Positions 1 to 64,000 of a DNA stretch of 64,000 nucleotides are shown in pieces. The DNA is taken from NCBI RefSeq assembly GCF_900110865.1, contig NZ_FOFD01000001.1:682001-746000 (forward strand), written 5' to 3'. The first letter of the stretch is position 1. Each line of letters starts with the position of its first letter. Source of the DNA: Natrinema salaciae. GTDB lineage: Archaea; Halobacteriota; Halobacteria; Halobacteriales; Natrialbaceae. The notes under the pieces are model-generated. The model did no database searches, was not told where the DNA came from, and saw nothing but the letters and a program-made list of their open reading frames with translations. A program made the translations under genes and the position numbers.

Positions 1-1
1 T

Positions 2-3000
2 CGCTACCTCAGCGTCCACGAGGCGAACCTCGACGACTACGCGTCGCTGGCGATCGCGCCGCAGGAGAGCGGCGACACCGAGTTCGAGTCGACCCTCGCG
101 CCGCTTCCCGACGGAACGAAAGTGTCCGCGTCCGCCCCTCACGTGACGCCGTGGCGGACGATCCAGCTCGGCGACCGGCCGGGCGACCTCGTCGAATCGA
201 ACCTCATCGTCAACCTCAACGACGACTACAGCGACGACGTGTTCACGCAGGGGACCGACTGGATCGAACCCCAGAAGTTCATCGGCGTCTGGTGGCTGAT
301 GATCACCGGCCGAGCCGACTGGGAGTACCAGGGCCCGCAGACCGGCAACCACGGCGCACAGACCGGCCGGGCGAAGCAGTACATGGACTTCGCGAGCGAG
401 CACGACATCCCGGGCGTGCTCGTCGAGGGCTGGAACCAGGGCTGGTCGAGCTACCCGGGTGACGGGAGCGAGCTCGATTTCACCGAACCGTATCCCGACT
501 TCGACCTCGAGGGAGTGACCGACTACGGCGCGAGCCTCGAGCCGCCGACGCAGATGACGATGCACAACGAGACGGCGGGGGACTTTCGCAACTACGAGTC
601 CCAGCTCGAGGCGGCGTTCGGGCTGTACGACGACCTCGGGATCCGAACGATCAAGAACGGCTACGTCGCCGACAGCGGCAATCTGGCCGGAGAGGGGTTC
701 AACCACCACAATCAGGTGCTGGTCAACCACCACACGCTGGTCGCGGAGACCGCGGCGGCAAACCGGCAGCTGCTCGACATCCACGAGCCGATCCACCCGA
801 CCGGCCGCCGCCGGACCTACCCCAACCTGATGACGCGTGAGGGCGTGAAAGGCCAGGAGTACGACGCGTTCGGCAACGTCAGCCCCGCCCACCACGTCAC
901 CTTCCCGTTCACGCGGATGCTCGGCGGTCCCGTCGAGTACACGCCGGGGATCTTCGACATGGACTCCGGCTCCGGCGGCATCGAGACGACGCGGGCCAAA
1001 CAGCTCGCGATGTACCCGACGTACTTCAGCGGCCTCCAGATGGTCGCGGACCTGCCGAGTTCCTATCTGGCCGATCAGCCCGCGACGCTCCGCGTCGGGG
1101 AGGTCGCGCAGGCCCAACACGCCGAGCTGGACGGGTTCGTCACGCAGTCCGAGTGGGCCCACGCGCAGGGCGAAGCGTACGTCCCCGTCGACGCCAACAG
1201 CGTCGACAACGGGTCGACGGCCACCTGGACGCTCGAGGACGTCGACGCCGGCGAGTACGACGTCCACCTCCGAGTGGCGAACTACGAGGCCGACAACGGC
1301 CTTGGGGACGGCGTCGACGCGACGGCTACCCTCCGAATCGACGGCGAGCCGGTCGAGCAGCTGTCGATCCCGGGAACCGACTACTGGGACGTCTGGACGG
1401 CGACGGCGACGACCGTCTCGCTCGAGGCCGGAGACACCGACCTCTCCATCGCGCTGACCGACGCGGACACCGGCGGCTTCAACCTCGATGCGATCGCCGT
1501 CACGGCGCCCGGCGAGTCGATGCCGGAACCCGAGGAGCCGCCGATCACCGGCCCGACGGTTCCCGCGTTCCAGTTCATCGAGGACGTCCCGGCTGCGGGC
1601 TGGGACGACACGCGCGTCCTGGACGCATCGATCGGTGAGTACATGATCACCGCCCGGCAGAAAGACGAGGAGTGGTACGTCGGCGCGATGACCGACGAGA
1701 ACGGCCGTGCGCTCGAGATCCCGCTCGACTTCCTCGAGTCCGGTCACGGCTGGTGGGACGACGACTGCGGTTGGTGGGATGACGGAGACCACGACTGGGG
1801 AGACGATGACGACGACCACGGCTGGGGCCGAGGTCAGCGAGAAGGAAACGGCGACGGTCACCGGAAGGGACGCGGTCGCGGCCACGAAAAGGGGCGCGGC
1901 AAAGGCCACGCCAAAGGAAACGGCCGAGGCCACGAGAAAAAACGCGGACAGGGGCGAGACCGTGGACCGAGCCACACGGACGACAAGTACGTCGCGGAGA
2001 TCTACTCCGACGGTATCGACGCCGACTACGACGAGAACCTCGAGGACGTCCGCATCGACGAGGCCATCGTCGACGCCGACACGACCCTGCTGGCGTCGAC
2101 GGTCGGTTCCGGCGGCACCGCCGTTCGGCTCCGTCCGGCGACGCGGGAGGACAGAGCGGAGCTCCCCCGGTACGAGCGACCCGACCAGGAGATCGACGTG
2201 TCGATCGACGCGGAGACGTTCGTCCGAGAGCCGTTCATCGCGGCGACCGGGTCGAACGACGGCGACTACATCGGCGGGACGAACGTGGAACTCGTGGTCG
2301 ACGGCGAGGTCACCGCCGTCGAAAACGTCCGGTTCGCGCCGGGGGCGACCGACGAGTCGTTCGCGTTCGGATCGACGATCGACGCCGCGGGCACCTACGA
2401 CGTGACCGTCCGGACGCCCGAGGGGGAGTCCCTGGCCAGCCGGACGGTGCGGGTCACGCCGCCGAAGACCGTCGCGTCGTTCGACGACCCGAGCGGCGAC
2501 GACGATGGCCCCGGCGAGTACACGTATCCGACCGCCGACGCGTTCGCGGACGGCGTCTTCGACCTCCACTCCTTCGAGGTGACGCGGACCTCGAGCACCG
2601 TCCGGTTCTCGTTCGACGTCGAAACCCTGAACAACCCGTGGGGAAGCGACCGCGGCTTCTCGCCGCAGATGTTCGTGCTGTGGCTCCGCGATCCGAACGC
2701 GGACGGCGGCACGACGTCCGAAGTCGGCGATATCGGCCTGGCCGCCGACTTCGGGTCGGCGTGGCACTACCGCCTCGAGGTGAGCGGGTTCACGAAGAGC
2801 GCGGTCGACGCGAGCGGGAACCCGCTGACCGACGACGACGGATCCGAGATTGCCGTTCGGGACGACGTGGACCACGACGCGAACGCCGTATCACTCTCGG
2901 TCGATCGGGCGGCGTTCGGCGAGACGCCGCTCTCGGACCTGGAAGTCGTCGCGATGGTCCAGTCCGAGGATCGGGGCACGCTCCGTCCCGTCGCCGAGGA

Positions 3001-3163
3001 CGCGGCCGACTACGTGTTCGGCGGTGCCACCCCCGGTGCGGCCGAGAACGCGCCGCGCGTGATGGACCTGGTGACGCCCGCGGGCGTCAGCCGGACGGAG
3101 GCGCTGACCTACTCGGCCGACGAACGAGCGACGCTGCCGTTCGTCCCGCTGAGCGACGGCTGA
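2..3163 (+). CDS. GH97 family alpha-glucosidase, 5' end cut by the window, with CBM-like and glucodextranase C-terminal modules
   Basis: Likely an extracellular glycosidase that hydrolyses alpha-glucosidic links in starch or glycogen fragments. The reading frame is open from base 2, so the start and most of the N-terminal beta-sandwich lie upstream. The visible 1053 residues hold the end of that domain, then the GH97 barrel. Glutamates at codons 569-571 (HNETAG), 785-787 (HEPIHPTG), 839-841 (TREG) and 857-859 (GQEYDA) match in order and spacing the Ca-binding and catalytic glutamates I recall for the inverting enzyme SusB, which favours alpha-glucosidase over the retaining alpha-galactosidase branch. 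A CBM35/CBM6-like beta module is inserted at about 1180-1510. The usual GH97 C-terminal beta domain follows and is split by a low-complexity insert at 1742-1987. From about 2490 a glucodextranase-C-like module (FDDPSGDDDGPG ... FDLHSFEV) ends the protein. The signal peptide cannot be seen. Confidence 0.88.
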   Translation, partial: RYLSVHEANLDDYASLAIAPQESGDTEFESTLAPLPDGTKVSASAPHVTPWRTIQLGDRPGDLVESNLIVNLNDDYSDDVFTQGTDWIEPQKFIGVWWLMITGRADWEYQGPQTGNHGAQTGRAKQYMDFASEHDIPGVLVEGWNQGWSSYPGDGSELDFTEPYPDFDLEGVTDYGASLEPPTQMTMHNETAGDFRNYESQLEAAFGLYDDLGIRTIKNGYVADSGNLAGEGFNHHNQVLVNHHTLVAETAAANRQLLDIHEPIHPTGRRRTYPNLMTREGVKGQEYDAFGNVSPAHHVTFPFTRMLGGPVEYTPGIFDMDSGSGGIETTRAKQLAMYPTYFSGLQMVADLPSSYLADQPATLRVGEVAQAQHAELDGFVTQSEWAHAQGEAYVPVDANSVDNGSTATWTLEDVDAGEYDVHLRVANYEADNGLGDGVDATATLRIDGEPVEQLSIPGTDYWDVWTATATTVSLEAGDTDLSIALTDADTGGFNLDAIAVTAPGESMPEPEEPPITGPTVPAFQFIEDVPAAGWDDTRVLDASIGEYMITARQKDEEWYVGAMTDENGRALEIPLDFLESGHGWWDDDCGWWDDGDHDWGDDDDDHGWGRGQREGNGDGHRKGRGRGHEKGRGKGHAKGNGRGHEKKRGQGRDRGPSHTDDKYVAEIYSDGIDADYDENLEDVRIDEAIVDADTTLLASTVGSGGTAVRLRPATREDRAELPRYERPDQEIDVSIDAETFVREPFIAATGSNDGDYIGGTNVELVVDGEVTAVENVRFAPGATDESFAFGSTIDAAGTYDVTVRTPEGESLASRTVRVTPPKTVASFDDPSGDDDGPGEYTYPTADAFADGVFDLHSFEVTRTSSTVRFSFDVETLNNPWGSDRGFSPQMFVLWLRDPNADGGTTSEVGDIGLAADFGSAWHYRLEVSGFTKSAVDASGNPLTDDDGSEIAVRDDVDHDANAVSLSVDRAAFGETPLSDLEVVAMVQSEDRGTLRPVAEDAADYVFGGATPGAAENAPRVMDLVTPAGVSRTEALTYSADERATLPFVPLSDG
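1742..1987 (+). repeat. low-complexity coding insert within the GH97 C-terminal domain
   Basis: About 82 in-frame codons with an extreme composition. The first third is Asp, Trp, His and Gly (WWDDD and DDDDDHGWG types). The rest is Gly, Lys, Arg and His built from short units such as GHEKGRGKG and GHAKG. The sequence on both sides (LEIPLDFLESG before, YVAEIYSDGIDADY after) reads as one continuous beta hairpin of the GH97 C-terminal domain, so this is an insertion into a folded domain. The frame is kept throughout. Confidence 0.8.
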
Positions 3164-3341
3164 GTGGAACGCAATCGCGCGAACGAAGCGGGGAACCGGG
3201 AAACCGAACGAACACGAACTGAGGGCGGCCGTCGACCTGCGGCGGGTGACGGCCACCGCTGTTCGATGCCGGCGGCGACGCCGGTATCACGACGACCGCG
3301 CGTCGAGAATCGGTCGGACTCGAGGAGTCGGAGCCGCCGGA

Positions 3342-3470
3342 CTAATCGGCACCGTGACGCGGCGTGTAGCCGCAGTCGTCGCAGGCGAACGACTCGTGGC
3401 GGGCGGACAGCGGGCCCGCACATTTGGGACACAGGTATTCGGACTCGAGTGAATTTTGACTGAGTGTCAT
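3342..3470 (-). CDS. small zinc-ribbon protein (42 aa)
   Basis: A 42-residue protein with two CPxC/CxxC-type knuckles, CPKC and CDDC, spaced as in a rubredoxin-like zinc ribbon; it is likely a structural Zn site. The start at base 3470 was chosen because the protein there begins MTLSQNSLESEYLCPKC, while the longer reading to 3596 adds 42 residues with no haloarchaeal acidic character. Haloarchaea encode many such one-domain zinc-finger proteins, some of which affect stress response, swarming or biofilm in Haloferax. Its specific role is unknown. It lies between the convergent GH97 gene and a conserved hypothetical gene on the same strand. Confidence 0.66.
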   Translation of the reverse strand: MTLSQNSLESEYLCPKCAGPLSARHESFACDDCGYTPRHGAD

Positions 3471-3615
3471 GTGTGATACGAGGGGCTGAGAGCGAATAAG
3501 ATCACGTATTACGCGAGTAGAAGTACGGATTCTGGCTACAATCAGTTCGGCTGTCACGACCGGAGCGACGGCCGAGTACGGCGTTCGGATCGACACCCGA
3601 CCCGTGAGCGGTCCG

Positions 3616-3939
3616 TCAGAACTGGTAGCGCCGCTCGTCGTCCATCGTCGGGTACTGGTCCGCGCCGGTCATCTCCTCGAAGGTCATGCCGGAGAGGTAC
3701 TCGTCGTACGTGACGTCGTAGGCCGTTCGGAGCTGGAAGTCGAGTTTGCCGGTGTCGACGGTGGACTGGAAGAGCATGTGAATCGCCCGCCGGACGAGTT
3801 CGTCCGTCTCCTCGGGCTCGAGGGCGGTCTCGAGCAGGGCGAGCTCGTTTCTGGTCTCGCGGTCGAGCGAGAGCGCAAGCTCGTCACCGAAGTCGGCGTA
3901 CGATTCCGTCACGTCCTCGTTGAGATCGTCGAGGCTCAT
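3616..3939 (-). CDS. conserved haloarchaeal hypothetical protein (107 aa)
   Basis: An acidic, helix-rich cytosolic protein with no recognised motif. Visible landmarks are MSLDDLNEDVTESYADFGDE near the start and DVTYDEYLSGMTFEEMTG near the end. No cysteines and no membrane segment. The start at 3939 was chosen over the upstream ATG at 4032 because the extra 31 residues are Arg-rich and look like untranslated leader read as protein. Transcribed divergently from mutY, with about 124 bases between the two starts. The composition and typical codon use support a real gene; no function is proposed. Confidence 0.7.
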   Translation of the reverse strand: MSLDDLNEDVTESYADFGDELALSLDRETRNELALLETALEPEETDELVRRAIHMLFQSTVDTGKLDFQLRTAYDVTYDEYLSGMTFEEMTGADQYPTMDDERRYQF

Positions 3940-4063
3940 ACGAGAGGGGACTCGAGGGGATCGGATAGACCTTTCGTGGTGGTCTCGTCGGTGTCGACCG
4001 ACCCGGACTCGGTCGTCGGTCGGGACCGCCACCAGTAAGGGGTCGTAGCCGCTACCGGGACCG

Positions 4064-4999
4064 ATGAGTGATGCAGCGGAACCGGCCGACGAGTGGACCC
4101 CGCCGGACGATCGAGCGGCCGTTCGCGAGGCGCTGATCGCGTGGTACGAGGACGACCACCGCGAGTTCCCGTGGCGACGGACCGACGACCCCTACGCGAT
4201 CCTCGTCAGCGAAGTGATGAGCCAACAGACCCAGCTCGACCGGGTCGTCGAGGCCTGGGAGGCGTTCCTCGAGCGGTGGCCGACGACCGCCGCGCTAGCC
4301 GACGCCGACCGCGCCGACGTCGTGGGGTTCTGGACGGACCACAGCCTGGGATACAACAACCGGGCAAAGTACCTCCACGAGGCTGCCGGTCAGATCGAAG
4401 ACGACTACGACGGGGAGTTCCCCCACACTCCCGACGAACTGCAGGAACTCATGGGCGTCGGCCCGTACACGGCCAACGCGGTCGCCAGTTTCGCGTTCAA
4501 CAACGGCGACGCAGTCGTCGACACGAACGTCAAGCGTGTGCTCTACCGCGCCTTCGACGTGCCGGACGACGACGCGGCCTTCGAAGCGGCCGCGCGCAAG
4601 CTCATGCCCGATGGTCGCTCTCGAGTCTGGAACAACGCGATCATGGAACTGGGCGGCGTCGCCTGCGAGCAGACCCCGAGTTGCGACGAGGCGGGCTGTC
4701 CGTGGCGCGAGTGGTGCGGCGCGTACGCCAGCGGCGACTTCACCGCACCCGACGTGCCGACCCAACCGAGCTTCGAGGGGAGCCGCCGGCAGTTCCGCGG
4801 TCGCGTGATCGGCACGCTCCGCGAGTACGACGAACTCGACCTCGACGCGCTCGGCCACCGCATCCGCGTCGACTACGCGCCCGACGGCGAGTACGGTCGC
4901 GAGTGGCTCGAGGGACTGCTGACCGACCTCGAGTCGGACGGGCTGGTCGAACTCGAACGCGGCGACGGCGACGAACCCGTTGCACGGCTCCAGCGGTGA
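4064..4999 (+). CDS. mutY: A/G-specific adenine DNA glycosylase MutY
   Basis: Removes adenine mispaired with 8-oxoguanine in base-excision repair. HhH-GPD fold: the active-site glutamate is E50 in SEVMSQQTQ, the helix-hairpin-helix is ELMGVGPYTANAV (about 129-141), and the catalytic aspartate is D153 in VDTNVKRVLYR. Four cysteines C201, C207, C212 and C218 form the [4Fe-4S] site; their spacing C-x5-C-x4-C-x5-C differs slightly from the usual C-x6-C-x2-C-x5-C. At 311 residues it is a little shorter than bacterial MutY, and the C-terminal 8-oxoG recognition domain is small or divergent. The ATG at 4064 is the only good start. Monocistronic, divergent from the hypothetical gene upstream, followed by a small inverted repeat. 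Confidence 0.92.
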   Translation: MSDAAEPADEWTPPDDRAAVREALIAWYEDDHREFPWRRTDDPYAILVSEVMSQQTQLDRVVEAWEAFLERWPTTAALADADRADVVGFWTDHSLGYNNRAKYLHEAAGQIEDDYDGEFPHTPDELQELMGVGPYTANAVASFAFNNGDAVVDTNVKRVLYRAFDVPDDDAAFEAAARKLMPDGRSRVWNNAIMELGGVACEQTPSCDEAGCPWREWCGAYASGDFTAPDVPTQPSFEGSRRQFRGRVIGTLREYDELDLDALGHRIRVDYAPDGEYGREWLEGLLTDLESDGLVELERGDGDEPVARLQR

Positions 5000-5702
5000 A
5001 CCGCCGTCCACGACTCACTCGCTTGCGTTCGCTCGTGGAGGGAGCGACGTTCTGCGTCCACGACGCGCGGTACGAATACGATCGCGGGCTCCGTAGGCAG
5101 CGCAGTCTCCACGGGCATGTCGTCGGAGGGAACCACGCCGAGTTCGGACGGGCCGCGAGAAAGAACGTTCCACGTCGCGTTCGCGTTTCTGCCGCTTCGA
5201 GTCCACAGGACGGCCACGCGCGTTCGCCTACAGTGGCGTGTCCGTTTCGACGCGACACGTGGCACGCGGTTCGGTCATCCCCCCGCGTTCCCTGTCACCG
5301 ACGACTGCGAATCGATCGAACCGTCGACGACCACATCGACGAAAACGACGCGCGGTGACGAACACCGTACATTCCCTGTCGGCCAATTTTCAATTCGTGG
5401 CCTATCGAAACGGCGACGCGACCGCACTTGTACCTGCCCGGGAGTTGCACAGTTTGAGAACGGTCAGGTCGAGGTAGTTCCGTCGTCTCTCGGCCGAGAC
5501 ACAAACTACAACACACTGATAATTGTGGGTAAAGAAAGGTGGGGCGTAAAATGGAAGTGGCTAGAACGGCCGTGGAGAGCCCCTCACGAGGCGACACGTT
5601 AGCAGTACCGACCCTCTGGCAGAAGTGACAGTCATCGGAATTGGGTGGCGGGAAAGGCTACCGGAAACCAAACCCGTCTATACGTCTCTGTGGTGGGCTT
5701 CG
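5000..5702. other. 703-base gap with no convincing gene
   Basis: Apart from the hairpin after mutY, nothing convincing is seen. Open frames on both strands here encode Arg-, Ser- and Thr-rich products without domains. GC falls clearly at about 5380-5560, where the promoter of the downstream regulator may lie. A minus-strand reading near 5020-5120 has fair codon bias but no family resemblance, and could be a gene remnant. Confidence 0.5.
5008..5038. terminator. inverted repeat just after mutY, possible terminator
   Basis: Six-base arms CCACGA (5008-5013) and TCGTGG (5033-5038) enclose a 19-base loop, 8 bases after the mutY stop codon. No T-run follows, so a terminator role is uncertain. The sequence style (CTCGCTTGCGTTCGCTCG) is common between genes in haloarchaea. 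Confidence 0.35.
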
Positions 5703-6404
5703 ATGATGACCACAGTCGTCGAACTCGCGATCCCGGCTGATCGACTCGGATTCGCTCGCACGTTCGATCGAGAGTCGACGTTCGAGTTTCAGGTCGGCGG
5801 AATGATCGGCGGATCGCCACCGCTCGTCTGGACGAGCGGTCCGGACCGCGACGGCGTCCGGCGAGCGCTCGAGTCGGATCCGTCGGTCGAAGTGCTCGCG
5901 AGCGTGGCCGACGACGGAGAGCGATCCTCGGCGGACGACGGGCCGAACCCTGGCCAACACGACCGCTGGCTGTTTCGACTCGAGTTCGGAGACGGCGTGA
6001 AGTTGTTCGAGGAGATCGTGACGGAGAACGACGGTGCGATCCTGACGGCGCGGGGCCGAGAGGGGCGCTGGATGCTGAAACTGCTCTTTCACGATCGGGC
6101 GTCCGTCTCGGCGTGTCACGAGTTGCTCGAGCAGTACGAGTTCGGAGCCGACGTCACCAGAATCAGCGGTGTAAACGACCTCGCGAGCGCGCAAACGCCG
6201 TTGACGGAGACGCAGTACGAGACGATCTGTAAGGCACACGAACTCGGCTATTTCGACGTTCCGAGAGGGGTGACGCTCAAGGAGCTGGCGGCGGAGTTAG
6301 ATATCTCACACCAGGCGCTCTCGGAGCGACTCCGTCGGAGTCACGCGGCGCTCGTCAGCGCGGAGTTGACGGATCGAACCGCGCCGATGGCGATCGACCC
6401 CTGA
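5703..6404 (+). CDS. bat-type transcriptional regulator with C-terminal HTH_10 domain
   Basis: A DNA-binding regulator of the bacterio-opsin-activator-like family that is abundant in haloarchaea. The N-terminal part (about residues 1-155) is a ligand-sensing-like alpha/beta region without recognised catalytic residues. The C-terminal HTH_10 domain (about 170-230) shows the signature LTETQYETICKAHELGYFDVPRGVTLKELAAELDISHQALSE spread over this span. The start was placed at the ATG ATG pair at 5703/5706, giving 233 or 232 residues; a GTG further upstream at 5625 adds 26 residues that do not match the family. Target genes cannot be told from the context, since it stands alone between two long gaps. 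Confidence 0.82.
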   Translation: MMTTVVELAIPADRLGFARTFDRESTFEFQVGGMIGGSPPLVWTSGPDRDGVRRALESDPSVEVLASVADDGERSSADDGPNPGQHDRWLFRLEFGDGVKLFEEIVTENDGAILTARGREGRWMLKLLFHDRASVSACHELLEQYEFGADVTRISGVNDLASAQTPLTETQYETICKAHELGYFDVPRGVTLKELAAELDISHQALSERLRRSHAALVSAELTDRTAPMAIDP

Positions 6405-6822
6405 GAAGCGAGCGGTCACGCTCGAATCGACCCGCGGACTCGATCCCGCCGGCTCTCAGTTCGTCACTATCGAGATCACAGAGTACGACAACGTTCACAC
6501 AAAACCTCGTTACAGAGCCCACATATGACCCGTTCCCTCGAAAAAGCCATATTTGGTCCAAGGAATGGTTTTATTACTGAACAGGGAGACAATACAGTGT
6601 CGGTATCGCTCCGACTGGTTCACGCCTTCGACGTCGCTGTGAACGCCGGTGGATCATCCGTACTCGAGACCGGTCCGCGGTCTTTCGTGGCTGTGAGACC
6701 GTGGCACCGCTGATGGGGCCGTTCGCGGCCCTACTACCCGTTCTCTTCGCGCATATATCCGGAAAACACGACAGGTCCGTAGTTTTATCTATCGGACGAA
6801 TATACTCTCTGGCGAGAGTGAC
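6405..6822. other. 418-base gap carrying promoter-like AT-rich patches
   Basis: No gene is supported. AT-rich patches lie at about 6485-6510, 6545-6580 (TTTTATTACTG) and 6780-6806. The last holds two TATA-like boxes, TTTTATC at 6783-6789 and GAATATACT at 6798-6806, that can serve the membrane-anchored winged-helix gene starting at 6823. Confidence 0.5.
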
Positions 6823-7389
6823 GTGATCGGACGCAGTTGGACGGACACCGCGGACGAGTCGGCTGGAGCGTCCGATACGGACACGCCGCCGGACCTCTCG
6901 CTGGACGATATCTACCATCTCCTCCAGACGAAACGTCGCCGAGACGTGCTTCGGTACCTTCGCGACGCCGAGGGTCCGGTCCGCTTGCGCGAACTCGCCG
7001 AACAGATCGCTGCCTGGGAGCAAGGGACGACCGTCGAGCACCTGCGCTCGAGCGACCGCCAGCGCGTGTACATCTCCCTGTACCAGTCGCACCTTCCGAA
7101 GCTCGACAACCACGGAATCGTCGACTACGACAAGGATCGAGGCCGAGTCGAGCCGACGCCGCTGACGTCACAGCTCGACTCGTATCTCGGCCGACCGACC
7201 GAAACTCCTTCGCCCGGACGGTGGCCACGACGATACGCCGTGGCGACTGCGCTCTGGGCGATCGGTCTCGTCGCGATCGCGACCGGGGGCGCTTCGATTC
7301 CTGGACTCGCCGCTGCGGGAGGGATTCTCCTTACGTTCGCGATCCTCACGGGCGTCCACGCGTGGTCCACCGGTTCGTTCCGTCGATAG
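6823..7389 (+). CDS. DUF7344-type winged-helix protein with two C-terminal membrane segments
   Basis: Probable membrane-anchored DNA-binding regulator. Residues about 25-110 form a winged helix: DDIYHLLQTKRRRDVLRYL is the first helix pair, and RQRVYISLYQSHLPKLDNHGIVDYD is the hallmark of the haloarchaeal DUF7344 family. Two hydrophobic helices follow (ALWAIGLVAIATGGASIPGL and AAGGILLTFAILTGVHAW). The start codon is GTG at 6823, supported by a TATA-like box about 24 bases upstream and the absence of an earlier in-frame start. Small soluble relatives occur elsewhere in this window at 24834, 27257 and 42918. Function beyond DNA binding is an inference. Confidence 0.78.
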   Translation: MIGRSWTDTADESAGASDTDTPPDLSLDDIYHLLQTKRRRDVLRYLRDAEGPVRLRELAEQIAAWEQGTTVEHLRSSDRQRVYISLYQSHLPKLDNHGIVDYDKDRGRVEPTPLTSQLDSYLGRPTETPSPGRWPRRYAVATALWAIGLVAIATGGASIPGLAAAGGILLTFAILTGVHAWSTGSFRR

Positions 7390-7436
7390 TGCTCGGCGGA
7401 TTTTCGAACCGTGACGCGACAGCCGAACGACGACCG

Positions 7437-7886
7437 TCAGTCGGCGCGGGAGACGACTGCCGCGTCCGTCTCGACCGACCGCTCGAGGAGTCGGTGTGCG
7501 TGAAAGGCGACCGAAAAGTCCTGCGGACTGGGCAGTGCACAGGCGAGCCAGCCGATGGCCGCAGCGGCGACGACCGGCGTCTCGGTCGTCACGTAGCCGG
7601 CGGCGGCCAGTCCGAAGACGGGAAGCGCGAGGAGGGCGGGTGCGAGCGCCGCGACTCGGAGCGTCCAGGGCGGCTCCCGACCGGTCGGCCGGGGATAGAC
7701 GGCAGCCCAGGGGCGCGTCGTGAGCAGCGCAACGAGTCCGTCGGACCGACCGGGGAAATAGGAGACCGAGTACTCGACACGCGCCAGTCGAAGGACCGCC
7801 GCGTGGGTCCACTCGTGGGCCACCAATCCGATCGCTACCGCGAGGGCGAGCGCACAGCCAGCAACCACCACGTTCGCTCCGATCAT
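7437..7886 (-). CDS. site-2-protease-like integral membrane protein with HEWTH motif
   Basis: A 149-residue membrane protein with about four hydrophobic segments. The first carries HEWTH (residues 24-28), a HExxH zinc motif inside a membrane helix, as in intramembrane metalloproteases of the M50/DUF3267 type. Near the C-terminus, LPSPQDFSVAFHA contains an Asp that could be the third ligand, in the place of the LDG/NPDG motif of S2P. If active, it would cleave a membrane-bound substrate such as an anti-regulator. It is convergent with the membrane-anchored winged-helix gene just 48 bases away, which is a possible but unproven substrate. The assignment rests on the motif and topology only. Confidence 0.6.
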   Translation of the reverse strand: MIGANVVVAGCALALAVAIGLVAHEWTHAAVLRLARVEYSVSYFPGRSDGLVALLTTRPWAAVYPRPTGREPPWTLRVAALAPALLALPVFGLAAAGYVTTETPVVAAAAIGWLACALPSPQDFSVAFHAHRLLERSVETDAAVVSRAD

Positions 7887-8141
7887 AGGGACGCGAGATG
7901 GACACCTGTCGAGTGTCCCGCCGTCTCCGACGGGTCATCTCACGCACGCTGACGGACGAACTACCGATAGAAGGCCCTCCGGCTGTACCAGTTGGCATCT
8001 TAAGTTACCGTGCCGGTTCGGGCCCGCCCCGCCGAGCCGTCGGTCGCACGGCTGCCGCGAACGGCCGACTGCACCCCCTCCTGGAACGGACCCGGACGCG
8101 GCGTCGCTACCGCCGTTCGAATCGACGTCGCTCGACAAGGA

Positions 8142-8149
8142 TTAAGTAT
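8142..8149 (+). promoter_or_regulatory. TATA-like box of the HTH-GNAT gene
   Basis: TTAAGTAT lies 22-29 bases before the ATG at 8171, the spacing expected for a leaderless haloarchaeal transcript. Confidence 0.55.
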
Positions 8150-8170
8150 TGTTGGGTGGTATCATGTATC

Positions 8171-8902
8171 ATGGAATCGACTGATGCGCTCGAGTTCGGT
8201 CACGCGGATCGCAAAGACATATACGAGTACGTCGAGCGACACGGCGCGGTCGACCCCGAAGAGACGCAGGAACGGCTCGACATCGATCCCGGCGGGTTCC
8301 GTCACCACGTCGCGATCCTCAAACGGGACGGTCGACTCGAGGAAGCGGACGGAAAACTCCGGGTAACCATCGATGCGGGTGCCGAAGAGGAGTACGTCTC
8401 CGACGCGCTCGAGTTCCACATTCGGCCGGCGAGACAGGAGGATCTGACGGGGATCGTCGGCGCGATCCGACAGGTCGCGGAAGAGAAAACGTACATCGAA
8501 GCCGAGAGCGTCGCCGACGAGATCGATCACGAGGACGCGCTACTCCGGCACAACGAACTCCAGTCGCGGATGTTCTTCGTCGCCACGGTCGAGAGCGACG
8601 TCGTCGGCTGGGTCCACCTCCACGCGCCGGAGTTGGAGAAGTTGAGCCACACCGCGGAGCTCACGGTCGGCGTTCTCGACGAGTACCGCGGGCACGGCGT
8701 CGGCTCCCACCTCCTCGCGCGCGGCCTCGAGTGGGCCGCGTCCAACGGTTACGAGAAGGTCTACCAGAGCGTCCCCTCGACCAACGAAGACGCGATCTCG
8801 TTCCTCGAGGAACACGACTGGGAGACGGAGGCGATCCGGGAAGATCACTACAAACTCAACGGCCACTACGTCGACGAGGTGATGATGGCCGTCGAGTTGT
8901 GA
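8171..8902 (+). CDS. N-terminal winged-helix fused to GNAT acetyltransferase
   Basis: Residues about 10-65 read as a small DNA-binding winged helix (RKDIYEYVERHGAVDPEETQ, then GFRHHVAILKRDGRLEEADGKLRV). Residues about 78-243 form a GNAT domain (FHIRPARQEDL start; acetyl-CoA site EYRGHGVGSHLL; late strand VYQSVPSTNEDAISFLEEHDW). The protein could acetylate a small molecule or protein amine and also sense DNA or partners. The ATG at 8171 was chosen over the upstream frame to 7898, because the added 91 residues are Arg-rich and a TATA box sits just before 8171. Stands alone between a divergent membrane protein and a membrane-anchored regulator. Substrate unknown. Confidence 0.82.
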   Translation: MESTDALEFGHADRKDIYEYVERHGAVDPEETQERLDIDPGGFRHHVAILKRDGRLEEADGKLRVTIDAGAEEEYVSDALEFHIRPARQEDLTGIVGAIRQVAEEKTYIEAESVADEIDHEDALLRHNELQSRMFFVATVESDVVGWVHLHAPELEKLSHTAELTVGVLDEYRGHGVGSHLLARGLEWAASNGYEKVYQSVPSTNEDAISFLEEHDWETEAIREDHYKLNGHYVDEVMMAVEL

Positions 8903-8968
8903 CCGCGTCGACGAGAGTCGTCGAGTCGGAGCCGCGGTCGACGAACGTGTCGACTCGCGAGCAGTCCA

Positions 8969-8976
8969 TTTTATAC
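8969..8976 (+). promoter_or_regulatory. TATA-like box before the membrane winged-helix gene
   Basis: TTTATAC lies about 24-31 bases before the ATG at 9000, fitting a leaderless transcript. Confidence 0.55.
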
Positions 8977-8999
8977 GACAGTCCCTGAAACGTGGAGGT

Positions 9000-10103
9000 A
9001 TGCGTTTCGCTACCCCCGGACGATACGACTGGGAGGGGTGGGGGGAGTCGACCGCCGCGATCGTCGCGATGGGCCTCGCGCTCGCGGTCGCGGGGACCGT
9101 CCGAACGCTCGAGACGCCGGACCCGCAACCGGTCGTCGCGTTCGAACTGTTCGTCTCGTTGTTCGTCCCGACCGGACTGGCCACCGGCGGCGTCTGGCTG
9201 GCTCGCCACGACGTCTCGGCCGACGTCCGCCAGCGCGTCGCGACGCGGGTCTCGATCGGAGTCGTGGTCGCCTGCGCGCTCGGCGGCTGGCTGGTCGGCT
9301 ACGTGGCCCTCGAGGGAGGGACGATCAGCGATCCGCTCTCGCTGGTGACGATCCTCGCGGCGGTCGGCGGTGCGACCGGCTTCGCGACCGGCGTTCGGAA
9401 GCCGCGACCGGTTCCGTCGGCACCGTCCGCCGCCCCGTCCGGTGTTCGCGAGAGCGACTGTGACTCGAGCGCCGATCCGTCGCGGGCGACCGCCGACGAT
9501 TCGGAGTCGACCGCTGACCGGTCGACGGAGACCGCCGAAACGAAGGCCGCGACCGACGAGACGGCCGCCGGGACGGCGATCGGTGACGACGCAACGCCGG
9601 ACGCGTCGGTGACCGCGGAGCCGGCCTCGCGGGCCGCCACGTCGGTGGACGCCGACACCGCGATCCGACCCGCGGAGCCAGTCCGCCCGACGGGGCCGGC
9701 CGAGCGCGACGACTCGGATACCGCCGTCGAGATGGATCCGACGTCGGCGACGGATCCCGGCGTCGACGCCGTCGTCTCCGTCCCGTCGACGGCGGAGACG
9801 GTCCTCGAGGTGCTCCGGAAGGAACGCGCTCGACTCGCGCTCGCCGTGCTCTACCACGAGTGGAACGGCGAGACGCGGTCCGTCGACGCGCTCGCCCGCG
9901 CCGTCTCGTATCACACGGACGACTCCGTCGACGCCGTCGCGGTCGGTCTTCGACACGCGACGCTGCCCGAACTGCGCGCGATCCGAGCCGTCGACTGGAA
10001 CCCACACGCGGACCGCGTCTCGGCGTCGGATCACGCCGTCTTCGAAGAGGGGGTCCGCGAGGCGTCGGTCGTCCTCGAGTCGTTCGAACCGGGTACCAGA
10101 TAA
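9000..10103 (+). CDS. four-helix membrane protein with long disordered linker and C-terminal winged-helix-like domain
   Basis: Three parts are visible. Residues about 18-130 hold four hydrophobic helices (for example AIVAMGLALAVAG and VSIGVVVACALGGWLVGYVAL). Residues about 130-260 are a linker rich in Ala, Thr, Ser, Asp and Glu that should be unfolded. The C-terminal 100 residues (TAETVLEVLRKERARLALAVLYH, then VAVGLRHATLPELRAIRAVDW) resemble a divergent DUF7344 winged helix. This suggests a membrane-tethered transcription factor, or a membrane sensor with a DNA-binding tail. The start at 9000 agrees with the TATA box. No protease site is evident. Domain assignment of the C-terminus is moderately sure; function is inferred. 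Confidence 0.72.
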   Translation: MRFATPGRYDWEGWGESTAAIVAMGLALAVAGTVRTLETPDPQPVVAFELFVSLFVPTGLATGGVWLARHDVSADVRQRVATRVSIGVVVACALGGWLVGYVALEGGTISDPLSLVTILAAVGGATGFATGVRKPRPVPSAPSAAPSGVRESDCDSSADPSRATADDSESTADRSTETAETKAATDETAAGTAIGDDATPDASVTAEPASRAATSVDADTAIRPAEPVRPTGPAERDDSDTAVEMDPTSATDPGVDAVVSVPSTAETVLEVLRKERARLALAVLYHEWNGETRSVDALARAVSYHTDDSVDAVAVGLRHATLPELRAIRAVDWNPHADRVSASDHAVFEEGVREASVVLESFEPGTR

Positions 10104-10198
10104 CGGTCGTCGAAATTCCGATCCGGGAGTCGACTCCCCGTCGGAACCCGGGGTGCGGAATCGAAAGGTAGTTTTCCCGGACCCTGCTACCCTGAGCC

Positions 10199-11377
10199 AT
10201 GCTTTCGATCGCGCTTGCCGGGAAACCCAACGCCGGCAAGTCCACGTTCTACACGGCGGCGACGATGGCGGAGGTAGACGTCGCCAACTATCCCTTCACG
10301 ACGATCGATGCCAACCGCGGGGTGAGCTACGTCCGGACGGCGTGTCCCTGCCTCGAGCGCGACGAGCGCTGTAACGCCGACAACTGCGAGGACGGCAAGC
10401 GCTACGTCCCGATCGAACTGCTGGACGTGGCGGGACTCGTCCCGGGGGCCCACGAGGGGAAGGGACTGGGCAATCAGTTCCTCGACGAGCTCACGAACGC
10501 GGACGTGATCGTCAACGTGGTCGACGCCTCCGGCGGGACCAACGAGAAGGGCGAACCCGTCGATATCGGCGATCACGACCCGCTCGAGGACATCGACTTT
10601 ATCGAGGAGGAGATGGACCTCTGGCTGGCGGGCATCGTCGAACGCAACTGGGAGTCGGTCGAACGCAAGTCCCGCTCGCCCGACTTCGACATCGACGACG
10701 CGCTGGCGGACATGCTCTCGGGCTTCGGCGCGTCGCCGAAACAGATCGCGATCGTCCTCCGCAATCTCGACTATCCGGACGACCCGATCCAGTGGGAGGA
10801 CGACCACCGGGAAGCCCTCGCTCGGGACGTTCGCCAGCGAACCAAGCCGATCGTCGTCGCGGCGAACAAGATCGACGTCGCCCCCACGGAGAACGTCGAT
10901 CGCCTGCTCGAGCTGGACAAACCGGTGATTCCCACGACGGCGGAGGGCGAACTCGCCCTCCGGCGGGCCGCCGACAACGGCCTGATCGAGTACGACCCCG
11001 GCGACGAGACGATCGAGATCGGCGACGGCGTCACCGACGCCCAGCGCGAGGCCCTCGAGGGGCTCGCGAACACCATGGCCGAGTGGGACGGCACCGGCGT
11101 GCAGGCGGCGCTCGACCACGCGGTCTACGACCTGCTCGACCACCTCACCGCCTACCCGGTCGAGGACGCCTCGAAGTGGTCCGACGGGAGCGGCAACGTC
11201 TTGCCCGACGCCTTCCTGCTGCCCGACGGATCGACCCCGGTCGATCTCGCCTACGCCGTGCACTCGGACATCGGCGACGGCTATCTGCACGCGGTCGACG
11301 CCAGATCGAAGCGCGAAGTCGGCGAGGACTACGAACTCGAGGAGGGCGACGTGATCAAGATCGTGAGTACGAATTGA
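10199..11377 (+). CDS. ychF: archaeal YchF-type GTPase/ATPase with TGS domain
   Basis: A ribosome-associated P-loop NTPase of the Obg family. The P-loop is GKPNAGKST (residues 8-16), the G3 motif is DVAGLVPGAHEGKGLGNQF (about 79-97), and AANKID (about 220-226) fills the place of NKxD. A TGS domain closes the protein (about 310-392), with FLLPDGSTPVDLAYAVH. The archaeal form has a helical insert with extra cysteines (CPCLERDERCNADNC), as seen here. At 392 residues it has the normal archaeal length. Single ATG start. It follows the membrane regulator by 95 bases on the same strand, and may have its own promoter. Confidence 0.93.
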   Translation: MLSIALAGKPNAGKSTFYTAATMAEVDVANYPFTTIDANRGVSYVRTACPCLERDERCNADNCEDGKRYVPIELLDVAGLVPGAHEGKGLGNQFLDELTNADVIVNVVDASGGTNEKGEPVDIGDHDPLEDIDFIEEEMDLWLAGIVERNWESVERKSRSPDFDIDDALADMLSGFGASPKQIAIVLRNLDYPDDPIQWEDDHREALARDVRQRTKPIVVAANKIDVAPTENVDRLLELDKPVIPTTAEGELALRRAADNGLIEYDPGDETIEIGDGVTDAQREALEGLANTMAEWDGTGVQAALDHAVYDLLDHLTAYPVEDASKWSDGSGNVLPDAFLLPDGSTPVDLAYAVHSDIGDGYLHAVDARSKREVGEDYELEEGDVIKIVSTN

Positions 11378-11491
11378 GAGCGTTCGCACGAACCGCGACG
11401 TCTCTCTGCGTCGTGGAAGGCGCGCGTTGACTCGCTTGTTTCGGTAGTACTGGTAGTACTATTCGGTGCCCAACAATTACGCAGGGCGGAT

Positions 11492-11917
11492 CTATCGGGT
11501 GACCAAGACGACCCCAATAACTGCGAACGCTATCCCGGCAAGCCTCGTTATCGTAACGTCGTCTCCGAGGACGACCATACCGATGACGGCCGCGATGACG
11601 AAGTACATCGCACCGAGCGTGGAGACGATCGTCGTTGACCCTCCGGAGAGGCCGACGTACATCGAAATGAGGCCGATTCCGGTGAACAATCCGGCCGTAC
11701 CAGCGAGCAGTCCTCCTCTCGCAGTAATGGCGAGCGATGCGTCTGACACGAGGATGAATCCGAGTGCAAGGGGTCCCGCAACAAGATAGGAGATCGCGGC
11801 GGCCGTCCTCGGATCGATGGACTCCGACGCAGCGTTGCCCAGGACTACCCAGATTCCCCACGTTACCATCGTAATCAACCCAAAGAAAACAGCCGAATCT
11901 ATGTCGGGAAGCCCCAT
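11492..11917 (-). CDS. single-repeat EamA/DMT-type membrane transporter (141 aa)
   Basis: Five hydrophobic helices in 141 residues, corresponding to one half of an EamA (drug/metabolite transporter) protein. Such 140-residue units are known as COG2510-like proteins and must pair to form a carrier. Landmarks are FFGLITMVTWGIWVVLG at the start and LAGIAFAVIGVVLV at the end. The ATG at 11917 was chosen over that at 11962 because the protein then begins directly before the first helix (MGLPDIDSAV), as relatives do. The substrate is unknown. The codon and base composition here is lower in GC than in the neighbours, which may mark recent transfer. Confidence 0.75.
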   Translation of the reverse strand: MGLPDIDSAVFFGLITMVTWGIWVVLGNAASESIDPRTAAAISYLVAGPLALGFILVSDASLAITARGGLLAGTAGLFTGIGLISMYVGLSGGSTTIVSTLGAMYFVIAAVIGMVVLGDDVTITRLAGIAFAVIGVVLVTR

Positions 11918-12117
11918 CAGTGTACGATTTGTGTCACCACTGGAAAATCCCTCCCCCTTCATCAGATGCGGTTCTTAAATGGCCGCTATTCGAGAATCGA
12001 GCGAACTGGTGTGCTGTGTATGCAGCACGTCTCAATAATTAACGGCCATCTGTCATAATTTCTCCCTCGAGTTTTCGCCAGTGTTTCGAGCGGGCAGAGA
12101 GACCGACTCACGTCGAC

Positions 12118-12585
12118 TTACTCCAGGGGCTGTGCGTAGTCGACTTGCTTCGGCTGGAACTCCGCGTTGCGATAGAACCGGCGTGCGTCCTCGTTCTGCC
12201 ACTCGCAGGAAACTTTGAGGTGATCACAGCCTCGCTCGCGAGCGACTTCTTTTACGCGCTCGACGACCGCCGTACCGTGACCGTGACTCCGGTCGTCTTC
12301 GTCGATAGCGATGTTTACGATGCGGAGATATTTCGAGTACCGCCGGGAGGGGTGACGGCCCTCGCGGAGCGTGACGAAGCCGATCGTCTCGCCTTCGTGA
12401 ACGATGAGGTGGTCCGTGATGTCTTCGTCGTCGAGGTGAGCGCGGAAGCCGTCGTCGGGGACCTCGTGAACGTCCGCGTAGGCGAGTTCGTTCAATTCGG
12501 CGTACTCCTCCATCTCAGTCGCGAGGTCGTACCAGCGGTCGACGAGCGTATCGAGGTCGTCCGCGGTGGCTTCGACGAGTTCCAT
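12118..12585 (-). CDS. GNAT family N-acetyltransferase (155 aa)
   Basis: Transfers an acetyl group from acetyl-CoA to an amine. Standard GNAT layout: MELVEATADDLDTLVDRW at the N-terminus, the central strand and loop HLIVHEGETIGFVTLREG, motif A IAIDEDDRSHGHGTAVVERV (the Q/RxxGxG/A loop is here RSHGHG), and motif B VSCEWQNEDARRFYRNAEF. The start at 12585 was chosen because the 21 residues added by an upstream ATG at 12648 are not GNAT-like. Monocistronic. Substrate not predictable. Confidence 0.85.
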   Translation of the reverse strand: MELVEATADDLDTLVDRWYDLATEMEEYAELNELAYADVHEVPDDGFRAHLDDEDITDHLIVHEGETIGFVTLREGRHPSRRYSKYLRIVNIAIDEDDRSHGHGTAVVERVKEVARERGCDHLKVSCEWQNEDARRFYRNAEFQPKQVDYAQPLE

Positions 12586-12820
12586 ACGGGGGGTCCTCAA
12601 CGCTCGCTCTTCAGGCTTCGCCCGGTGTGGTGGGCACTGACGCGCCATGCAGCTGCGCTACGAGAGATTCCGAGACGCCATCGGACAGAAATCCGAAACT
12701 AAAGTCGTGGGCGTTCTCCTCGAATCTCTGTAATAGGGCTGTTCGGCTACTCCCGCTCGAACGGCAGCGCACGGTCGGCCGGCGCACTCTCAGTGAGCTC
12801 GAGACGCCGCCCCGTCGCGG

Positions 12821-13126
12821 TCACTGGTCGCCGACGGTGATCACGAGCCGGCCATCGCTCGCGATCGTGATGTGATGGTGATCGATATCGAACGCGACCT
12901 CGACGACGCCGGTCCGATCGGACCCGACGAGCGAATCGAGCGCGTCCGGATCGATGTGCTCGTATACCGTCGTTCCGGCCTCTCGTGCGAGCGCTACCGG
13001 CGTCGTTTCTTCGACGGTCGCGACCGCCTCGACGATGGCCTGACTCGGTGTCGTCGCCTCCCAATCGTAGTGTGCTCGGACCGTCTCTCTCCCGGGGTGT
13101 GTGTTATCGCGTCTGGATGTCCCCAT
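12821..13126 (-). CDS. HalOD1 output domain protein (101 aa)
   Basis: A stand-alone HalOD1 domain, a haloarchaeal signal-output domain found alone or at the end of receiver proteins. Typical parts are HYDWEATTPSQAIVEAVATVEE and DPDALDSLVGSDRTGVVEVAFDIDHHHITIASDGRLVITV spread over residues about 17-99. Function as an output module is a database inference; no partner kinase lies next to it. The start at 13126 (MGTSRRDNTHPGRE) leaves about 20 residues before the domain. A longer start at 13186 is possible but less likely. Confidence 0.82.
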   Translation of the reverse strand: MGTSRRDNTHPGRETVRAHYDWEATTPSQAIVEAVATVEETTPVALAREAGTTVYEHIDPDALDSLVGSDRTGVVEVAFDIDHHHITIASDGRLVITVGDQ

Positions 13127-13440
13127 ACACCCGGTTCGACGAACGGGACGAAAAGTCTGTTGTAGAATTTCATCACCAATAATCACTCATTCTGGACGGA
13201 ACTGACCCGAATCGTACCGACTCCTCCGCAGGACGTCGAAATCCCGCGTCGTCGACCGATCGTCGTCCGCTCGACCGCGCGGTCCGCGATCCACTCGTGT
13301 ACAGTATCGCGGCACGCTGCTGTCGATAGTACTGAGACGAACGATACGGACGGAAGCCGCGTATTCGGACGGATTTGTGGATTCTCACGGGAACCGTCGA
13401 ATGGAGATGCGTTTTTGCTCACCGGCGACGTACACGGTTC
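13127..13440. other. 314-base divergent intergenic region
   Basis: Between the divergent HalOD1 gene and the zinc-ribbon gene. Promoter-like AT-rich patches are at about 13145-13195 and, for the plus-strand gene, GTTTTTGCT at 13411-13419, 22-30 bases before its start. No gene is supported. Confidence 0.5.
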
Positions 13441-13692
13441 ATGACTCCCCGCCCCGCGCGCATCCCAAACCCCCGGCACGACCGAACGCTGTCCGCGGAG
13501 TTAGCTTCCTTCAGAAGCCGTCTCGAGGCCGCGGAGCGTCGCCAGACCCAGCTGCGTAACACGGTCGCCGCGATCGGTCGAGAGGCCGGCGTCTCGGTCG
13601 GCTGCCCGTGTGGCCACTGTGACGAGAGCTACACGCTCATCAAGGACGGGACCATGTACTGCCCCCGATGCGGACACCGGCAATCGCTCTGA
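13441..13692 (+). CDS. small zinc-ribbon protein with N-terminal coiled helix (83 aa)
   Basis: The N-terminal half is a charged helix (LSAELASFRSRLEAAERRQTQLRNTVAAIG), and the C-terminal half has a zinc ribbon made of CPCGHC and CPRC. Such proteins are common single-domain zinc-finger proteins of haloarchaea. The ATG at 13441 follows an AT-rich box at the leaderless distance; the upstream frame to 13375 adds an Arg-rich stretch that looks untranslated. It is convergent with the UbiA gene. Role unknown. Confidence 0.68.
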   Translation: MTPRPARIPNPRHDRTLSAELASFRSRLEAAERRQTQLRNTVAAIGREAGVSVGCPCGHCDESYTLIKDGTMYCPRCGHRQSL

Positions 13693-13751
13693 GACCCCGA
13701 GGTCGCGTGATCGCCCGTCACTCGGGACGCGTCGTCGCCGCCACGGTTCGC

Positions 13752-14612
13752 TCACACCAGTCGGCCGATCGGATCGAACCGGACGGCGGCCACGAGCACC
13801 GCGAGGAAGACGTACGACCCGCGGATGAGCAGCATGGTCGCGAGTTCGGGGTCGGCTCGCCGCGCGACGCCGGCGACCGCGGCGAACGCGAGTGCTGCGA
13901 GGAGCGCCGTGAGGGGAAAGACCCGAGCGACGGCGAAGGCAACGACGGCCGTTAGTGCAACGGTCATCAGCCCGTAGGCGACGTCGTACGCGCGGTCGGG
14001 GCCGAGAACGACCGCGACGGTGCGCTTCTCGATCGAGCGGTCGTAGGCGTAGTCCTGTGCATCGTCGATCACCTTGATCCCCGAGAGGAGCGTGAGGAAG
14101 ACGACGGCGAAGCCGAGGGGAACGGCGGTGATCGTCGCGGCCTGGACGTAGAAGCCACCGAGCACCGACAGGGCGATACCGAGCGGGTACCCGGTCGTCG
14201 CCGTCACCGGGTTCGTGTCGAGCTGTGGCGCGTGGTGATAGGCGATTAGCCACGCGGGGACGGTCAGTGCGACCGCGACCGGGCCGACGAGAACGCCGAG
14301 CACGAGACAACACAGCGCGAACGCCGTCGACGACAGCGCGAGCGCGAGTCGACACCCCCGTTCGGTCAGCGGATGGTCGTCGTCCTCGCCGCGAACGTGG
14401 AAGTCGACGTACCCGTCCTTGACGTGGGCGGTGTAGACAGCCGCGAACATCGCGGCGACGTGGACCGCCGCGAGCAGCGGGTCGACGCCCCCGGCGAGAA
14501 TCGCGCCGAACAGCGACGCGGCCAGCGGCGGCGTCATGAAGACGGGATGGACCTGCGACCAGAGGGCTCGAGCCGTCGGACCGACGCCGGTCTCGTCTCT
14601 CGCGAGGGCCAT
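13752..14612 (-). CDS. UbiA family prenyltransferase
   Basis: An integral membrane enzyme that condenses an isoprenoid diphosphate with an aromatic or glycerol acceptor, as in menaquinone, heme or archaeal lipid synthesis. About eight hydrophobic helices. Two Asp-rich motifs bind Mg-diphosphate: HVKDGYVDFHVRGEDDDH after helix 2, and KVIDDAQDYAYDRSIEKRT in the middle, the second being the DxxxD motif typical of the family. At 286 residues it is of normal size. The start at 14612 was chosen; an upstream ATG at 14723 would add 37 residues that overlap the divergent promoter. The exact acceptor cannot be read from the sequence. Confidence 0.85.
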   Translation of the reverse strand: MALARDETGVGPTARALWSQVHPVFMTPPLAASLFGAILAGGVDPLLAAVHVAAMFAAVYTAHVKDGYVDFHVRGEDDDHPLTERGCRLALALSSTAFALCCLVLGVLVGPVAVALTVPAWLIAYHHAPQLDTNPVTATTGYPLGIALSVLGGFYVQAATITAVPLGFAVVFLTLLSGIKVIDDAQDYAYDRSIEKRTVAVVLGPDRAYDVAYGLMTVALTAVVAFAVARVFPLTALLAALAFAAVAGVARRADPELATMLLIRGSYVFLAVLVAAVRFDPIGRLV

Positions 14613-14683
14613 ATCCCGAGGGACAACGAACTGACGTATAATACCCCGGTCGAGGCCACACACGCTGGAATCGGCTTCCGAAA

Positions 14684-14704
14684 CACACAATTTGATGTGG
14701 TGTG
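14684..14704. promoter_or_regulatory. inverted repeat over the promoter of the ThDP enzyme
   Basis: CACAC (14684-14688) and GTGTG (14700-14704) bracket an AT-rich element centred about 27 bases before the ATG at 14722. It lies in the divergent region between ubiA and the ThDP gene and could bind a regulator. Short arms, so chance is possible. Confidence 0.3.
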
Positions 14705-14721
14705 CCGTATCACGAAAGAGC

Positions 14722-16413
14722 ATGACAGATGGCTATACTGGTGCGGATCTCTTCACTGACGCTCTCGAGTCCTACGGGGTCGACTACGTCTTCGGTAATC
14801 CGGGAACGACCGAACTGCCGATCATGGACGCGATCGGTGAGAGCGACCTCGAGTACAGGCTCGGGCTCCACGAGGATATCGCGGTCGGGATGGCCGGCGG
14901 CTACGCCCAGCGGCGGCGATACCACGCCCACCACGACGACTCGATCACCCCGGTCGGCGTGGCGAATCTCCACATCGCTCCCGGGCTGGCCCACGGGCTG
15001 GGGAACCTCTACGCGGCCAAGATCGTCGGCGCGCCGCTGGTCGTGACGGCGGGCAACCACAGCACGGACTTCCGTCACGAGGAACCGATCCTCTCGGGCG
15101 ATCTGGTCGACATGGCCGACCAGTTCTGCAAGTGGTCCGACGAGGTTCTCGACGTCTCGGCCCTGCCGACGATGCTCCGTCGGGCGTTCCGGGTCGCGAT
15201 GACGCCGCCTACGGGACCCGTCTTCCTCGGGCTCCCGCTGGACGTGATGCTGGCCGAAACCGACGCCGAACCCGAGCGGCTGGGTCCGATTCCCAACGCG
15301 GGCAGCGGTGATCCCGCACAACTCGATCGCGCCGCCGACCTGCTGGCCGAGGCCGACGATCCGGTGATGGTCGTCGGCGATCACATCGCCCGCTCGGGCG
15401 CGGACGCCGTCGCTGCGGCGGTCGAACTCGCGGAGGCGACGGGGGCCCGCGTCCACGGCGAGATCCTCTCCTGCGAGGTCGACTTCCCGACCGATCACGA
15501 CCAGTGGGTTTCCTATCTGCCGACCAGCGAGGAGCTCGCCGCGATGCTGATGGACACGGACACGATCCTCTTCGCCGGCGTCTCGACGAATACGACCCTT
15601 ACCCGCCACGAGGAGGTGCTGGTCGACGACGACACCACCTGCATCCACGTCGGCGACGACGCCTGGCAGGTCGGCAAGAACCAGCCCGCCGACGCGGCCG
15701 TGATCGGCGATCCGGGGCTCGTCCTGCAGGGGATCACCGAGCGCGTTCGGGGAGGCCTCTCGGACGACGTCGTCGCCGACCGACTCGAGGACGTCGCGGG
15801 GGTCAAAGAGATGGTCGAGGCCAAGATGAGCGGCTACGGTGAAGGCGACGCGGCGGACGATCCGCGGTCGTCGAAGGCCGAACTGGTCGACGCCATGGAG
15901 CGGGTCGCGGGCGACGCCGCGATCGTCGACGAGGGCGTTACCTCGAAGTACGCCATGCTGACCCGCTGGGACCTCGCACCCGAGCAGTACATCTCGAACA
16001 AAGGCGGCGGGCTCGGCTACGGACTTCCGGCCGCGGTCGGTGCTGCGGTCGCCGAAGGCCAGCGGGACGACCCCCGCGACGTCGTCGGCTTCATCGGCGA
16101 CGGCTCCTACCAGTACTACCCCCACTCGATCTACAGCGCCGCCCGCTACGATCTCGATCTGACGGTCGTCATCTCGGACAACCGCAACTACCGCATCCTG
16201 AAGGACAACACGCTCAACATCATGGGCGGCGAGGAAGCGGACTACGAGTTCGTCGGCATGGACTTCGAGCCGGCGGTCGACCTCGTGCAAAACGCCGAGA
16301 GCCACGGGGCACGCGCCGAGCGCGTCGAAACGCCCGACGGGATCGAGGGTGCACTCGAGGAGGCGCTCGGTCGCGACGGGCCCGACGTGCTCGACGTGCT
16401 GGTCCACGACTGA
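14722..16413 (+). CDS. thiamine-diphosphate enzyme of the benzoylformate decarboxylase/acetolactate synthase type
   Basis: A 563-residue ThDP-dependent decarboxylase or carboligase with the three usual domains. The N-terminal domain has YVFGNPGTTELPIMDAIG and the catalytic glutamate in LHEDIAVGMAGGYA (about residue 50). The C-terminal domain has the Mg-ThDP motif GDGSYQYYPHSIYSAARY ... ISDNRNY. The pattern FGNPGTTELP resembles benzoylformate decarboxylase more than AHAS, and there is no small subunit gene. Substrates may be 2-oxoacids. The ATG at 14722 was chosen over 14692 because the added ten residues overlap the promoter. Followed by a kinase gene 94 bases on. Confidence 0.85.
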   Translation: MTDGYTGADLFTDALESYGVDYVFGNPGTTELPIMDAIGESDLEYRLGLHEDIAVGMAGGYAQRRRYHAHHDDSITPVGVANLHIAPGLAHGLGNLYAAKIVGAPLVVTAGNHSTDFRHEEPILSGDLVDMADQFCKWSDEVLDVSALPTMLRRAFRVAMTPPTGPVFLGLPLDVMLAETDAEPERLGPIPNAGSGDPAQLDRAADLLAEADDPVMVVGDHIARSGADAVAAAVELAEATGARVHGEILSCEVDFPTDHDQWVSYLPTSEELAAMLMDTDTILFAGVSTNTTLTRHEEVLVDDDTTCIHVGDDAWQVGKNQPADAAVIGDPGLVLQGITERVRGGLSDDVVADRLEDVAGVKEMVEAKMSGYGEGDAADDPRSSKAELVDAMERVAGDAAIVDEGVTSKYAMLTRWDLAPEQYISNKGGGLGYGLPAAVGAAVAEGQRDDPRDVVGFIGDGSYQYYPHSIYSAARYDLDLTVVISDNRNYRILKDNTLNIMGGEEADYEFVGMDFEPAVDLVQNAESHGARAERVETPDGIEGALEEALGRDGPDVLDVLVHD

Positions 16414-16506
16414 GTGTCGCACGGGGGCCGTTCCCATCGCGTCCCGCCACACCCGAACCGGCCGGTAGACACTTGGGCGTCGTCGATGCACAGGTAGCTA
16501 TCAGGG

Positions 16507-18432
16507 ATGGGCTTGCCGATCGATCCGTACAGCGTCGTCCTGTTGCTCTCGTTCGTCGTCGCCGTCGGCACCGTCGCGGCCGCGTGGCGGACGCGCCCAG
16601 CCCCCGGTTCGGCTTCCCTCTCCGCGCTCATGGCGACGGTCGCCGTCTGGCTGGGCGCACACGTCCTCGAGATCGAATCGACGGCGCTGGCCTGGAAGCT
16701 ACACTGGGCGAACCTCCAGTGGCTGTGCGCCGCCGCGATCCCGACGCTGTTTCTCGTGTTCGCGCTGCAGTACACGGGCAAGGATCGGTGGCTCACCCGC
16801 CGCAAACAGGGGCTGCTGGCGATCGAGCCGCTGGTCATGGCCGGGCTGTTGGCGATCAACGACTGGACCCACGTGCTCTGGGGGCCGGCAGGCACGGAGA
16901 CCGTCGCACTCGCCGGCTGGTGGGAATCGACCGCGACGGTCGCGACCTCGGAGCCGAACGTCGGACTGTTCGTTCACCTCGGATACGCGACGCTCTGTCT
17001 CGCGGCCACGTCCGTGCTCGTTCTCGACCTGATCGTGCGAAGCGAACGGCTCTACCGCTGGCAGGGGGTCGTCGTCTTCGTCGCCATCACGGTCCCCTGG
17101 GCGACGGCCGTGGTCTCGACCTCGTCGCTCGAGACGATCGGGGTGACACCGATCGGGTTCACCGTCACCGGGCTCGCGATCACCTTCGGCCTCTACCGGT
17201 ATCGCCTCCTCGAGATCGCACCGATCGCGCGCAGCGAAGTGGTCACGAACCTCGAGAGCGGCGTGCTCGTCGTCGACGCCGACCGCCGGATCGTCGACAG
17301 CAATCCGGTCGCACAGGAGATTTTCGGACGCTCCCGCGACGATCTCGTCGGCGAGCCGATCGCGGACGTTGTTCCGGCCGTCGATATCGACCCGTCGATC
17401 GACGGGACGCTCGAGACGGACGGCAGTGACAGCGCGACGGGACGCGGGAACGACGATCGGACCGCCGAGGGCGCGACGACCGGCGCGGACGCGGCCAACG
17501 ACGCCGAGAACCGGCCCGTTCAGTTCTCGCTCGGGGACGAGAGCGATCGCCGCTACTACACCCACTCGACGTCGCCGATCGACGACGGCCGCGGCCGGCC
17601 GATCGGCTGGACCATCGTCGTCCACGACGTGACGGAGCGCGTCCGCCGGGAGCGCGAACTCGAGCGAACTAACCGGAAACTCGACGAGTTCGCGGCCGTC
17701 GTCAGTCACGACCTGCGGAACCCGCTGACGGTCTCGAAGGGGTATCTCGACCTGCTCGAGGAGGAGTACGATCCGGAGTACGTCCGAACCGTCGCCGAGT
17801 CCCACGACCGAATGGAGGCGCTGATCGACGACGTCCTGGCGCTGGCACGACAGGGACAGGCCGCGGTCGAACACGAGCCGATCGCGCTCGAGGCCGTCGC
17901 TCGCGCCGCCTGGTCGACGGTCGACACGGACGGCGCGACGCTGTCGATCGTCGACGGGGGGACGGTCGAGGCCGATCGAACGCGGCTCCGGCAGTTACTC
18001 GAGAACCTGTTTCGAAACGCCGTGGAGCACGGCTCCGCAGGCGGTCAGGACGGGTACCGTCCTGACGACGTCCTCGAACACGGCCCCGCAAAATCCCGCT
18101 TGGGGCGCGAGACGGCGACCGAGCGCGACGAGGCGGCGCTCACCGTCACCGTCGGCACGCTCGAGAACGGGTTCTTCGTCGCCGACTCGGGGTCGGGGTT
18201 CGAGGACGGTCCGGCGGCGGTCTTCGAGTCGGGCTATACGACGAGCGAGAACGGGACGGGACTGGGGCTCTCGATCGTCGCGGACGTCTGCGACGAACAC
18301 GGCTGGGAGGTGACCGCGACCGAGAGCACGGACGGCGGTGCGCGGTTCGAGATCGTCGGCGTCGACGTTCGCGACCCGGCAGCGGACGGCGGGTCGGCGG
18401 GGTCGCCTTCGGCAGTCGGTGAGATCGGGTAG
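16507..18432 (+). CDS. sensor histidine kinase with 7TM N-terminal region and PAS domain
   Basis: A membrane sensor kinase of 641 residues. Seven hydrophobic helices (about 1-225, histidine kinase N-terminal 7TM type) are followed by a PAS-like domain (about 240-375) with a disordered acidic insert (ETDGSDSATGRGNDD). HisKA follows with the phosphorylated H401 in VSHDLRNPLTVSKGYL, then HATPase with N box LENLFRNAVEHGS, G1 VADSGSGFEDG and G2 GTGLGLSIVADV. No cognate response regulator lies next to it. The receiver at 41750-42214 is too distant to assign. Convergent with trkH, with 19 bases between stops. The signal sensed is unknown. Confidence 0.92.
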   Translation: MGLPIDPYSVVLLLSFVVAVGTVAAAWRTRPAPGSASLSALMATVAVWLGAHVLEIESTALAWKLHWANLQWLCAAAIPTLFLVFALQYTGKDRWLTRRKQGLLAIEPLVMAGLLAINDWTHVLWGPAGTETVALAGWWESTATVATSEPNVGLFVHLGYATLCLAATSVLVLDLIVRSERLYRWQGVVVFVAITVPWATAVVSTSSLETIGVTPIGFTVTGLAITFGLYRYRLLEIAPIARSEVVTNLESGVLVVDADRRIVDSNPVAQEIFGRSRDDLVGEPIADVVPAVDIDPSIDGTLETDGSDSATGRGNDDRTAEGATTGADAANDAENRPVQFSLGDESDRRYYTHSTSPIDDGRGRPIGWTIVVHDVTERVRRERELERTNRKLDEFAAVVSHDLRNPLTVSKGYLDLLEEEYDPEYVRTVAESHDRMEALIDDVLALARQGQAAVEHEPIALEAVARAAWSTVDTDGATLSIVDGGTVEADRTRLRQLLENLFRNAVEHGSAGGQDGYRPDDVLEHGPAKSRLGRETATERDEAALTVTVGTLENGFFVADSGSGFEDGPAAVFESGYTTSENGTGLGLSIVADVCDEHGWEVTATESTDGGARFEIVGVDVRDPAADGGSAGSPSAVGEIG

Positions 18433-18451
18433 CCGTTCCCTCGGCGCCGAC

Positions 18452-19999
18452 CTACGACCGCCAGTACGCCGGCGTCAGGATGACCAGCACGGACAGGATC
18501 TCCAGCCGACCGATCCACATGAGAAAGACCATGTACAGCTTCGCAGCCCGGGAGAAGGGCTCGTAGCTGTTCATCGGGCCGACGACGCCGACGCCCGGCC
18601 CGACGTTCCCGAGGGTCGCGATCGTGGCACTGGTCGCCTCGAGCGCCGAGAGCTCGAGGCCGGCCGTTCGATGCGCGTCGAGGAACAGCAGGACGGTGGA
18701 GACGACGAACAGCGTCAGGAAGAGCGCGATGAAGACGAAGATGCTGTGGATCGCCTGCTCGTCGATGACGTCGCCGGTTCCGCCCATTCGAACCGGTCGT
18801 ACCGCGTTCGGGTGGACGACCGTGAAGAGTTCGCGACGGATGGACTGCTGGACGACGTACCAGCGGATGATCTTGATCGAACCGGCCGCGGAGCCGGCCG
18901 AGCCGCCGAGGAACATCGCGAACAGCAGGATCGCCTGCGTCGACTCGCTCCACGTGTTGAAGTCCATGCTCGCGTAGCCGGTCGTCGTGACGATCGCGAT
19001 CGCCTGGAAGAGCCCGTGACGCAGCGAGCGCTCGAGGCTGCCCGGAACCGCGGCGACGTATTCGGGGGTGATCGCGAGGCCGACGCCGAGGAACAGCAGC
19101 ACGGAGAGGAGGCCGCCGACGACGCCCATCGACAGGAGGTACGATCGGAACTCGGTGTTGCTCGTCAACCGTTCGGGGTGGCCGCGCCAGGCGTACCAGT
19201 AAAGCGCGAAGTTCGTTCCGGCGATGATCATGAAGAGCATGACCGCCCACTGGACGATCGGTTCGAAGGCCTCGACGCTGCGCCCTTCCGGCGAGAAGCC
19301 GCCGGTCGGGAGGGTCGTGAGGGCGTGGGCGACGGCGTTGTAGAACGTCATATTCTCGGCGAGTCCGACGAGCTGGAGTCCGTAGTAGACGACCACGGCG
19401 GCGAGCGTAAAGCAGGCGTAGATCAGCCAGAGCGCTCGCGCGGTCTGTCTGATCCGTGGCGTCAGTTTCTCGACCTGAATGCCCGGTGCTTCCTCCCGGA
19501 TGAGCTGCGTGCCACCGACGGAGAGCTCCGAGAGGATCGCGACCATGAGGACGAGAATCCCCATACCGCCGAGCCACTGGGTGAGCTGTCGCCACATCAT
19601 GATCGACCGCGAGTGGGTTTCGACGGAGATATCACCCATGACCGTCGCGCCGGTCGTCGTGAACCCGCTCATGCTCTCGAACAGCGCGTTGACGGGGTGT
19701 GCGATCGTTCCCGTTCCGGCGACGAGGTACGGAACCGTCCCGACCATCGGAACGACGAGCCACGTCAACGCGACCAGCAGGAACGCTTCGCGGTGCTCGA
19801 GCGAGGGATCGGGCTCGAGCCGCTCGAGTCCCGTGCCGACGGCGACGGTGACGACGAGCGCGACGAGAAACGGCAGCGGGTTCTCCCGATAGAACAGCGC
19901 GACTACTGTCGGAAACAGCAGCGTCAGCGAGAGATACTTGAGAACGGTGCCGAGGAGACGACAACTTGACCGGACATCAACGTGAATCCTGCGTATCAT
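18452..19999 (-). CDS. trkH: TrkH family potassium uptake protein
   Basis: K+-translocating subunit of a Trk/Ktr system. It has the four pore loops with a TGG- or TTG-type selectivity filter: SGFTTTGATV (about 111-120), TTLPTGGFSP (about 230), AIVTTTGYAS (about 352) and ATIATLGNVGPG (about 460). About ten to twelve hydrophobic helices in 515 residues, normal for TrkH. K+ uptake is central to salt-in osmoadaptation. No trkA gene lies next to it; the RCK subunit must be elsewhere or another subunit is shared. The ATG at 19999 is the farthest reasonable start. Confidence 0.93.
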   Translation of the reverse strand: MIRRIHVDVRSSCRLLGTVLKYLSLTLLFPTVVALFYRENPLPFLVALVVTVAVGTGLERLEPDPSLEHREAFLLVALTWLVVPMVGTVPYLVAGTGTIAHPVNALFESMSGFTTTGATVMGDISVETHSRSIMMWRQLTQWLGGMGILVLMVAILSELSVGGTQLIREEAPGIQVEKLTPRIRQTARALWLIYACFTLAAVVVYYGLQLVGLAENMTFYNAVAHALTTLPTGGFSPEGRSVEAFEPIVQWAVMLFMIIAGTNFALYWYAWRGHPERLTSNTEFRSYLLSMGVVGGLLSVLLFLGVGLAITPEYVAAVPGSLERSLRHGLFQAIAIVTTTGYASMDFNTWSESTQAILLFAMFLGGSAGSAAGSIKIIRWYVVQQSIRRELFTVVHPNAVRPVRMGGTGDVIDEQAIHSIFVFIALFLTLFVVSTVLLFLDAHRTAGLELSALEATSATIATLGNVGPGVGVVGPMNSYEPFSRAAKLYMVFLMWIGRLEILSVLVILTPAYWRS

Positions 20000-20135
20000 G
20001 TGTATCGAGCCGCACCTGAACCGTGACCTCGTCGGTTCCCCGACCGAACGCGAGTGATCGATCGAACCCGTGGCAGATCAATAAAAACTACGTTAGCATC
20101 GCCTCGGGGGCCGCTGTGACGAGCGCCCCGTCGCC

Positions 20136-21563
20136 TCAGCGGTCCGCGTCGCGGACGCGCTCGCCGTCGGCCGTCTCGGGGAAGATCTTCCCCGGGTTGA
20201 GGGTGTCGGTCGGATCGAGCGCCCGCTTGATCGTTCGCATGGTCTCGACCGCGCCCGCACCGTGTTCCGGCTCGAGGAACGTCCGTTTGCCCTGGCCGAT
20301 GCCGTGCTCCCCCGTCACGGTACCGCCCAGCTCGAGCGCGAGTTCGACGATCTCCCGGTAGAGGCCCTCGGCGCGCTCGAGCTGGTCGGGGTCGTCGGGA
20401 TCGGCGAGCACGCTGTAGTGGAGGTTGCCGTCGCCCGCGTGCCCGAAGCAGGGAACGAGGAGATCGTGCTCGTCGCCGAGGCGTTTCGCCTCGCGGACGA
20501 CCTCGGGATAGGCGCTGATCGGCACCGTCACGTCACCCGGGTGGAGCGGCTCGAGGTCCGGATCGTACGCCGAGACGGCGTAGGCCAGTTCCCGGCGGGC
20601 CCGCCAGAGCGACGCCATCTCCGCGTCGTCGTCGCTCATCTCGAAGCGGGCGACGCCGTGGTCCTCGAAGATCGTCCGACAGAGGTCGATCTCCGCCTCG
20701 ACGCCGTGGTTGGCGTGGAACTCGAGGAAGACCATCGGCGCGTCGGGCAGGTCGCTGCCGAGGTAGTCGTTGGCCATCGTCGCGCTCAGTCCGTCGACGA
20801 GTTCGATCCGGGCGACGCCGACGTCCGTCCGGACCGCGTCGAAGACGGCTTCGGTCGCGTCCGCGAGCGTCTCGAAGATCGCCCGCCCCCCGCGGATCTG
20901 TTCCGGACGGCCGGCGAGTTCGAGCGTGGCCTCGGTGACGACGGCGAGCGTTCCCTCGCTACCGACGATGAGATCGGTCAGGTTGTAGCCGCTCGAAGTC
21001 TTGATCGCCCGCGAGCCGGTTCGGACGACGGTGCCGTCGGCGAGCACCGCCTCGAGGGCGAGCACCCAGTCGGCGATCTCGCCGTACCGGACCGTCTGCA
21101 TCCCGCTGGCGTCGGTCGCGATCATGCCGCCGATCGTCGAAATGTCGCCCGAGGAGGGCAGCGGCGGGAAGAACAGGCCGTCGCCGGCGACGTGATCGTC
21201 GACGTCCGAGCCGATGATCCCCGGCCCGACGTCGATCTGGAAGTCGTCCGGTCGGTAGTCGACGACGTCGTCCATCCGCGTGAGATCGAGGCTGATCCCG
21301 CCGTGGGCCGGGACGGCGTTGCCCTCGAGGCCCGTCCCCGCGGCGTAGGGCGTCACGGGGACGCCGCGGTCGGTCGCGGCGGCGAGTACCGCCGAAACGT
21401 CGGCCGTTCGCTCGGGCCAGACGACGGCGTCCGGGAGCACGCCGTCGTCGTCGAGCCGCTCGGTCCCGTAATCCGTTGCGTGCGATTCCCGTCGCCCGTC
21501 CGCGACGGAAACCTGATCGTCCGCGAGGTCGAGGTCCTCGAGGAACGAACAATCGTGTGTCAT
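20136..21563 (-). CDS. FAD-binding D-lactate/glycolate dehydrogenase (GlcD type)
   Basis: A VAO/FAD_binding_4 flavoprotein that oxidises D-lactate, glycolate or a related 2-hydroxyacid. N-terminal FAD domain: VTPYAAGTGLEGNAVPAHGGISLDLTRMD, PPLPSSGDISTIGGMIATDASG and RAIKTSSGYNLTDLIVGSEGTLAVVTEATL in order. C-terminal FAD-oxidase domain: CFGHAGDGNLHYSV with catalytic His residues, GGTVTGEHGIGQGK, and LDPTDTLNPGKIF. The 475 residues fit the family. There is no adjacent iron-sulphur subunit (GlcF-like). Divergent from phoD. Substrate choice among 2-hydroxyacids is not certain. Confidence 0.9.
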   Translation of the reverse strand: MTHDCSFLEDLDLADDQVSVADGRRESHATDYGTERLDDDGVLPDAVVWPERTADVSAVLAAATDRGVPVTPYAAGTGLEGNAVPAHGGISLDLTRMDDVVDYRPDDFQIDVGPGIIGSDVDDHVAGDGLFFPPLPSSGDISTIGGMIATDASGMQTVRYGEIADWVLALEAVLADGTVVRTGSRAIKTSSGYNLTDLIVGSEGTLAVVTEATLELAGRPEQIRGGRAIFETLADATEAVFDAVRTDVGVARIELVDGLSATMANDYLGSDLPDAPMVFLEFHANHGVEAEIDLCRTIFEDHGVARFEMSDDDAEMASLWRARRELAYAVSAYDPDLEPLHPGDVTVPISAYPEVVREAKRLGDEHDLLVPCFGHAGDGNLHYSVLADPDDPDQLERAEGLYREIVELALELGGTVTGEHGIGQGKRTFLEPEHGAGAVETMRTIKRALDPTDTLNPGKIFPETADGERVRDADR

Positions 21564-21732
21564 ACGGTCACGTTAGTTACAACCGGTATCAACGTTTCCC
21601 ACCGGCTCGCTCCTCGAGACAGTTTCGAGCGGGCCACGGGCCGACCGGCGAAACGCGGTTCCCGGCAGCAGTTCGGTAACCCGCTTTCCGTTCCCTCTCC
21701 ATATGTACTCAGTAATATTCAAAAATATACGA

Positions 21733-21763
21733 ATTATAATGATTCATTAGTCTCTGTTGAGAC
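21733..21763 (+). promoter_or_regulatory. AT-rich phoD promoter with a short inverted repeat
   Basis: A TATA-like box ATTATAATG (21733-21741) sits in an AT-rich stretch. It is followed by an inverted repeat GTCTC-TGTT-GAGAC (21750-21763) that ends nine bases before the ATG of phoD, a place where a bound repressor would block transcription. Confidence 0.4.
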
Positions 21764-21772
21764 GGTCATTGT

Positions 21773-23503
21773 ATGTCCGATCGTAACAGCGGACGGCAAC
21801 GGGCGAACCGACGTGATTTCATCGGGAGCATTGGCACGGCTTCGATTGCTGGCGGACTGGCGGCGCTTCTCGCGGAGCGGAACGTCGCCCGACCGGTGGC
21901 GGCGACGGCGACGACCGATCGAGACATCTTCGCGACCGACGAGACGGCCGATCCGGACGCGACCTTCCCGCAGTCGGTCGCCAGCGGTGGCCCGACCGAG
22001 AGCGGCGTCATCCTCTGGACGCGACTCGCCCCGGACGCGGTTATCGACAGCGAACCGCTCGGCGTACAGGTCGCGACCGACGACGGCTTCGAGACCGTCG
22101 TCTACGAGGGGACGGTTCCTGCCGACCGACTCTCGAGCGCGCACGACTACACCGTGAAAATCGATCTCGATGGACAACTCGAGGCGGACCGGTTCTACCA
22201 CTACCGGTTCGTCTACGACGGCGTCGCGACCCGGACCGGCCGCTGCCGAACGCTCCCGGCTGCCGACGCCAGTCCCGACTCGCTGTCGTTCGCAGTGCTG
22301 ACCTGTCAGGACTATCAGAACGGCTACTACGGGGCGTACCGTCACCTCGCGACCGAAGCCGTCGACTTCCTGGTTCACCTCGGGGACTTCATCTACGAGT
22401 CTGCCGACGGGTCCTACACCTCGCCGACGACGGACATCAAGGACGGCCGGGACTTCGACCTCCCCAGCGGTGCCGACCTGGCCGAATCGCTGGCCGACTT
22501 CCGGACGCTCTACCGGATCTACAGGGGCAACGAGCACCTCCAGCGGGCCCTCGAACGGCACACGGTGATCCACGGCTGGGACGACCACGAGATCGGCAAC
22601 AACCGTTACTGGGACGACGATGCCGGTGCGCCGGTGCTCCCCGATAAGGACGGCGGTGAGCAACCGGAGACGGCGATGGAGATCACCGCCGACGGGATTC
22701 AGGCGTGGATCGAGTACGTGCCGGCCCGCGTCGAGTTCGATCCGACGGAACCGGCGCTACAGGACCAGCTCCGCCTGTGGCGGGACCTCCAGTTCGGCGA
22801 CCTCGTGGACATGACCGTCACCGACGAGCGTCTCTTCCGCGACGGCCCGCCCTGTGAGGACGGCCGCCGACTCACTTGCACGAGCGAGGAGGCGGCGGAC
22901 CGGACGATGCTCGGGGGCGAGCAGAAGCAGTACTTCAAAGACTGGGTCGCCGACTCCGACGCCGTCTGGACGGTCTGGGCCAACGAGGTGCTGACGATGC
23001 CCCTGACCGTCGGCGACGGCTGGAATCAGGTCGAACTGTTCCACGACTCGTGGGACGGCTTCCAGCACGAGCGCTGGGAACTCATGCAACACATCGCGGA
23101 CGTCGACCCGCGGAACGTCGTCGTGCTGACGGGGGACCTCCACGCGGCGCTGGCGGGGTACGTCAAGGGCGGCTACGGCGAGATCGAGCCGTTCGAGACG
23201 TACGATCGGATCGGCGTCGAACTGATGACGCCCGCCATCTCGAGCGTCAACGCGGCCGACGTCGTCGACTTCCCCGGAGACTGGGACGACGACGCGCTCG
23301 CCGCGCTCGCCACGGCGGCGAACGACCACCTCGAGTACGTCGACTGGCATCACCACGGTTACGCCGTCGTCGAGTTCACGCGCGATCACTGCACGTACAC
23401 CGTCTACGGCGTCGACAAAGACGCAGACCCGCGGGACGCCGACCGGACGACGCTCGCGCGGTATCGCACGCCCGACGGCGAGCCCGAACTCGAGGAACTG
23501 TAA
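21773..23503 (+). CDS. phoD: secreted PhoD-type alkaline phosphatase/phosphodiesterase
   Basis: A metallophosphoesterase exported by the Tat pathway, where it releases phosphate from organic esters. The signal peptide has the twin-arginine motif NRRDFIGS followed by a hydrophobic stretch (ASIAGGLAALLA). The N-terminal PhoD_N domain has DPDATFPQSVASGGPTESGVILWTRL. The catalytic domain has VHLGDFIYE, HGWDDHEIGNN and LTGDLHAA. At 576 residues the size is normal. The ATG at 21773 fits an AT-rich promoter. Expression under phosphate limitation is known for the family, not shown by this sequence. Confidence 0.93.
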   Translation: MSDRNSGRQRANRRDFIGSIGTASIAGGLAALLAERNVARPVAATATTDRDIFATDETADPDATFPQSVASGGPTESGVILWTRLAPDAVIDSEPLGVQVATDDGFETVVYEGTVPADRLSSAHDYTVKIDLDGQLEADRFYHYRFVYDGVATRTGRCRTLPAADASPDSLSFAVLTCQDYQNGYYGAYRHLATEAVDFLVHLGDFIYESADGSYTSPTTDIKDGRDFDLPSGADLAESLADFRTLYRIYRGNEHLQRALERHTVIHGWDDHEIGNNRYWDDDAGAPVLPDKDGGEQPETAMEITADGIQAWIEYVPARVEFDPTEPALQDQLRLWRDLQFGDLVDMTVTDERLFRDGPPCEDGRRLTCTSEEAADRTMLGGEQKQYFKDWVADSDAVWTVWANEVLTMPLTVGDGWNQVELFHDSWDGFQHERWELMQHIADVDPRNVVVLTGDLHAALAGYVKGGYGEIEPFETYDRIGVELMTPAISSVNAADVVDFPGDWDDDALAALATAANDHLEYVDWHHHGYAVVEFTRDHCTYTVYGVDKDADPRDADRTTLARYRTPDGEPELEEL

Positions 23504-23621
23504 CTGGCGCTAGAACCGCGTTCGACCGCCCGCTCGAGCGTCGCGTCGGCGTCTCGGCGATGCTGTGAACGACTCGCGACAGCCCCGACCGGTCGCGCGC
23601 GTGACTGGACGAAAACGCTAC

Positions 23622-23629
23622 AATTTTAT
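23622..23629 (+). promoter_or_regulatory. TATA-like box upstream of the F420-dependent oxidoreductase
   Basis: AATTTTAT lies about 75-80 bases before the GTG start at 23703, so the transcript should have a leader of roughly 50 bases. Confidence 0.4.
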
Positions 23630-23702
23630 GTGAACGGGTGACGCGGTACGTGGTGATGGCACCACGACGAGCGATCCGACGCCAGACGCGGAGGGGAGCA
23701 CT

Positions 23703-24710
23703 GTGAACGCCGAGCTAGACCTGCTGGTTCGTCTCGGCGACTACGATCGGCCGCAGGGGGTCGCCGAGCGCGCTGTGCAGGCGGAGGAGCTGGGCTTCGA
23801 TCGGATTACGGTCGGCGAGACGACCGGTTGGAACATCGTCCCGCCGCTGACGCTGGCGGCCGATCGCACCGAGGAACTGGGCATCTCGAACGACGTCATC
23901 TCGCCGTACGGCCGGACGCCGTCGATGCTGGCGCAAACCGCACTCACGATGCAGGCCGCCGCAGACGGTCGGTTCCGGTTCGGGATCGGTCCGAGTTCGC
24001 CCGCGATCACCGAGCGCTGGCACGGCCAGGAGTTCGACCGGCCGCTCCGGCGTACCCGCGAGGTGATCGAGATCATGCGGGCGGTCTACGAGGAGGGCAA
24101 CCCCGCCTACGACGGCGAAATATTCGACATCCCCGGCCTGGGATACGAGCGCGGACCCAGCGAGAACCCGCCGCCGATCGACGTCGGCACCCTCGGTCCC
24201 AAAGCGACCGAGATGGCCGGCCGCTTCGGCGACGGCTGGGCACCCCAGTTGTTCACGAAAGACGGGCTGCGGGATCGGCTCGAGGACCTGGAACGCGGTG
24301 CCGAACTCGGCGGGAAGGAGCTTTCGGACCTTCGAGTCGCCCCGATCGTGCGGGGAATCGCCTCGCCGGACCGCGAGGCGGCGCGCGAGAAGGCGCGCGG
24401 GACGGTCGCGTTCCTGCTCGGGGCGTACGGTCCGTACTACGGGAATTCGGTCGCCGAGCAGGGGTATCCCGACGTGGTCGAGGAGATCCGAGCCGCGTGG
24501 GAAGAGCGGGACACCGACGCGATGGCCGCCGCCCTTCCCGAGGACGTGCTGGACGAACTGGCCCCCGCGGGCACGCCCGACGAGGTCCGCGAGTGGGTCA
24601 CTGAGTACAGCGAGATCGAGGGCGTCGACGCCGTTCGCCTGGGCTTCGTCAACGGAATGACCGAGGACGACAAGCGAACGACGATGGAAGCGGTCGTCGA
24701 CGCGACGTAG
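23703..24710 (+). CDS. LLM-class F420-dependent oxidoreductase
   Basis: A TIM-barrel flavin/F420 oxidoreductase of the luciferase-like family, related to Mer (methylene-tetrahydromethanopterin reductase). Typical features are the N-terminal strand ELDLLVRLGDYDRPQGVAERA, GFDRITVGET (about 30-40), RFRFGIGPSSPAITERWHG (about 90-110), and a C-terminal APAGTPDEVREWVTEY segment. At 335 residues it fits the family; I recall a haloarchaeal subfamily of this type in TIGRFAM (TIGR04024). The start is GTG at 23703, since an upstream ATG frame ends at the same position. Substrate unknown. Stands alone on the plus strand. Confidence 0.85.
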   Translation: MNAELDLLVRLGDYDRPQGVAERAVQAEELGFDRITVGETTGWNIVPPLTLAADRTEELGISNDVISPYGRTPSMLAQTALTMQAAADGRFRFGIGPSSPAITERWHGQEFDRPLRRTREVIEIMRAVYEEGNPAYDGEIFDIPGLGYERGPSENPPPIDVGTLGPKATEMAGRFGDGWAPQLFTKDGLRDRLEDLERGAELGGKELSDLRVAPIVRGIASPDREAAREKARGTVAFLLGAYGPYYGNSVAEQGYPDVVEEIRAAWEERDTDAMAAALPEDVLDELAPAGTPDEVREWVTEYSEIEGVDAVRLGFVNGMTEDDKRTTMEAVVDAT

Positions 24711-24803
24711 CTGCCGCCGCCGCCCTCGGTGCCGACTGCGAGCGCCAACGGTGGACTCGCATCGACACAACAGGGGACGTGTTTCGATCGGACTCACACG
24801 TGG

Positions 24804-24811
24804 CATATATA
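24804..24811 (+). promoter_or_regulatory. TATA-like box of a leaderless winged-helix gene
   Basis: CATATATA is centred about 27 bases before the ATG at 24834. Confidence 0.6.
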
Positions 24812-24833
24812 CGGTCCGGGCCCTACCGGGAGT

Positions 24834-25229
24834 ATGATTCCACTCCTGAGTTCACCCGAGAGTCTCACCGCATTCGGCGAGACGCGTGCCGACGCCGTGG
24901 ATACCGCGATGGATCTGCTTGCGGATCGGCGACGGCGCGCGGTGCTGGACTATCTCGAGGAGACCGACGGCACCGCCACCCTCACGGAGCTCGCAGTGGA
25001 GATCGCGGCCCGGGAGGCGCGCGTGGAGCCGAACGCGATTTCGGATCACGGCGACGTCTCCGCACGGGATCGCCGGGCCGTCCGCATCTCGTTGCACCAC
25101 TCCCACGTCCCGAAGTTGGCGAACGCGGACGTGATCGACTACGAAACCGAAACGGAGACGGTGACCCTTACCGATCGCGGACGGTCGCTGCTCTCCCGGC
25201 GAGACGCCGTGCAGGGACCCCCGCGGTAG
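24834..25229 (+). CDS. DUF7344-type winged-helix protein (131 aa)
   Basis: A soluble small DNA-binding protein. Residues about 22-115 form the winged helix: ADAVDTAMDLLADRRRRAVLDYLEE, LTELAVEIAARE, and the signature AVRISLHHSHVPKLANADVIDYE, followed by the wing TETVTLTD. The ATG at 24834 was chosen because a TATA box lies at the leaderless distance, and the frame to 24729 adds residues without family similarity. A broken small ORF lies downstream on the same strand. Regulatory role inferred from the fold. Confidence 0.8.
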   Translation: MIPLLSSPESLTAFGETRADAVDTAMDLLADRRRRAVLDYLEETDGTATLTELAVEIAAREARVEPNAISDHGDVSARDRRAVRISLHHSHVPKLANADVIDYETETETVTLTDRGRSLLSRRDAVQGPPR

Positions 25230-25296
25230 CTCGAGCCGAACCCGGCATGGAAAGGCCGCCAGCGTCCCCGTCGCTACGTTCTCGGACCGATATCGT

Positions 25297-25519
25297 ATGC
25301 CGATCGAAGACCAGGCGGTGCGGCTCCTCGAGGAACGGTCTCGTTCTCGAGGGCGCGACCGACGAAGTCTACTTCCTCATCACGGACGACGGCTCGCTCG
25401 ACGCGAAACTCTGCGAGCGGCTCACTGCGGTCGCCGAATCCATCGTCTCCGTCCTGATCGAGGCCCCGTCCGACGTTACGGCTCGACGACGAGTTTGCCG
25501 AGGAAGCTATCGGTCATGA
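25297..25519 (+). pseudogene. frameshifted small gene of unknown function (about 60-70 aa)
   Basis: In one frame from the ATG at 25297 the protein starts MPIEDQAVRLLEER, then turns Arg-rich. In the next frame the sequence reads LVLEGATDEVYFLITDDGS, then LDAKLCERLTAVAESIVSV, then LIEAPSDVTA, with GC-rich third positions and good acidic composition. Removing one G of the pair at 25337-25338 would join both parts into one protein. The reconstructed 3' end overlaps the end of the convergent quinone oxidoreductase, so the true stop is unclear. No family is recognised. It may be a real pseudogene or a sequencing error. Confidence 0.5.
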
Positions 25520-26441
25520 CGGCGCGCTGTGCATCGGCCGCCTCCTCGAGGTCGTAGCTCCGCGCCACGTCGATCGAGAGCGCACCGACATCCATGAGGT
25601 GGGCGACGCCCCGCAGCGGGACGCGGAGATCCGGCGTGTTGAACATGCTCATGAACTGGTAGGAGACGTCCTTCGACCGGGCCGCGCCGTCGTTCGTGAA
25701 GGCCGGGTCCGGGCTGTTCTCGCCGATGCCGACGACGCGGGCACCCGTCGCGGCGACGTCCGCGTCGAACTGCAGGTAGTCGTCGAGCCGGTGGTCGAGG
25801 ACGGCGTCGACGCCGCCGTCGGAGGCCTCGAGGACGGCATCGGCCAGGTCGTCCCGGCCGTAGGAAAGCACCGTTTCTGCCCCGTAATCGCCGAGCGCGT
25901 CGTGGTACTCCTCGGATGCGGTCGTAATCACCCGGGCGCTCACGGCGGCCGCGATCTGGACGGCCGCGTGGCCGACGCCGCCCGAGCCGCCGTGGACCAG
26001 GCAGTACTCGGCCGGCTCGAGGTCGGCGTGGTCGATCAGCGCGCGCCAGGCGGTGACGGCGGCGACGCCCGCTGCGCCGGCCTCGGTCAGGTCCGCACCG
26101 TCGGGGAGGTGGACGACGCGATCAGTCGGTACCGTCGCGTACTCGGCGTAGGACCCCTGGAACCCACCGTTTCCGATACCGGTTCCGTAGACGCGGTCGC
26201 CCGCCTCGACGTCCTCGACCGCCGACCCCGTCTCCGCGACGACGCCCGCAACGTCGACGCCAGGGGTGAACGGCACGTCGACCGGCGCGTACGAGCCGTC
26301 CCGAAAGTAGGTGTCGACGGGGTTGACGCCCGCGGCGGCAACCTCGACCAGCACCTCGTCGTCGGCGGGTTCGGGTCGGTCGATCTCGTCGACCTGCAGT
26401 ACGTCCGCATCGCCGTGCTCGTGAAGGCGTACAGCTCGCAT
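25476..26441 (-). CDS. NADPH:quinone oxidoreductase-like (zeta-crystallin type) MDR protein
   Basis: A medium-chain dehydrogenase/reductase. N-terminal GroES-like domain: VLVEVAAAGVNPVDTYFRDGSY and FTPGVDVAGVVAETGSAVEDVEAGDRVYG. Rossmann domain: YCLVHGGSGGVGHAAVQIAAAVSARVI, with the NADPH motif GGSGGVG. It has no zinc ligands of the alcohol dehydrogenases, so it is probably the Zn-free QOR subfamily that reduces quinones or enones. The start at 26441 (MRAVRLHEHG) fits the family; an ATG at 26456 would add five residues. It is flanked on both sides by frameshifted genes. Substrate not predictable. Confidence 0.88.
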   Translation of the reverse strand: MRAVRLHEHGDADVLQVDEIDRPEPADDEVLVEVAAAGVNPVDTYFRDGSYAPVDVPFTPGVDVAGVVAETGSAVEDVEAGDRVYGTGIGNGGFQGSYAEYATVPTDRVVHLPDGADLTEAGAAGVAAVTAWRALIDHADLEPAEYCLVHGGSGGVGHAAVQIAAAVSARVITTASEEYHDALGDYGAETVLSYGRDDLADAVLEASDGGVDAVLDHRLDDYLQFDADVAATGARVVGIGENSPDPAFTNDGAARSKDVSYQFMSMFNTPDLRVPLRGVAHLMDVGALSIDVARSYDLEEAADAQRAVMTDSFLGKLVVEP

Positions 26442-26592
26442 ATCGTTCGGGACCACGTGACGGGACGGTAAAACGGTACACGTGACGGCAGGGGAGACGC
26501 CGTCTCGAGCGGCCCACAGCGGTCACGGCCGGTCGGCCAGTTTTGCACCAGCAAGTGCGACCCTTGTCCGCGCGACCGCCCTCGCCTTCCGT

Positions 26593-27155
26593 ATGAGCGA
26601 ATCCGACGGGCGGCGACTCGCGGACACGACGGTCGGCGTCTTCCTCGCGTCGGCGGGCACCGAAGCGATCGAGTTCACCGAACCGAAAGCGGCCGTCGCC
26701 GAGGCCGGCGCGACCGTCGACGTGCTCGGTAGCGAGACGGGCGAGGCCCGGACGGTGAACGACGACCTCGAGGAGAGCGCCGCCTACGAGGTCGAGAAAC
26801 GGTTCGACGAGGTCTCCGCGGACGACTACGACGCGCTGATCGTCCCGGGGGAACCGCGGGCGCGGACACGCTCCGGACGGACGAGGACGGCGTGGAACTG
26901 CTGCGCCAACACGTCGCGGACGGGAACCCGGCGGGCGTGATCTGTCACGGTCCGTGGACGTTGATCGAGGCCGACGTCGACGACAGGACGCTGACCGCCT
27001 ACCACAGCCTCCGGACGGACGTCCGCAACGCCGGCGGCGAGTGGGTCGACGAGGCGGTCGTCGTCGACGATGGGCTGGTGACCAGTCGGCATCCGGGGGA
27101 TCTCGAGGCCTTTTGCGAGACGATCGTCGACGAGTTCTCGGCCCGAAACGGGTAA
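26593..27155 (+). pseudogene. DJ-1/PfpI family protein, broken by a one-base frameshift
   Basis: A relative of PfpI/YhbO-type deglycases or proteases, which repair or remove glyoxal-modified protein. The N-terminal half (MSESDGRRLADTTVGVFLAS to DALIVPG) reads in one frame, and the C-terminal half (MELLRQHVADGNP, then AGVICHGPWTLIEA with the nucleophile Cys of the AxxCHG motif) reads in another. Restoring one G in the run of five at 26847-26851 would give the expected PGGTAGADTLRTDEDG, so a single G deletion explains the break. About 187 residues when restored, normal for the family. It is either a real pseudogene, a phase-variable homopolymer, or a sequencing error. Confidence 0.85.
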
Positions 27156-27256
27156 GTCGACTCGAACGGACCGGCCGGGTTTCCCAGGTCGTCGCTAGCG
27201 GTGACCGATTCCGTCCGCTGCAAGAGACCGCTCCGAACACGGCGTTCGCGTAGCAT

Positions 27257-27586
27257 CTAGTCCGCCGGTTCCTCGATCAATCGAGCGACGGTGACGAACG
27301 TATCGAACGCCGGTGGCGAACCCTGGACCTGAACGACCCCCTGTTCCGAATCGTACTGGACGAACTCGACTTCGGCGGATTTCGGGAGGTGCGTGTGTTT
27401 CAAATCGATCGCGATCCGTTCGGATCGGGGACGCGAATCGTCCGTCGGCGGGTCGTCCTCCCACTCGTCGACCGTTTCGACCAGTTCGTCGACCGCGACC
27501 GGCCCGTCCCGTTCGTAGAGATAGTATAACGCGTACCGTCGACGTTCCTCCTCGAGGAGTTCGAATACTTTGTCTAAGGGTACCAT
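27257..27586 (-). CDS. DUF7344-type winged-helix protein (109 aa)
   Basis: A small soluble winged-helix protein. The pattern MVPLDKVFELLEEERRRYAL, then YYLYERDGPVAVDELVETV, is helix 1-3. The family signature follows as RSERIAIDLKHTHLPKSAEVEFVQYDSE, with a wing VVQVQG. The longest of its kind here without membrane segments and with an acidic loop (DEWEDDPPTDDSRP). ATG at 27586. Convergent with the broken DJ-1 gene, upstream of a long gap leading to the aminotransferase. Likely a transcriptional regulator; targets unknown. Confidence 0.8.
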   Translation of the reverse strand: MVPLDKVFELLEEERRRYALYYLYERDGPVAVDELVETVDEWEDDPPTDDSRPRSERIAIDLKHTHLPKSAEVEFVQYDSEQGVVQVQGSPPAFDTFVTVARLIEEPAD

Positions 27587-27771
27587 GGGTGCCGTTCACC
27601 TACCGAGGACTTATCGCTTTGGACCCCCTCGCCCGCAATCACCGAAATCACCCAGTAAGGCGTCCGCTCGGCAATTTACTGGCCTACGGAGCGACCGCCA
27701 CGGGGAGTGCTTTGGCGACGATTCACCGCAGCCGCGACGCCAATCCCGACCCAGGGAGCGTCGATCGAACG

Positions 27772-28893
27772 CTACCGAACGGCTCGAGTCGCCTCGGCCA
27801 TGATCTCGAGAGCCTCCTTCAACTCCTCAGTTCCGGTCGCGTACGAGAGTCTCGCGTATCCCGCGCCGTTCGCGCCGAAGGCGTCGCCGGGGACGACGAC
27901 GACGCCGCGCTCGAGTACCTCCTCGCACCAGCCGTCGGGGACCTTCGGCATCGCGTAGAAGGCCCCTTCGGGGGTCGGAACCTCGAGACCGGCGTCGGTG
28001 AGGCCGTCCAGCACGAGGTCGCGGCGCTCCTCGAAGGTGTCGACCATCTCCCGAACGGGCTCCTGGGGTCCCGTCAGCGCGGCCTCGGCGGCGAACTGCG
28101 CGGGCGCGGAGGCACAGGCCTGGCCGTACTGGTGGACGCGCAGCATGCGTTCGATGCGGCGGTTCGAGCCGACGACCCAGCCGAGTCGCCAGCCGGTCAT
28201 CGAGTAGGTCTTCGAGCAGGCGCTGACGACGATTACGTTGTCCGTCTCCGCGAATTTCAGCGGCGAGTGGTGTTCGCCCTCGAAGACGATGTGTTCGTAG
28301 ACCTCGTCGGAGATACAGAGCACGTCGTGCTCGTCGGCGATGCGGGCGAACTCGCGCATGTCGGCCTCGCTCTGGACGGCCCCGGTCGGGTTCGCCGGGC
28401 TGTTGACGATGAACGCCGCCGTCTCGTCGGTGATCGCGTCCTCGACCGTCGCGGGATCGAGCGTCAGATCGTCCCGTAACCCGACGGGCTTGGGCGTCCC
28501 GTCGGCGATGTGGGTCAGGGCGTCGTAGGAGACGAAGCCGGGATCGGGGAAGATGACCTCCTCGCCGGGATTCACGTGAGCCTCGAGCGCGAGGTGCAGC
28601 GCCTCGCTGCCGCCCGAGGTCGCGATCACGTCCGCAGGATCGATCTCGAGGCCGTAGTCGCGGTCGTACTTCGCCGAGATGGCCTCCCGGAGTTGCGGCG
28701 TCCCCTTGTTCGACGTGTAGGCGTCGGCACGCCCGGATTCGATCGCTTCGATCGCCCCGCGGCGAGCGTGGGCGGGCGTCGGGAAGTCCGGCTGTCCGAG
28801 GCCGAGGTTGATCGCGTCCTCGCCGGCCGCCTCGAAGACTTTGCGGATGCCGCTGATCGACACGTGCTCGACCCGATCTGCGAATGCTGTCAT
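27772..28893 (-). CDS. class I/II PLP-dependent aminotransferase (aspartate aminotransferase family)
   Basis: Transfers amino groups between an amino acid and a 2-oxoacid using pyridoxal phosphate. Fold type I signatures in order: INLGLGQPDFPTPAHARRGA (about 29-48), the dinucleotide-like ATSGGSEALHLAL (about 92-104), FIVNSPANPTGAVQS (about 167-181), CISDEVYEHIVFEG (about 201-214), and the PLP lysine in SACSKTYSMTGWRLGW (about 232-247). The Arg that binds the substrate carboxylate is in GYARLSYAT near the end. 373 residues, the normal size. The ATG at 28893 was chosen; an open frame continues upstream to 29682 but only as antisense of a lipoprotein gene. Exact substrate not determined. Confidence 0.92.
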   Translation of the reverse strand: MTAFADRVEHVSISGIRKVFEAAGEDAINLGLGQPDFPTPAHARRGAIEAIESGRADAYTSNKGTPQLREAISAKYDRDYGLEIDPADVIATSGGSEALHLALEAHVNPGEEVIFPDPGFVSYDALTHIADGTPKPVGLRDDLTLDPATVEDAITDETAAFIVNSPANPTGAVQSEADMREFARIADEHDVLCISDEVYEHIVFEGEHHSPLKFAETDNVIVVSACSKTYSMTGWRLGWVVGSNRRIERMLRVHQYGQACASAPAQFAAEAALTGPQEPVREMVDTFEERRDLVLDGLTDAGLEVPTPEGAFYAMPKVPDGWCEEVLERGVVVVPGDAFGANGAGYARLSYATGTEELKEALEIMAEATRAVR

Positions 28894-28997
28894 GGCTAAA
28901 CGGGGTATGCCGACCCCGATAACTCTTGATGTGTGCGAGCCGAACGAACTCATTCGTCGACCGCTGAAACTCTTGTCTGCGAGACTGAAGGAGCCAC

Positions 28998-29007
28998 AAG
29001 TAATATA
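28998..29007 (+). promoter_or_regulatory. TATA-like box of the lipoprotein gene
   Basis: AAGTAATATA is centred about 29 bases before the ATG at 29032, as expected for a leaderless transcript. Confidence 0.6.
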
Positions 29008-29031
29008 GCGCTCGTACCGAATCCTCGCACA

Positions 29032-29697
29032 ATGACTTCCACTCGACGATCGCTGCTCGCCGCGGGCGCGACCGGCACGATCGCACTGACCGCTGGCTGT
29101 CTCGACTTCGTCCTCGGTAACGGGCCGCTCGAGTTCACCGCCGAACGCGTCGCACCGACCGACCAGGCCCTCGCAGACACCGAGTACGCCGAGCAAACGG
29201 TCGAGGAGAAGGCGATGAAGCGATCCGAGGAGGTCGCCGGTATCGAACGCGACTTCAAGGCCTCGATCTGGACCTCGGTCTACACCAAGGAAGTCGAGTA
29301 CCACGGACAGAAACTCGAGGGAAGCGCCTTCGCCGCCGTCTCGGTTCCGGGAATGGAGGTCGCGGGCCAGTCGGTCAACCCGCTCGACGACATGTCCAAC
29401 GAACAGCTCCTCGAGGAGTTCCTGGGCCGGGTCGACACCGAGCACGGGCAGATCAGGGACATCCGACACGAGGAGTCGTTCTCCCTCGATATCCTCGGCG
29501 ACGGCCGCGACGTCGACACGTTCGTCGGCAAGACCGAGCTCGAGGGCGAGACGGTCGATATCGAGATCACGGTCGCGTCGTTCGATCACGAGGACGATCT
29601 GCTCGTCCTGCTCGGCGTCCTCCCGAAGATGCTCACGGAGGAATCGGCGAACGTCGAGGTCCTGATGGAGTCCGTCGAACATCCCGTCGAGAACTGA
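29032..29697 (+). CDS. Tat-exported lipoprotein, DUF6517-like
   Basis: A secreted lipid-anchored protein of 221 residues. The signal peptide is MTSTRRSLLAAGATGTIALTAGC... with the twin-arginine pair in TRRSLL and a lipobox LTAGC, so it is Tat-exported and anchored through Cys24. The mature part begins LDFVLGNGPLEFTAERVAP and matches, in my recollection, a haloarchaeal lipoprotein family called DUF6517. The remaining protein is acidic with a beta-rich core, no catalytic motif. Function unknown. Divergent from the aminotransferase and convergent with korB. Confidence 0.78.
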   Translation: MTSTRRSLLAAGATGTIALTAGCLDFVLGNGPLEFTAERVAPTDQALADTEYAEQTVEEKAMKRSEEVAGIERDFKASIWTSVYTKEVEYHGQKLEGSAFAAVSVPGMEVAGQSVNPLDDMSNEQLLEEFLGRVDTEHGQIRDIRHEESFSLDILGDGRDVDTFVGKTELEGETVDIEITVASFDHEDDLLVLLGVLPKMLTEESANVEVLMESVEHPVEN

Positions 29698-29843
29698 CCG
29701 CCGCCGTCGGTTTCGGCGAGTGCAGCGCTGTTTGCGCTTTCGAACGGTGTGAACGGATTCGCAGACTCGCGGACTCGCGCACTCGAGAGTAGCGCTTCTT
29801 CGGTCGCATCAAAAGACGGAACGGCGACGGCCGGTCGGCGGCG

Positions 29844-30707
29844 TCAGTAGAACTCGCGAACGAGGTCCATCGCGTCCTCGGGCGCTCCGTCCGGAATCTC
29901 GGACATGTCCTCGGTGACGCCGTGCTGTTCGTGGTACGGCACGGAGTTCTCGTCCTGATACAGGACGCCCTGGTACTCCTTGTCGCTGTCGAGGATGACT
30001 TCCTTGGCGGCCTCGTAGTCGTTCGGATCGTGATCCTCTTCCGCGAGATCGACGAGACTGTCGCGGAAGTAGTCGTAGGTGTCGACATCGTTGAACGTGA
30101 CACAGGGGCTGAAGACGTTGACGAAGCCGAAGCCGTCGTGCTCGATGGCTTCCTGGACGATCTCGGCGTGGCGCATCGCGTCCGAACTGAACGACTGGGC
30201 GATGAAGCTCGCGCCGGAGGCCAGCGCGAGGGCCAGCGGGTTGACCGGCGGCTGCTTGGGCCCTTCGGGGGTCGTCGAGGTCTCGAAGTCCGACCGCGAG
30301 GTCGGCGAGGCCTGACCCTTGGTCAGGCCGTAGATGCGGTTGTCCATGACGACGTAGGACATGTCGACGTTCCGGCGGACGGCGTGGACGAAGTGACCGG
30401 CACCGATCGAGTAGCCGTCACCGTCGCCGCCGGCGACCATGACCTCGATGTCGGGGCGGGCCATCTTGACGCCGGTCCCGACCGGGAGCGCACGGCCGTG
30501 GACGCCGTGCAGGGCGTAGCTGTGCATGTAGGTCCCGATCTTGCCGGAACAGCCGATTCCGGCCACGACGAACGTGTTGTCGGGGTCGTTGCCGGTGTTC
30601 GCGAGCGCTTTCATCATGCCGTTCATCGTCCCGAAGTCGCCGCATCCGGGACACCACGTCGGCTGCTTGTCGGATTTGAAGTCGGTGAATCGTACGTCGG
30701 AGCTCAT
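29844..30707 (-). CDS. korB: 2-oxoacid:ferredoxin oxidoreductase, beta subunit
   Basis: The ThDP-binding subunit of an archaeal 2-oxoacid:ferredoxin oxidoreductase, which makes acyl-CoA and reduced ferredoxin from a 2-oxoacid. Fe-S and ThDP motifs: PTWCPGCGDFG (about 17-27), GIGCSGKI (about 50-57) and GGDGDGYSIGAGHF (about 92-105) with VMDNRIYGLTKGQASPTS (about 120-137). It belongs to the haloarchaeal two-subunit type with three cysteines in the CPGCG, GIGC and FSPC segments. 287 residues, normal. Its ATG shares one base with the korA stop codon (TAATG), so the two are cotranslated. Substrate (pyruvate or 2-oxoglutarate) is not certain. Confidence 0.92.
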   Translation of the reverse strand: MSSDVRFTDFKSDKQPTWCPGCGDFGTMNGMMKALANTGNDPDNTFVVAGIGCSGKIGTYMHSYALHGVHGRALPVGTGVKMARPDIEVMVAGGDGDGYSIGAGHFVHAVRRNVDMSYVVMDNRIYGLTKGQASPTSRSDFETSTTPEGPKQPPVNPLALALASGASFIAQSFSSDAMRHAEIVQEAIEHDGFGFVNVFSPCVTFNDVDTYDYFRDSLVDLAEEDHDPNDYEAAKEVILDSDKEYQGVLYQDENSVPYHEQHGVTEDMSEIPDGAPEDAMDLVREFY

Positions 30708-32461
30708 TATGCTGGTACCTCCTCGGAGAGTTTGTCGGTGATTTCGTCTGCGAGTTCGTCCGCCTTGAAGCGAACGCCTGTATACTTGTTGATGCGTTTC
30801 ACACGGGTAAGCACGTCGTGTTCGATCAGGTCGGCGAACTGCCCGGTCGCGTTACACTCGACGACGATCGCCTCGTCGGCGGCCTCGATCTCCTCGGTCA
30901 GGTCCGGGCGCGGGTAGATGTAGGGGACCGAGATGACGTGTACGTCGATGCCGTCCTCCTCGAGGTAATCGAGCGCTTCGGCGAGTGCGCCCTCGTTCGA
31001 GCCCCACGAGATGATGAGGTTGTCGGCGTCCGGGTCGCCGAACTCCCGGTAATCCCAGTCTTCTTGCTCCCGGGCGGTCTCGACCTTGCGATATCGCTTG
31101 TCGACCTGATGGACGCGCTCGTCTTCCTCCTCCGTCCGGCGGCCGAGTTCGTCGTGCTCGAGGCCGGTGGACATGTGGGCGGCGTCGGTCGTGCCGGGGA
31201 TGGCTCGCGGGCTGACACCGTCCTCGGTGACGGCGTGGGCCCGGAAGTGGCCCTGCGCATCGAGCCACTCGTCGACCTCGTCCTCGTCGACGAGCTTGCC
31301 GCGGTCGATCTCGACCGCGTCCATGTCGAAGGCCTCCGGTGGGAACGTCTGTTCGGTGACCGACATCGCCAGGTCGGAGACCAGGAAGACCGGCGTCTGG
31401 TACTTCTCCGCGAGGTTGAACGCCTCGATGGTCTTCCAGAAACACTCGGTAATCGAGGTGGGAGCGACGACGAACCGCGGGACCTCGCCGTGGCCGCCGT
31501 ACACCGCCATGTTGAGGTCGCCCTGTTCCTGTTTCGTCGGCATCCCGGTCGAGGGGCCGGAGCGCTGGACGTCGGTGATGACCAGCGGCGTCTCGCTGGT
31601 CGCGACCAGCCCGAACGTCTCGGTCATGAGGTCGATCCCCGCACCCGACGTCGCGGTCATCGCTCGAGCACCGGCGCGCGCGGCACCGAGTGACATGTTG
31701 ATCGCCGAGAGTTCGTCTTCGGCCTGAACGACGTGACCGCCGTAGTCTTCGATACGTCCCGTCAGATACTCCATAATCGACGTCGCGGGGGTGATCGGAT
31801 ACCCCGCGTAGAAGCGACAGCCGGCCGCGAGTGCGCCCATCCCGATCGCCTCGTTGCCGTTGAGCAACACGTAGTCGTTGTCCGTCGTGTCGATGTTGTA
31901 GCCGAGGTGGTCCAGATCGTAGTTCTCCTGGACGTACTCCTGTCCGGCTCGGGCGGCAGCCTTGTTGTTGTCGACGATCTTCGAACCCTTGCCGCCGAAG
32001 CGCTTCTCGAGGGCTTCGTCGAGGTACTCGACGTCGAAGCCGGTGATCTCACACGCGGCACCGAGCGCGACGATATTGCGCATGATCGCCCCGCCGGCCT
32101 CCTCGGCCAGCGACTTCAGGGGCACGTCGACCGCCGTCATCTCGTCGGGAATCTCGGCCTCCCAGGAGCGCTCGCCGTCGTAGATGATGGCACTTCCCTC
32201 GTGAAGCTCGTCGAGGTTCTCGTCGATCGTCCGCTGCGTAAGCGCGACCAGAATATCGAGTCGATCGACGACGCTCTGGACCTGCTCGACCGACGTACGG
32301 ATCTTGTAAGACGTGTAGCCGCCCCGGATCCGTGACGCGAAGTCTTTGGAGGTGAATACGTGCCGTCCGGCTCGGGAAAGTGCCTGAGCGAAGATTTTAC
32401 CCGTGGAGTCGATACCGTCCCCGGCTTCGCCTCCGACCGCCCAGTTGAGATCCTCAGCCAT
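30707..32461 (-). CDS. korA: 2-oxoacid:ferredoxin oxidoreductase, gamma-alpha fusion subunit
   Basis: The large subunit made of an N-terminal gamma-type domain (NWAVGGEAGDGIDSTGK, about 5-21) fused to the alpha domain (NGNEAIGMGALAAGCRFYAGYPITP, about 190-215, with ThDP-pocket residues). The conserved stretch TSGAGIDLMTETFGLVATSETPLV is present in the middle. 584 residues from the ATG at 32461, or 592 from an ATG at 32485; the second is preferred for genomes that include MGGKAQDN, but an AT-rich box 25-30 bases before 32461 favours the shorter form. First gene of a korA-korB operon. Both subunits face the cytosol. Confidence 0.92.
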   Translation of the reverse strand: MAEDLNWAVGGEAGDGIDSTGKIFAQALSRAGRHVFTSKDFASRIRGGYTSYKIRTSVEQVQSVVDRLDILVALTQRTIDENLDELHEGSAIIYDGERSWEAEIPDEMTAVDVPLKSLAEEAGGAIMRNIVALGAACEITGFDVEYLDEALEKRFGGKGSKIVDNNKAAARAGQEYVQENYDLDHLGYNIDTTDNDYVLLNGNEAIGMGALAAGCRFYAGYPITPATSIMEYLTGRIEDYGGHVVQAEDELSAINMSLGAARAGARAMTATSGAGIDLMTETFGLVATSETPLVITDVQRSGPSTGMPTKQEQGDLNMAVYGGHGEVPRFVVAPTSITECFWKTIEAFNLAEKYQTPVFLVSDLAMSVTEQTFPPEAFDMDAVEIDRGKLVDEDEVDEWLDAQGHFRAHAVTEDGVSPRAIPGTTDAAHMSTGLEHDELGRRTEEEDERVHQVDKRYRKVETAREQEDWDYREFGDPDADNLIISWGSNEGALAEALDYLEEDGIDVHVISVPYIYPRPDLTEEIEAADEAIVVECNATGQFADLIEHDVLTRVKRINKYTGVRFKADELADEITDKLSEEVPA

Positions 32462-32790
32462 GTTGTCCTGAGCCTTGCCCCCCATAAATGAAAAGGCTTC
32501 TGAAACCCCAACCGGACCACCGCAACAGTCGCTGATATGTTCGATAGGCGAGGTCAGTTTCCGGTAATCGTGCTGCGATTCTCACGGAATATTTACGCCG
32601 CGAAAGACCGTCTCGGTTACGTTCACGTAATTTGCAATTGGTCGTTCGCGCACGCTCGCGGCCGCCCGCGAATGTCCGATCGCTGATCTTCTATCAACGA
32701 TGATCGTCGTGTCCGTCACGAGACGCGCTCGTGACTGCCGTCGCGGACGGAACGGAACTCCTTTTCAACCCGCCGGCGAACGGGTTCGAC
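32462..32790. other. 329-base divergent gap between korA and a flavin reductase
   Basis: Holds the promoters of both neighbours. TTTTCATTTAT near 32482-32493 is at the right distance for korA on the minus strand. CTCCTTTTCAA near 32758-32767 suits the plus-strand gene at 32791. No gene or repeat is supported. Confidence 0.5.
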
Positions 32791-33429
32791 ATGGAAGGGA
32801 CGCCAGTCACCGTCGAATCGGTCCGCGAAGTCGGCCCCGACACCGTGGCGCTCGATCTCGAGACGCCCGAGGGGTTCGACGCCCTGCCGGGACAGTTCGT
32901 CTTGCTCCGAGCGAAGCCAGCTGACGACGTGATTTCGCGCCACTACACGCTCTCGTCGCCGTCGGTCGGGGAGACGTTCGAGCTCACCGTCGGCGTCGAT
33001 CCCGACGGCGACCTCTCGCCGTGGCTCGCCGACCTCGAGGGCGGCGAGACCGTCCACGTCGAGGGTCCGTTCGGCCGGGTCACCTACGAAGGGGAGACGG
33101 ACGTCGTCGCGGTGGCCGGCGGCCCGGGAATCGGGCCCTCGGTCGCCATCGCCGAAGCGGCCCACGAGGCGGGTCACGACGCCGTCGTGATCTATCGGGC
33201 CGACGAGCCGGCCCACACCGACCGCCTCGAGGCACTCGAGGACGCGGGTGCGACCGTCCGCTTCGTCGACGGGGACGCGGACGCCGAGCTGGCGGACGCC
33301 ATCGCGACCCACCGCGGGGCCGGCCAGCTGTACGCGTTCGGCTTCGACGGGTTCGTCACGTTCGTCGCCGAGACGATCGAGAACACCGGCGGCGACCCGG
33401 ACGAGGCGCTGATCGAAAACTTCGGCTGA
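32791..33429 (+). CDS. ferredoxin-NADP reductase-like FAD oxidoreductase
   Basis: A two-domain FNR-like flavoprotein of 212 residues. FAD-binding barrel: RHYTLSSPS is the RxYS/T motif (about 51-59), after FDALPGQFVLL. NAD(P) domain: VAVAGGPGIGPSVAIAEAA (about 90-108) with the GGxGxxP nucleotide motif and VVIYRADEPAH. There is no [2Fe-2S] domain. It could move electrons between NAD(P)H and ferredoxin, which fits its divergent position next to korAB. The ATG at 32791 was chosen because an AT-rich box precedes it at leaderless distance and the first residues (MEGTPVTVESVREVG) begin the FAD barrel. Confidence 0.85.
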   Translation: MEGTPVTVESVREVGPDTVALDLETPEGFDALPGQFVLLRAKPADDVISRHYTLSSPSVGETFELTVGVDPDGDLSPWLADLEGGETVHVEGPFGRVTYEGETDVVAVAGGPGIGPSVAIAEAAHEAGHDAVVIYRADEPAHTDRLEALEDAGATVRFVDGDADAELADAIATHRGAGQLYAFGFDGFVTFVAETIENTGGDPDEALIENFG

Positions 33430-33600
33430 GCGGCACTTCGGCTACGAGACGGCCCGAACGACGACCGAGCCGAGGCGGAGCGGACTCGAGTTGCCAATTT
33501 AGCGCACTCTCTCGGGAGCCCTGCGACGGGTATCAGCCCGCCCGTGACAGTTACTTACTCGTCTCCGGATCACCGATAGTCTCCGAAGAAGACAGGTTAG

Positions 33601-33624
33601 AACGCCTGATAAAGGCGTTTATTA
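33601..33624 (+). promoter_or_regulatory. inverted repeat next to the TATA box of a lipoprotein gene
   Basis: Perfect seven-base arms AACGCCT (33601-33607) and AGGCGTT (33613-33619) with a five-base spacer. The right arm touches the TATA-like box TTTATTA (33618-33624), which lies about 27 bases before the ATG at 33646. A protein bound here would control access of TBP/TFB. Confidence 0.45.
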
Positions 33625-33645
33625 CGTACCGTGGTTGGACCACGT

Positions 33646-34572
33646 ATGCGACGACGCCAACTCCTCGCCGTCACGACCGGCGCGGTCTGTGGACTTGCCG
33701 GCTGTACGGGGTCGCCGGTCGAACGGCTCCAAACCGACCGGTCCGGTTCCGACGGCGACGGGGCCGATCGAGACGGCAGCGAATCCGCGTCCGACGAGAT
33801 TACCGTCGGAAATCCCGACGAGGTCCCGTTCCCAGACGCCCACCCGCCACACGAACTCGAACTTCGCAACGACGGGGAGACGGATCGAACGGTCTCCGTT
33901 GCGATCACGATCAGCGGGACGGACGGCGACGGAGCCGACGGAAGCGGTGACGACACGACCGGCGACGACGGCACGGTGCTCGAGCGCGAGTTCGACCTCT
34001 CGGCGGACGAGACGCTCACGTTCGTCCTCGTCGAGCCCCGGTCGTACGCGGTCGCCGTCACGACGAGCGGCGACGGCGGCGAGTCGACCGTCACTGACGC
34101 CATCGACCGTCACCCGTTCGACTGCACGCGCTCTCGAACGAGGGTCACGTTCCGCGAGTCCGGCGTCGGAACGGAGTCGACGTCCACCGCGATCTCCTGT
34201 CCGGTGCCGGAGATCGCGGATGCCACGCTCGAGATCGGCGAGCAGGGGTGTGCCGACCGGACGGACGGCGACGACGCGACCGTCGAGTTCGCGGACGAAA
34301 CCGTCGTCGTCGACGGCGACATCACGACGCCGACGCCCTGTCACGTCCCGTCCATCGCCGGGACCGACTACGACGAGCGTCGCGACCTCCTCACGGTCAC
34401 CGTCGGCGTCGGTGAAGGGACCGACGAGAGCTGTATCGACTGTCTCGGAACCGCCGCATACGAGGCACGGATCGATCTCGAGGGACGGTATCCCGGCCGC
34501 GTCGAGGTCCGCCACGAGAGTCGGGGCGACGACCGGCGGATCACGACGACCGAGTGTTCGGCCGACTGGTAG
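33646..34572 (+). CDS. Tat-exported lipoprotein of unknown function (308 aa)
   Basis: Signal peptide MRRRQLLAVTTGAVCGLAGC with twin arginines and the lipobox LAGC, so it is exported by Tat and lipid-anchored. The mature part starts with a disordered, Asp/Glu/Ser/Gly-rich stretch, then two beta-rich domains (HPPHELELRNDGETDRTVSV and, later, DIAD-like repeats with paired cysteines: CTRSRTRV, CPVPEIAD, CADRTDGDD, CHVPSIAG, CIDCLG). The even spacing of Cys suggests disulphides. No enzymatic motif. The ATG at 33646 agrees with the promoter. Convergent with the epimerase gene, 12 bases apart. Role at the cell surface unknown. Confidence 0.75.
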   Translation: MRRRQLLAVTTGAVCGLAGCTGSPVERLQTDRSGSDGDGADRDGSESASDEITVGNPDEVPFPDAHPPHELELRNDGETDRTVSVAITISGTDGDGADGSGDDTTGDDGTVLEREFDLSADETLTFVLVEPRSYAVAVTTSGDGGESTVTDAIDRHPFDCTRSRTRVTFRESGVGTESTSTAISCPVPEIADATLEIGEQGCADRTDGDDATVEFADETVVVDGDITTPTPCHVPSIAGTDYDERRDLLTVTVGVGEGTDESCIDCLGTAAYEARIDLEGRYPGRVEVRHESRGDDRRITTTECSADW

Positions 34573-34584
34573 CGGACGCCGCCG

Positions 34585-34983
34585 TCAGTGTTCGACCAGT
34601 TCGACCAGGATCCCGCCGGTGTCCTTCGGATGGAGGAACGCCACCGAGTGGCCCCACGCGCCCGGTCGCGGCTCCTCGTCGATCAACGTCACTTCGTGGT
34701 CGCGGACCGTCTCCAGCGCCGCCTCGATGTCGTCGGTCGCGAGCGCGAGGTGATGGATTCCCGGGCCGTTGTCCGCGAGGTACCGCGCAATCGTCCCCTC
34801 GTCGATTGGCTCGAGCAGTTCGAAGTAGCCGTCACCACACTCGACGAAAGTGACGCGCATCCCGTCGAACACCTCCTCGTGGGCGACCTCGAGGCCGAAA
34901 AGGTCCCCGTACAGTTCCGCCAGCGCCTGTGCATCGTCGGTCGCGATTCCGGCGTGATCGAAGTGCATCGAGTCGTACTCCAT
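34585..34983 (-). CDS. mce: methylmalonyl-CoA epimerase
   Basis: Converts (S)- to (R)-methylmalonyl-CoA in propionyl-CoA metabolism. A single vicinal-oxygen-chelate (glyoxalase) domain: HFDHAGIATDDAQALAELY (about 7-25), with metal ligands His in HFDHAG and HHLALATDD, Glu in YFELLEP and GGILVELVEH. Length 132 residues, or 127 if translation starts at the ATG at 34968 (MHFDHAG), which better matches relatives. The methylmalonyl-CoA mutase large subunit is 2.5 kb away on the same strand, with the sugar dehydrogenase gene between them. No B12-binding subunit of the mutase is in the window. Confidence 0.9.
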   Translation of the reverse strand: MEYDSMHFDHAGIATDDAQALAELYGDLFGLEVAHEEVFDGMRVTFVECGDGYFELLEPIDEGTIARYLADNGPGIHHLALATDDIEAALETVRDHEVTLIDEEPRPGAWGHSVAFLHPKDTGGILVELVEH

Positions 34984-35176
34984 CGAGCGGCGGCGTTATT
35001 GTTGTGATTTTTCGTGGAGTTCGTGCGAGGCGGCCGTCAGTGCTGTCACGGGGTCTCCGTCGCGAGTTGGTCCAGCCCTGCACGAGTCGGTCTCGACACG
35101 CGACGAGTGCGCTGATAGGATCGTGGTCGTCGGGTCCGAAACACGTCGTCGATCGCGTGCGCCTCGTCGCTCGAGG

Positions 35177-37366
35177 TTACCCGTCGGCCGCCGCGTTCGA
35201 CGCGTTTCCGGACTCGTTTTCGGACTCGTTTCCGAATCCTTCGTCTTCGATTTCGGTCTGGTTCGCCGTCTCGTTCGCGCCGCCGTCGGTCTCGTTGCCC
35301 TCACCGTCGCCCCCGCCGACGTCGCCCTCCTCGGGCGGTGAGAGGGAATCGCCCTCGCCCGGCGGGACGATCTGCATGACTGCGCCCGTGTCGCCCTCGG
35401 GAACGCCCACCTGGTTCGCGAGGACGTAGACGTTGCCGTCGGCGTCCTGCCCGAACTGGCGGACGAAGTAGGGGAAGGAGCCGTCCTCGGTTCCCGCCAC
35501 CTGGAGCTCCTCCATGTCCCAGAGTTCGTCTCGCGGGACGACCTCCCCGTCCGCCTGGCCGCCGGAACCGGCGTCGGCCGCGGTCGCGTTCCCGTCGGTT
35601 GCGTTCCCGTCGGTCGCGTTCATTTCGTCGGTTGCGTTCCCGTCGGTCGCGTTCTCGTCGGTTGCGTTCCCGTCGGTCGCGTTCATCGCGTCGGTTACGT
35701 TCCCGTCGGCGTCACCGGCCACCCTGTCGCCGCCGTCGTCGGGCTCCGACGCGGCGATAAGCGTTCCGTCGGGACTCTGGCGAGCGGGATCGGCCGTCCA
35801 GTCGCCGAATACGTATTTGCCCTCGAGGTCCCCGACGTCGCCGGCTTCGTACACGTGACCGCCGATGACGGTGATCCCGACCGTCTGTTCCCCGTAGACG
35901 TGGGGATACTCGACGATCGGATCCTGCAGCTCCTGCCCGTCGTACGGCGGTTCGTCGGGAGCCGCGTCGGGGCAGTCCTCCGGGGGCTCGCTCGGGCTGT
36001 CCGTGCTGAAGCAGTGCGTTCCCTCCTTGACGTTCCAGCCGTAGTTGCCGCCGGCCTCCACGAGGTTCACCTCCTCGAAGAGATTCTGTCCGGCGTCGGA
36101 ACTGAACAGTCGCCCGTCGCTGTCGAACGTGATGCCGAACGGATTGCGCATCCCCCACGCGTAGTACTCGTCGAGGCCGTCCTCCTCGCCGACCAGCGGG
36201 TTGTCGTCGGGGATTCCGTACGGCCGGTCCTCGCCCTCCGAATCGACGTCGATCCGGTGGATCCCGCCGAGCAGGTTCTCGCTGACGTCCTGGCCGTTGC
36301 CACCCGCGTTGCCGTCGTACCAGTCGTCGACGTGACCGAGCATATCGTCGTTGGCACCGCCGCCGTCGCCCATCGGGACGTAGAGGTAGCCGTCCGGTCC
36401 GAACGCCATCGGACCGGCGTCGTGGTTGTACTGCGGTTTCTGGAACTCCATGAGGACCCGCTCCGACTCGGGATCGGCCCGGCTCGTGTCTTCAGCCTGG
36501 AACTCCGAGACGACCTCGACGTGACTCCAGCCGTTCGGCGTCTCGCCGTTCGGCGGCGCGCTGTAGTGGACGAAAAAGCGCCCGTTCTCCGCGAACTCGG
36601 GGTGGAACTCGACGCCGAGCAGCCCCCGTTCGTCGTACTCCGATTCCGGGTCGGCGTATTCGCCCTGGAACGTCCCGAGTTCGACCATTCGATCGCTGAC
36701 GTCCAGGAACGGCTCGTCCTGGAGCCCCTCGTCGGTGACGACCCAGAGTTCACCCGTCTGGTCCGCGACGTAGTACCGGTCCTGCTCCTCGCCGGCGACC
36801 GCCATGTCCGTCGGGGCGGTCATCCCCTCCGCGACCGTCTGTAAGCCGATCTCCGGACCCTCGTCGAAGAAGGACTGTCGCTCGCCGTCCGACCCCGCCT
36901 GGGTCGCACCGCCACCGCCGCCGACCGAGATGTCCCCGCGCATCGTCGCGGAGTGGGGCACGCAGTAGTACGTCGCCATCTCGCTCGTCGCCTCGAACTC
37001 GAGGGTCTGCGTCTCCCCCTCCACGCTCAGGAGCTCGGTCCGTTCCAGCTCCTCGCCGTCCTCGCTCTCGATGACGAAGTTGTGCGGGAGCCCGTCGAGG
37101 TTCTCCCACGTGACCTCGTAGGTGGTCCCCTCCTCGAGCTCCAGCGTCGGGTTCGTTTCCCCCTCGATATCGTCGGGGGCGACGCCTTGCCAGCCGCTCG
37201 TCTCGCCCCCAAGTTCGATCGTCTCCGTCTCCTGAGCGAGGCCGACGCCGCCGAGCGCGGCGACGCCGCCCGCGGCCGCGGCCGCCTGTAGCACGCGGCG
37301 GCGGGACGGATAGCTGTCGGACGACGGTGGTACCGGGATCGATCGCTCGTCGGGTTGCTCGCTCAT
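35177..37366 (-). CDS. Tat-exported PQQ-type sugar dehydrogenase with N-terminal cupredoxin domain
   Basis: Probable periplasm-like aldose dehydrogenase. Residues about 21-45 form a Tat signal (SRRRVLQAAAAAGGVAALGG). Residues about 45-150 are a cupredoxin with a complete type-1 copper site: H95 (GLPHNF), C135, H138 and M142. A GSDH beta-propeller follows with NGRFFVHYSAPP, YNHDAGPMAFGPDGYLYVPMGDGG and YAWGMRNPFGITFDSDGRLF. An array of NAT sequons (encoded at 35581-35711) and a second sequon-rich acidic tail (about 680-729) interrupt or follow the propeller. Sugar oxidation with electrons passed to the attached copper domain is the likely reaction. Known GSDH homologues may use PQQ; the quinone is not visible. 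729 residues, about twice a bare GSDH domain. Confidence 0.88.
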   Translation of the reverse strand: MSEQPDERSIPVPPSSDSYPSRRRVLQAAAAAGGVAALGGVGLAQETETIELGGETSGWQGVAPDDIEGETNPTLELEEGTTYEVTWENLDGLPHNFVIESEDGEELERTELLSVEGETQTLEFEATSEMATYYCVPHSATMRGDISVGGGGGATQAGSDGERQSFFDEGPEIGLQTVAEGMTAPTDMAVAGEEQDRYYVADQTGELWVVTDEGLQDEPFLDVSDRMVELGTFQGEYADPESEYDERGLLGVEFHPEFAENGRFFVHYSAPPNGETPNGWSHVEVVSEFQAEDTSRADPESERVLMEFQKPQYNHDAGPMAFGPDGYLYVPMGDGGGANDDMLGHVDDWYDGNAGGNGQDVSENLLGGIHRIDVDSEGEDRPYGIPDDNPLVGEEDGLDEYYAWGMRNPFGITFDSDGRLFSSDAGQNLFEEVNLVEAGGNYGWNVKEGTHCFSTDSPSEPPEDCPDAAPDEPPYDGQELQDPIVEYPHVYGEQTVGITVIGGHVYEAGDVGDLEGKYVFGDWTADPARQSPDGTLIAASEPDDGGDRVAGDADGNVTDAMNATDGNATDENATDGNATDEMNATDGNATDGNATAADAGSGGQADGEVVPRDELWDMEELQVAGTEDGSFPYFVRQFGQDADGNVYVLANQVGVPEGDTGAVMQIVPPGEGDSLSPPEEGDVGGGDGEGNETDGGANETANQTEIEDEGFGNESENESGNASNAAADG
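35581..35711 (-). repeat. 15-bp tandem repeats encoding N-glycosylation sequons
   Basis: On the coding strand the unit is AACGCAACCGACGGG or the same with GCG in place of GCA, read as NATDG. Roughly eight sequon copies (one NVT and seven NAT) stand one after another, with two 18-base variants (NATDEM/ NATDAM type). The third position of the Ala codon switches between copies. The repeat lies inside the sugar dehydrogenase gene and its frame is preserved. Confidence 0.85.
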
Positions 37367-37531
37367 CGTGCGCTCACGACAGTGTCGTCACCCGATATGA
37401 GAATAAACAGACCCGACCGTTCCCCCCTCAATTAAGGATTATCTCCGAACCGCCGGGCGAGAGTGGGTGTAAAACGGTGTTACCCGAGACCCATCGACGG
37501 TATTACTCGACCCCGTTCGCCGTTCGAGCGG

Positions 37532-39214
37532 TCACATCGCGCCGCCGGGCTGGTATTCGCCGAACTCGTCGCGCATGACGTTACAGATCTCGCCGACCGT
37601 CGCGTAGGTCTTGACCGCGTCGATGATATACGGCATCAGGTTCCGGTCGCCCCGCGCCGCGTCCCGAAGCGCCTCGAGGGCCGCGTCGACCGCTTCCTCG
37701 TCGCGCTCCTCGCGGGTGTTCTCGAGGCTGTCGATCTGGCGCTGCTGGTCTTCCTCGGTGATCTCTTCGACGTCCATCTGGGGATCTTCGTCGACTTCGA
37801 ACTCGTTGACGCCGACGATGATCCGCTCTTTCTCCTCGATCTCCTTCTGGCGGTCGAAGGCGGTGTCCTGGATCTGTCGCTGGACCCACTGCTGCTCGAC
37901 GGCCTCGAGCATGCCGCCGCGGTCTTCGACTTCGTCCAGGATCTCGTAGGCCTCGTCCTCGACCTCGTCGGTCAGTGACTCGACGTAGTAGCTGCCCGCA
38001 AGCGGGTCGATGGTGTCGGCCGCGCCGGACTCGTGAGCGAGGATCTGCTGGGTGCGAAGGGCCGTGCGGACGGACTCCTCGGTCGGCAGAGCGAGCGCCT
38101 CGTCCTTGCCGTTGGTGTGCAGGCTCTGGGTGCCGCCGAGGACGGCCGCGAGCGCCTGGTAGGCGACGCGGACGACGTTGTTCTCGATCTGCTGGGCGGT
38201 CAGCATCGACCCCGCGGTCTGGGTGTGGAACTTGAGCTGTTTGGACTTGGGATCGTCCGGATCGAAGCGTTCCTCGATGATGTCGTGCCACATCCGGCGG
38301 GCGGCGCGGAACTTGGCGACTTCCTCGAAGATGTTGTTGTGGCCGTTGAAGAAAAACGACAGCTGCGGCGCGAACTCGTCGACGTCGAGGCCGGCTTCGA
38401 TCGCCGTCTCGACGTACTCGATCCCGTTGCCCAGCGTGAAGGCGAGCTCCTGAGCGGCCGTCGAGCCGGCCTCGCGGATGTGATACCCCGAGATCGAGAT
38501 CGTGTTGAACTTCGGCGTCTCCGCGGCGCAGAACTCGAAGATGTCCGTGATGATCCGCATCGACGGCTCGGGCGGGTAGATGTACGTGTTTCGCGCGATG
38601 TACTCCTTGAGGAGGTCGTTCTGAATCGTCCCCCGCAGCTCCTCGCGGTCGACGCCCTGCTGGTCGCCGACGGCGATGTACATCGCGAGCAGCACCGACG
38701 CTGGCGCGTTGATCGTCATCGACGTCGAGACCTCGTCGAGCGGAATCCCGTCGAAGACGGTCTCCATGTCGTCTAACGAGTCGATGGCGACGCCGGCCTT
38801 CCCCACCTCGCCCGCGGCCATATCGGCGTCCGAGTCGTACCCCATCTGCGTCGGCAGGTCGAACGCCATCGAGAGCCCTGTCTGGCCCTGGTCGAGCAGG
38901 TAGTGGTAGCGCTCGTTGGTGTCCGCCGGCGTCGAGAACCCGGCGTACTGGCGCATCGTCCACAGCCGACCGCGGTAGCCGGTCGAATACACCCCGCGCG
39001 TGTACGGCGGCTCGCCCGGATTCCCAAGATCGTCCTCGTAGTCGAGGTCGCCGATGTCGCCGGGCGTGTAGAGTCGATCGACCTCCTGCCCCCCCGTATC
39101 GGTCGTGAACGTTTCCTCGCGCTCACCGAAGCGCTCTAGGACCGGTTGGACTTCCTCGTCGTGCCACTCCTCCTTGCTGGCACGGATCTCCTCGAGTTCA
39201 TCGGGATCGAACAT
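37532..39214 (-). CDS. mutA: methylmalonyl-CoA mutase, large (catalytic) subunit
   Basis: Interconverts methylmalonyl-CoA and succinyl-CoA with adenosylcobalamin. The 560 residues contain the substrate-binding TIM-barrel region only: [15 protein letters not shown] (about 119-133), [17 protein letters not shown] (about 203-219), [22 protein letters not shown] (about 237-258) and [19 protein letters not shown] (about 361-379). The C-terminal B12-binding domain is absent, as in archaea where it is a separate gene, which is not in this window. Followed on the same strand by the sugar dehydrogenase and the epimerase. ATG at 39214. Confidence 0.93.
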
Positions 39215-39302
39215 TATGATTATCGTGGGCGGGGCGGGGCTTGAACTTTGATGTACGCGTCAACCTTTCGTGGCCGCGCCGTCCGCGGCGTTTCGATCCG
39301 TC

Positions 39303-39638
39303 TCACACGCTGTCGTCCAAGTCGTGCCGACGAGCCATCCGTGCGGCCTCGTCGGCGTAGCGCTCCCGCGTCGCGGCGTCGTCGACGGTCCCGAGCGCGT
39401 CGGGCGGGACGAGCAATCCGGCTTTCGTCTCCCGCGCGGGGCCGGTAAAGCTCGTCAGCGCCCGTTCGCGGCGGTGGTAGCGACGCCCGTCTTCGGTCGC
39501 GTAGACGAGGATGATCAGGTTGAGTTCGTCGTCCCCGTACGTCCGCTCGACGAGCCAGACGGGTACGTCGTCGCGGTCGCTCTCGTCGGAGGCAGTACGC
39601 TCGGTCTCGGCCGTCGGCTCGGATCGGTCGGTGGTCAT
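39303..39638 (-). CDS. conserved haloarchaeal hypothetical protein (111 aa)
   Basis: A small, acidic cytosolic protein. N-terminal 25 residues are disordered (SEPTAETERTASDESDRDD). The rest is a mixed fold: VPVWLVERTYGDDELNLIILVYATEDGRRYHRRERALTSF (about 27-66) and VPPDALGTVDDAATRERYADEAARM (about 78-102). No cysteines, no membrane segments, no enzyme motif. The ATG at 39638 was chosen over 39659. It is divergent from the small membrane protein gene, and it follows the mutA promoter region. Function unknown. Confidence 0.68.
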   Translation of the reverse strand: MTTDRSEPTAETERTASDESDRDDVPVWLVERTYGDDELNLIILVYATEDGRRYHRRERALTSFTGPARETKAGLLVPPDALGTVDDAATRERYADEAARMARRHDLDDSV

Positions 39639-39694
39639 GATTGTCGGTCGGATCGGCACAACCGCTTATGTCTCGAGGCGTCGACGCTCCGCTC

Positions 39695-39934
39695 ATGGCA
39701 GGGGAGCCGACGGCGTCGACGGACGAAGCGGGGAGTCGTCGTCGGGCCGCCCGCTACGTCGCGCCGTTTCTCGCGCTCGGATTGTTCAACCTCGGGCTCT
39801 TGCTCCGGTGGGGACTGGACCCGCTGTGGGCGTTCGCCATCCTCCCGCCGATACTGTTTCTCTCCGGTATCGGCTGGGTCGCGTTCCGGTACGGCTTCCA
39901 CGAGCGGCCCACCGGCCCGGGCCCGAACCGGTGA
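39695..39934 (+). CDS. small membrane protein with two helices (79 aa)
   Basis: After an acidic N-terminus (MAGEPTASTDEAGSRRR), two hydrophobic helices follow (YVAPFLALGLFNLGLLLRW and FAILPPILFLSGIGWVAF). DUF-like small haloarchaeal membrane proteins of this type are common. The ATG at 39695 was preferred to those at 39641 and 39668, because a TATA-like GCTTATG element is at 39664-39670. No function can be assigned. Confidence 0.6.
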   Translation: MAGEPTASTDEAGSRRRAARYVAPFLALGLFNLGLLLRWGLDPLWAFAILPPILFLSGIGWVAFRYGFHERPTGPGPNR

Positions 39935-39967
39935 GACGCGACGACGGCCCGCTATCGGTGGCATCGT

Positions 39968-40552
39968 CTATCGACCCGTATCGTACTTGTACGTGGCCGT
40001 TTCGGGATCGATACCGAAGTCCTCCGGCGACTCGTCGTCGTCCGCCTCGTCGCGCCCCTCGGGGGCTCGCTTGAACGCCTCCCGGAGCCGCTCCGGCATT
40101 CGGAACGCCGTGACGTCGATCGCCATCGGGACCGCGTCCGGATCGACGCCGTCGCGTTTGCCCGCGAGTCGCTCCCGGAGGTCGGCCGGCAGTTCGGACT
40201 CCTCGATCCGCTGGAAGCCGAACTGGGCCAGATAGGCCCCCTCTCCGGTCAGGACGTAGACGGTTTCGAACCCCTCGTCTCCGGCGTACTCCACGAGCCG
40301 TTCGACGATGTGTGCTCCGACGCCCTGCCCGCGCCAGCCCTCGAGGACGCCGATGCTGGTCAACTCGCAGACGTCGTCACCGTCGTCGTTCCTGTGGACG
40401 CGGATGCGGCCGAAGCCGGCTTTCTCGCCGGACTGCTCGTCGATCGCGACGACGTAGTCGCGCGAGCGGAACGCCGTCTCGTCGAGTTCCATCGACTCGA
40501 GGTGATCCAGCAGCCAGACCTCTTCCCTGTTTTTCGCGTCCCGAACGTACAT
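39968..40552 (-). CDS. GNAT family N-acetyltransferase (194 aa)
   Basis: A GNAT domain (about 1-130): VWLLDHLESMELDETAFRSRDYVVAIDEQSGEKAGFGRIRVHR, then LTSIGVLEGWRGQGVGAHIVERLVEYAGDEGFETVYVLTGEGAYLAQFGF with the acetyl-CoA loop RGQGVG (written here in parts). The last 60 residues are an acidic tail with an unusual end (EAFKRAPEGRDEADDDESPEDFG). The pattern resembles amino-acid N-acetyltransferases of the ArgA/PA4794 kind. ATG at 40552 was chosen because the extra N-terminal 80 residues of a longer reading are not GNAT-like. Substrate unknown. Confidence 0.82.
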   Translation of the reverse strand: MYVRDAKNREEVWLLDHLESMELDETAFRSRDYVVAIDEQSGEKAGFGRIRVHRNDDGDDVCELTSIGVLEGWRGQGVGAHIVERLVEYAGDEGFETVYVLTGEGAYLAQFGFQRIEESELPADLRERLAGKRDGVDPDAVPMAIDVTAFRMPERLREAFKRAPEGRDEADDDESPEDFGIDPETATYKYDTGR

Positions 40553-40736
40553 GCGGTGACATAGGCGACGTGCGGGCAAAAGCGTTTGCCGGTTGCCAGT
40601 ATCGCGGTTCGCCGACGCGGCCGCCGCTTTGTGGCCGCCTTCGTGCCGATAGTCGATTCCCGACGGAGGGGGCGACGGGACCGCGTCTACCGCCGGCACT
40701 CCCCGACCAGCGTAGCCTCGAACCCTAATTGGCCTT

Positions 40737-41675
40737 TCAACGCCGTCTGTTCGGGGTTCGCGCCCGCTCGAGCAACCGTTCGATCCGGTCATCCGTCGAC
40801 GGGTGCGTCGAGAGGAGTCGCGTCCACTTGTCCTCCTCGGTGTGGACGTACAGCGTCGAGAGGAGCCCGCTCGAGGGGGCGGCGGCGCGCTGGATCGTCA
40901 GGAGCGCGCGGGCGAGCGCCGCGGGTCGCCCGGTGACCGCCGCGGCCCGGTCGTCGGCGGCGTACTCCCGTCGCCGCGAGTGAGCGCGGACGGCGAGCGT
41001 CACGAGGAGAAAGCAGATCACCACGGTGCCCTCGACGAGCCCCAGCAGGCGACCGAACGCCGTCCGCGACCACGAGGCTGGGTCCCCGCGGGCCCACGCG
41101 ACCGCTCGGGCGATCCCCCCGATCGGTAACAGGAGCGGTGCCAGCAGCAGGAAGACGAGTCCGGCGACGGTCCGGAAGACGCTGTACGCCAGCGTCTGGA
41201 CGAACGCGTCGTAGCCCTCGAGGTGGGCGAGTTCGTGGGCTACCAGCGCCTCGAGTTCGTCGACCGAGAGCAGGCGAAACAGCGATCGGTCGAGGACGAC
41301 GACGCCGTTGCGCTTGCTGCCCAGCGCGAAGGCGTTCGGCGTCGGCAGCCGTGCGATCAGCACGGTCGGGGACTCGACACCCATCCGGGACTCGAGTCCG
41401 TCGAGTCGGCGATAGAATCCGGGCGCGTGCGACCGCGGGAGTTCGACGGCCTCGAGGCTCGAGAGGAGCTGTCTCGTTCCGAGCCGATAGCTCAGGTAGC
41501 CGCCGAAGAGGGCGACGGTGAGGATCAGGAACGCGGTTTCCGCGGGGCCGGGCGCGGAGAGCCAGAGCACCGACAGCGCCCAGTAGCTGACCGCCCCCAG
41601 GCCGAGGTACCAGAGCAGCAGTAGTAGCCCGACCGTTGTCATCAGGAGCCGGGTTCCGGTGCGACGGGCACACAT
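40737..41675 (-). CDS. htpX: HtpX-type M48 membrane metalloprotease
   Basis: A membrane-embedded zinc endopeptidase that degrades or cleaves misfolded membrane proteins. N-terminal helices (TTVGLLLLLWYLGLGAVSYWAL, AETAFLILTVALFGGYLSYRL), the zinc motif HELAH at residues 147-151 and the third ligand E237 in RREYAADDRAA, with two more helices between them (FLLLAPLLLPIGGIARA and VVICFLLVTLAV). 312 residues, normal for HtpX homologues. The catalytic domain faces the cytosol. ATG at 41675; an internal M12 is an alternative. Stands next to a receiver gene on the same strand. Confidence 0.88.
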   Translation of the reverse strand: MCARRTGTRLLMTTVGLLLLLWYLGLGAVSYWALSVLWLSAPGPAETAFLILTVALFGGYLSYRLGTRQLLSSLEAVELPRSHAPGFYRRLDGLESRMGVESPTVLIARLPTPNAFALGSKRNGVVVLDRSLFRLLSVDELEALVAHELAHLEGYDAFVQTLAYSVFRTVAGLVFLLLAPLLLPIGGIARAVAWARGDPASWSRTAFGRLLGLVEGTVVICFLLVTLAVRAHSRRREYAADDRAAAVTGRPAALARALLTIQRAAAPSSGLLSTLYVHTEEDKWTRLLSTHPSTDDRIERLLERARTPNRRR

Positions 41676-41749
41676 CGTTGGACGACCCTACGGGTGACCG
41701 GTTGAAACGAATATCGAACGAGCGACTCGGGGATGCCGCCGGCTTCGAG

Positions 41750-42214
41750 TTACGTGTCCCCGTCAGCGGCCGGTAGCTGGGCGACGGACAGCCAGAACTC
41801 CTCGAACGCGCGAATGGTCTCGTTGTACGCGTCCGGATCGCCCGATTTCGTGATGCACGCGTTCGCGTGATTCGAATACGCCGCGACGACGTCGGTCTCG
41901 GCCTGGGACCCGGTCAGCACGACCACCGGGATGTGGTTGACCGCCGGATCGTCGCCCAGTTCCTCGAGAACCTTCTCGCCGCTCGTTCCCGGGAGGTTCC
42001 AGTCGAGGAGAATCAGATCGGGCCGCGGCGCGTCCGCGTACTCCCCGCGCCGGGCGACGAACGCGAGCGCCTCGTCGCCGGTGGAGACGACGTGGAGCGA
42101 GTCGGCGATTCGACCGTCGCTCAACGCCTCCTCCACGAGTCGAGCATCCCCTGGGTTGTCCTCGACTAACAGGAGGGTGAGGGTCTCCCCCGAATCAGGG
42201 GGTGCGTCGTTCAT
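41750..42214 (-). CDS. stand-alone response-regulator receiver protein (Rcp1-type)
   Basis: A single REC domain of 154 residues. The phosphorylated aspartate is D71 in LILLDWNLPG, with acidic cluster VEDNPGDA (about 17-24), switch Thr in VVVLTGSQAE (about 97-106), and the conserved lysine K123 in CITKSGDPDAY. No output domain. Proteins of this type in haloarchaea act as single-domain regulators with cytosolic kinases. No kinase lies nearby (nearest at 16507-18432). ATG at 42214. The partner kinase is unknown. Confidence 0.88.
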   Translation of the reverse strand: MNDAPPDSGETLTLLLVEDNPGDARLVEEALSDGRIADSLHVVSTGDEALAFVARRGEYADAPRPDLILLDWNLPGTSGEKVLEELGDDPAVNHIPVVVLTGSQAETDVVAAYSNHANACITKSGDPDAYNETIRAFEEFWLSVAQLPAADGDT

Positions 42215-42462
42215 GACAATCGTATCGAGTCGCAGTCACATAAAAGCGAGATTTGCTCGCACGTGCAGCGGACCGATACCGTCGATCGGCGAGCGACCCC
42301 AGCGAGTCCGGGACCGTGAACGAGACGGTCGTTCCCTCGCCCGGGGTGAGTCGACTCGGCGTACCCCGTCGTGCCGTTCGACGGTCAAATCGACAGTCCG
42401 CTGACCGACGGCGTTATATCCGTCCCTCGCCCCTGTGACGTGAGGAGTCCGCGGCGATACGC

Positions 42463-42720
42463 GTGACCGTGACCATGACCGTGACTCCGCCCGCAACCAT
42501 GGTAATGCCCCCATCAGATCCCATCCCGGAACCAAACCAGCCGTCCTCCTTCGAAGAGGCCCTTACGGAAGTCATCGTGAGTTGGTACGCCAACAGCGAA
42601 CCAGTCGAAGGCAGATGGGAGATCGCGACACCGTTGGCGGACGCTCCCAACTGGGTCGTCGACGTCGAAAAAACGTACTCCGACGACGAACCGGAGTACG
42701 ACCCCGAACTCATCGACTGA
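42463..42720 (+). CDS. small haloarchaeal hypothetical protein (85 aa)
   Basis: A short protein with a compact middle (SFEEALTEVIVSWYANSEPVEGRWEIATPL and NWVVDVEKTYSDDEPEYDPELID) and a Pro/Thr-rich start. The start used here is GTG at 42463; ATGs at 42499 and 42505 would give 73 and 71 residues and may be the true ones. A TATA-like TTATATC near 42413-42420 fits a leader of some 20-60 bases. No family recognised, no cysteines. Confidence 0.55.
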   Translation: MTVTMTVTPPATMVMPPSDPIPEPNQPSSFEEALTEVIVSWYANSEPVEGRWEIATPLADAPNWVVDVEKTYSDDEPEYDPELID

Positions 42721-42814
42721 GAGCGCGACGACGGTTCGTCGCCACGCAGTCGTCGCGGCGGAGACTCCGGTTCTCCGGACAGTCAGAATGTAAATAGGTT
42801 GAAAGAATAGGCAT

Positions 42815-42824
42815 CTATATATTC
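42815..42824 (+). promoter_or_regulatory. TATA-like box upstream of a winged-helix gene
   Basis: CTATATATTC in an AT-rich stretch. It is about 95 bases before the ATG at 42918, so the transcript would have a leader of about 65 bases. Confidence 0.4.
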
Positions 42825-42917
42825 CCGGTCGACCGTGCTTCCCTTACTACTCCGCTGAAGCCGCCAGACGACGAGTTGCCTGTGAGAGTGCTGGATTAGC
42901 TGAGTACCGGAGTGATC

Positions 42918-43271
42918 ATGAAATCTGATGCATTCGACTCCGACGGTGCGAGTACAACCAACGGTGAAATCGAGTCGACGACGATGTTCGCCGCGCTCGC
43001 ACACGAGCGGAGACAGTACGCGCTTCACTATCTCGCTCAAAAGCCGGGGGCGGTCCCCCTCGGTGACATCGCGGAATACATCGCCGTTCGCGAGGGGGAT
43101 CCGTCACGCGATCGGTACGAACGCGTGCTCACGGGACTGTATCACCTCCACCTCCCGCACCTTCTCGACGCGAACCTCGTCGCGTACGATACCGAGCAGA
43201 AGACGGTGACGCTCCTCGCCGGACGAGAGTTCTTGAGCCCCTATCTCGAACTCATCGCAGCGGATGCTTGA
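42918..43271 (+). CDS. DUF7344-type winged-helix protein (117 aa)
   Basis: A small soluble winged helix. EIESTTMFAALAHERRQYAL, then HYLAQKPGAVPLGDIAEYI, is the first part; the signature reads DRYERVLTGLYHLHLPHLLDANLVAYDTE, with a wing KTVTLLA. The conserved H-x-HLPxL pattern is present as YHLHLPHLL. The ATG at 42918 (MKSDAF) was chosen, with the GTG at 42912 as an alternative. A promoter lies about 100 bases upstream. Followed on the same strand, 263 bases later, by grpE. Regulation of the heat-shock cluster is possible but unproven. Confidence 0.8.
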   Translation: MKSDAFDSDGASTTNGEIESTTMFAALAHERRQYALHYLAQKPGAVPLGDIAEYIAVREGDPSRDRYERVLTGLYHLHLPHLLDANLVAYDTEQKTVTLLAGREFLSPYLELIAADA

Positions 43272-43504
43272 CCGGTCCGGATCGTCCGCGACGGCTCACG
43301 TGCCCCACATCCCGCCGTATTTCTACCGATAACCACCGACCGGGTCCGGCGGACGGCACGCACCTCGTGTCCGGCAGTGTCCCACCTCGAGTGTCGCGGC
43401 GGCGCACCTCGCGGTCGGCGGCAGCGACTGTCGGGTCACGTTCGGACGCGAACTCCCGGTCGCCCGGTCGCCGGCCCGGTTGGAGCGACCCGGGTACCTC
43501 AACC

Positions 43505-43513
43505 CTTTTATTA
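43505..43513 (+). promoter_or_regulatory. TATA-like box of grpE
   Basis: CTTTTATTA is centred about 26 bases before the ATG at 43535, so grpE is probably leaderless. Confidence 0.6.
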
Positions 43514-43534
43514 CCGCTGTTCGTTGACTGGCAC

Positions 43535-44716
43535 ATGAGCGAAGACGAGGGCACGAACGCGTCCGCCCAGGGTGTCCCGTCCGAGGAGGAATCCGACGAC
43601 GGCGAACCGGTCGACGCGGATCCCGAGGCGTCGATCGACGGGGAATCGAGACCCGTTTCCGACTCGGACGACGCCGACTCGGAATCCGCGAGCGCAGCGG
43701 ATTCGAGCGCGGACGAGATCCACGAGGGGGACGAGGAACCGACGGCGACCGAAGCGGCCGCGGACGACGCGGCCGACGGACCCGAAACGAGCGAGGACGT
43801 CCAGCGGGTCCTCGACCGGGTGACGGAGTACGACGACCAACTCGCGCGCAAGGTCAACGCGATCGTCGAGGAGGCCCGTGACCTCAACGGGACCGTCAAA
43901 CACCAGCGCGAGGAACTCGGCGATCTCGAGGAGCGCATCGAGTCCCAGGCGGACACTATCGGCGAGCTCCAGGACGAACTCGAGGAGTACGAACAGGCGC
44001 TGAGCGACCGCGACGAGCGACTCGAGGAGTACGAGGCGGAAGTCGAGGACCTCAAAAGCCGACTCAAGCGCAAGCAGGCCGACTTCCAGAACTACAAGAA
44101 ACGCGCCAAGAAGCGCCAACGGCAGATCAAAGACCGCGCGACCGAGGATCTCGTCGAGCGGCTCATCGGCGTCCGCGACAACCTCAAGCGCGCGCTCGAG
44201 GAGGACAGCGACGACGCCGACAGCCTGCGAGAGGGCGTCGAGATGACGCTCCGCGAGTTCGATCGCATTCTCGAGGACGAGAACGTCTCCGAGATCGATC
44301 CCGAACCCGGTACCGAGACCGATCCACAGCGCCACGAGGTCATGATGCAGGTCGACAGCACCCAGCCCGAGGGGACCATCGCCGACGTCTACACGCCCGG
44401 CTACGAGATGGGCGAGAAAGTCATCCAGAACGCACAGGTGACCGTCTCGAACGGCGACCTCGAGTCGGACGACGCAGACGCGGACGAGAGCGACGAACCC
44501 GCCGAAACCGAAGCCGGCGACGATGACGCCGGGACCGTCGCCGACGAGCCCGGGGCCGCAGACGGCGACCAGTCGTCGGAGGCCGACGCGGAGACAGCCG
44601 AAGACGGCGAGGGTAGGGATGATAGCGAGGGCGGTGAGGCGATCGAACTCGGCGGCGAAGTCGCCGGCGACGACCTCGAGGGCGACGTGGCAGACGAGAC
44701 GGACGGCGAGTCGTAG
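43535..44716 (+). CDS. grpE: nucleotide exchange factor GrpE with long acidic extensions
   Basis: Nucleotide exchange factor of DnaK. The core (about 80-290) has a long coiled coil ([74 protein letters not shown] split here into parts) followed by the beta domain [42 protein letters not shown]. At 393 residues it is much longer than the usual 190-250: an acidic, disordered N-terminal 90 residues and an acidic C-terminal 90 residues ([16 protein letters not shown] type) flank the core. ATG at 43535 fits its promoter. It precedes dnaK by 196 bases on the same strand. Confidence 0.93.
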
Positions 44717-44860
44717 CACCGACGACGGCCATCGCGGTGACCACCCGACGCCGGTCGGTCACGGGCGCTCACCCGCCCGCGAATTCTCCCGCCGATTTTA
44801 CTGCGCCCAAACTGCTGGAATAGCGGGTCTCAACGCCCGTAGACGCGTTTTATTCGGATC

Positions 44861-44887
44861 GGAATCGTTCCTAGTAACCTTTAAAAC
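44861..44887 (+). promoter_or_regulatory. dyad GGAA-TCG-TTCC and TATA box of dnaK
   Basis: The dyad GGAATCGTTCC (44861-44871) lies just before the TATA-like CCTTTAAAAC (44878-44887), which stands about 26-35 bases before the ATG at 44913. A second AT-rich box is at 44847-44854. The similar GGAA-CG-TTC of dnaJ makes a shared regulator plausible. Confidence 0.45.
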
Positions 44888-44912
44888 AAAGTGCGCACAA
44901 TACCCCTCCACG

Positions 44913-46862
44913 ATGGCGAGCAACAAGATTCTCGGAATCGACCTCGGAACGACGAACAGCGCGTTCGCGGTGATGGAAGGTGGCGATCCGGAGATCATCG
45001 TCAACGCCGAAGGCGAACGGACGACACCCTCCGTCGTCGCATTCACCGACGACGACGAGCGACTCGTCGGGAAACCAGCGAAGAACCAGGCGATCCAGAA
45101 CCCCGAAAAGACGATCTCCTCGATCAAGCGACACATCGGCGAGGACGACTACACCGTCGAGATCGAAGGCGAGGAGTATACGCCCGAGGAGATCTCGGCG
45201 ATGATCCTCCAGAAGATCAAACGCGACGCCGAGGACTACCTCGGCGACGAGGTCGAGAAGGCCGTCATCACGGTCCCGGCGTACTTCTCCGACCGACAGC
45301 GTCAGGCGACTAAAGACGCCGGCGAGATCGCCGGCTTCGAGGTCGAGCGCATCATCAACGAGCCGACCGCCGCGTCGATGGCCTACGGCCTCGACGACGA
45401 TTCCGACCAGACCGTGCTCGTCTACGACCTCGGCGGTGGCACTTTCGACGTCTCTATTCTCGATCTCGGCGGCGGCGTCTACGAGGTCGTCGCCACCAAC
45501 GGCGACAACGACCTCGGTGGCGACGACTGGGACGAGGCGATCATCGACTGGCTCGCCGACGAGTTCGAGAATGAACACGGGATCGACCTGCGCGAGGACC
45601 GACAGGCGCTCCAGCGACTCAAGGACGCCGCCGAGGAGGCCAAGATCGAACTCTCCTCGCGCAAGGAGACCGAGATCAACCTGCCGTTCATCACGGCGAC
45701 CGACGACGGTCCCATCCACCTCGAGGAGTCGATGACTCGCGCGAAGTTCGAGTCGCTGACGCAGGACCTCATCGATCGGACCGTCGAGCCGACCGAGCAG
45801 GCCCTCGAGGACGCGGGCTACGACGAGGGCGACATCGACGAGGTGCTGCTCGTCGGCGGCTCGACCCGGATGCCGCAGGTCGCGGAGAAGGTCGAGGAGC
45901 TGACCGGCAAGGAACCCCAGAAGAACGTCAACCCCGACGAGGCCGTCGCGCTGGGCGCGGCGATTCAGGGCGGCGTCCTCGGCGGCGAGGTCGACGACAT
46001 CGTGCTGCTCGACGTCACGCCGCTCTCGCTCGGGATCGAGGTCAAGGGCGGCCTCTTCGAGCGGCTCATCGAGAAGAACACGACGATTCCCACCGAGGAG
46101 TCGAAGATCTTCACCACCGCGGCGGACAACCAGACGACCGTGCAGGTCCGGGTCTTCCAGGGTGAGCGCGAACTGGCCGAGGAGAACGAACTGCTCGGCG
46201 AGTTCCACCTGACCGGCATCCCGCCGGCCCCCGCGGGGACGCCGCAGATCGAGGTCACCTTCTCCATCGACGAGAACGGTATCGTCAACGTGAGCGCGGA
46301 GGACAAGGGCAGCGGGACCACCGAGGAGATCACCATCGAGGGCGGTGCCGGCCTCTCGGACTCCGAGATCGAGAAGATGCAGCGCGAGGCCGAGAAACAC
46401 GCCGAGGAGGACCAGCAGAAGCGCCAGCGCATCGAGGCCCGGAACACCGCCGAGGCCACGATCCAGCGCGCCGAGACGCTGCTCGAGGAGAACGACGAGC
46501 AGGTCGACGACGACCTCCGCGCCGACATCGAGGGCGCGATCGAGGACCTGGAGGCGACGATCGACGACGGCGATGCCGACGCGGACGACATCGAGAGCGC
46601 GACCGAGGCCCTGAGCGAGGAGCTACAGGAGATCGGCAAACAGGTCTACCAGCAGGAGGCCGGTGCCGCGGGCGCTGGCGCTGCCGGCGGTGCGGCGGGC
46701 GCAGGCCCAGGCGGTGCGGCCGGTGCGGGGCCCGGCGGCATGGGTGGCGGTCCGAACCCCGGTCCCGATGCCGGTGCGGGCGCTGCCGGCGGCGAGGACG
46801 AGGAGTTCGTCGACGCCGACTTCGAGGACGTCGACTTCGACGAGGACGAAGACGACGAGTAA
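44913..46862 (+). CDS. dnaK: molecular chaperone DnaK (Hsp70)
   Basis: ATP-dependent chaperone of 649 residues. Nucleotide domain: [19 protein letters not shown] (about 6-24), [17 protein letters not shown] (about 119-135) and [20 protein letters not shown] (about 168-187), with [11 protein letters not shown] (about 312-322). Substrate domain: [15 protein letters not shown] (about 364-378) and [24 protein letters not shown]. The C-terminus is a Gly/Ala-rich spacer ([18 protein letters not shown]) ended by an acidic [20 protein letters not shown]. Gram-positive-like size without the long insert of bacterial subdomain IB. ATG at 44913. Cochaperones grpE and dnaJ flank it. Confidence 0.97.
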
Positions 46863-46947
46863 CGAGTCTTCGGCAGCCACCCGGACGTTGCGGAAACAGT
46901 GACGACGGAGACGGTGCGGCTGCGGGTGGAGTGGAAGCACAGCACCC

Positions 46948-46977
46948 GCGAGCGAACGACGTGAGCGAGCGACCTTT
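46948..46977 (+). terminator. possible terminator after dnaK
   Basis: CGAGCGAACGACGTGAGCGAGCG-type sequence ends in a run of five T's (about 46973-46977), roughly 85 bases after the dnaK stop codon. The symmetry is imperfect; the T run is the main evidence for a transcript end. Confidence 0.4.
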
Positions 46978-47024
46978 TTCATCGAAGTTTTTGCGCCGAG
47001 CGAACCCGAGGCGGAAAAAGTTCG

Positions 47025-47040
47025 GAACGTTCGTTTCAAG
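47025..47040 (+). promoter_or_regulatory. palindrome GAACGTTC next to the dnaJ promoter
   Basis: Perfect eight-base palindrome GAACGTTC (47025-47032) touching a weak TATA-like GTTTCAAG (47033-47040), about 31-38 bases before the ATG at 47071. Preceded by GG, giving GGAACGTTC, comparable with the dnaK dyad. Confidence 0.4.
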
Positions 47041-47070
47041 TGGCTCAACCGAGTATCGGTGGAACAACGA

Positions 47071-48240
47071 ATGAGCGAGGACTTCTACGACGTTCTCGGC
47101 GTGAGCCCCGACGCGTCCCCCGAGGAGATCAAACAGGCGTATCGGAAGAAGGCCACCGAGTACCATCCGGACGTCAGCGACGACCCCGACGCGGAGGAGA
47201 AGTTCAAGAAAATTCAGAAGGCGAAACAGGTTCTGACCGACGAGGAGAAGCGCGAGGCCTACGACCGGATGGGCCACGACCGCTACGAGCAGGCCGAAAA
47301 ACACGGCTTCGACGCCGGCGACGCGGGCGGTGCCGGCGGCATGGGCGGCGGCCCGTTCGGCGGCATGGGTGGCGGTGGCATGGGTGGCGGCGGTCTCGGC
47401 GACCTCTTCGAGCAGGTCTTCGGCGGCGGCGGTGGCGGCGGTCGCGGCCGCCGTCGTCCACGGAAGGGACGGGATCTGCGGACCGAACTCGAGATCGATC
47501 TCACGGAGGCCTACGAGGGCGCGGAAAAGCAGTTCACGGTGGAGCGGCCCGAGGAGTGCGACGTCTGTGCGGGCGAGGGCCATCCGCCGGAGGCCGACGC
47601 CGAAACCTGTCCGCAGTGTCAGGGTCGCGGACAGGTGACGCAGGTCCAGCAGACGCCGCTGGGCCGGGTCCAGCAGACGACGGCCTGTCCCCGCTGTGAG
47701 GGCGAGGGGACGCTGTACTCCGAAACCTGCGGCGAGTGTCGCGGCGAGGGCTACGTCCGCAACGAGGCGACGCTGACGGTCGAAGTCCCGGCGGGCATTC
47801 AGGAGGGACAGACCCTCCGCATGGAAGGCGAGGGCGCACCCAGCCCGGAGGGCGGTCCCCACGGCGACCTGCTGATCGACGTCTCGATCCGCGAGCACGA
47901 ATCGTTCGAACGCGACGGCGACGACCTCCAGTACCGCCTGCCGATCTCGTTCCCGCAGGCGACCTTCGGCGACACCGTCGAGGTCCCCACGCTCGAGGGT
48001 GCCGTCGAGTTCGAGATTCCGGACGGAACGCAAAGCGGCGAGACCTTCCGTCTGGAGGGGAAGGGGATGCCGCGGCTGCGCGGTCGCGGACAGGGCGACC
48101 TCTACGTGCAGGTGCAGGTCGTCACCCCCGAGAGTCTGAACGAGGACCAGCGCGAGGCGCTCGAGGCCTTCGCGGAGGCCGGCGGCGACGAAATCGACGT
48201 GAAGGAAGGCTTTTTCGAGAAGATCAAACGTGCATTTTAG
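47071..48240 (+). CDS. dnaJ: molecular chaperone DnaJ (Hsp40, type I)
   Basis: Cochaperone of DnaK with all four type I regions in 389 residues: J domain with the HPD motif in YHPDVSDDPDAEEKF (about 30-45), a Gly-rich linker (GGAGGMGGGPFGGMGGG), a zinc-finger region with four CxxCxGxG knuckles (CDVCAGEG, CPQCQGRG, CPRCEGEG, CGECRGEG, about 168-235), and the C-terminal substrate-binding beta domains (VPAGIQEGQTLRMEGEG). ATG at 47071 was chosen; a GTG at 47059 would add four residues. It is the third gene of the Hsp70 set, with its own promoter. Confidence 0.97.
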   Translation: MSEDFYDVLGVSPDASPEEIKQAYRKKATEYHPDVSDDPDAEEKFKKIQKAKQVLTDEEKREAYDRMGHDRYEQAEKHGFDAGDAGGAGGMGGGPFGGMGGGGMGGGGLGDLFEQVFGGGGGGGRGRRRPRKGRDLRTELEIDLTEAYEGAEKQFTVERPEECDVCAGEGHPPEADAETCPQCQGRGQVTQVQQTPLGRVQQTTACPRCEGEGTLYSETCGECRGEGYVRNEATLTVEVPAGIQEGQTLRMEGEGAPSPEGGPHGDLLIDVSIREHESFERDGDDLQYRLPISFPQATFGDTVEVPTLEGAVEFEIPDGTQSGETFRLEGKGMPRLRGRGQGDLYVQVQVVTPESLNEDQREALEAFAEAGGDEIDVKEGFFEKIKRAF

Positions 48241-48285
48241 CGGGCGGGAGGGTTTGACACACCGGGCACGACCGTTACCTCGCCG

Positions 48286-48294
48286 ATAAATATA
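48286..48294 (+). promoter_or_regulatory. TATA-like box of the ATP-grasp gene
   Basis: ATAAATATA is centred about 30 bases before the ATG at 48320, suitable for a leaderless transcript. Confidence 0.6.
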
Positions 48295-48319
48295 GCGGCC
48301 CTCGCCCTCGTTGTCGGCG

Positions 48320-49450
48320 ATGGACCTCGCTCGAGCCTCCCAGTCTGTGAACCAGGTGCGCAAGTTACTCCGGGCCGAACGGCAGAGCGGATTCGCGTTC
48401 GACATTCCGCCCCGTCGCCGACTCGAACTCTATCGGCGCGGATTCTTGAGCGCGTCCGGCGTGCTCTACGATTTCGAGTCGAACGATCCCGCCGACTATC
48501 TCACCGACTACCAGCGGTTCGTCGCGACCAAGCGGATCAACGGCCACTGGAACGCGTCGATCGATAATAAACTCGCCTTCCACTGGATGCTCGGGGAGTT
48601 TCCCGCACACCGGCCGGTCGTGTACGGGCTGCTCACGAACGGCCGGTTTCACGCGTTCGATCCGGCCGCTGGGCGGGCGGCGCTGACTGACGGCGGTCTC
48701 GGACTCGAGCGACCCTCCGAGGCGGCGACCGGGAAGCCGACCGAGCGACCGATCGACTGGGTCGACGACACCCTCTCGGAGGGTGACCGGCTCGTGTTGA
48801 AGTGGTTCAGGGGCGGCGGCGGCAACACCGTTCACTTCCTCGAGCGGGCCGACGGCGAGTACCTGTTCGACGGCGTGCCGACGGTCGAGTCGGTTCTCGG
48901 CGAGATGCTCGCGGACCTCGAGGACTACCTCGTCTGTAAGTTCGTCGAACAGGCCGACTACGCGGACGAGCTGTTAGCCGACACGGCGAACACGATTCGG
49001 GTGCTGACGATGTACGACCACCTGGCGGGCGAGGCGTTCATTCCCATGGCGATCCACCGGATCGGGACGCGGGACTCCGCGCCCGTGGACAATTTCTCGA
49101 GCGGCGGGTTGAGCGCCCCGATCGACCGCGAAACGGGCCGTCTCGGGACGGCCGCCGAGTACCCTCGCCACGGTACCGTCGGCTGGCACGAAACCCATCC
49201 CGAAACCGGCGCTCGCATCGAGGGGACGTCGATACCGGGCTGGGAGGAGATTCGCGATCGACTGCTCGAGATCGCGGAGACGTTCTCGTTTGCCCCGTAC
49301 ATCGGTTGGGACCTGGTAGTCACCGGCGAGGGCGAGTTTCGGATCATCGGGGCCAACAGCTACCCGGACGTCGCCTCGCTACAGGTCCACCGACCGCTCC
49401 TGACCGACGCCCGGACGCGGCGATTCTACCGGGATCACGGCGTCGTGTGA
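48320..49450 (+). CDS. sugar-transfer-associated ATP-grasp protein
   Basis: An ATP-grasp ligase-like protein of 376 residues. Visible motifs are [23 protein letters not shown] (about 168-190, the ATP-grasp Gly-rich loop), [11 protein letters not shown] (about 215-225), [18 protein letters not shown] (about 268-285) and [24 protein letters not shown] (about 339-360) with metal-binding Asp and Asn residues. The order of motifs resembles the sugar-transfer-associated ATP-grasp family (PF14397), usually found within cell-surface polysaccharide clusters. Here it stands alone after dnaJ, with its own promoter. The amide or peptide bond it makes is unknown. Confidence 0.78.
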
Positions 49451-49550
49451 GCGGACGGCGAGGACCGAACTCGTCCCCGACCACGAGTGTCACGGTATCG
49501 TACAACATAGATTATGCTCGGCGGGACCGTACAGTCACGTGGGAATACCC

Positions 49551-50144
49551 ATGTCAGCACACAAGATCCTGCTCCTCGCCGGAGATTTCGTCGAGGACTA
49601 CGAGGTAATGGTCCCGTTTCAGGCGCTCCAGATGGTCGGCCACGAGGTCCACGCCGTCTGTCCGGAGAAGGAGAGCGGCGACACCTGTCCGACGGCCGTT
49701 CACGACTTCGAGGGCGACCAGACTTACACCGAAAAGCCGGGACACCGGTTCGAACTGAATCACGACTTCGACGCGGTCGATCCCGCCGACTACGACGCGC
49801 TGGTCGTCCCGGGCGGTCGCGCGCCCGAGTACCTCCGGACGTACGACGAGGTTCTCGAGATAACGCGACACTTCTTCGAGGCGGACAAGCCGGTCGCCGC
49901 GCTGTGTCACGGCGTCCAGATCCTCGCGGCCGCGGACGTGCTCGAGGGTCGCACCTGTACCGGCTATCCGGCGCTCGAGGCGGACGTTCGCATCTCCGGC
50001 GGCGAGTGGGAAGACGGCGTGACCCGCGACGGCAACCTCGTGACGGGACAGGCGTGGCCGGACCACCCCGAGTGGCTCGCCGAGTTCCTCGAGTGTCTGG
50101 GGACCGACGTCGACCACGCCGAACCGGCCGCCGCGGACGATTGA
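49551..50144 (+). CDS. DJ-1/PfpI family protein (intact)
   Basis: A class I glutamine-amidotransferase-like hydrolase, 197 residues. It carries the nucleophile Cys in [15 protein letters not shown] (about 113-127) and the acid in [17 protein letters not shown] (Glu-Asp, about 8-24); [14 protein letters not shown] lies between. Members act as deglycases of glyoxal adducts, general chaperones or proteases; which one cannot be told. An intact counterpart of the broken gene at 26593-27155, with about half of the length in common. Convergent with the cupin gene. Confidence 0.88.
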
Positions 50145-50184
50145 CGGCGGGCCTCGAGCCGCCGGAAGCTGCGGTGCGCTCGGC

Positions 50185-50667
50185 TCACTCGAGAGATGTC
50201 GTCGCTTCGCACGCGGGACAGACGAAGTCGGCGTCGGCGGCCTGAGCGATGCGCATGTGATCGGTATCGCACTCTGGACAGGAGATGTCCCTGTCCAGCG
50301 TCTCGATCCGCGAAATACGAACGTCGTCGCTCTCTCGAGGCGCACCGATCGCGAGGGCGACGACCGGTTCTTCGCCGTCGTTTTTCCCTGATTGGAACTC
50401 CCCGGGTCCGAACCGGACCGCTTCGTTCTCCTGGACGGTTATCCGATCCTCCGGTCGCTCGAAGGTCGCTTCGCCCGCGAGGACGACGAACACCGCCTCT
50501 TGATCCATGTGGGTGTGGACGGAACCGCTGAATCGTTCCCCGGGTTCCAGAACGTAGCGTGTGACCGCCACGTCGTCGGTGGCCAGCGGATCCGTGAGCG
50601 CGCGCACATCTGCGTGATAGTCGTCGACCGGCGTCGGTTCGACGTCGTCGATCGCGACGTGTTCCAT
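50185..50667 (-). CDS. cupin protein with C-terminal zinc ribbon
   Basis: Residues about 30-115 are a cupin barrel: YVLEPGERFSGSVHTHMDQEAVFVVLAGEATFERPED contains the metal ligands HTHMDQE (His, His, Glu), and AVRFGPGEFQSGKN lies in the second part. Residues about 130-160 are a zinc ribbon made of CPECDTDH and CPACEATT. A cupin joined to a zinc ribbon is an unusual layout; it may bind nucleic acid or protein through the ribbon while the cupin senses or oxidises a ligand. ATG at 50667 was chosen; a longer frame to 50712 adds non-matching residues. Confidence 0.78.
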   Translation of the reverse strand: MEHVAIDDVEPTPVDDYHADVRALTDPLATDDVAVTRYVLEPGERFSGSVHTHMDQEAVFVVLAGEATFERPEDRITVQENEAVRFGPGEFQSGKNDGEEPVVALAIGAPRESDDVRISRIETLDRDISCPECDTDHMRIAQAADADFVCPACEATTSLE

Positions 50668-50798
50668 ACTAACCGACTCGACTGGCCCCTTCGAAAACGT
50701 TCCGTCGAGCAACGATTCCCGTCGTATGGCGGCTTACGAAAGCGACGCCGTCGACGGGAGTCGGCGCGCTTTTTCCGCCTCGCCGCCCACACTCACGT

Positions 50799-51545
50799 AT
50801 GAACGCTGCCACGGTCGACGACCTGCTCACCCGAGAGCTTCGCGACGATCGGATCGGTCTCGTCGACGCGACGGGGCGGGAGTACGACTACCACTGGCTC
50901 TGTACGACCTCGTGGAAGGCAGGGAACTTCCTGCGTCACGCGGGCGTTCGCGAGGGCGTCACCGTCGGCGTCGTCGGCGACGGTCCCCTCGCCCTGCTCG
51001 CCTGGTTCGGCACGGCGCTGCTCGAGGGGACCACCCGCTTCGAGCCGCCGACCGACCTCGCGAACGAGGAGGACTTCCGGGCGCTCGTCGCACCCGTCGC
51101 GGCCCTCGCGGAGTACGACGTCCCGCGCGGCGCGCAGCGAGTCGGCTACGGCGGCGCGCCGGACGCGCCGGACGTGCACCACTTCGACGCGGGGCTCTGG
51201 AGCGAGAACCCGTCGTTCCCGCCGCTCTCGATCGATCCGGAGACCGCGATCCTGACCGACGGCGAGCGGACCGTCACGCACGCACAGGTGCTCGAGGCTG
51301 CACGCGGGGTTCTCGAGGACACCGGTCTCGAGGCGGACGATCGAGTGGTCGTTCGCGCTCCGCTGTCGGACCCTCGGACGACAGCGGCGGGTGTGATCGC
51401 ACCGCTGCTGTCCAGGGGGACGATCGTCCTTCCCGGAGACGACGAGGCATCGGTCGAGCGAGGGTCGTACGCCGTCTCGAGCGGGGCCGCCGACTCGGTT
51501 CCCGAGCCGAACCGCATTGATCTCGACGCGGTGGCGCTCTCGTGA
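50799..51545 (+). CDS. reduced ANL (AMP-ligase/acyl-CoA-synthetase-like) protein
   Basis: 248 residues that resemble two separate short parts of ANL enzymes: DRIGLVDATGREYDYHWLCTTSWKAGNFLRHAGVREGVTVGVVGDGPLALLAWFGTALLEG (about 17-79; start of the large domain, written here in parts) and a second, weaker copy AILTDGERTVTHAQVLEAARGVLEDTGLEADDRVVVRAPLSD (about 147-188). The P-loop-like TSGTTGxPK motif, the A5-A8 core and the catalytic lysine are absent. So it cannot be an ordinary acyl-adenylate enzyme. It could be a degenerate or regulatory relative that binds nucleotide or acyl-CoA. ATG at 50799. Divergent from the cupin, convergent with the Rieske protein. Confidence 0.72.
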   Translation: MNAATVDDLLTRELRDDRIGLVDATGREYDYHWLCTTSWKAGNFLRHAGVREGVTVGVVGDGPLALLAWFGTALLEGTTRFEPPTDLANEEDFRALVAPVAALAEYDVPRGAQRVGYGGAPDAPDVHHFDAGLWSENPSFPPLSIDPETAILTDGERTVTHAQVLEAARGVLEDTGLEADDRVVVRAPLSDPRTTAAGVIAPLLSRGTIVLPGDDEASVERGSYAVSSGAADSVPEPNRIDLDAVALS

Positions 51546-51570
51546 CGCCGTCCGATTCCCTCGCGGTCGG

Positions 51571-53136
51571 TCACAGTTCCCGATACAGCAGCCCCTCGAC
51601 GGCGGGCCCCGAGAGCACGTCGCCGTCGTAGGTGAACCGCGAGCCGTGGCAGGGACAGTCCCAGGTCCGCTCGGCGTCGTTCCACCGGACGAGACAGCCC
51701 ATGTGCGGACAGGTCGCGGACACGGCGTGGGTCGTCCCGGAGTCGTCGCGGTAGAGTCCAACCGGCTGGCTCGCGCGCCGAACGACCCGGGCGTCGCCGG
51801 GCGGCAGCCCGTCCGCGCCATCGGCTCCGATCGATGCCAGCAGCGACTTGATCCGGTCGCCGACGAAGCTGCCGCCGACTGTGGCGTTCTCCTCGAGAAA
51901 CCGCTTTGCGGACGCGCCGGGCGTGAACCGCTGGGGATCGAAGACGTCGGCCCAGGGGTTCGATCCCTCGGTGATCAGATCGGCGAGGATCATCCCCGCG
52001 GCGGTGCCGTTCGTCATTCCCCACCCTTCGAACCCGGTGCCGACGTAGACGTGGTCCGTTAGCGGATCGATCGGGCCAACGAAGGGAACCCCGTCGACCG
52101 GCGAGTAGTCCATCGTCGACCAGCGGTACTCGATCGATCGAACGTCGAAGTGTTCGCGGGCGAACGCCTCGCAGCGCCGGTACCGTTCGGAGGTCGGCAC
52201 CCCGTCGACGCTCGGCTTGTGGCTCTGGCCGCCGACGATCAGTAGCTCGCCGTCCCCGCCGTCCGCGTGTTCCCCGTCGGTTACCGGATACCGCCGCATC
52301 GTCGCCGACGGCGAGGCCGTGTTGTAGTACATTCCCTCGGGCGACGTCCCGTCGATGCGGACGGCGAGCAGGTAGGCGCGGTGGGGGTGCATCCGCGCGA
52401 AGTAGCCGGCGCGGTCGAAGAACGGGAACTGCGTCGCGACGACCACGTCGTCGGCGACGACGCCACCGCGCTCCGTTTCGACCCGGCAGGGCGATCCGGG
52501 ATCGACGTCGAGCGCTTTCGTCTCCTCGAAGACCCGACTCCCGTCGCCGTGAACCCGTTCCGCGATGGCGAGCAGGTACTCCCGCGGGTGAAACGCCGCC
52601 TGCTCGTCGAAGCGGACCGCTCCGTCGACGTCGAACGGAAGCGGCGTCTCCTCGACGTACGACGCGGGGAGCCCCAGCCGCCGGGCCGCGTCGACCTCGT
52701 CGCGAACCTGCTCGACGTCCTCGGGCGAGGCGGCGTAGGTGTAGGCGTCCGTGCGGCGGAAATCGCAGTCGATACCCTCGTCCGCGACTCGGCGTTCGAC
52801 CGCCTCGATCGCCGCCTCGTTGGCGTTCGCGTACTGTCTCGCCTTCTTCTCGCCGAACTGGGAGACGAGCGTGTCGTAGCGCAGCCCGTGCTGCGAGGTG
52901 AGTTTGGCCGTCGTGTGACCGGTGGTGCTCTCGACGATCCGGCCCGACTCGAGGACCGCGACGGTCCGACCGGCCTCCTTCAGGTTGATCGCGGCGGTGA
53001 GCCCGGTGATACCGCCGCCGACGACTGCGACGTCGACGCCGAGTCCGTCCTCGACGGGCTCGTAATCGGTCGTCGGCGTCGTGGCCAGCCAGAGCGAGTC
53101 CTCGCGCGGGGACTCCGGTGGGGTTGCGTCCGACAT
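51571..53136 (-). CDS. FAD-dependent oxidoreductase with C-terminal Rieske domain
   Basis: 521 residues. N-terminal DAO-type FAD domain: VAVVGGGITGLTAAINLKEAG (about 38-58, the GxGxxG motif) with VESTTGHTTAKLTSQHG, and HVYVGTGFEGWGMTNGTAAGMILADLI near the end of that domain. C-terminal Rieske domain with ligands CPHMGC and CPCHGS (about 482-505). Known relatives (YhfW type) are cytosolic flavo-iron-sulphur proteins of unknown substrate, thought to be amine or glycine oxidoreductases. The ATG at 53136 was chosen over 53172. Shares its direction with the pdh genes upstream. Confidence 0.88.
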   Translation of the reverse strand: MSDATPPESPREDSLWLATTPTTDYEPVEDGLGVDVAVVGGGITGLTAAINLKEAGRTVAVLESGRIVESTTGHTTAKLTSQHGLRYDTLVSQFGEKKARQYANANEAAIEAVERRVADEGIDCDFRRTDAYTYAASPEDVEQVRDEVDAARRLGLPASYVEETPLPFDVDGAVRFDEQAAFHPREYLLAIAERVHGDGSRVFEETKALDVDPGSPCRVETERGGVVADDVVVATQFPFFDRAGYFARMHPHRAYLLAVRIDGTSPEGMYYNTASPSATMRRYPVTDGEHADGGDGELLIVGGQSHKPSVDGVPTSERYRRCEAFAREHFDVRSIEYRWSTMDYSPVDGVPFVGPIDPLTDHVYVGTGFEGWGMTNGTAAGMILADLITEGSNPWADVFDPQRFTPGASAKRFLEENATVGGSFVGDRIKSLLASIGADGADGLPPGDARVVRRASQPVGLYRDDSGTTHAVSATCPHMGCLVRWNDAERTWDCPCHGSRFTYDGDVLSGPAVEGLLYREL

Positions 53137-53226
53137 CGGAATCAGTGGGGTTGGCTGACCACCCCCGGACAAAAGGTACCGGGGGCTGGCTTGCGCAGGG
53201 CTCCGTCTCCGTTCGGGAGACGACCC

Positions 53227-54195
53227 TCACCCGAACTCGAGCGCGCGCCGAATGCCGTCCGCGATCCGGTCCGCGTCGGGCAGGTAGTCGTCCTCGCGGG
53301 CGAACATCGGAACGGGCACGTCGTAGCCGGTCACTCGCTCGACCGGGGCCTCGAGGTAGAGGAACGCCTCCTCGTTGATGCGGGCGGTGATCTCGCCGGC
53401 CATTCCGGCGGTCCGTGGCGCTTCGTGGACGACGACGCAGCGGCCCGTCCCCTTCACGGAATCGGCGATCGTCGCCGTGTCCAGCGGGTAGAGCGTTCGG
53501 GGGTCGATCACCTCGACGCTCGCGTCCACCGCCTCGACGGCGTCGAGCGTCTCGCGGAGCATCGACCCCCACGCGACGACCGTGACGTCGTCGCCGGGCC
53601 GGACCACGCGTGCCTCGCCGAGCGGGATCTCGTGCTCGTCGGGGACCTCCTCGCGGAACGAGCGGTAGAGCCGCGTCGGTTCCATGAAGACGACCGGATC
53701 GGGGTCGCGGATGGCGGCCGTGAGCAGCCCCTTCGTCTCCGCCGGCGAGGCGGGAAAGACGACCTGGAGCCCGGGGACGTGGGCGAACCCGGCCTCGAAG
53801 CTCTCCGAGTGGAGCTCCAGGGCGTGGATGCCGCCGCCGTACGGCGTCCGGACCGTCATGGGACAGGTGATCGTCCCCCGGGTCCGGCTCCGGATGCGGG
53901 CGGCGTGTTGGGCCAGCTGATGGAACCCCTGGTAGAGAAAGCTCTGGAACTGGATTTCCGGGACGGGAGTCATCCCGGTGGCCGCGAGCCCGACGCCCGT
54001 GCCGACGATGCCCGCTTCCGCGACCGGCGAATCGAACACCCGGTCCGGGTAGTCGTCCATCAGCCCTTCGGTCGCCCGGAACACCCCGCCGGCCCGCCCG
54101 ACGTCTTCGCCGTAGACCACGACGCTGTCGTCGCGTTCCAGCTCCGCGCGCAGCGTCTCGCGGACGGCCTCGATCATCCGAAGCCGTTCAGCCAT
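53227..54195 (-). CDS. 2-oxoacid dehydrogenase E1 component, beta subunit
   Basis: Beta subunit of a pyruvate or branched-chain 2-oxoacid dehydrogenase E1 heterotetramer. Motifs: VVVYGEDVGRAGGVFRATEGL (about 26-46), VFDSPVAEAGIVGTGVGLAATG (about 54-75), EIQFQSFLYQGFHQLAQHAA (about 81-100) and VVVHEAPRTAGMAGEITARINEEAF (about 260-285). 322 residues, the normal size. Its start codon lies inside the end of the alpha gene: eight bases overlap, so the two are translated together. No E2 or E3 genes are nearby. Substrate specificity not predictable. Confidence 0.92.
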   Translation of the reverse strand: MAERLRMIEAVRETLRAELERDDSVVVYGEDVGRAGGVFRATEGLMDDYPDRVFDSPVAEAGIVGTGVGLAATGMTPVPEIQFQSFLYQGFHQLAQHAARIRSRTRGTITCPMTVRTPYGGGIHALELHSESFEAGFAHVPGLQVVFPASPAETKGLLTAAIRDPDPVVFMEPTRLYRSFREEVPDEHEIPLGEARVVRPGDDVTVVAWGSMLRETLDAVEAVDASVEVIDPRTLYPLDTATIADSVKGTGRCVVVHEAPRTAGMAGEITARINEEAFLYLEAPVERVTGYDVPVPMFAREDDYLPDADRIADGIRRALEFG

Positions 54196-55261
54196 CCACA
54201 CCACCCCCGAACTCCGCGAGCTGTCGTTCGATTTCGGGCGGCGCGTCGGCGTACACGTGCCGAAACATGTCCGCCGGATCGAGTGCCTCGCGCGCCGCTC
54301 TCGCCCGGTCGATCGCCTCGGCGAGTTCGGACTCGATCCGATCGTCGATCTCCGCCTCCGTTTCCGCGTCGAGAATCCCCCGCTTCTCGAGGTACACCTG
54401 AACCCGAAGGATGGGGTCGCGGGCCTGCCACTCCGTTTCCTCCTCGGTCTCGCGGTAGACGGTGGGATCGTCGGAGGTCGTGTGCATCGACCGCCGATAG
54501 GTGAGCGCCTCGACGAGGACCGGGGTCCCGTTCCGGGCCTTCTCGATGGCATCCGTCGCGACGCGGTAGACGCCCAGAACGTCGTTGCCGTCGACCCGGA
54601 TCCCCTCGATACCCGCCGCGATGGCTTTCTGGGCGAGGGTCTCGGCTCGAGTCTGGTTTTCTATCCCCGTCGAGATGGCGTACCGATTGTTCTGACAGAC
54701 GAAGACGGTCTGGGCGTCGTAGACGCCGGCGAGGTTGAACGCCTCGTAGACGTCCCCCTCGCTGGTCGCGCCGTCGCCGAAGTAGGTGACCGCGACGGTG
54801 TCCCGGTCCTGCAGCGCCTCACCCCACCCGACGCCGACGGCGTGCAGCGGCTGGGTGCCGACGGGGATGGCCGGCGGGAGCGCGCCCTCGCCGCCCGGAA
54901 TCTCGGCCCCTTCCTCCATCCCCAGCGCGTACTGGAGAATCCTGTCGGGTTCGACGTCGCGAGCCAGGAGCGCGGCCTGCTCGCGGAACGACGGGACGAT
55001 CCAGTCGTCCTCGGCCATGGCGAACGCGCTCCCGACCTGTGCCGCCTCCTGGCCGATCGCGGGCGCGTACGTCCCGAGTTCGCCGCGGCGCTGCAGCGCG
55101 ATGGCGCGTTCGTCGAGCCGCCGCGATCGCTTCATCGCCTCGTACAACTCGAGCAACTCCTCGTCGCTCAGTTCGGGGAGCAACCCCTCGTCGACGGTCT
55201 CCTCCTCGGAGAGCACCTGAACGGTCTCGATGGTGAACTCGGCGGTGTCCTCTCGGGGCAT
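54188..55261 (-). CDS. 2-oxoacid dehydrogenase E1 component, alpha subunit
   Basis: ThDP-binding alpha subunit. YEAMKRSRRLDERAIALQRRGELGTYAPAIGQEAAQVGSAFAM (about 40-82), then the Mg-ThDP motif GDGATSEGDVYEAFNLAGVYDAQTVFVCQNNRYAIST (about 161-197) and the phosphorylation-loop-like EALTYRRSMHTTSDDP (about 250-265). 357 residues, normal. First gene of the alpha-beta pair; the promoter should lie at 55262-55300. Oxidative decarboxylation would need an E2 and E3 from elsewhere in the genome. An alternative 2-oxoacid oxidation route to the KorAB pair in the same window. Confidence 0.92.
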   Translation of the reverse strand: MPREDTAEFTIETVQVLSEEETVDEGLLPELSDEELLELYEAMKRSRRLDERAIALQRRGELGTYAPAIGQEAAQVGSAFAMAEDDWIVPSFREQAALLARDVEPDRILQYALGMEEGAEIPGGEGALPPAIPVGTQPLHAVGVGWGEALQDRDTVAVTYFGDGATSEGDVYEAFNLAGVYDAQTVFVCQNNRYAISTGIENQTRAETLAQKAIAAGIEGIRVDGNDVLGVYRVATDAIEKARNGTPVLVEALTYRRSMHTTSDDPTVYRETEEETEWQARDPILRVQVYLEKRGILDAETEAEIDDRIESELAEAIDRARAAREALDPADMFRHVYADAPPEIERQLAEFGGGVDG

Positions 55262-55476
55262 GGTACCGTACTAGTCGCTCGAGGCAGTTAGCACACGGCC
55301 CGGCATATGGCTCGAGTGGCTCCGCTGTCGGCACCTGTTGTCCGTCCGTCGCCGATTCACAGTCAGCTTCGAGACGGGGCTGCGAGTCCGGCTGCCCGCC
55401 GAACGAGATCCCTCGAGTCTGTGAGGGGCCGGTGTAGCCGGCAGGAGTCCGTGACGGTCACGTGAACTGGAAAAAT

Positions 55477-55484
55477 GCTTTATT
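55477..55484 (+). promoter_or_regulatory. TATA-like box of the TrxR-like gene
   Basis: GCTTTATT is centred about 28 bases before the ATG at 55509. Confidence 0.6.
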
Positions 55485-55508
55485 CGGGCGTCCATCGTCG
55501 GTTCGGCC

Positions 55509-56066
55509 ATGCCAGACGTCGCAATCGTCGGCGGCGGTGCCGCCGGTCTGAGCGCAGCGCTCTTCACCGCGAAGAACGGCCTCGAGACCGTCGTCTTCGA
55601 CACCGACGAGACGTGGATGCACAGGGCCCACCTGTTCAACTACCCCGGCATTCGGAGCATCAGCGGCAGCGAGTTCGTGGCGCTCACGCGCGGCCAGGTC
55701 CGCGACCGCGGGGCGGACGTGCGCGTCGGCGAGGAAGTCACCGACGTCGAGCCCGGCGACGACGGCTTCCGGGTCGAAACCGAAGACGGCGAGTACGACG
55801 CGGACTACGTCGTGCTCGCGACCGGGGCGGATCGCTCGATGGCCGAGGATCTCGCGGTCGAGTTCGCCGACGACGGCACCGTCGACGTCGACCTCGATAC
55901 GGAGACGAGCATCGACGATCTGTACGCGACGGGCGCGATGGTCCGGGACGAGGAGTGGCAGGCCGTCATCGCCGCGGGTGACGGTGCGTCGGCGGCGCTG
56001 GACATCCTCAGCAAAGAGAAGGGCGAGCACTTCCACGATTTCGACGTCCCGGACGACGTGCCGTAG
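55509..56066 (+). CDS. minimal FAD-binding thioredoxin-reductase-like protein (185 aa)
   Basis: Only the FAD half of a thioredoxin reductase fold: VAIVGGGAAGLSAALFTAKNG (about 4-24; GxGxxG), the second FAD motif VVLATGADRSMAED (about 103-116), and the C-terminal DDLYATGAMVRDEEWQAVIAAGDGASAALDIL (about 138-170) typical of the closing FAD segment. The NADPH-binding domain and the CxxC redox pair are absent, so an ordinary disulphide reductase activity is unlikely without a partner. Short relatives of this kind are frequent in haloarchaea. ATG at 55509. Confidence 0.82.
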   Translation: MPDVAIVGGGAAGLSAALFTAKNGLETVVFDTDETWMHRAHLFNYPGIRSISGSEFVALTRGQVRDRGADVRVGEEVTDVEPGDDGFRVETEDGEYDADYVVLATGADRSMAEDLAVEFADDGTVDVDLDTETSIDDLYATGAMVRDEEWQAVIAAGDGASAALDILSKEKGEHFHDFDVPDDVP

Positions 56067-56152
56067 TCGTCCGACGCGGGCACAGAATCGATCCGGAGTT
56101 GACGACGATCGGCGTAAAACCGCCTGACGGCGCTGCGCCTGCGTGTTCGTGG

Positions 56153-56165
56153 TTTACGACTAAGC
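56153..56165 (+). promoter_or_regulatory. TATA-like region of the DUF892 gene
   Basis: TTTACGACTAAG lies about 26-38 bases before the ATG at 56191. Confidence 0.45.
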
Positions 56166-56190
56166 GACTGGTCAGTGGACGTGTATCCGT

Positions 56191-56700
56191 ATGGCACTGA
56201 CCGATCTCCACGAGCTGTTCGTCCACAAGCTCGCCCAACAGTACTACGTCGAACAGGAGCTCGTCGAGACGCTCGACGAGATGGCGCGCAACACCACCAA
56301 CGACCGAATGAGCCAGGGGTTCGCGGACCACCGCGACGAAACTCGGACGCAGGTACAGCGACTCGAGGACGTCTTCGCCGCGCTCGACCGACCCGCGGAA
56401 GCGCGAGACTGCGCCATCCTCGACGGCCTCGAGGAGGATCGGCGCGAACTCGAGGCCGAGATCGAGGACGACGAGATGTTGAACATGGTCTACCTGAACG
56501 CAGGGATGATGACCGAGCGCGTCGAGATGACGGCCTACGAGGGGCTGACGACGATCGCCGAAACGCTCGAGCTCGGAAACGACGTGCAGCGACCGCTCGA
56601 GTCGAACTACGACGAGGAGAAATCCGCCTTCCGCGAACTCGAGACGCTGGCGACGGCGAAGGACATGAAGTCGCTGTGGGACCGCTTGACGCCGTCGTGA
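56191..56700 (+). CDS. DUF892 (YciE/YciF-like) ferritin-like protein
   Basis: A ferritin-like four-helix protein, 169 residues, of the YciF family linked to osmotic and oxidative stress. Helix 1 has LHELFVHKLAQQYYVEQELVETL (about 6-28); GFADHRDETRTQVQRLEDVF follows (about 43-62); helix 3 contains EMLNMVYLNAGMMTERVEMTAYEGL; the last helix is ESNYDEEKSAFRELETLA. Glu and His residues in these helices form the di-metal site seen in YciF. Cytosolic. Monocistronic with own promoter. The exact reaction is unknown for the whole family. Confidence 0.88.
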   Translation: MALTDLHELFVHKLAQQYYVEQELVETLDEMARNTTNDRMSQGFADHRDETRTQVQRLEDVFAALDRPAEARDCAILDGLEEDRRELEAEIEDDEMLNMVYLNAGMMTERVEMTAYEGLTTIAETLELGNDVQRPLESNYDEEKSAFRELETLATAKDMKSLWDRLTPS

Positions 56701-56811
56701 TCGCGTCCGTTTCGCGCCCTCTCGACGAGCCGATCAGCGGTCGCCGGGCGTCCCGCCCGCGAATCCCGGTCGGCCCTCGGCTACAAGGGTGATCGCATCG
56801 AACGCCTCGGC

Positions 56812-57093
56812 ATGCAACTCGAGTGCGTCTTCTTCGGTCCCTTCCGCGACGCCGTCGGCGAGACGACCGTGTTCTACGACACGGACGCCGGAACCGTCGG
56901 CGAACTGCTGGTCGAACTCGAGGCGGCGTACCCGGATCTCGAGGGTGAACTCGTGGCCGACGATGGGGACGGGCTGGCGGGGGAGACGGTCGTTACCAGA
57001 GACAAGAAGAACGTCGTCCACATCGACGGGCTCGAAACGTCGCTGGACGAGGAGGCAGTAATTCGGCTGGTTCCGTCCGTATACGGCGGATAA
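56812..57093 (+). CDS. SAMP/MoaD-like ubiquitin-fold protein
   Basis: A 93-residue beta-grasp protein ending in GG (PSVYGG), as needed for activation by an E1-like UbaA enzyme and thiocarboxylate or isopeptide formation. Layout: ECVFFGPFRDAVGETTVFYDTDAGTVGELLVELEAAYPDL (about 4-43) and VTRDKKNVVHIDGLETSLDEEAVIRLVPSVYGG (about 61-93, in parts). The sequence is close in pattern to Haloferax SAMP3 (a MoaD-type molybdopterin synthase small subunit). It is convergent with the tungsten-type aldehyde oxidoreductase gene, 31 bases apart, so a role in that enzyme's pterin cofactor is plausible. ATG at 56812. Confidence 0.87.
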   Translation: MQLECVFFGPFRDAVGETTVFYDTDAGTVGELLVELEAAYPDLEGELVADDGDGLAGETVVTRDKKNVVHIDGLETSLDEEAVIRLVPSVYGG

Positions 57094-57123
57094 ACGGGAG
57101 CGCCGAGCAGAGAGTGCGTTCGC

Positions 57124-58791
57124 TCAGTCCGCCGACGGGGCGATCGACTCGAGCGCCGCGTCCGGAACGATCCCGTCGTCCGTCAGGCCGCGTGCCGCGT
57201 AGTACTCCGCGATCGCGGCCTCGAGGTCGGGGATCTCGTACGGGAGTCCGTCGTCGCCCCGGTCGAACCCGCGCTGGTTGTTGAAGTGGCGCTCGCGGCG
57301 GACGGTTCGGGCCCCGATTTCCATGAGTTCGTCGTGGTCGGCGTCGAACAGGGTCTCCAGCCTGTCCGGGGTGACGTAATCGCTACCGAACGCACAGACG
57401 ATTCCCGTGTCGCGAAACGCCGCCGCGTTCTCCTCGTGGACCAGCCGTTCGGCCTTGCCGAGCGTACCCTCCGGATCGAGTTCGCCGCTGTACTCGAGGG
57501 TCAACATTCCGGCGTACATGTGGTCCGCGCCCCGATTCGCGAGAGCGTAGGAGAGCCCCTGCCCGTGGAGAACGCGTCCGTCGTGGGCGGCGAACTCCAT
57601 TCCCTTGACGGTGTAGTCGTCGACGCCGAGCTCGTCGTGACAGCGGTGGACGCCTTCGGCCAGCAGGTCGCCGATTCCTTCGCGGGTGGCGATCTTCTCG
57701 GTGACTTCCCGTGCGAGCGCCGCGTTCCCGAACTCGCCCTCGCTCGCAAGGTAGGCCGCGACGGTGACGCCGGCCGAGATCGTGTCCATCCCGAGGGAGT
57801 CACACAGCTCGTTCGCTCGCATCACGTCGACGATGTCGCTCACGCCCTGGCTCGAGCCGAACGCGTAGACGGTCTCGAACTCCGGTCCTTCGGTTTCGAC
57901 GCCCGCGTCCTCGTCCCGGGTCGGGAGTTTGCACGCGTAGGCGCAGGCCGAACAGGCGCCTTTCTTGTACTTCTTCTCCTCGACGGCGTTGCCGCCGATG
58001 CGATCGGCGTGCTCGAACTCGTACTCGCTGAAGTACCGGGTCGGAAGCGCGAAGTTGTCGTTGATGAACTCGGTGCCGCCCGTCGTCCCCTGCCGTCGCA
58101 TCCGGTCGTCGGACTGCGCCGCTTCCCGGTGGACGTCCGCTTCCGGCGGGTTGGGGATCTCGACGGCCGGTGCGCTGTCCCCGTCGAACGTGACGCACTT
58201 GACGTTCTTCGATCCCAGGACGGCACCCAGTCCGCCGCGACCGAACGCCCGCGAGTCGAAGGTCATCACCGAGGCGAACCGGACGCGGTTCTCGCCGGCC
58301 GGGCCGATCGCGATGCAGTTGTCCGCGCCGAGATCGTGACGGGCAGCCACGTACTCGGACGTCTCCGGAACCGTCGCGCCCTCGAGTTCCGGGACGTCCT
58401 CGAACTCGACGCCCCGATCCGTGACGTGGACGGCCAGGAGCTCGTCGCTCCGGCCGGCGAGCTCGAGGACGCTGATTCCCGTCCCGACGAAGTGACGCGA
58501 GAGGTAGCCGCCCGCGTTGGTCGAGACCAGCCCGTCGGTCAGCGGCGAGAGGCCTGTCATGTTCATTCGGCCCGTAAAGGACATGCGGGACTGCTGGAGC
58601 GGTCCCGTGGCGAGATACGCGCGGTTCTCGGGGCCGAACGGATCCGCGTCGAACGGGATCCGCTCGTGAGCGAGCGCCGTCGCGACGGCCCGCCCCCCGA
58701 CGGCCGTCTCGAGCGTTTCGTCGATGGTCGTCTCGGTCGCAGTCCGCTCACCGACGTCGACGGTGAGCAGTGGGCCTTCCGCGTGGAGCAT
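57124..58791 (-). CDS. aor: aldehyde:ferredoxin oxidoreductase (tungstopterin type)
   Basis: Oxidises aldehydes to carboxylates with ferredoxin as electron acceptor; a cytosolic W- or Mo-bispterin enzyme. N-terminal AOR domain with LYLATGPLQQSRMSFTGRMNMTGLSPLTDGLVSTNAGG (about 59-95) and FGRGGLGAVLGSKNVKCVTFDG (about 179-200). [4Fe-4S] ligands CSACAYAC (about 277-284) and a fourth Cys in GIVCAFGSD (about 467-475). 555 residues, slightly shorter than the archaeal AOR of Pyrococcus (about 605). ATG at 58791 fits the N-terminus. Convergent with the MoaD-like gene. Substrate specificity not determined. Confidence 0.92.
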   Translation of the reverse strand: MLHAEGPLLTVDVGERTATETTIDETLETAVGGRAVATALAHERIPFDADPFGPENRAYLATGPLQQSRMSFTGRMNMTGLSPLTDGLVSTNAGGYLSRHFVGTGISVLELAGRSDELLAVHVTDRGVEFEDVPELEGATVPETSEYVAARHDLGADNCIAIGPAGENRVRFASVMTFDSRAFGRGGLGAVLGSKNVKCVTFDGDSAPAVEIPNPPEADVHREAAQSDDRMRRQGTTGGTEFINDNFALPTRYFSEYEFEHADRIGGNAVEEKKYKKGACSACAYACKLPTRDEDAGVETEGPEFETVYAFGSSQGVSDIVDVMRANELCDSLGMDTISAGVTVAAYLASEGEFGNAALAREVTEKIATREGIGDLLAEGVHRCHDELGVDDYTVKGMEFAAHDGRVLHGQGLSYALANRGADHMYAGMLTLEYSGELDPEGTLGKAERLVHEENAAAFRDTGIVCAFGSDYVTPDRLETLFDADHDELMEIGARTVRRERHFNNQRGFDRGDDGLPYEIPDLEAAIAEYYAARGLTDDGIVPDAALESIAPSAD

Positions 58792-58948
58792 GGGACGCGA
58801 TACCAGGCGGAGACCCTTAGCTGATTCGAGGGCGCTACGCCACCGTCTTCGAGGAACGAGCGCAAGTGAGTGGGCGGGGATAGAGCGCCCGCACGAGTGG
58901 GTACTCGCGGATGTACTGTGTCAACTCGACTCATACATATCAGATAAG

Positions 58949-58957
58949 ACTATAATT
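58949..58957 (+). promoter_or_regulatory. TATA-like box of the HAD hydrolase gene
   Basis: ACTATAATT is centred about 30 bases before the ATG at 58983; a second AT-rich box, CAGATAAG, is just upstream. Confidence 0.6.
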
Positions 58958-58982
58958 CCGGGGGAAATACGCCTCCCCAACG

Positions 58983-59639
58983 ATGTATTACGACGCGGTC
59001 CTGTTCGACTTCGACGGGGTCGTGGTCGAGACCCCCTCGTCCCAGCGGTTGTACGACGCTCTCGGCCGGACCTACGAGAAGCTCGGCCGATCGGGACCGG
59101 CCGCCGAGACGTTTCAGGAACTCATGCGCGGCGATTTCGAATCGATCGCCGACCGCTGTCACAGCCTCGGCATCGACGCGGACGCGTTCTGTGCCCAGGC
59201 CGCCCGCGAGATGGTCCGCACCCAGTGCGAGGAGGTCGAACGTGGACTGCGCTCGATCTACGACGACGTCGCCGTCGTCCGGTCGCTCGAGGCACCGCTC
59301 GGGATCGTCAGCGACAACCACCCGACCGTCGTCTCGACGCTGCTCGACCGGTTCGGCCTCCGGCCGCTGTTCGAGACGGTCTACGGCTGCCCGCTGACGC
59401 CCGGCGGACTGGCCCGCCGCAAACCCGATCCGACGAACATCGAGGCCGCCATGGACGCCCTCGGGGCCGACGCCGCGCTGTACGTCGGCGACCGCGCCGT
59501 CGACGTGCGTGCGGCCGACAACGCGGGCATCGACTCGGTGTTGCTCTCGCGGGACGGCGACCGCGACCGGTCCGAGACGGCCGTGGAGGCGACCTATCAC
59601 CTCCCGTCGCTCTCGCGGCTGCCGTCGGTTCTCGCGTAG
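58983..59639 (+). CDS. HAD-IA family phosphatase
   Basis: Haloacid dehalogenase-like hydrolase, 218 residues. Motif I FDFDGVVVET (residues about 8-17; the nucleophile is the first Asp), motif II in APLGIVSDNHPTV (about 103-115; Ser-Asp-Asn), motif III Lys in RRKPDPTNIEAAMDALG (about 144-160), and motif IV YVGDRAVDVRAADNAGID (about 166-183). The cap is a small alpha-helical domain (C1 type). Probable phosphoglycolate- or sugar-phosphate phosphatase; the substrate cannot be told. Start at the ATG 58983, with a good TATA box. Confidence 0.9.
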   Translation: MYYDAVLFDFDGVVVETPSSQRLYDALGRTYEKLGRSGPAAETFQELMRGDFESIADRCHSLGIDADAFCAQAAREMVRTQCEEVERGLRSIYDDVAVVRSLEAPLGIVSDNHPTVVSTLLDRFGLRPLFETVYGCPLTPGGLARRKPDPTNIEAAMDALGADAALYVGDRAVDVRAADNAGIDSVLLSRDGDRDRSETAVEATYHLPSLSRLPSVLA

Positions 59640-59726
59640 TCGTCGCGGACGGTCCGGCGGGGTGTGCGGGAGGCCGGTGGCAGATTCGTGGCCGCGCTTT
59701 TTCCGCGCGCTCGTCGTCGGTTCAGT

Positions 59727-60653
59727 ATGGAACCCGACGACACCTGGGCGAGTCTCCGGACGCAGTGCGAGGATCTCGAGCCGGGTGCGGAGCTGACGAC
59801 ACCGGTCTCCGAGCGGCCGTTCGAGGTCGTGCGGACCGACGACGACCGGATCGTCGTTCGGTTCGGCGACAGCGGCGAGACGCGGCCGCTCTGGCGCGAG
59901 CAGTTCGTCGTCTTCCTCGAGGAACTCGACGACGGGGCGGTTTCCATCGAGCAACTTCAGCCGGGCGTCGAGCCGTACGCCAGCGTCGTGACCCTGGCCG
60001 ACGAGTACACCGCGGACGAGCGGACGGTCACGTACGATACCGGTGCCGCCGGCGGGGAGAGTCCGTTTCTCGTTCCGGCGGCGGACGCGCGGAACCCGCC
60101 CGAACGCGTTCACGACGATGCTCTCCTGCTCGCAGCACTGCTCGAGGGACTCGACGCCGACGATCCCGCGGCGCTCGATACCGACGCGCTGACCGATCTC
60201 TACGTGCTCGCGTCGGACGTGCAACACGGTGCCGATCGAGTGCGTCGCTCGGCGAGGGAGCCGCTCCTCGAGCGACTCGGGCCGGAGCAACAGCTCCACG
60301 GCCGATACGGGACCGTCCGGCGGACGACCCGGGAACGGCGACAGCCGAAGGACGTCGAAACGATCTTCACCGCCCTCGACGACCGCGGCATTCCCCGCGA
60401 GTGGGTCACCGGCGTCGACCGGGACAAACTGGACGTCGTGCTCGCCGTCACCGACCTCGAGGAAGACGAGGTCTACGACGTCGACGAAGACGTCTACGTC
60501 CAGAAGACCGGCGTCGACGAGGACGAGAAGTACTCGCGGCTACAGGGGATCGCCGACCGGATCGAGGAGCTCGAGGGCGCGGAGGGCGAGGAGCTCCGGG
60601 ACGAACTGGACGCTATCGAGGACCGACTCGAGGAGGCGCTGTCCGCGGGGTGA
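59727..60653 (+). CDS. conserved haloarchaeal protein of unknown function (308 aa)
   Basis: No family recognised with certainty. An N-terminal acidic beta-rich part (about 1-115: VVRTDDDRIVVRFGDSGETRPLWREQFVVFLEEL) is followed by a helical region (DDALLLAALLEGLDADDP, DVQHGADRVRRSAREPLLERLG), a short Arg-rich stretch (TVRRTTRERRQPKD), and a last part (IFTALDDRGIPREWVTGVDRDKLDVVLAVTDLEEDEVYDVDED) that resembles a winged helix. It ends with a charged coiled coil (RLQGIADRIEELEGAEGEELRDELDAIEDRLEEAL). The ATG at 59727 was chosen. Two bases apart in frame and direction from the HAD gene, with an 87-base gap, so they may be cotranscribed. Confidence 0.7.
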   Translation: MEPDDTWASLRTQCEDLEPGAELTTPVSERPFEVVRTDDDRIVVRFGDSGETRPLWREQFVVFLEELDDGAVSIEQLQPGVEPYASVVTLADEYTADERTVTYDTGAAGGESPFLVPAADARNPPERVHDDALLLAALLEGLDADDPAALDTDALTDLYVLASDVQHGADRVRRSAREPLLERLGPEQQLHGRYGTVRRTTRERRQPKDVETIFTALDDRGIPREWVTGVDRDKLDVVLAVTDLEEDEVYDVDEDVYVQKTGVDEDEKYSRLQGIADRIEELEGAEGEELRDELDAIEDRLEEALSAG

Positions 60654-60695
60654 CTGCTCGGCTGGGGGTGCCCTCGTGGGCCACTTGGACCGTTC

Positions 60696-61322
60696 TCACT
60701 CTCGATCGGCGGCGTCGTACTGCGCTTTCGTCACGGTGTAGCGATGGAGGTCGGCGACCGCGTCATCCATCGGCACCCAGTTTCGCAGGACCCCGTCGTA
60801 CTGCCCGCCGTTGGCCTCGATGTACGTCTCGATCGCTCGCTTCGACTTCTCGTTGCCCTCGTTGTGGCCGGCGGTGACGAGTTCGAGGTCGAGGCGATCG
60901 AAGGCGAGTTCCAGCAGCGCCGCCGCCCGTTCGCCCGAGTACTCGCGGCCCCAGAACGGTTTCCGCAGGATGAGTCCGAGCTGCCCGGTTCGACGCTCCC
61001 ACTGACAGGTGAGCCCCGTGAATCCGGCCAGTTCTCCCGCTCGGTCCTCGCCGTCCCTGGGACGGATCACGTACTCGGCACCGTCGCGGTCGGCCCAGCG
61101 CGTTTCCGCGTCCTCGATCTGCTCGTGTGCGTCCATCACCGTCCGGTACGGCGTCTGCGGGACGTGTTCGAAGACCTCGTCGAGGTCCTCACCGTACCCC
61201 CGAGCAAAGCACTCGTACAGCTCTCGAGCGTCGACGGTCTCGTGACAGAGCCGCTCGAGCCGCAATCGGTCCGTTTCGAGTTCGTCCGGGAACATGCCCC
61301 GGAGTTGTTGGACGGTTCGCAT
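60696..61322 (-). CDS. RimJ/RimL-type GNAT acetyltransferase
   Basis: A GNAT family member of the ribosomal-protein-N-acetyltransferase type, 208 residues. Landmarks: ELETDRLRLERLCHETVDARELYECF (about 14-39), AGFTGLTCQWERRTGQLGLILRKPFWGREYSGERAAALLELAF (about 115-160, acetyl-CoA loop GREYSGERA), LELVTAGHNEGNEKSKRAIETYIEANGGQYDGVLRNW (about 160-195). ATG at 61322 was chosen, because a longer frame to 62621 is only antisense of the XPB gene. Divergent from the XPB helicase gene. Acetylated target unknown. Confidence 0.87.
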   Translation of the reverse strand: MRTVQQLRGMFPDELETDRLRLERLCHETVDARELYECFARGYGEDLDEVFEHVPQTPYRTVMDAHEQIEDAETRWADRDGAEYVIRPRDGEDRAGELAGFTGLTCQWERRTGQLGLILRKPFWGREYSGERAAALLELAFDRLDLELVTAGHNEGNEKSKRAIETYIEANGGQYDGVLRNWVPMDDAVADLHRYTVTKAQYDAADRE

Positions 61323-61426
61323 ATAGTTGCCCCCGGTTTGTGAAAGAGTGTCGGGCCCGCGGTGGGCGTGCCCTTCGTTTCGACGAGAGGACCCGCCGGA
61401 CGGCGGCACGCGAATCGGACCCGACC

Positions 61427-61434
61427 GTATATGT
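61427..61434 (+). promoter_or_regulatory. TATA-like box of the XPB helicase gene
   Basis: GTATATGT is centred about 27 bases before a GTG at 61458 and only about 19 before the ATG at 61449. That spacing would favour GTG 61458 as the leaderless start. Confidence 0.45.
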
Positions 61435-61448
61435 GCGTCCTCCCCTGA

Positions 61449-62894
61449 ATGTGTCCCGTGACGCGGTCCCCAGCCGACGAGCCGGACGCGGTCGAACTCC
61501 GGTACGAGGACGGAACGATCCGGATCGACGGGCTCGAGGAGGCGTCGATCTCGCCGTCGTCGATTCGAACGGCGGTACCCGATCTGGCGGCCGATTCGAG
61601 AACGGACGGGTGGCGGATTCCCGCCGGTAGATACGCGGAGCTTCGGGCGGCTCTGGCGGAGACGACCGCCGCGGTCGACGACCGGGTTCTCCATCTCGCC
61701 CCCCTCCCGGATCTCCGTTCGGCGTACGAACTCCGCGAGTATCAGGACACGGCGCTCGAGGCCTGGCTCGCGACCGACCGCTGGGCCGACGCGCCCCTCG
61801 AGACGGTCCCGCGAGCGCCGGCGGGGGTCCTCGAACTCCCGACCGGCAGCGGCAAGACCGTCATCGCGCTGAAAGCGATCGAACGCCTCGCCGTCCCGAC
61901 GCTCGTCGTCGTCCCGACCATCGACCTGCTCGAGCAGTGGGAGCGGGAACTCGAGCGCGAGTTCGACGCGCCGATCGGCCGCTTCGGCGGCGGCGAGCAG
62001 CGACTCGAGCCGATCACGGTCTCGACGTACGACTCGGCGTACCTGAAGGCCGACTCGGTGGGTGACCGGTTCGGTCTCGTCGTCTTCGACGAGGCCCACC
62101 ACCTCGGCGGCGAGGGGTATCGCGAGATCGCACGGTTGCTCGCCGCTCCCGCGCGACTGGGACTGACCGCCACCTTCGAGCGACCCGACGGCGCACACGA
62201 GGTCATCGCGGACGTCGTCGGGCCGCTGGTCCACCGGCTCGACGTGGACGACCTCGCCGGCGACCACCTCGCCGACTACGATCTCAAGCGACTCGAGGTC
62301 TCGCTCACCCCCGCGGAACGCGAGGAGTACGAGCGGGTACAGGGGATCTTCACGGACTACCTCGCGACATCGAACATCGACATGCGCAGCGGTTCGGACT
62401 ATCAGCAACTCGTCAAGCGATCCGGCAACGACCCCGAGGCCCGCGAAGCGCTGCTCGCACGCCAGCGCGCACGGGAACTCATGCTCGGCAGCGAGAACAA
62501 GATCGAAGCGCTGGCGGACGTTCTCGACGATCACCGCGGCGATCGGATCATCGTCTTCACGGCCCACAACGACCTCGCGTACGACGTCAGCGAACGGTTT
62601 CTGATCCCGACGATCACGCACCAGACCGGAACCCCAGAGCGACGGGAGATCCTGGAGCGGTTCCGTGAGGGGACCTACACCCGGATCGCGACCTCCAACG
62701 TGCTCGACGAGGGGGTCGACGTTCCCGATGCGAACGTCGCGGTCGTGCTCTCCGGCAGCGGCAGCGAACGGGAGTTCACGCAGCGCCTCGGGCGGATTCT
62801 CCGCCCGAAAGCGGACGGCACTCGAGCGGTTCTCTACGAGGTCGTCGCCGGAGATACCGGCGAGCGACGCATCGCGAACCGCCGTCGCGAGTGA
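61449..62894 (+). CDS. archaeal XPB/Rad25-type DNA helicase
   Basis: Superfamily 2 helicase that unwinds DNA 3' to 5' in repair or transcription-linked roles. Walker A LPTGSGKT (about 133-140), DEAHH box FDEAHHLGGEGY (about 215-226), motif III GLTATFERPDG (about 237-247) in the place of the XPB RED segment, motif IV-VI region IIVFTAHNDLAYDVSERF, TSNVLDEGVDVPDANV and QRLGRILRPK. N-terminal damage-recognition-like domain of about 95 residues. 481 residues, typical for archaeal XPB. The ATG at 61449 was taken; GTG at 61458 is also possible. Followed by its partner bax1 59 bases later. Confidence 0.92.
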   Translation: MCPVTRSPADEPDAVELRYEDGTIRIDGLEEASISPSSIRTAVPDLAADSRTDGWRIPAGRYAELRAALAETTAAVDDRVLHLAPLPDLRSAYELREYQDTALEAWLATDRWADAPLETVPRAPAGVLELPTGSGKTVIALKAIERLAVPTLVVVPTIDLLEQWERELEREFDAPIGRFGGGEQRLEPITVSTYDSAYLKADSVGDRFGLVVFDEAHHLGGEGYREIARLLAAPARLGLTATFERPDGAHEVIADVVGPLVHRLDVDDLAGDHLADYDLKRLEVSLTPAEREEYERVQGIFTDYLATSNIDMRSGSDYQQLVKRSGNDPEAREALLARQRARELMLGSENKIEALADVLDDHRGDRIIVFTAHNDLAYDVSERFLIPTITHQTGTPERREILERFREGTYTRIATSNVLDEGVDVPDANVAVVLSGSGSEREFTQRLGRILRPKADGTRAVLYEVVAGDTGERRIANRRRE

Positions 62895-62953
62895 CGCTCG
62901 CTTCGAGCCGCCGTCCGAGCGACTTTTGGCGATTCCACACCGACACGACGTAG

Positions 62954-64000
62954 ATGCTGACGAAGGACCTGCTTCGCGTGTCGCGCGCCGGGGGCGGCTA
63001 CCGCCCCCGGTTCGCCGGCCGCGAACACCGCCCGCTCGCGGCCCGCGTCATCGGGACGTATCAGGGCCACGTCGGCGAACCGCAGAGCGCGCTCGAGACG
63101 GCGCTCACGGACCTCGAGCGCGACGCGGACGATTTCAAACTCGTCCGCGGGCTCTCGGCGCTGCTCGAGCGCGAGGCGACCATGGAGACGGACGCGGCGA
63201 TCGACCCCGAGCGGGCCCGCCGAGCCGCGTTCGAGGCCGCCGAAGCGGTCGGCGTCGTCACCGACGACGAGCGCGTCACGGCACTCGTCCGCGCGGGCGA
63301 CTCGCTCGGGCTGTCGGCGGACGACCTCGAGACCGCGCTCTATGCCGATCTCGAGGAGCGGCAGGTCCTGACCGCGGTCGAGCCGCGGTGGGATCCGGAC
63401 GGGCTGGTCGCCCAGTACAACCTGTCGCTGGCGCAGACGGCGCTGTTCGACGCGATCGAGGTACGCGTTCGTTCGAGCGACCCGAAAGCGCTGATCTCGG
63501 CGATCAAGCGACTGCGGCTGATGTACGAGATCAGGCGGCTCGAGGACGATTCGGCGGACGGTGTGGCGGGCGTCTCGGAGCGCGAGGTCGTCGTGACGGG
63601 GCCGACGCATCTCTTTCGTGCGACTCGACGGTACGGCACGCGCTTCGCGCGGCTCCTGCGGACGGTGGCGGCGGCCGACCGGTGGCACCTCGAGGCGACG
63701 ATCGACGACCGCGGCACCGAGCGTACGCTCGAACTCTCCCACGACGATCCGGTTCGGGTGCCGGACGCCGAGCCGGTCGCGACGGTCTCGTTCGACAGCG
63801 GCGTCGAGGCCGACTTCGCCGGGCGGTTCTCGGCTCTCGGCCTCGAGTGGGAGCTCGTCCGCGAACCCGAACCGCTCGCGACGGGGACGCGCGTGATGAT
63901 TCCCGATTTCGCCTTCGAGTACGAGCACGGCGACTTCCGCGTCTTCTTCGAGATCATGGGGTTCTGGACGCCGGAGTACGTCGACAAGAAGCTCTCCCAG
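62954..64000 (+). CDS. bax1: Bax1-type nuclease (DUF790), cut by the window end
   Basis: The frame from the ATG at 62954 stays open to the last base, giving 349 residues with the 3' end missing. DUF790 proteins are called Bax1, binds archaeal XPB, a nuclease that works with XPB in DNA repair. The start is MLTKDLLRVSRAGGGYRPRF. The PD-(D/E)xK-like nuclease site lies at the visible end: MIPDFAFEYEHGDFRVFFEIMGFW, with Asp, Glu and, later, KK residues. The gene lies directly after the XPB helicase, the known arrangement in archaea. The remaining C-terminus, probably about 60-150 residues, is outside the window. Confidence 0.88.
   Translation, partial: MLTKDLLRVSRAGGGYRPRFAGREHRPLAARVIGTYQGHVGEPQSALETALTDLERDADDFKLVRGLSALLEREATMETDAAIDPERARRAAFEAAEAVGVVTDDERVTALVRAGDSLGLSADDLETALYADLEERQVLTAVEPRWDPDGLVAQYNLSLAQTALFDAIEVRVRSSDPKALISAIKRLRLMYEIRRLEDDSADGVAGVSEREVVVTGPTHLFRATRRYGTRFARLLRTVAAADRWHLEATIDDRGTERTLELSHDDPVRVPDAEPVATVSFDSGVEADFAGRFSALGLEWELVREPEPLATGTRVMIPDFAFEYEHGDFRVFFEIMGFWTPEYVDKKLSQ

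Follow-up and report, generated by a model that had tools for sequence, protein, structure and literature searches.

Animal mucins are built on tandem repeats that are length-variable and disordered, offer dense glycan sites, and change quickly in sequence and copy number. Does a haloarchaeal enzyme carry anything comparable? The AglB-dependent N-glycoproteins of Haloferax volcanii, such as the S-layer glycoprotein and HVO_2160, are exported proteins with several N-X-S/T sites, and PMC8241124 reports one Hfx. volcanii protein with 19 confirmed N-glycosylation sites and an S-layer peptide in which N274 and N279, five residues apart, are both glycosylated. The archaeal oligosaccharyltransferase excludes Pro at the X position of the sequon (PMC8342417). 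Among enzymes and copper proteins, the PQQ-dependent sugar dehydrogenases (sGDH of A. calcoaceticus, 1cru; Asd of E. coli, 2g8s) share a six-bladed propeller with the related HHIP fold (7pgm), and halocyanins are small haloarchaeal blue copper lipoproteins with a plastocyanin-type domain and a lipobox (PMC8305020).

The locus described here lies in a window of 64,000 nucleotides from Natrinema salaciae (contig NZ_FOFD01000001.1, positions 682,001 to 746,000), the whole stretch of DNA that was analysed. It encodes an exported fusion of a plastocyanin-type domain with a sugar dehydrogenase (Table 1), whose propeller insert and C-terminal tail are probably two N-glycan bristles, glycosylated by AglB and selected for their sequons. 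The preliminary description had called the product a sugar dehydrogenase; the GSDH domain bears this out, while the translation and Pfam matches replace a plain enzyme with a plastocyanin + GSDH fusion headed by a Tat-type signal.

Table 1. Features of the fusion gene and its product, in window coordinates
Feature	Position	Strand	Basis
Plastocyanin + sugar dehydrogenase fusion gene, 729 residues	35177..37366	-	ORF and translation; Pfam PF00127, PF07995
Tat-type signal peptide, residues 21-45 (SRRRVLQ... GLAQ), without lipobox Cys	37232..37306	-	Translation, by motif
Plastocyanin-type copper domain, residues 83-148	36923..37120	-	PF00127, E 5e-9
GSDH-type six-bladed propeller, residues 184-667, interrupted by the insert	35366..36817	-	PF07995, model, Foldseek
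Disordered propeller insert, residues 546-610	35537..35731	-	pLDDT <50; between strands 534-540 and 617-623
Eight N-X-T sequons in tandem, residues 556-595	35582..35701	-	Tandem repeat 35581-35709; sequon positions
Disordered acidic C-terminal tail, residues 685-729	35180..35314	-	pLDDT <50
Six tail sequons, residues 691-723	35198..35296	-	Sequon positions

Profile, fold and active-site residues place the enzyme with the GSDH-type, PQQ-dependent sugar dehydrogenases, and PQQ-linked sugar oxidation is predicted. The PF07995 match spans residues 184-451 (E 4.7e-31, 108.7 bits against a cut-off of 25). H315, R407 and N408 are invariant across a 70-sequence alignment, and we take them to be equivalent to His144, Arg228 and Asn229 of the sGDH active site. 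An AlphaFold2 model built from the same alignment has a mean pLDDT of 80.2; 443 residues score at least 90, and most of the core lies above that value. Its Foldseek matches include HHIP, A. calcoaceticus sGDH, E. coli Asd and related propellers, with TM-scores by target of about 0.65-0.85 for sGDH and Asd. PqqE gave no match above cut-off in the window's genome. The signal peptide was assigned by motif alone (SRRRVLQ, then a hydrophobic stretch), and by this motif the protein carries the export signal of an AglB-type N-glycoprotein. Genes for methylmalonyl-CoA epimerase and methylmalonyl-CoA mutase flank the fusion gene; among the flanks examined, the mutase adjoins it in array-bearing orthologues and the epimerase lies on the other side in most. 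Elsewhere in the window, the plus strand at 33631-34572 encodes a protein of 313 residues that has a Tat-like start, a lipobox-like AGC and no Pfam match.

Where do the two segments sit on the enzyme? Both fall below pLDDT 50 (residues 546-610 and 685-729) and lie outside the modelled fold, which rules out buried sequons. With four strands per blade, blade 5 takes the insert between its strands C and D, the tail comes after strand C of blade 6, and the conserved His315 and Arg407-Asn408 are located before or at A strands. From this strand order, insert and tail would emerge on the propeller face that lies opposite to the catalytic pocket, where a dense glycan coat could form without blocking catalysis.

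The tandem repeat in the insert has a period of 15 (8.2 copies) and also registers at period 63 (2.0 copies, 93% matches). Its translation, GNVTDAMNATDGNATDENATDGNATDEMNATDGNATDGNAT, contains one NVT and seven NAT sequons set 5 or 6 residues apart, the two 18-bp spacings being due to an added ATG (Met) codon; neither Lys nor Arg occurs in the array. With the tail's NET, NET, NQT, NES, NES and NAS, the protein has 14 N-X-S/T sites in all, every one in a segment predicted to be disordered and none with Pro at X; a scan of sequon positions found NP[ST] nowhere in the linkers. Both the 15-bp repeat with about eight sequons in a row and the six further sequons of the acidic tail, as first reported for this locus, were thus confirmed by the tandem-repeat scan, the translation and the sequon positions. 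Fourteen of the 15 linker Asn residues stand in sequons, against none of 19 in the core. When each segment's own residues were shuffled, the insert averaged 1.1 sequons against 8 in the real sequence and the tail 0.9 against 6; in neither segment did any of 2000 shuffles reach the observed count. Within 464 kb of the window's genome, the fusion gene holds the densest local sequon cluster among 327 genes, with 8 in 50 residues; the next have 7 and then 4.

Do the homologues treat these sequons as sites? In the 24 homologues whose insert holds three or more sequons, 92% of linker Asn residues (311 of 339) belong to a sequon, as opposed to 5% of core Asn residues (24 of 519); these pooled counts are not independent, because the rows are related. 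In the same linkers, S/T occurs at +2 of Asp in only 50 of 485 cases (10%), and of Gly, Ala and Glu in 7-10%. Together with the shuffles, the Asp comparison rules out chance or composition as the origin of the array. The propeller core of the array clade holds 8 sequons where 26.8 are expected, compared with little shortage in bacterial and other archaeal homologues (53 seen, 61.1 expected). These comparisons support the view that the linker sequons behave like N-glycosylation sites under selection. Glycosylation itself, proposed from the outset for this array, is a putative trait that sequence evolution backs well, and three lines of evidence favour it: selection on the sequons, which are kept as units change; predicted disorder; and an encoded AglB.

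Could the array instead be a minisatellite that expanded in an acidic linker free of constraint, its sequons inherited from the founding unit and without any role? The window's array is a true tandem repeat at the DNA level and uses nearly uniform codons, and its copy number does change between near relatives, as the preliminary description had anticipated: L006 and L075, whose aligned parts are 99% identical, differ in whole in-frame units of six residues, one each in insert and tail. This comparison draws on near relatives belonging to species other than the window's own. Yet at one syntenic locus, where orthologues carry from 3 to 16 insert sequons, the units themselves differ: NATDG in the window, NETAEM and NETVDA in L006, NATNET in L083, NESADM/NETGGM in L085 and NATNAT in L077. 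Nearly all Asn residues nonetheless stay in sequons, including those in the non-repetitive parts of insert and tail, and the folded core is simultaneously sequon-depleted. We therefore regard an idle minisatellite as unlikely. The changing units also dispose of a calcium-binding DxNxDG-like repeat, suggested by DGNATDG, since NETAEM and NATNET do not keep that pattern.

The two linkers also appear to exchange sequence, because EDTQDEPI, a motif that is not a sequon, occurs in both the insert and the tail of L081, L069, L071 and L001. Across 61 genomes the exact pattern was found solely at the fusion gene, once or twice each time, which excludes a genome-wide linker motif; it is absent from the window's genome. 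On a tree of the folded core, the sequon label needs three changes, against 11.6 for shuffled labels. Sequons also occur in this propeller loop in a diverged paralogue clade (L051, L094), possibly through a separate gain.

In other lineages the loop or tail is Thr-rich (L013, L086), acidic and rich in Asp/Glu (L007, L088, L089), or short. Such fillings at the same places would fit acidic disordered tails that confer solubility on a halophile's protein, with N and T as small polar residues, Thr perhaps O-glycosylated, and no N-glycosylation; O-glycoprotein candidates are indeed named for Hfx. volcanii in PMC8241124. However, such tails leave unexplained why X-S/T follows 92% of Asn residues but few Asp, Gly, Ala or Glu, and we consider this account quite improbable. 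The Thr-rich or Asp/Glu-rich filling of the same loop suggests instead that the need is for a hydrated polar polymer and that N-glycans are one way to provide it.

Similar arrays occur elsewhere in the genome. The exact period-15 triple-sequon pattern is present at five loci of the window's genome, all exported-looking by motif: the fusion gene, a halocyanin-like protein with an NETG tail, a 379-residue frame with a signal-like start and 32 sequons (L104, region of G000:C7:246303), and a protein with a Tat-like start that is present twice. The halocyanin-like proteins L103/L063 (G000:C2:369328 onward) and L066 (G000:C8:170127 onward) end in NETG/GGNETG tails, with 9 and 7 sequons. In a 464-kb sample of this genome, with genes and signals called by simple rules, sequons account for 75 of 164 low-complexity Asn in exported proteins (the window's protein left out) and for 43 of 234 in those called non-exported (P = 8e-9). 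The period-15 pattern matches in 62 of 100 relatives, compared with a single genome for a reversed control pattern, although some of these matches are other than sequon arrays, for example the AACGT microsatellite of G070. Unusually many matches occur in G093, G037 and G054 (39, 19 and 22).

Surface anchoring, another early proposal, was not borne out by the translation: the signal has no Cys and hence no lipobox, the C-terminus (NASNAAADG) is not PGF-CTERM-like, and there is no terminal membrane segment. That no other anchor is visible in the fusion protein, and that NETG tails also occur on exported copper-domain relatives in the window's genome, might recommend the arrays as a binding device whose glycans tie the enzyme to the S-layer or the extracellular matrix, but this is very improbable: no binding partner or motif was found, the units change too freely for specific peptide contact, both halocyanin-like proteins of the genome already own a lipobox-like Cys, and the anchored-looking homologues L093 and L095 use a hydrophobic PGF-CTERM-like end.

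Is the required enzyme present? The window's genome encodes AglB (PF02516, 83.9 bits) with the WWDYG motif and a TIXE-type motif, TVQE; judged from their first residues, nearby genes resemble glycosyltransferases, nucleotidyltransferases and sugar epimerases. AglB was found in nearly all complete relatives, so its presence or absence is uninformative as a predictor of arrays. The main discordant case is G022 (L069, L138), a 100%-complete relative with 12 linker sequons, in which neither profile nor protein search detected AglB. Its best match to the AglB-linked glycosyltransferase is a distant copy with no AglB in its surroundings. G022 also lacks the syntenic partner gene, which makes an assembly gap or a recent segmental loss possible.

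Why would an enzyme carry two such segments? In the glycan-bristle reading that we favour, the fusion protein would be exported by the Tat route, and AglB would attach glycans to many of the 14 sites, although a spacing of 3 to 5 residues may leave some sequons unusable. Units of 15 to 18 bp would be gained by tandem duplication or lost, and copying between insert and tail would further alter the number of sites, while selection would keep linker Asn almost only as sequons. The glycans might in turn provide hydration and solubility in brine and resistance to proteases. More broadly, haloarchaea may possess a general, undescribed class of N-linked mucin-like domains: disordered tandem sequon arrays on exported proteins, expanded by slippage and inter-linker copying, selected for glycan sites rather than sequence, and replaceable by Thr-rich or polyacidic linkers and vice versa. 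We put this generalization forward tentatively, at somewhat less than even chances.

If the sites are occupied, the repeat count would set the density of the coat and would be mutable in single steps. The syntenic orthologues, whose inserts hold 3 to 16 sequons, then form a natural series for the effects of N-glycan density on an enzyme in brine, and the arrays offer dense acceptor sequences for studies of archaeal AglB. Exported linkers in which Asn occurs almost only as sequons would also provide a sign, readable from sequence alone, of N-glycosylation as a selected trait.

How does the locus compare with known systems? A literature search that covered few subscription journals returned neither haloarchaeal sequon arrays nor a plastocyanin + GSDH fusion; the chemistry is known, and the length-variable tandem sequon form appears undescribed in the literature searched. 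Like sGDH, the fusion protein has the conserved His and Arg-Asn at active-site positions, but unlike sGDH and Asd it is joined to a plastocyanin-type domain, and the insert position, which takes up 11-37 residues in bacterial and other archaeal homologues, runs to 81-132 in the array clade. In contrast to the halocyanins, it combines its copper domain with a dehydrogenase and lacks a lipobox. With the Hfx. volcanii N-glycoproteins it shares export and multiple N-X-S/T sites; a tandem sequon array in a disordered enzyme insert does not appear in the accessible part of PMC8241124. Mucin repeats share with the array the form of length-variable disordered tandem repeats with dense glycan attachment sites, putative here, but mucins are O-linked at Ser/Thr, whereas this array consists of N-linked sequons, is archaeal, lies inside an enzyme and has no homology to them. 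With its sites occupied, it would be an archaeal N-linked counterpart of the mucin repeat.
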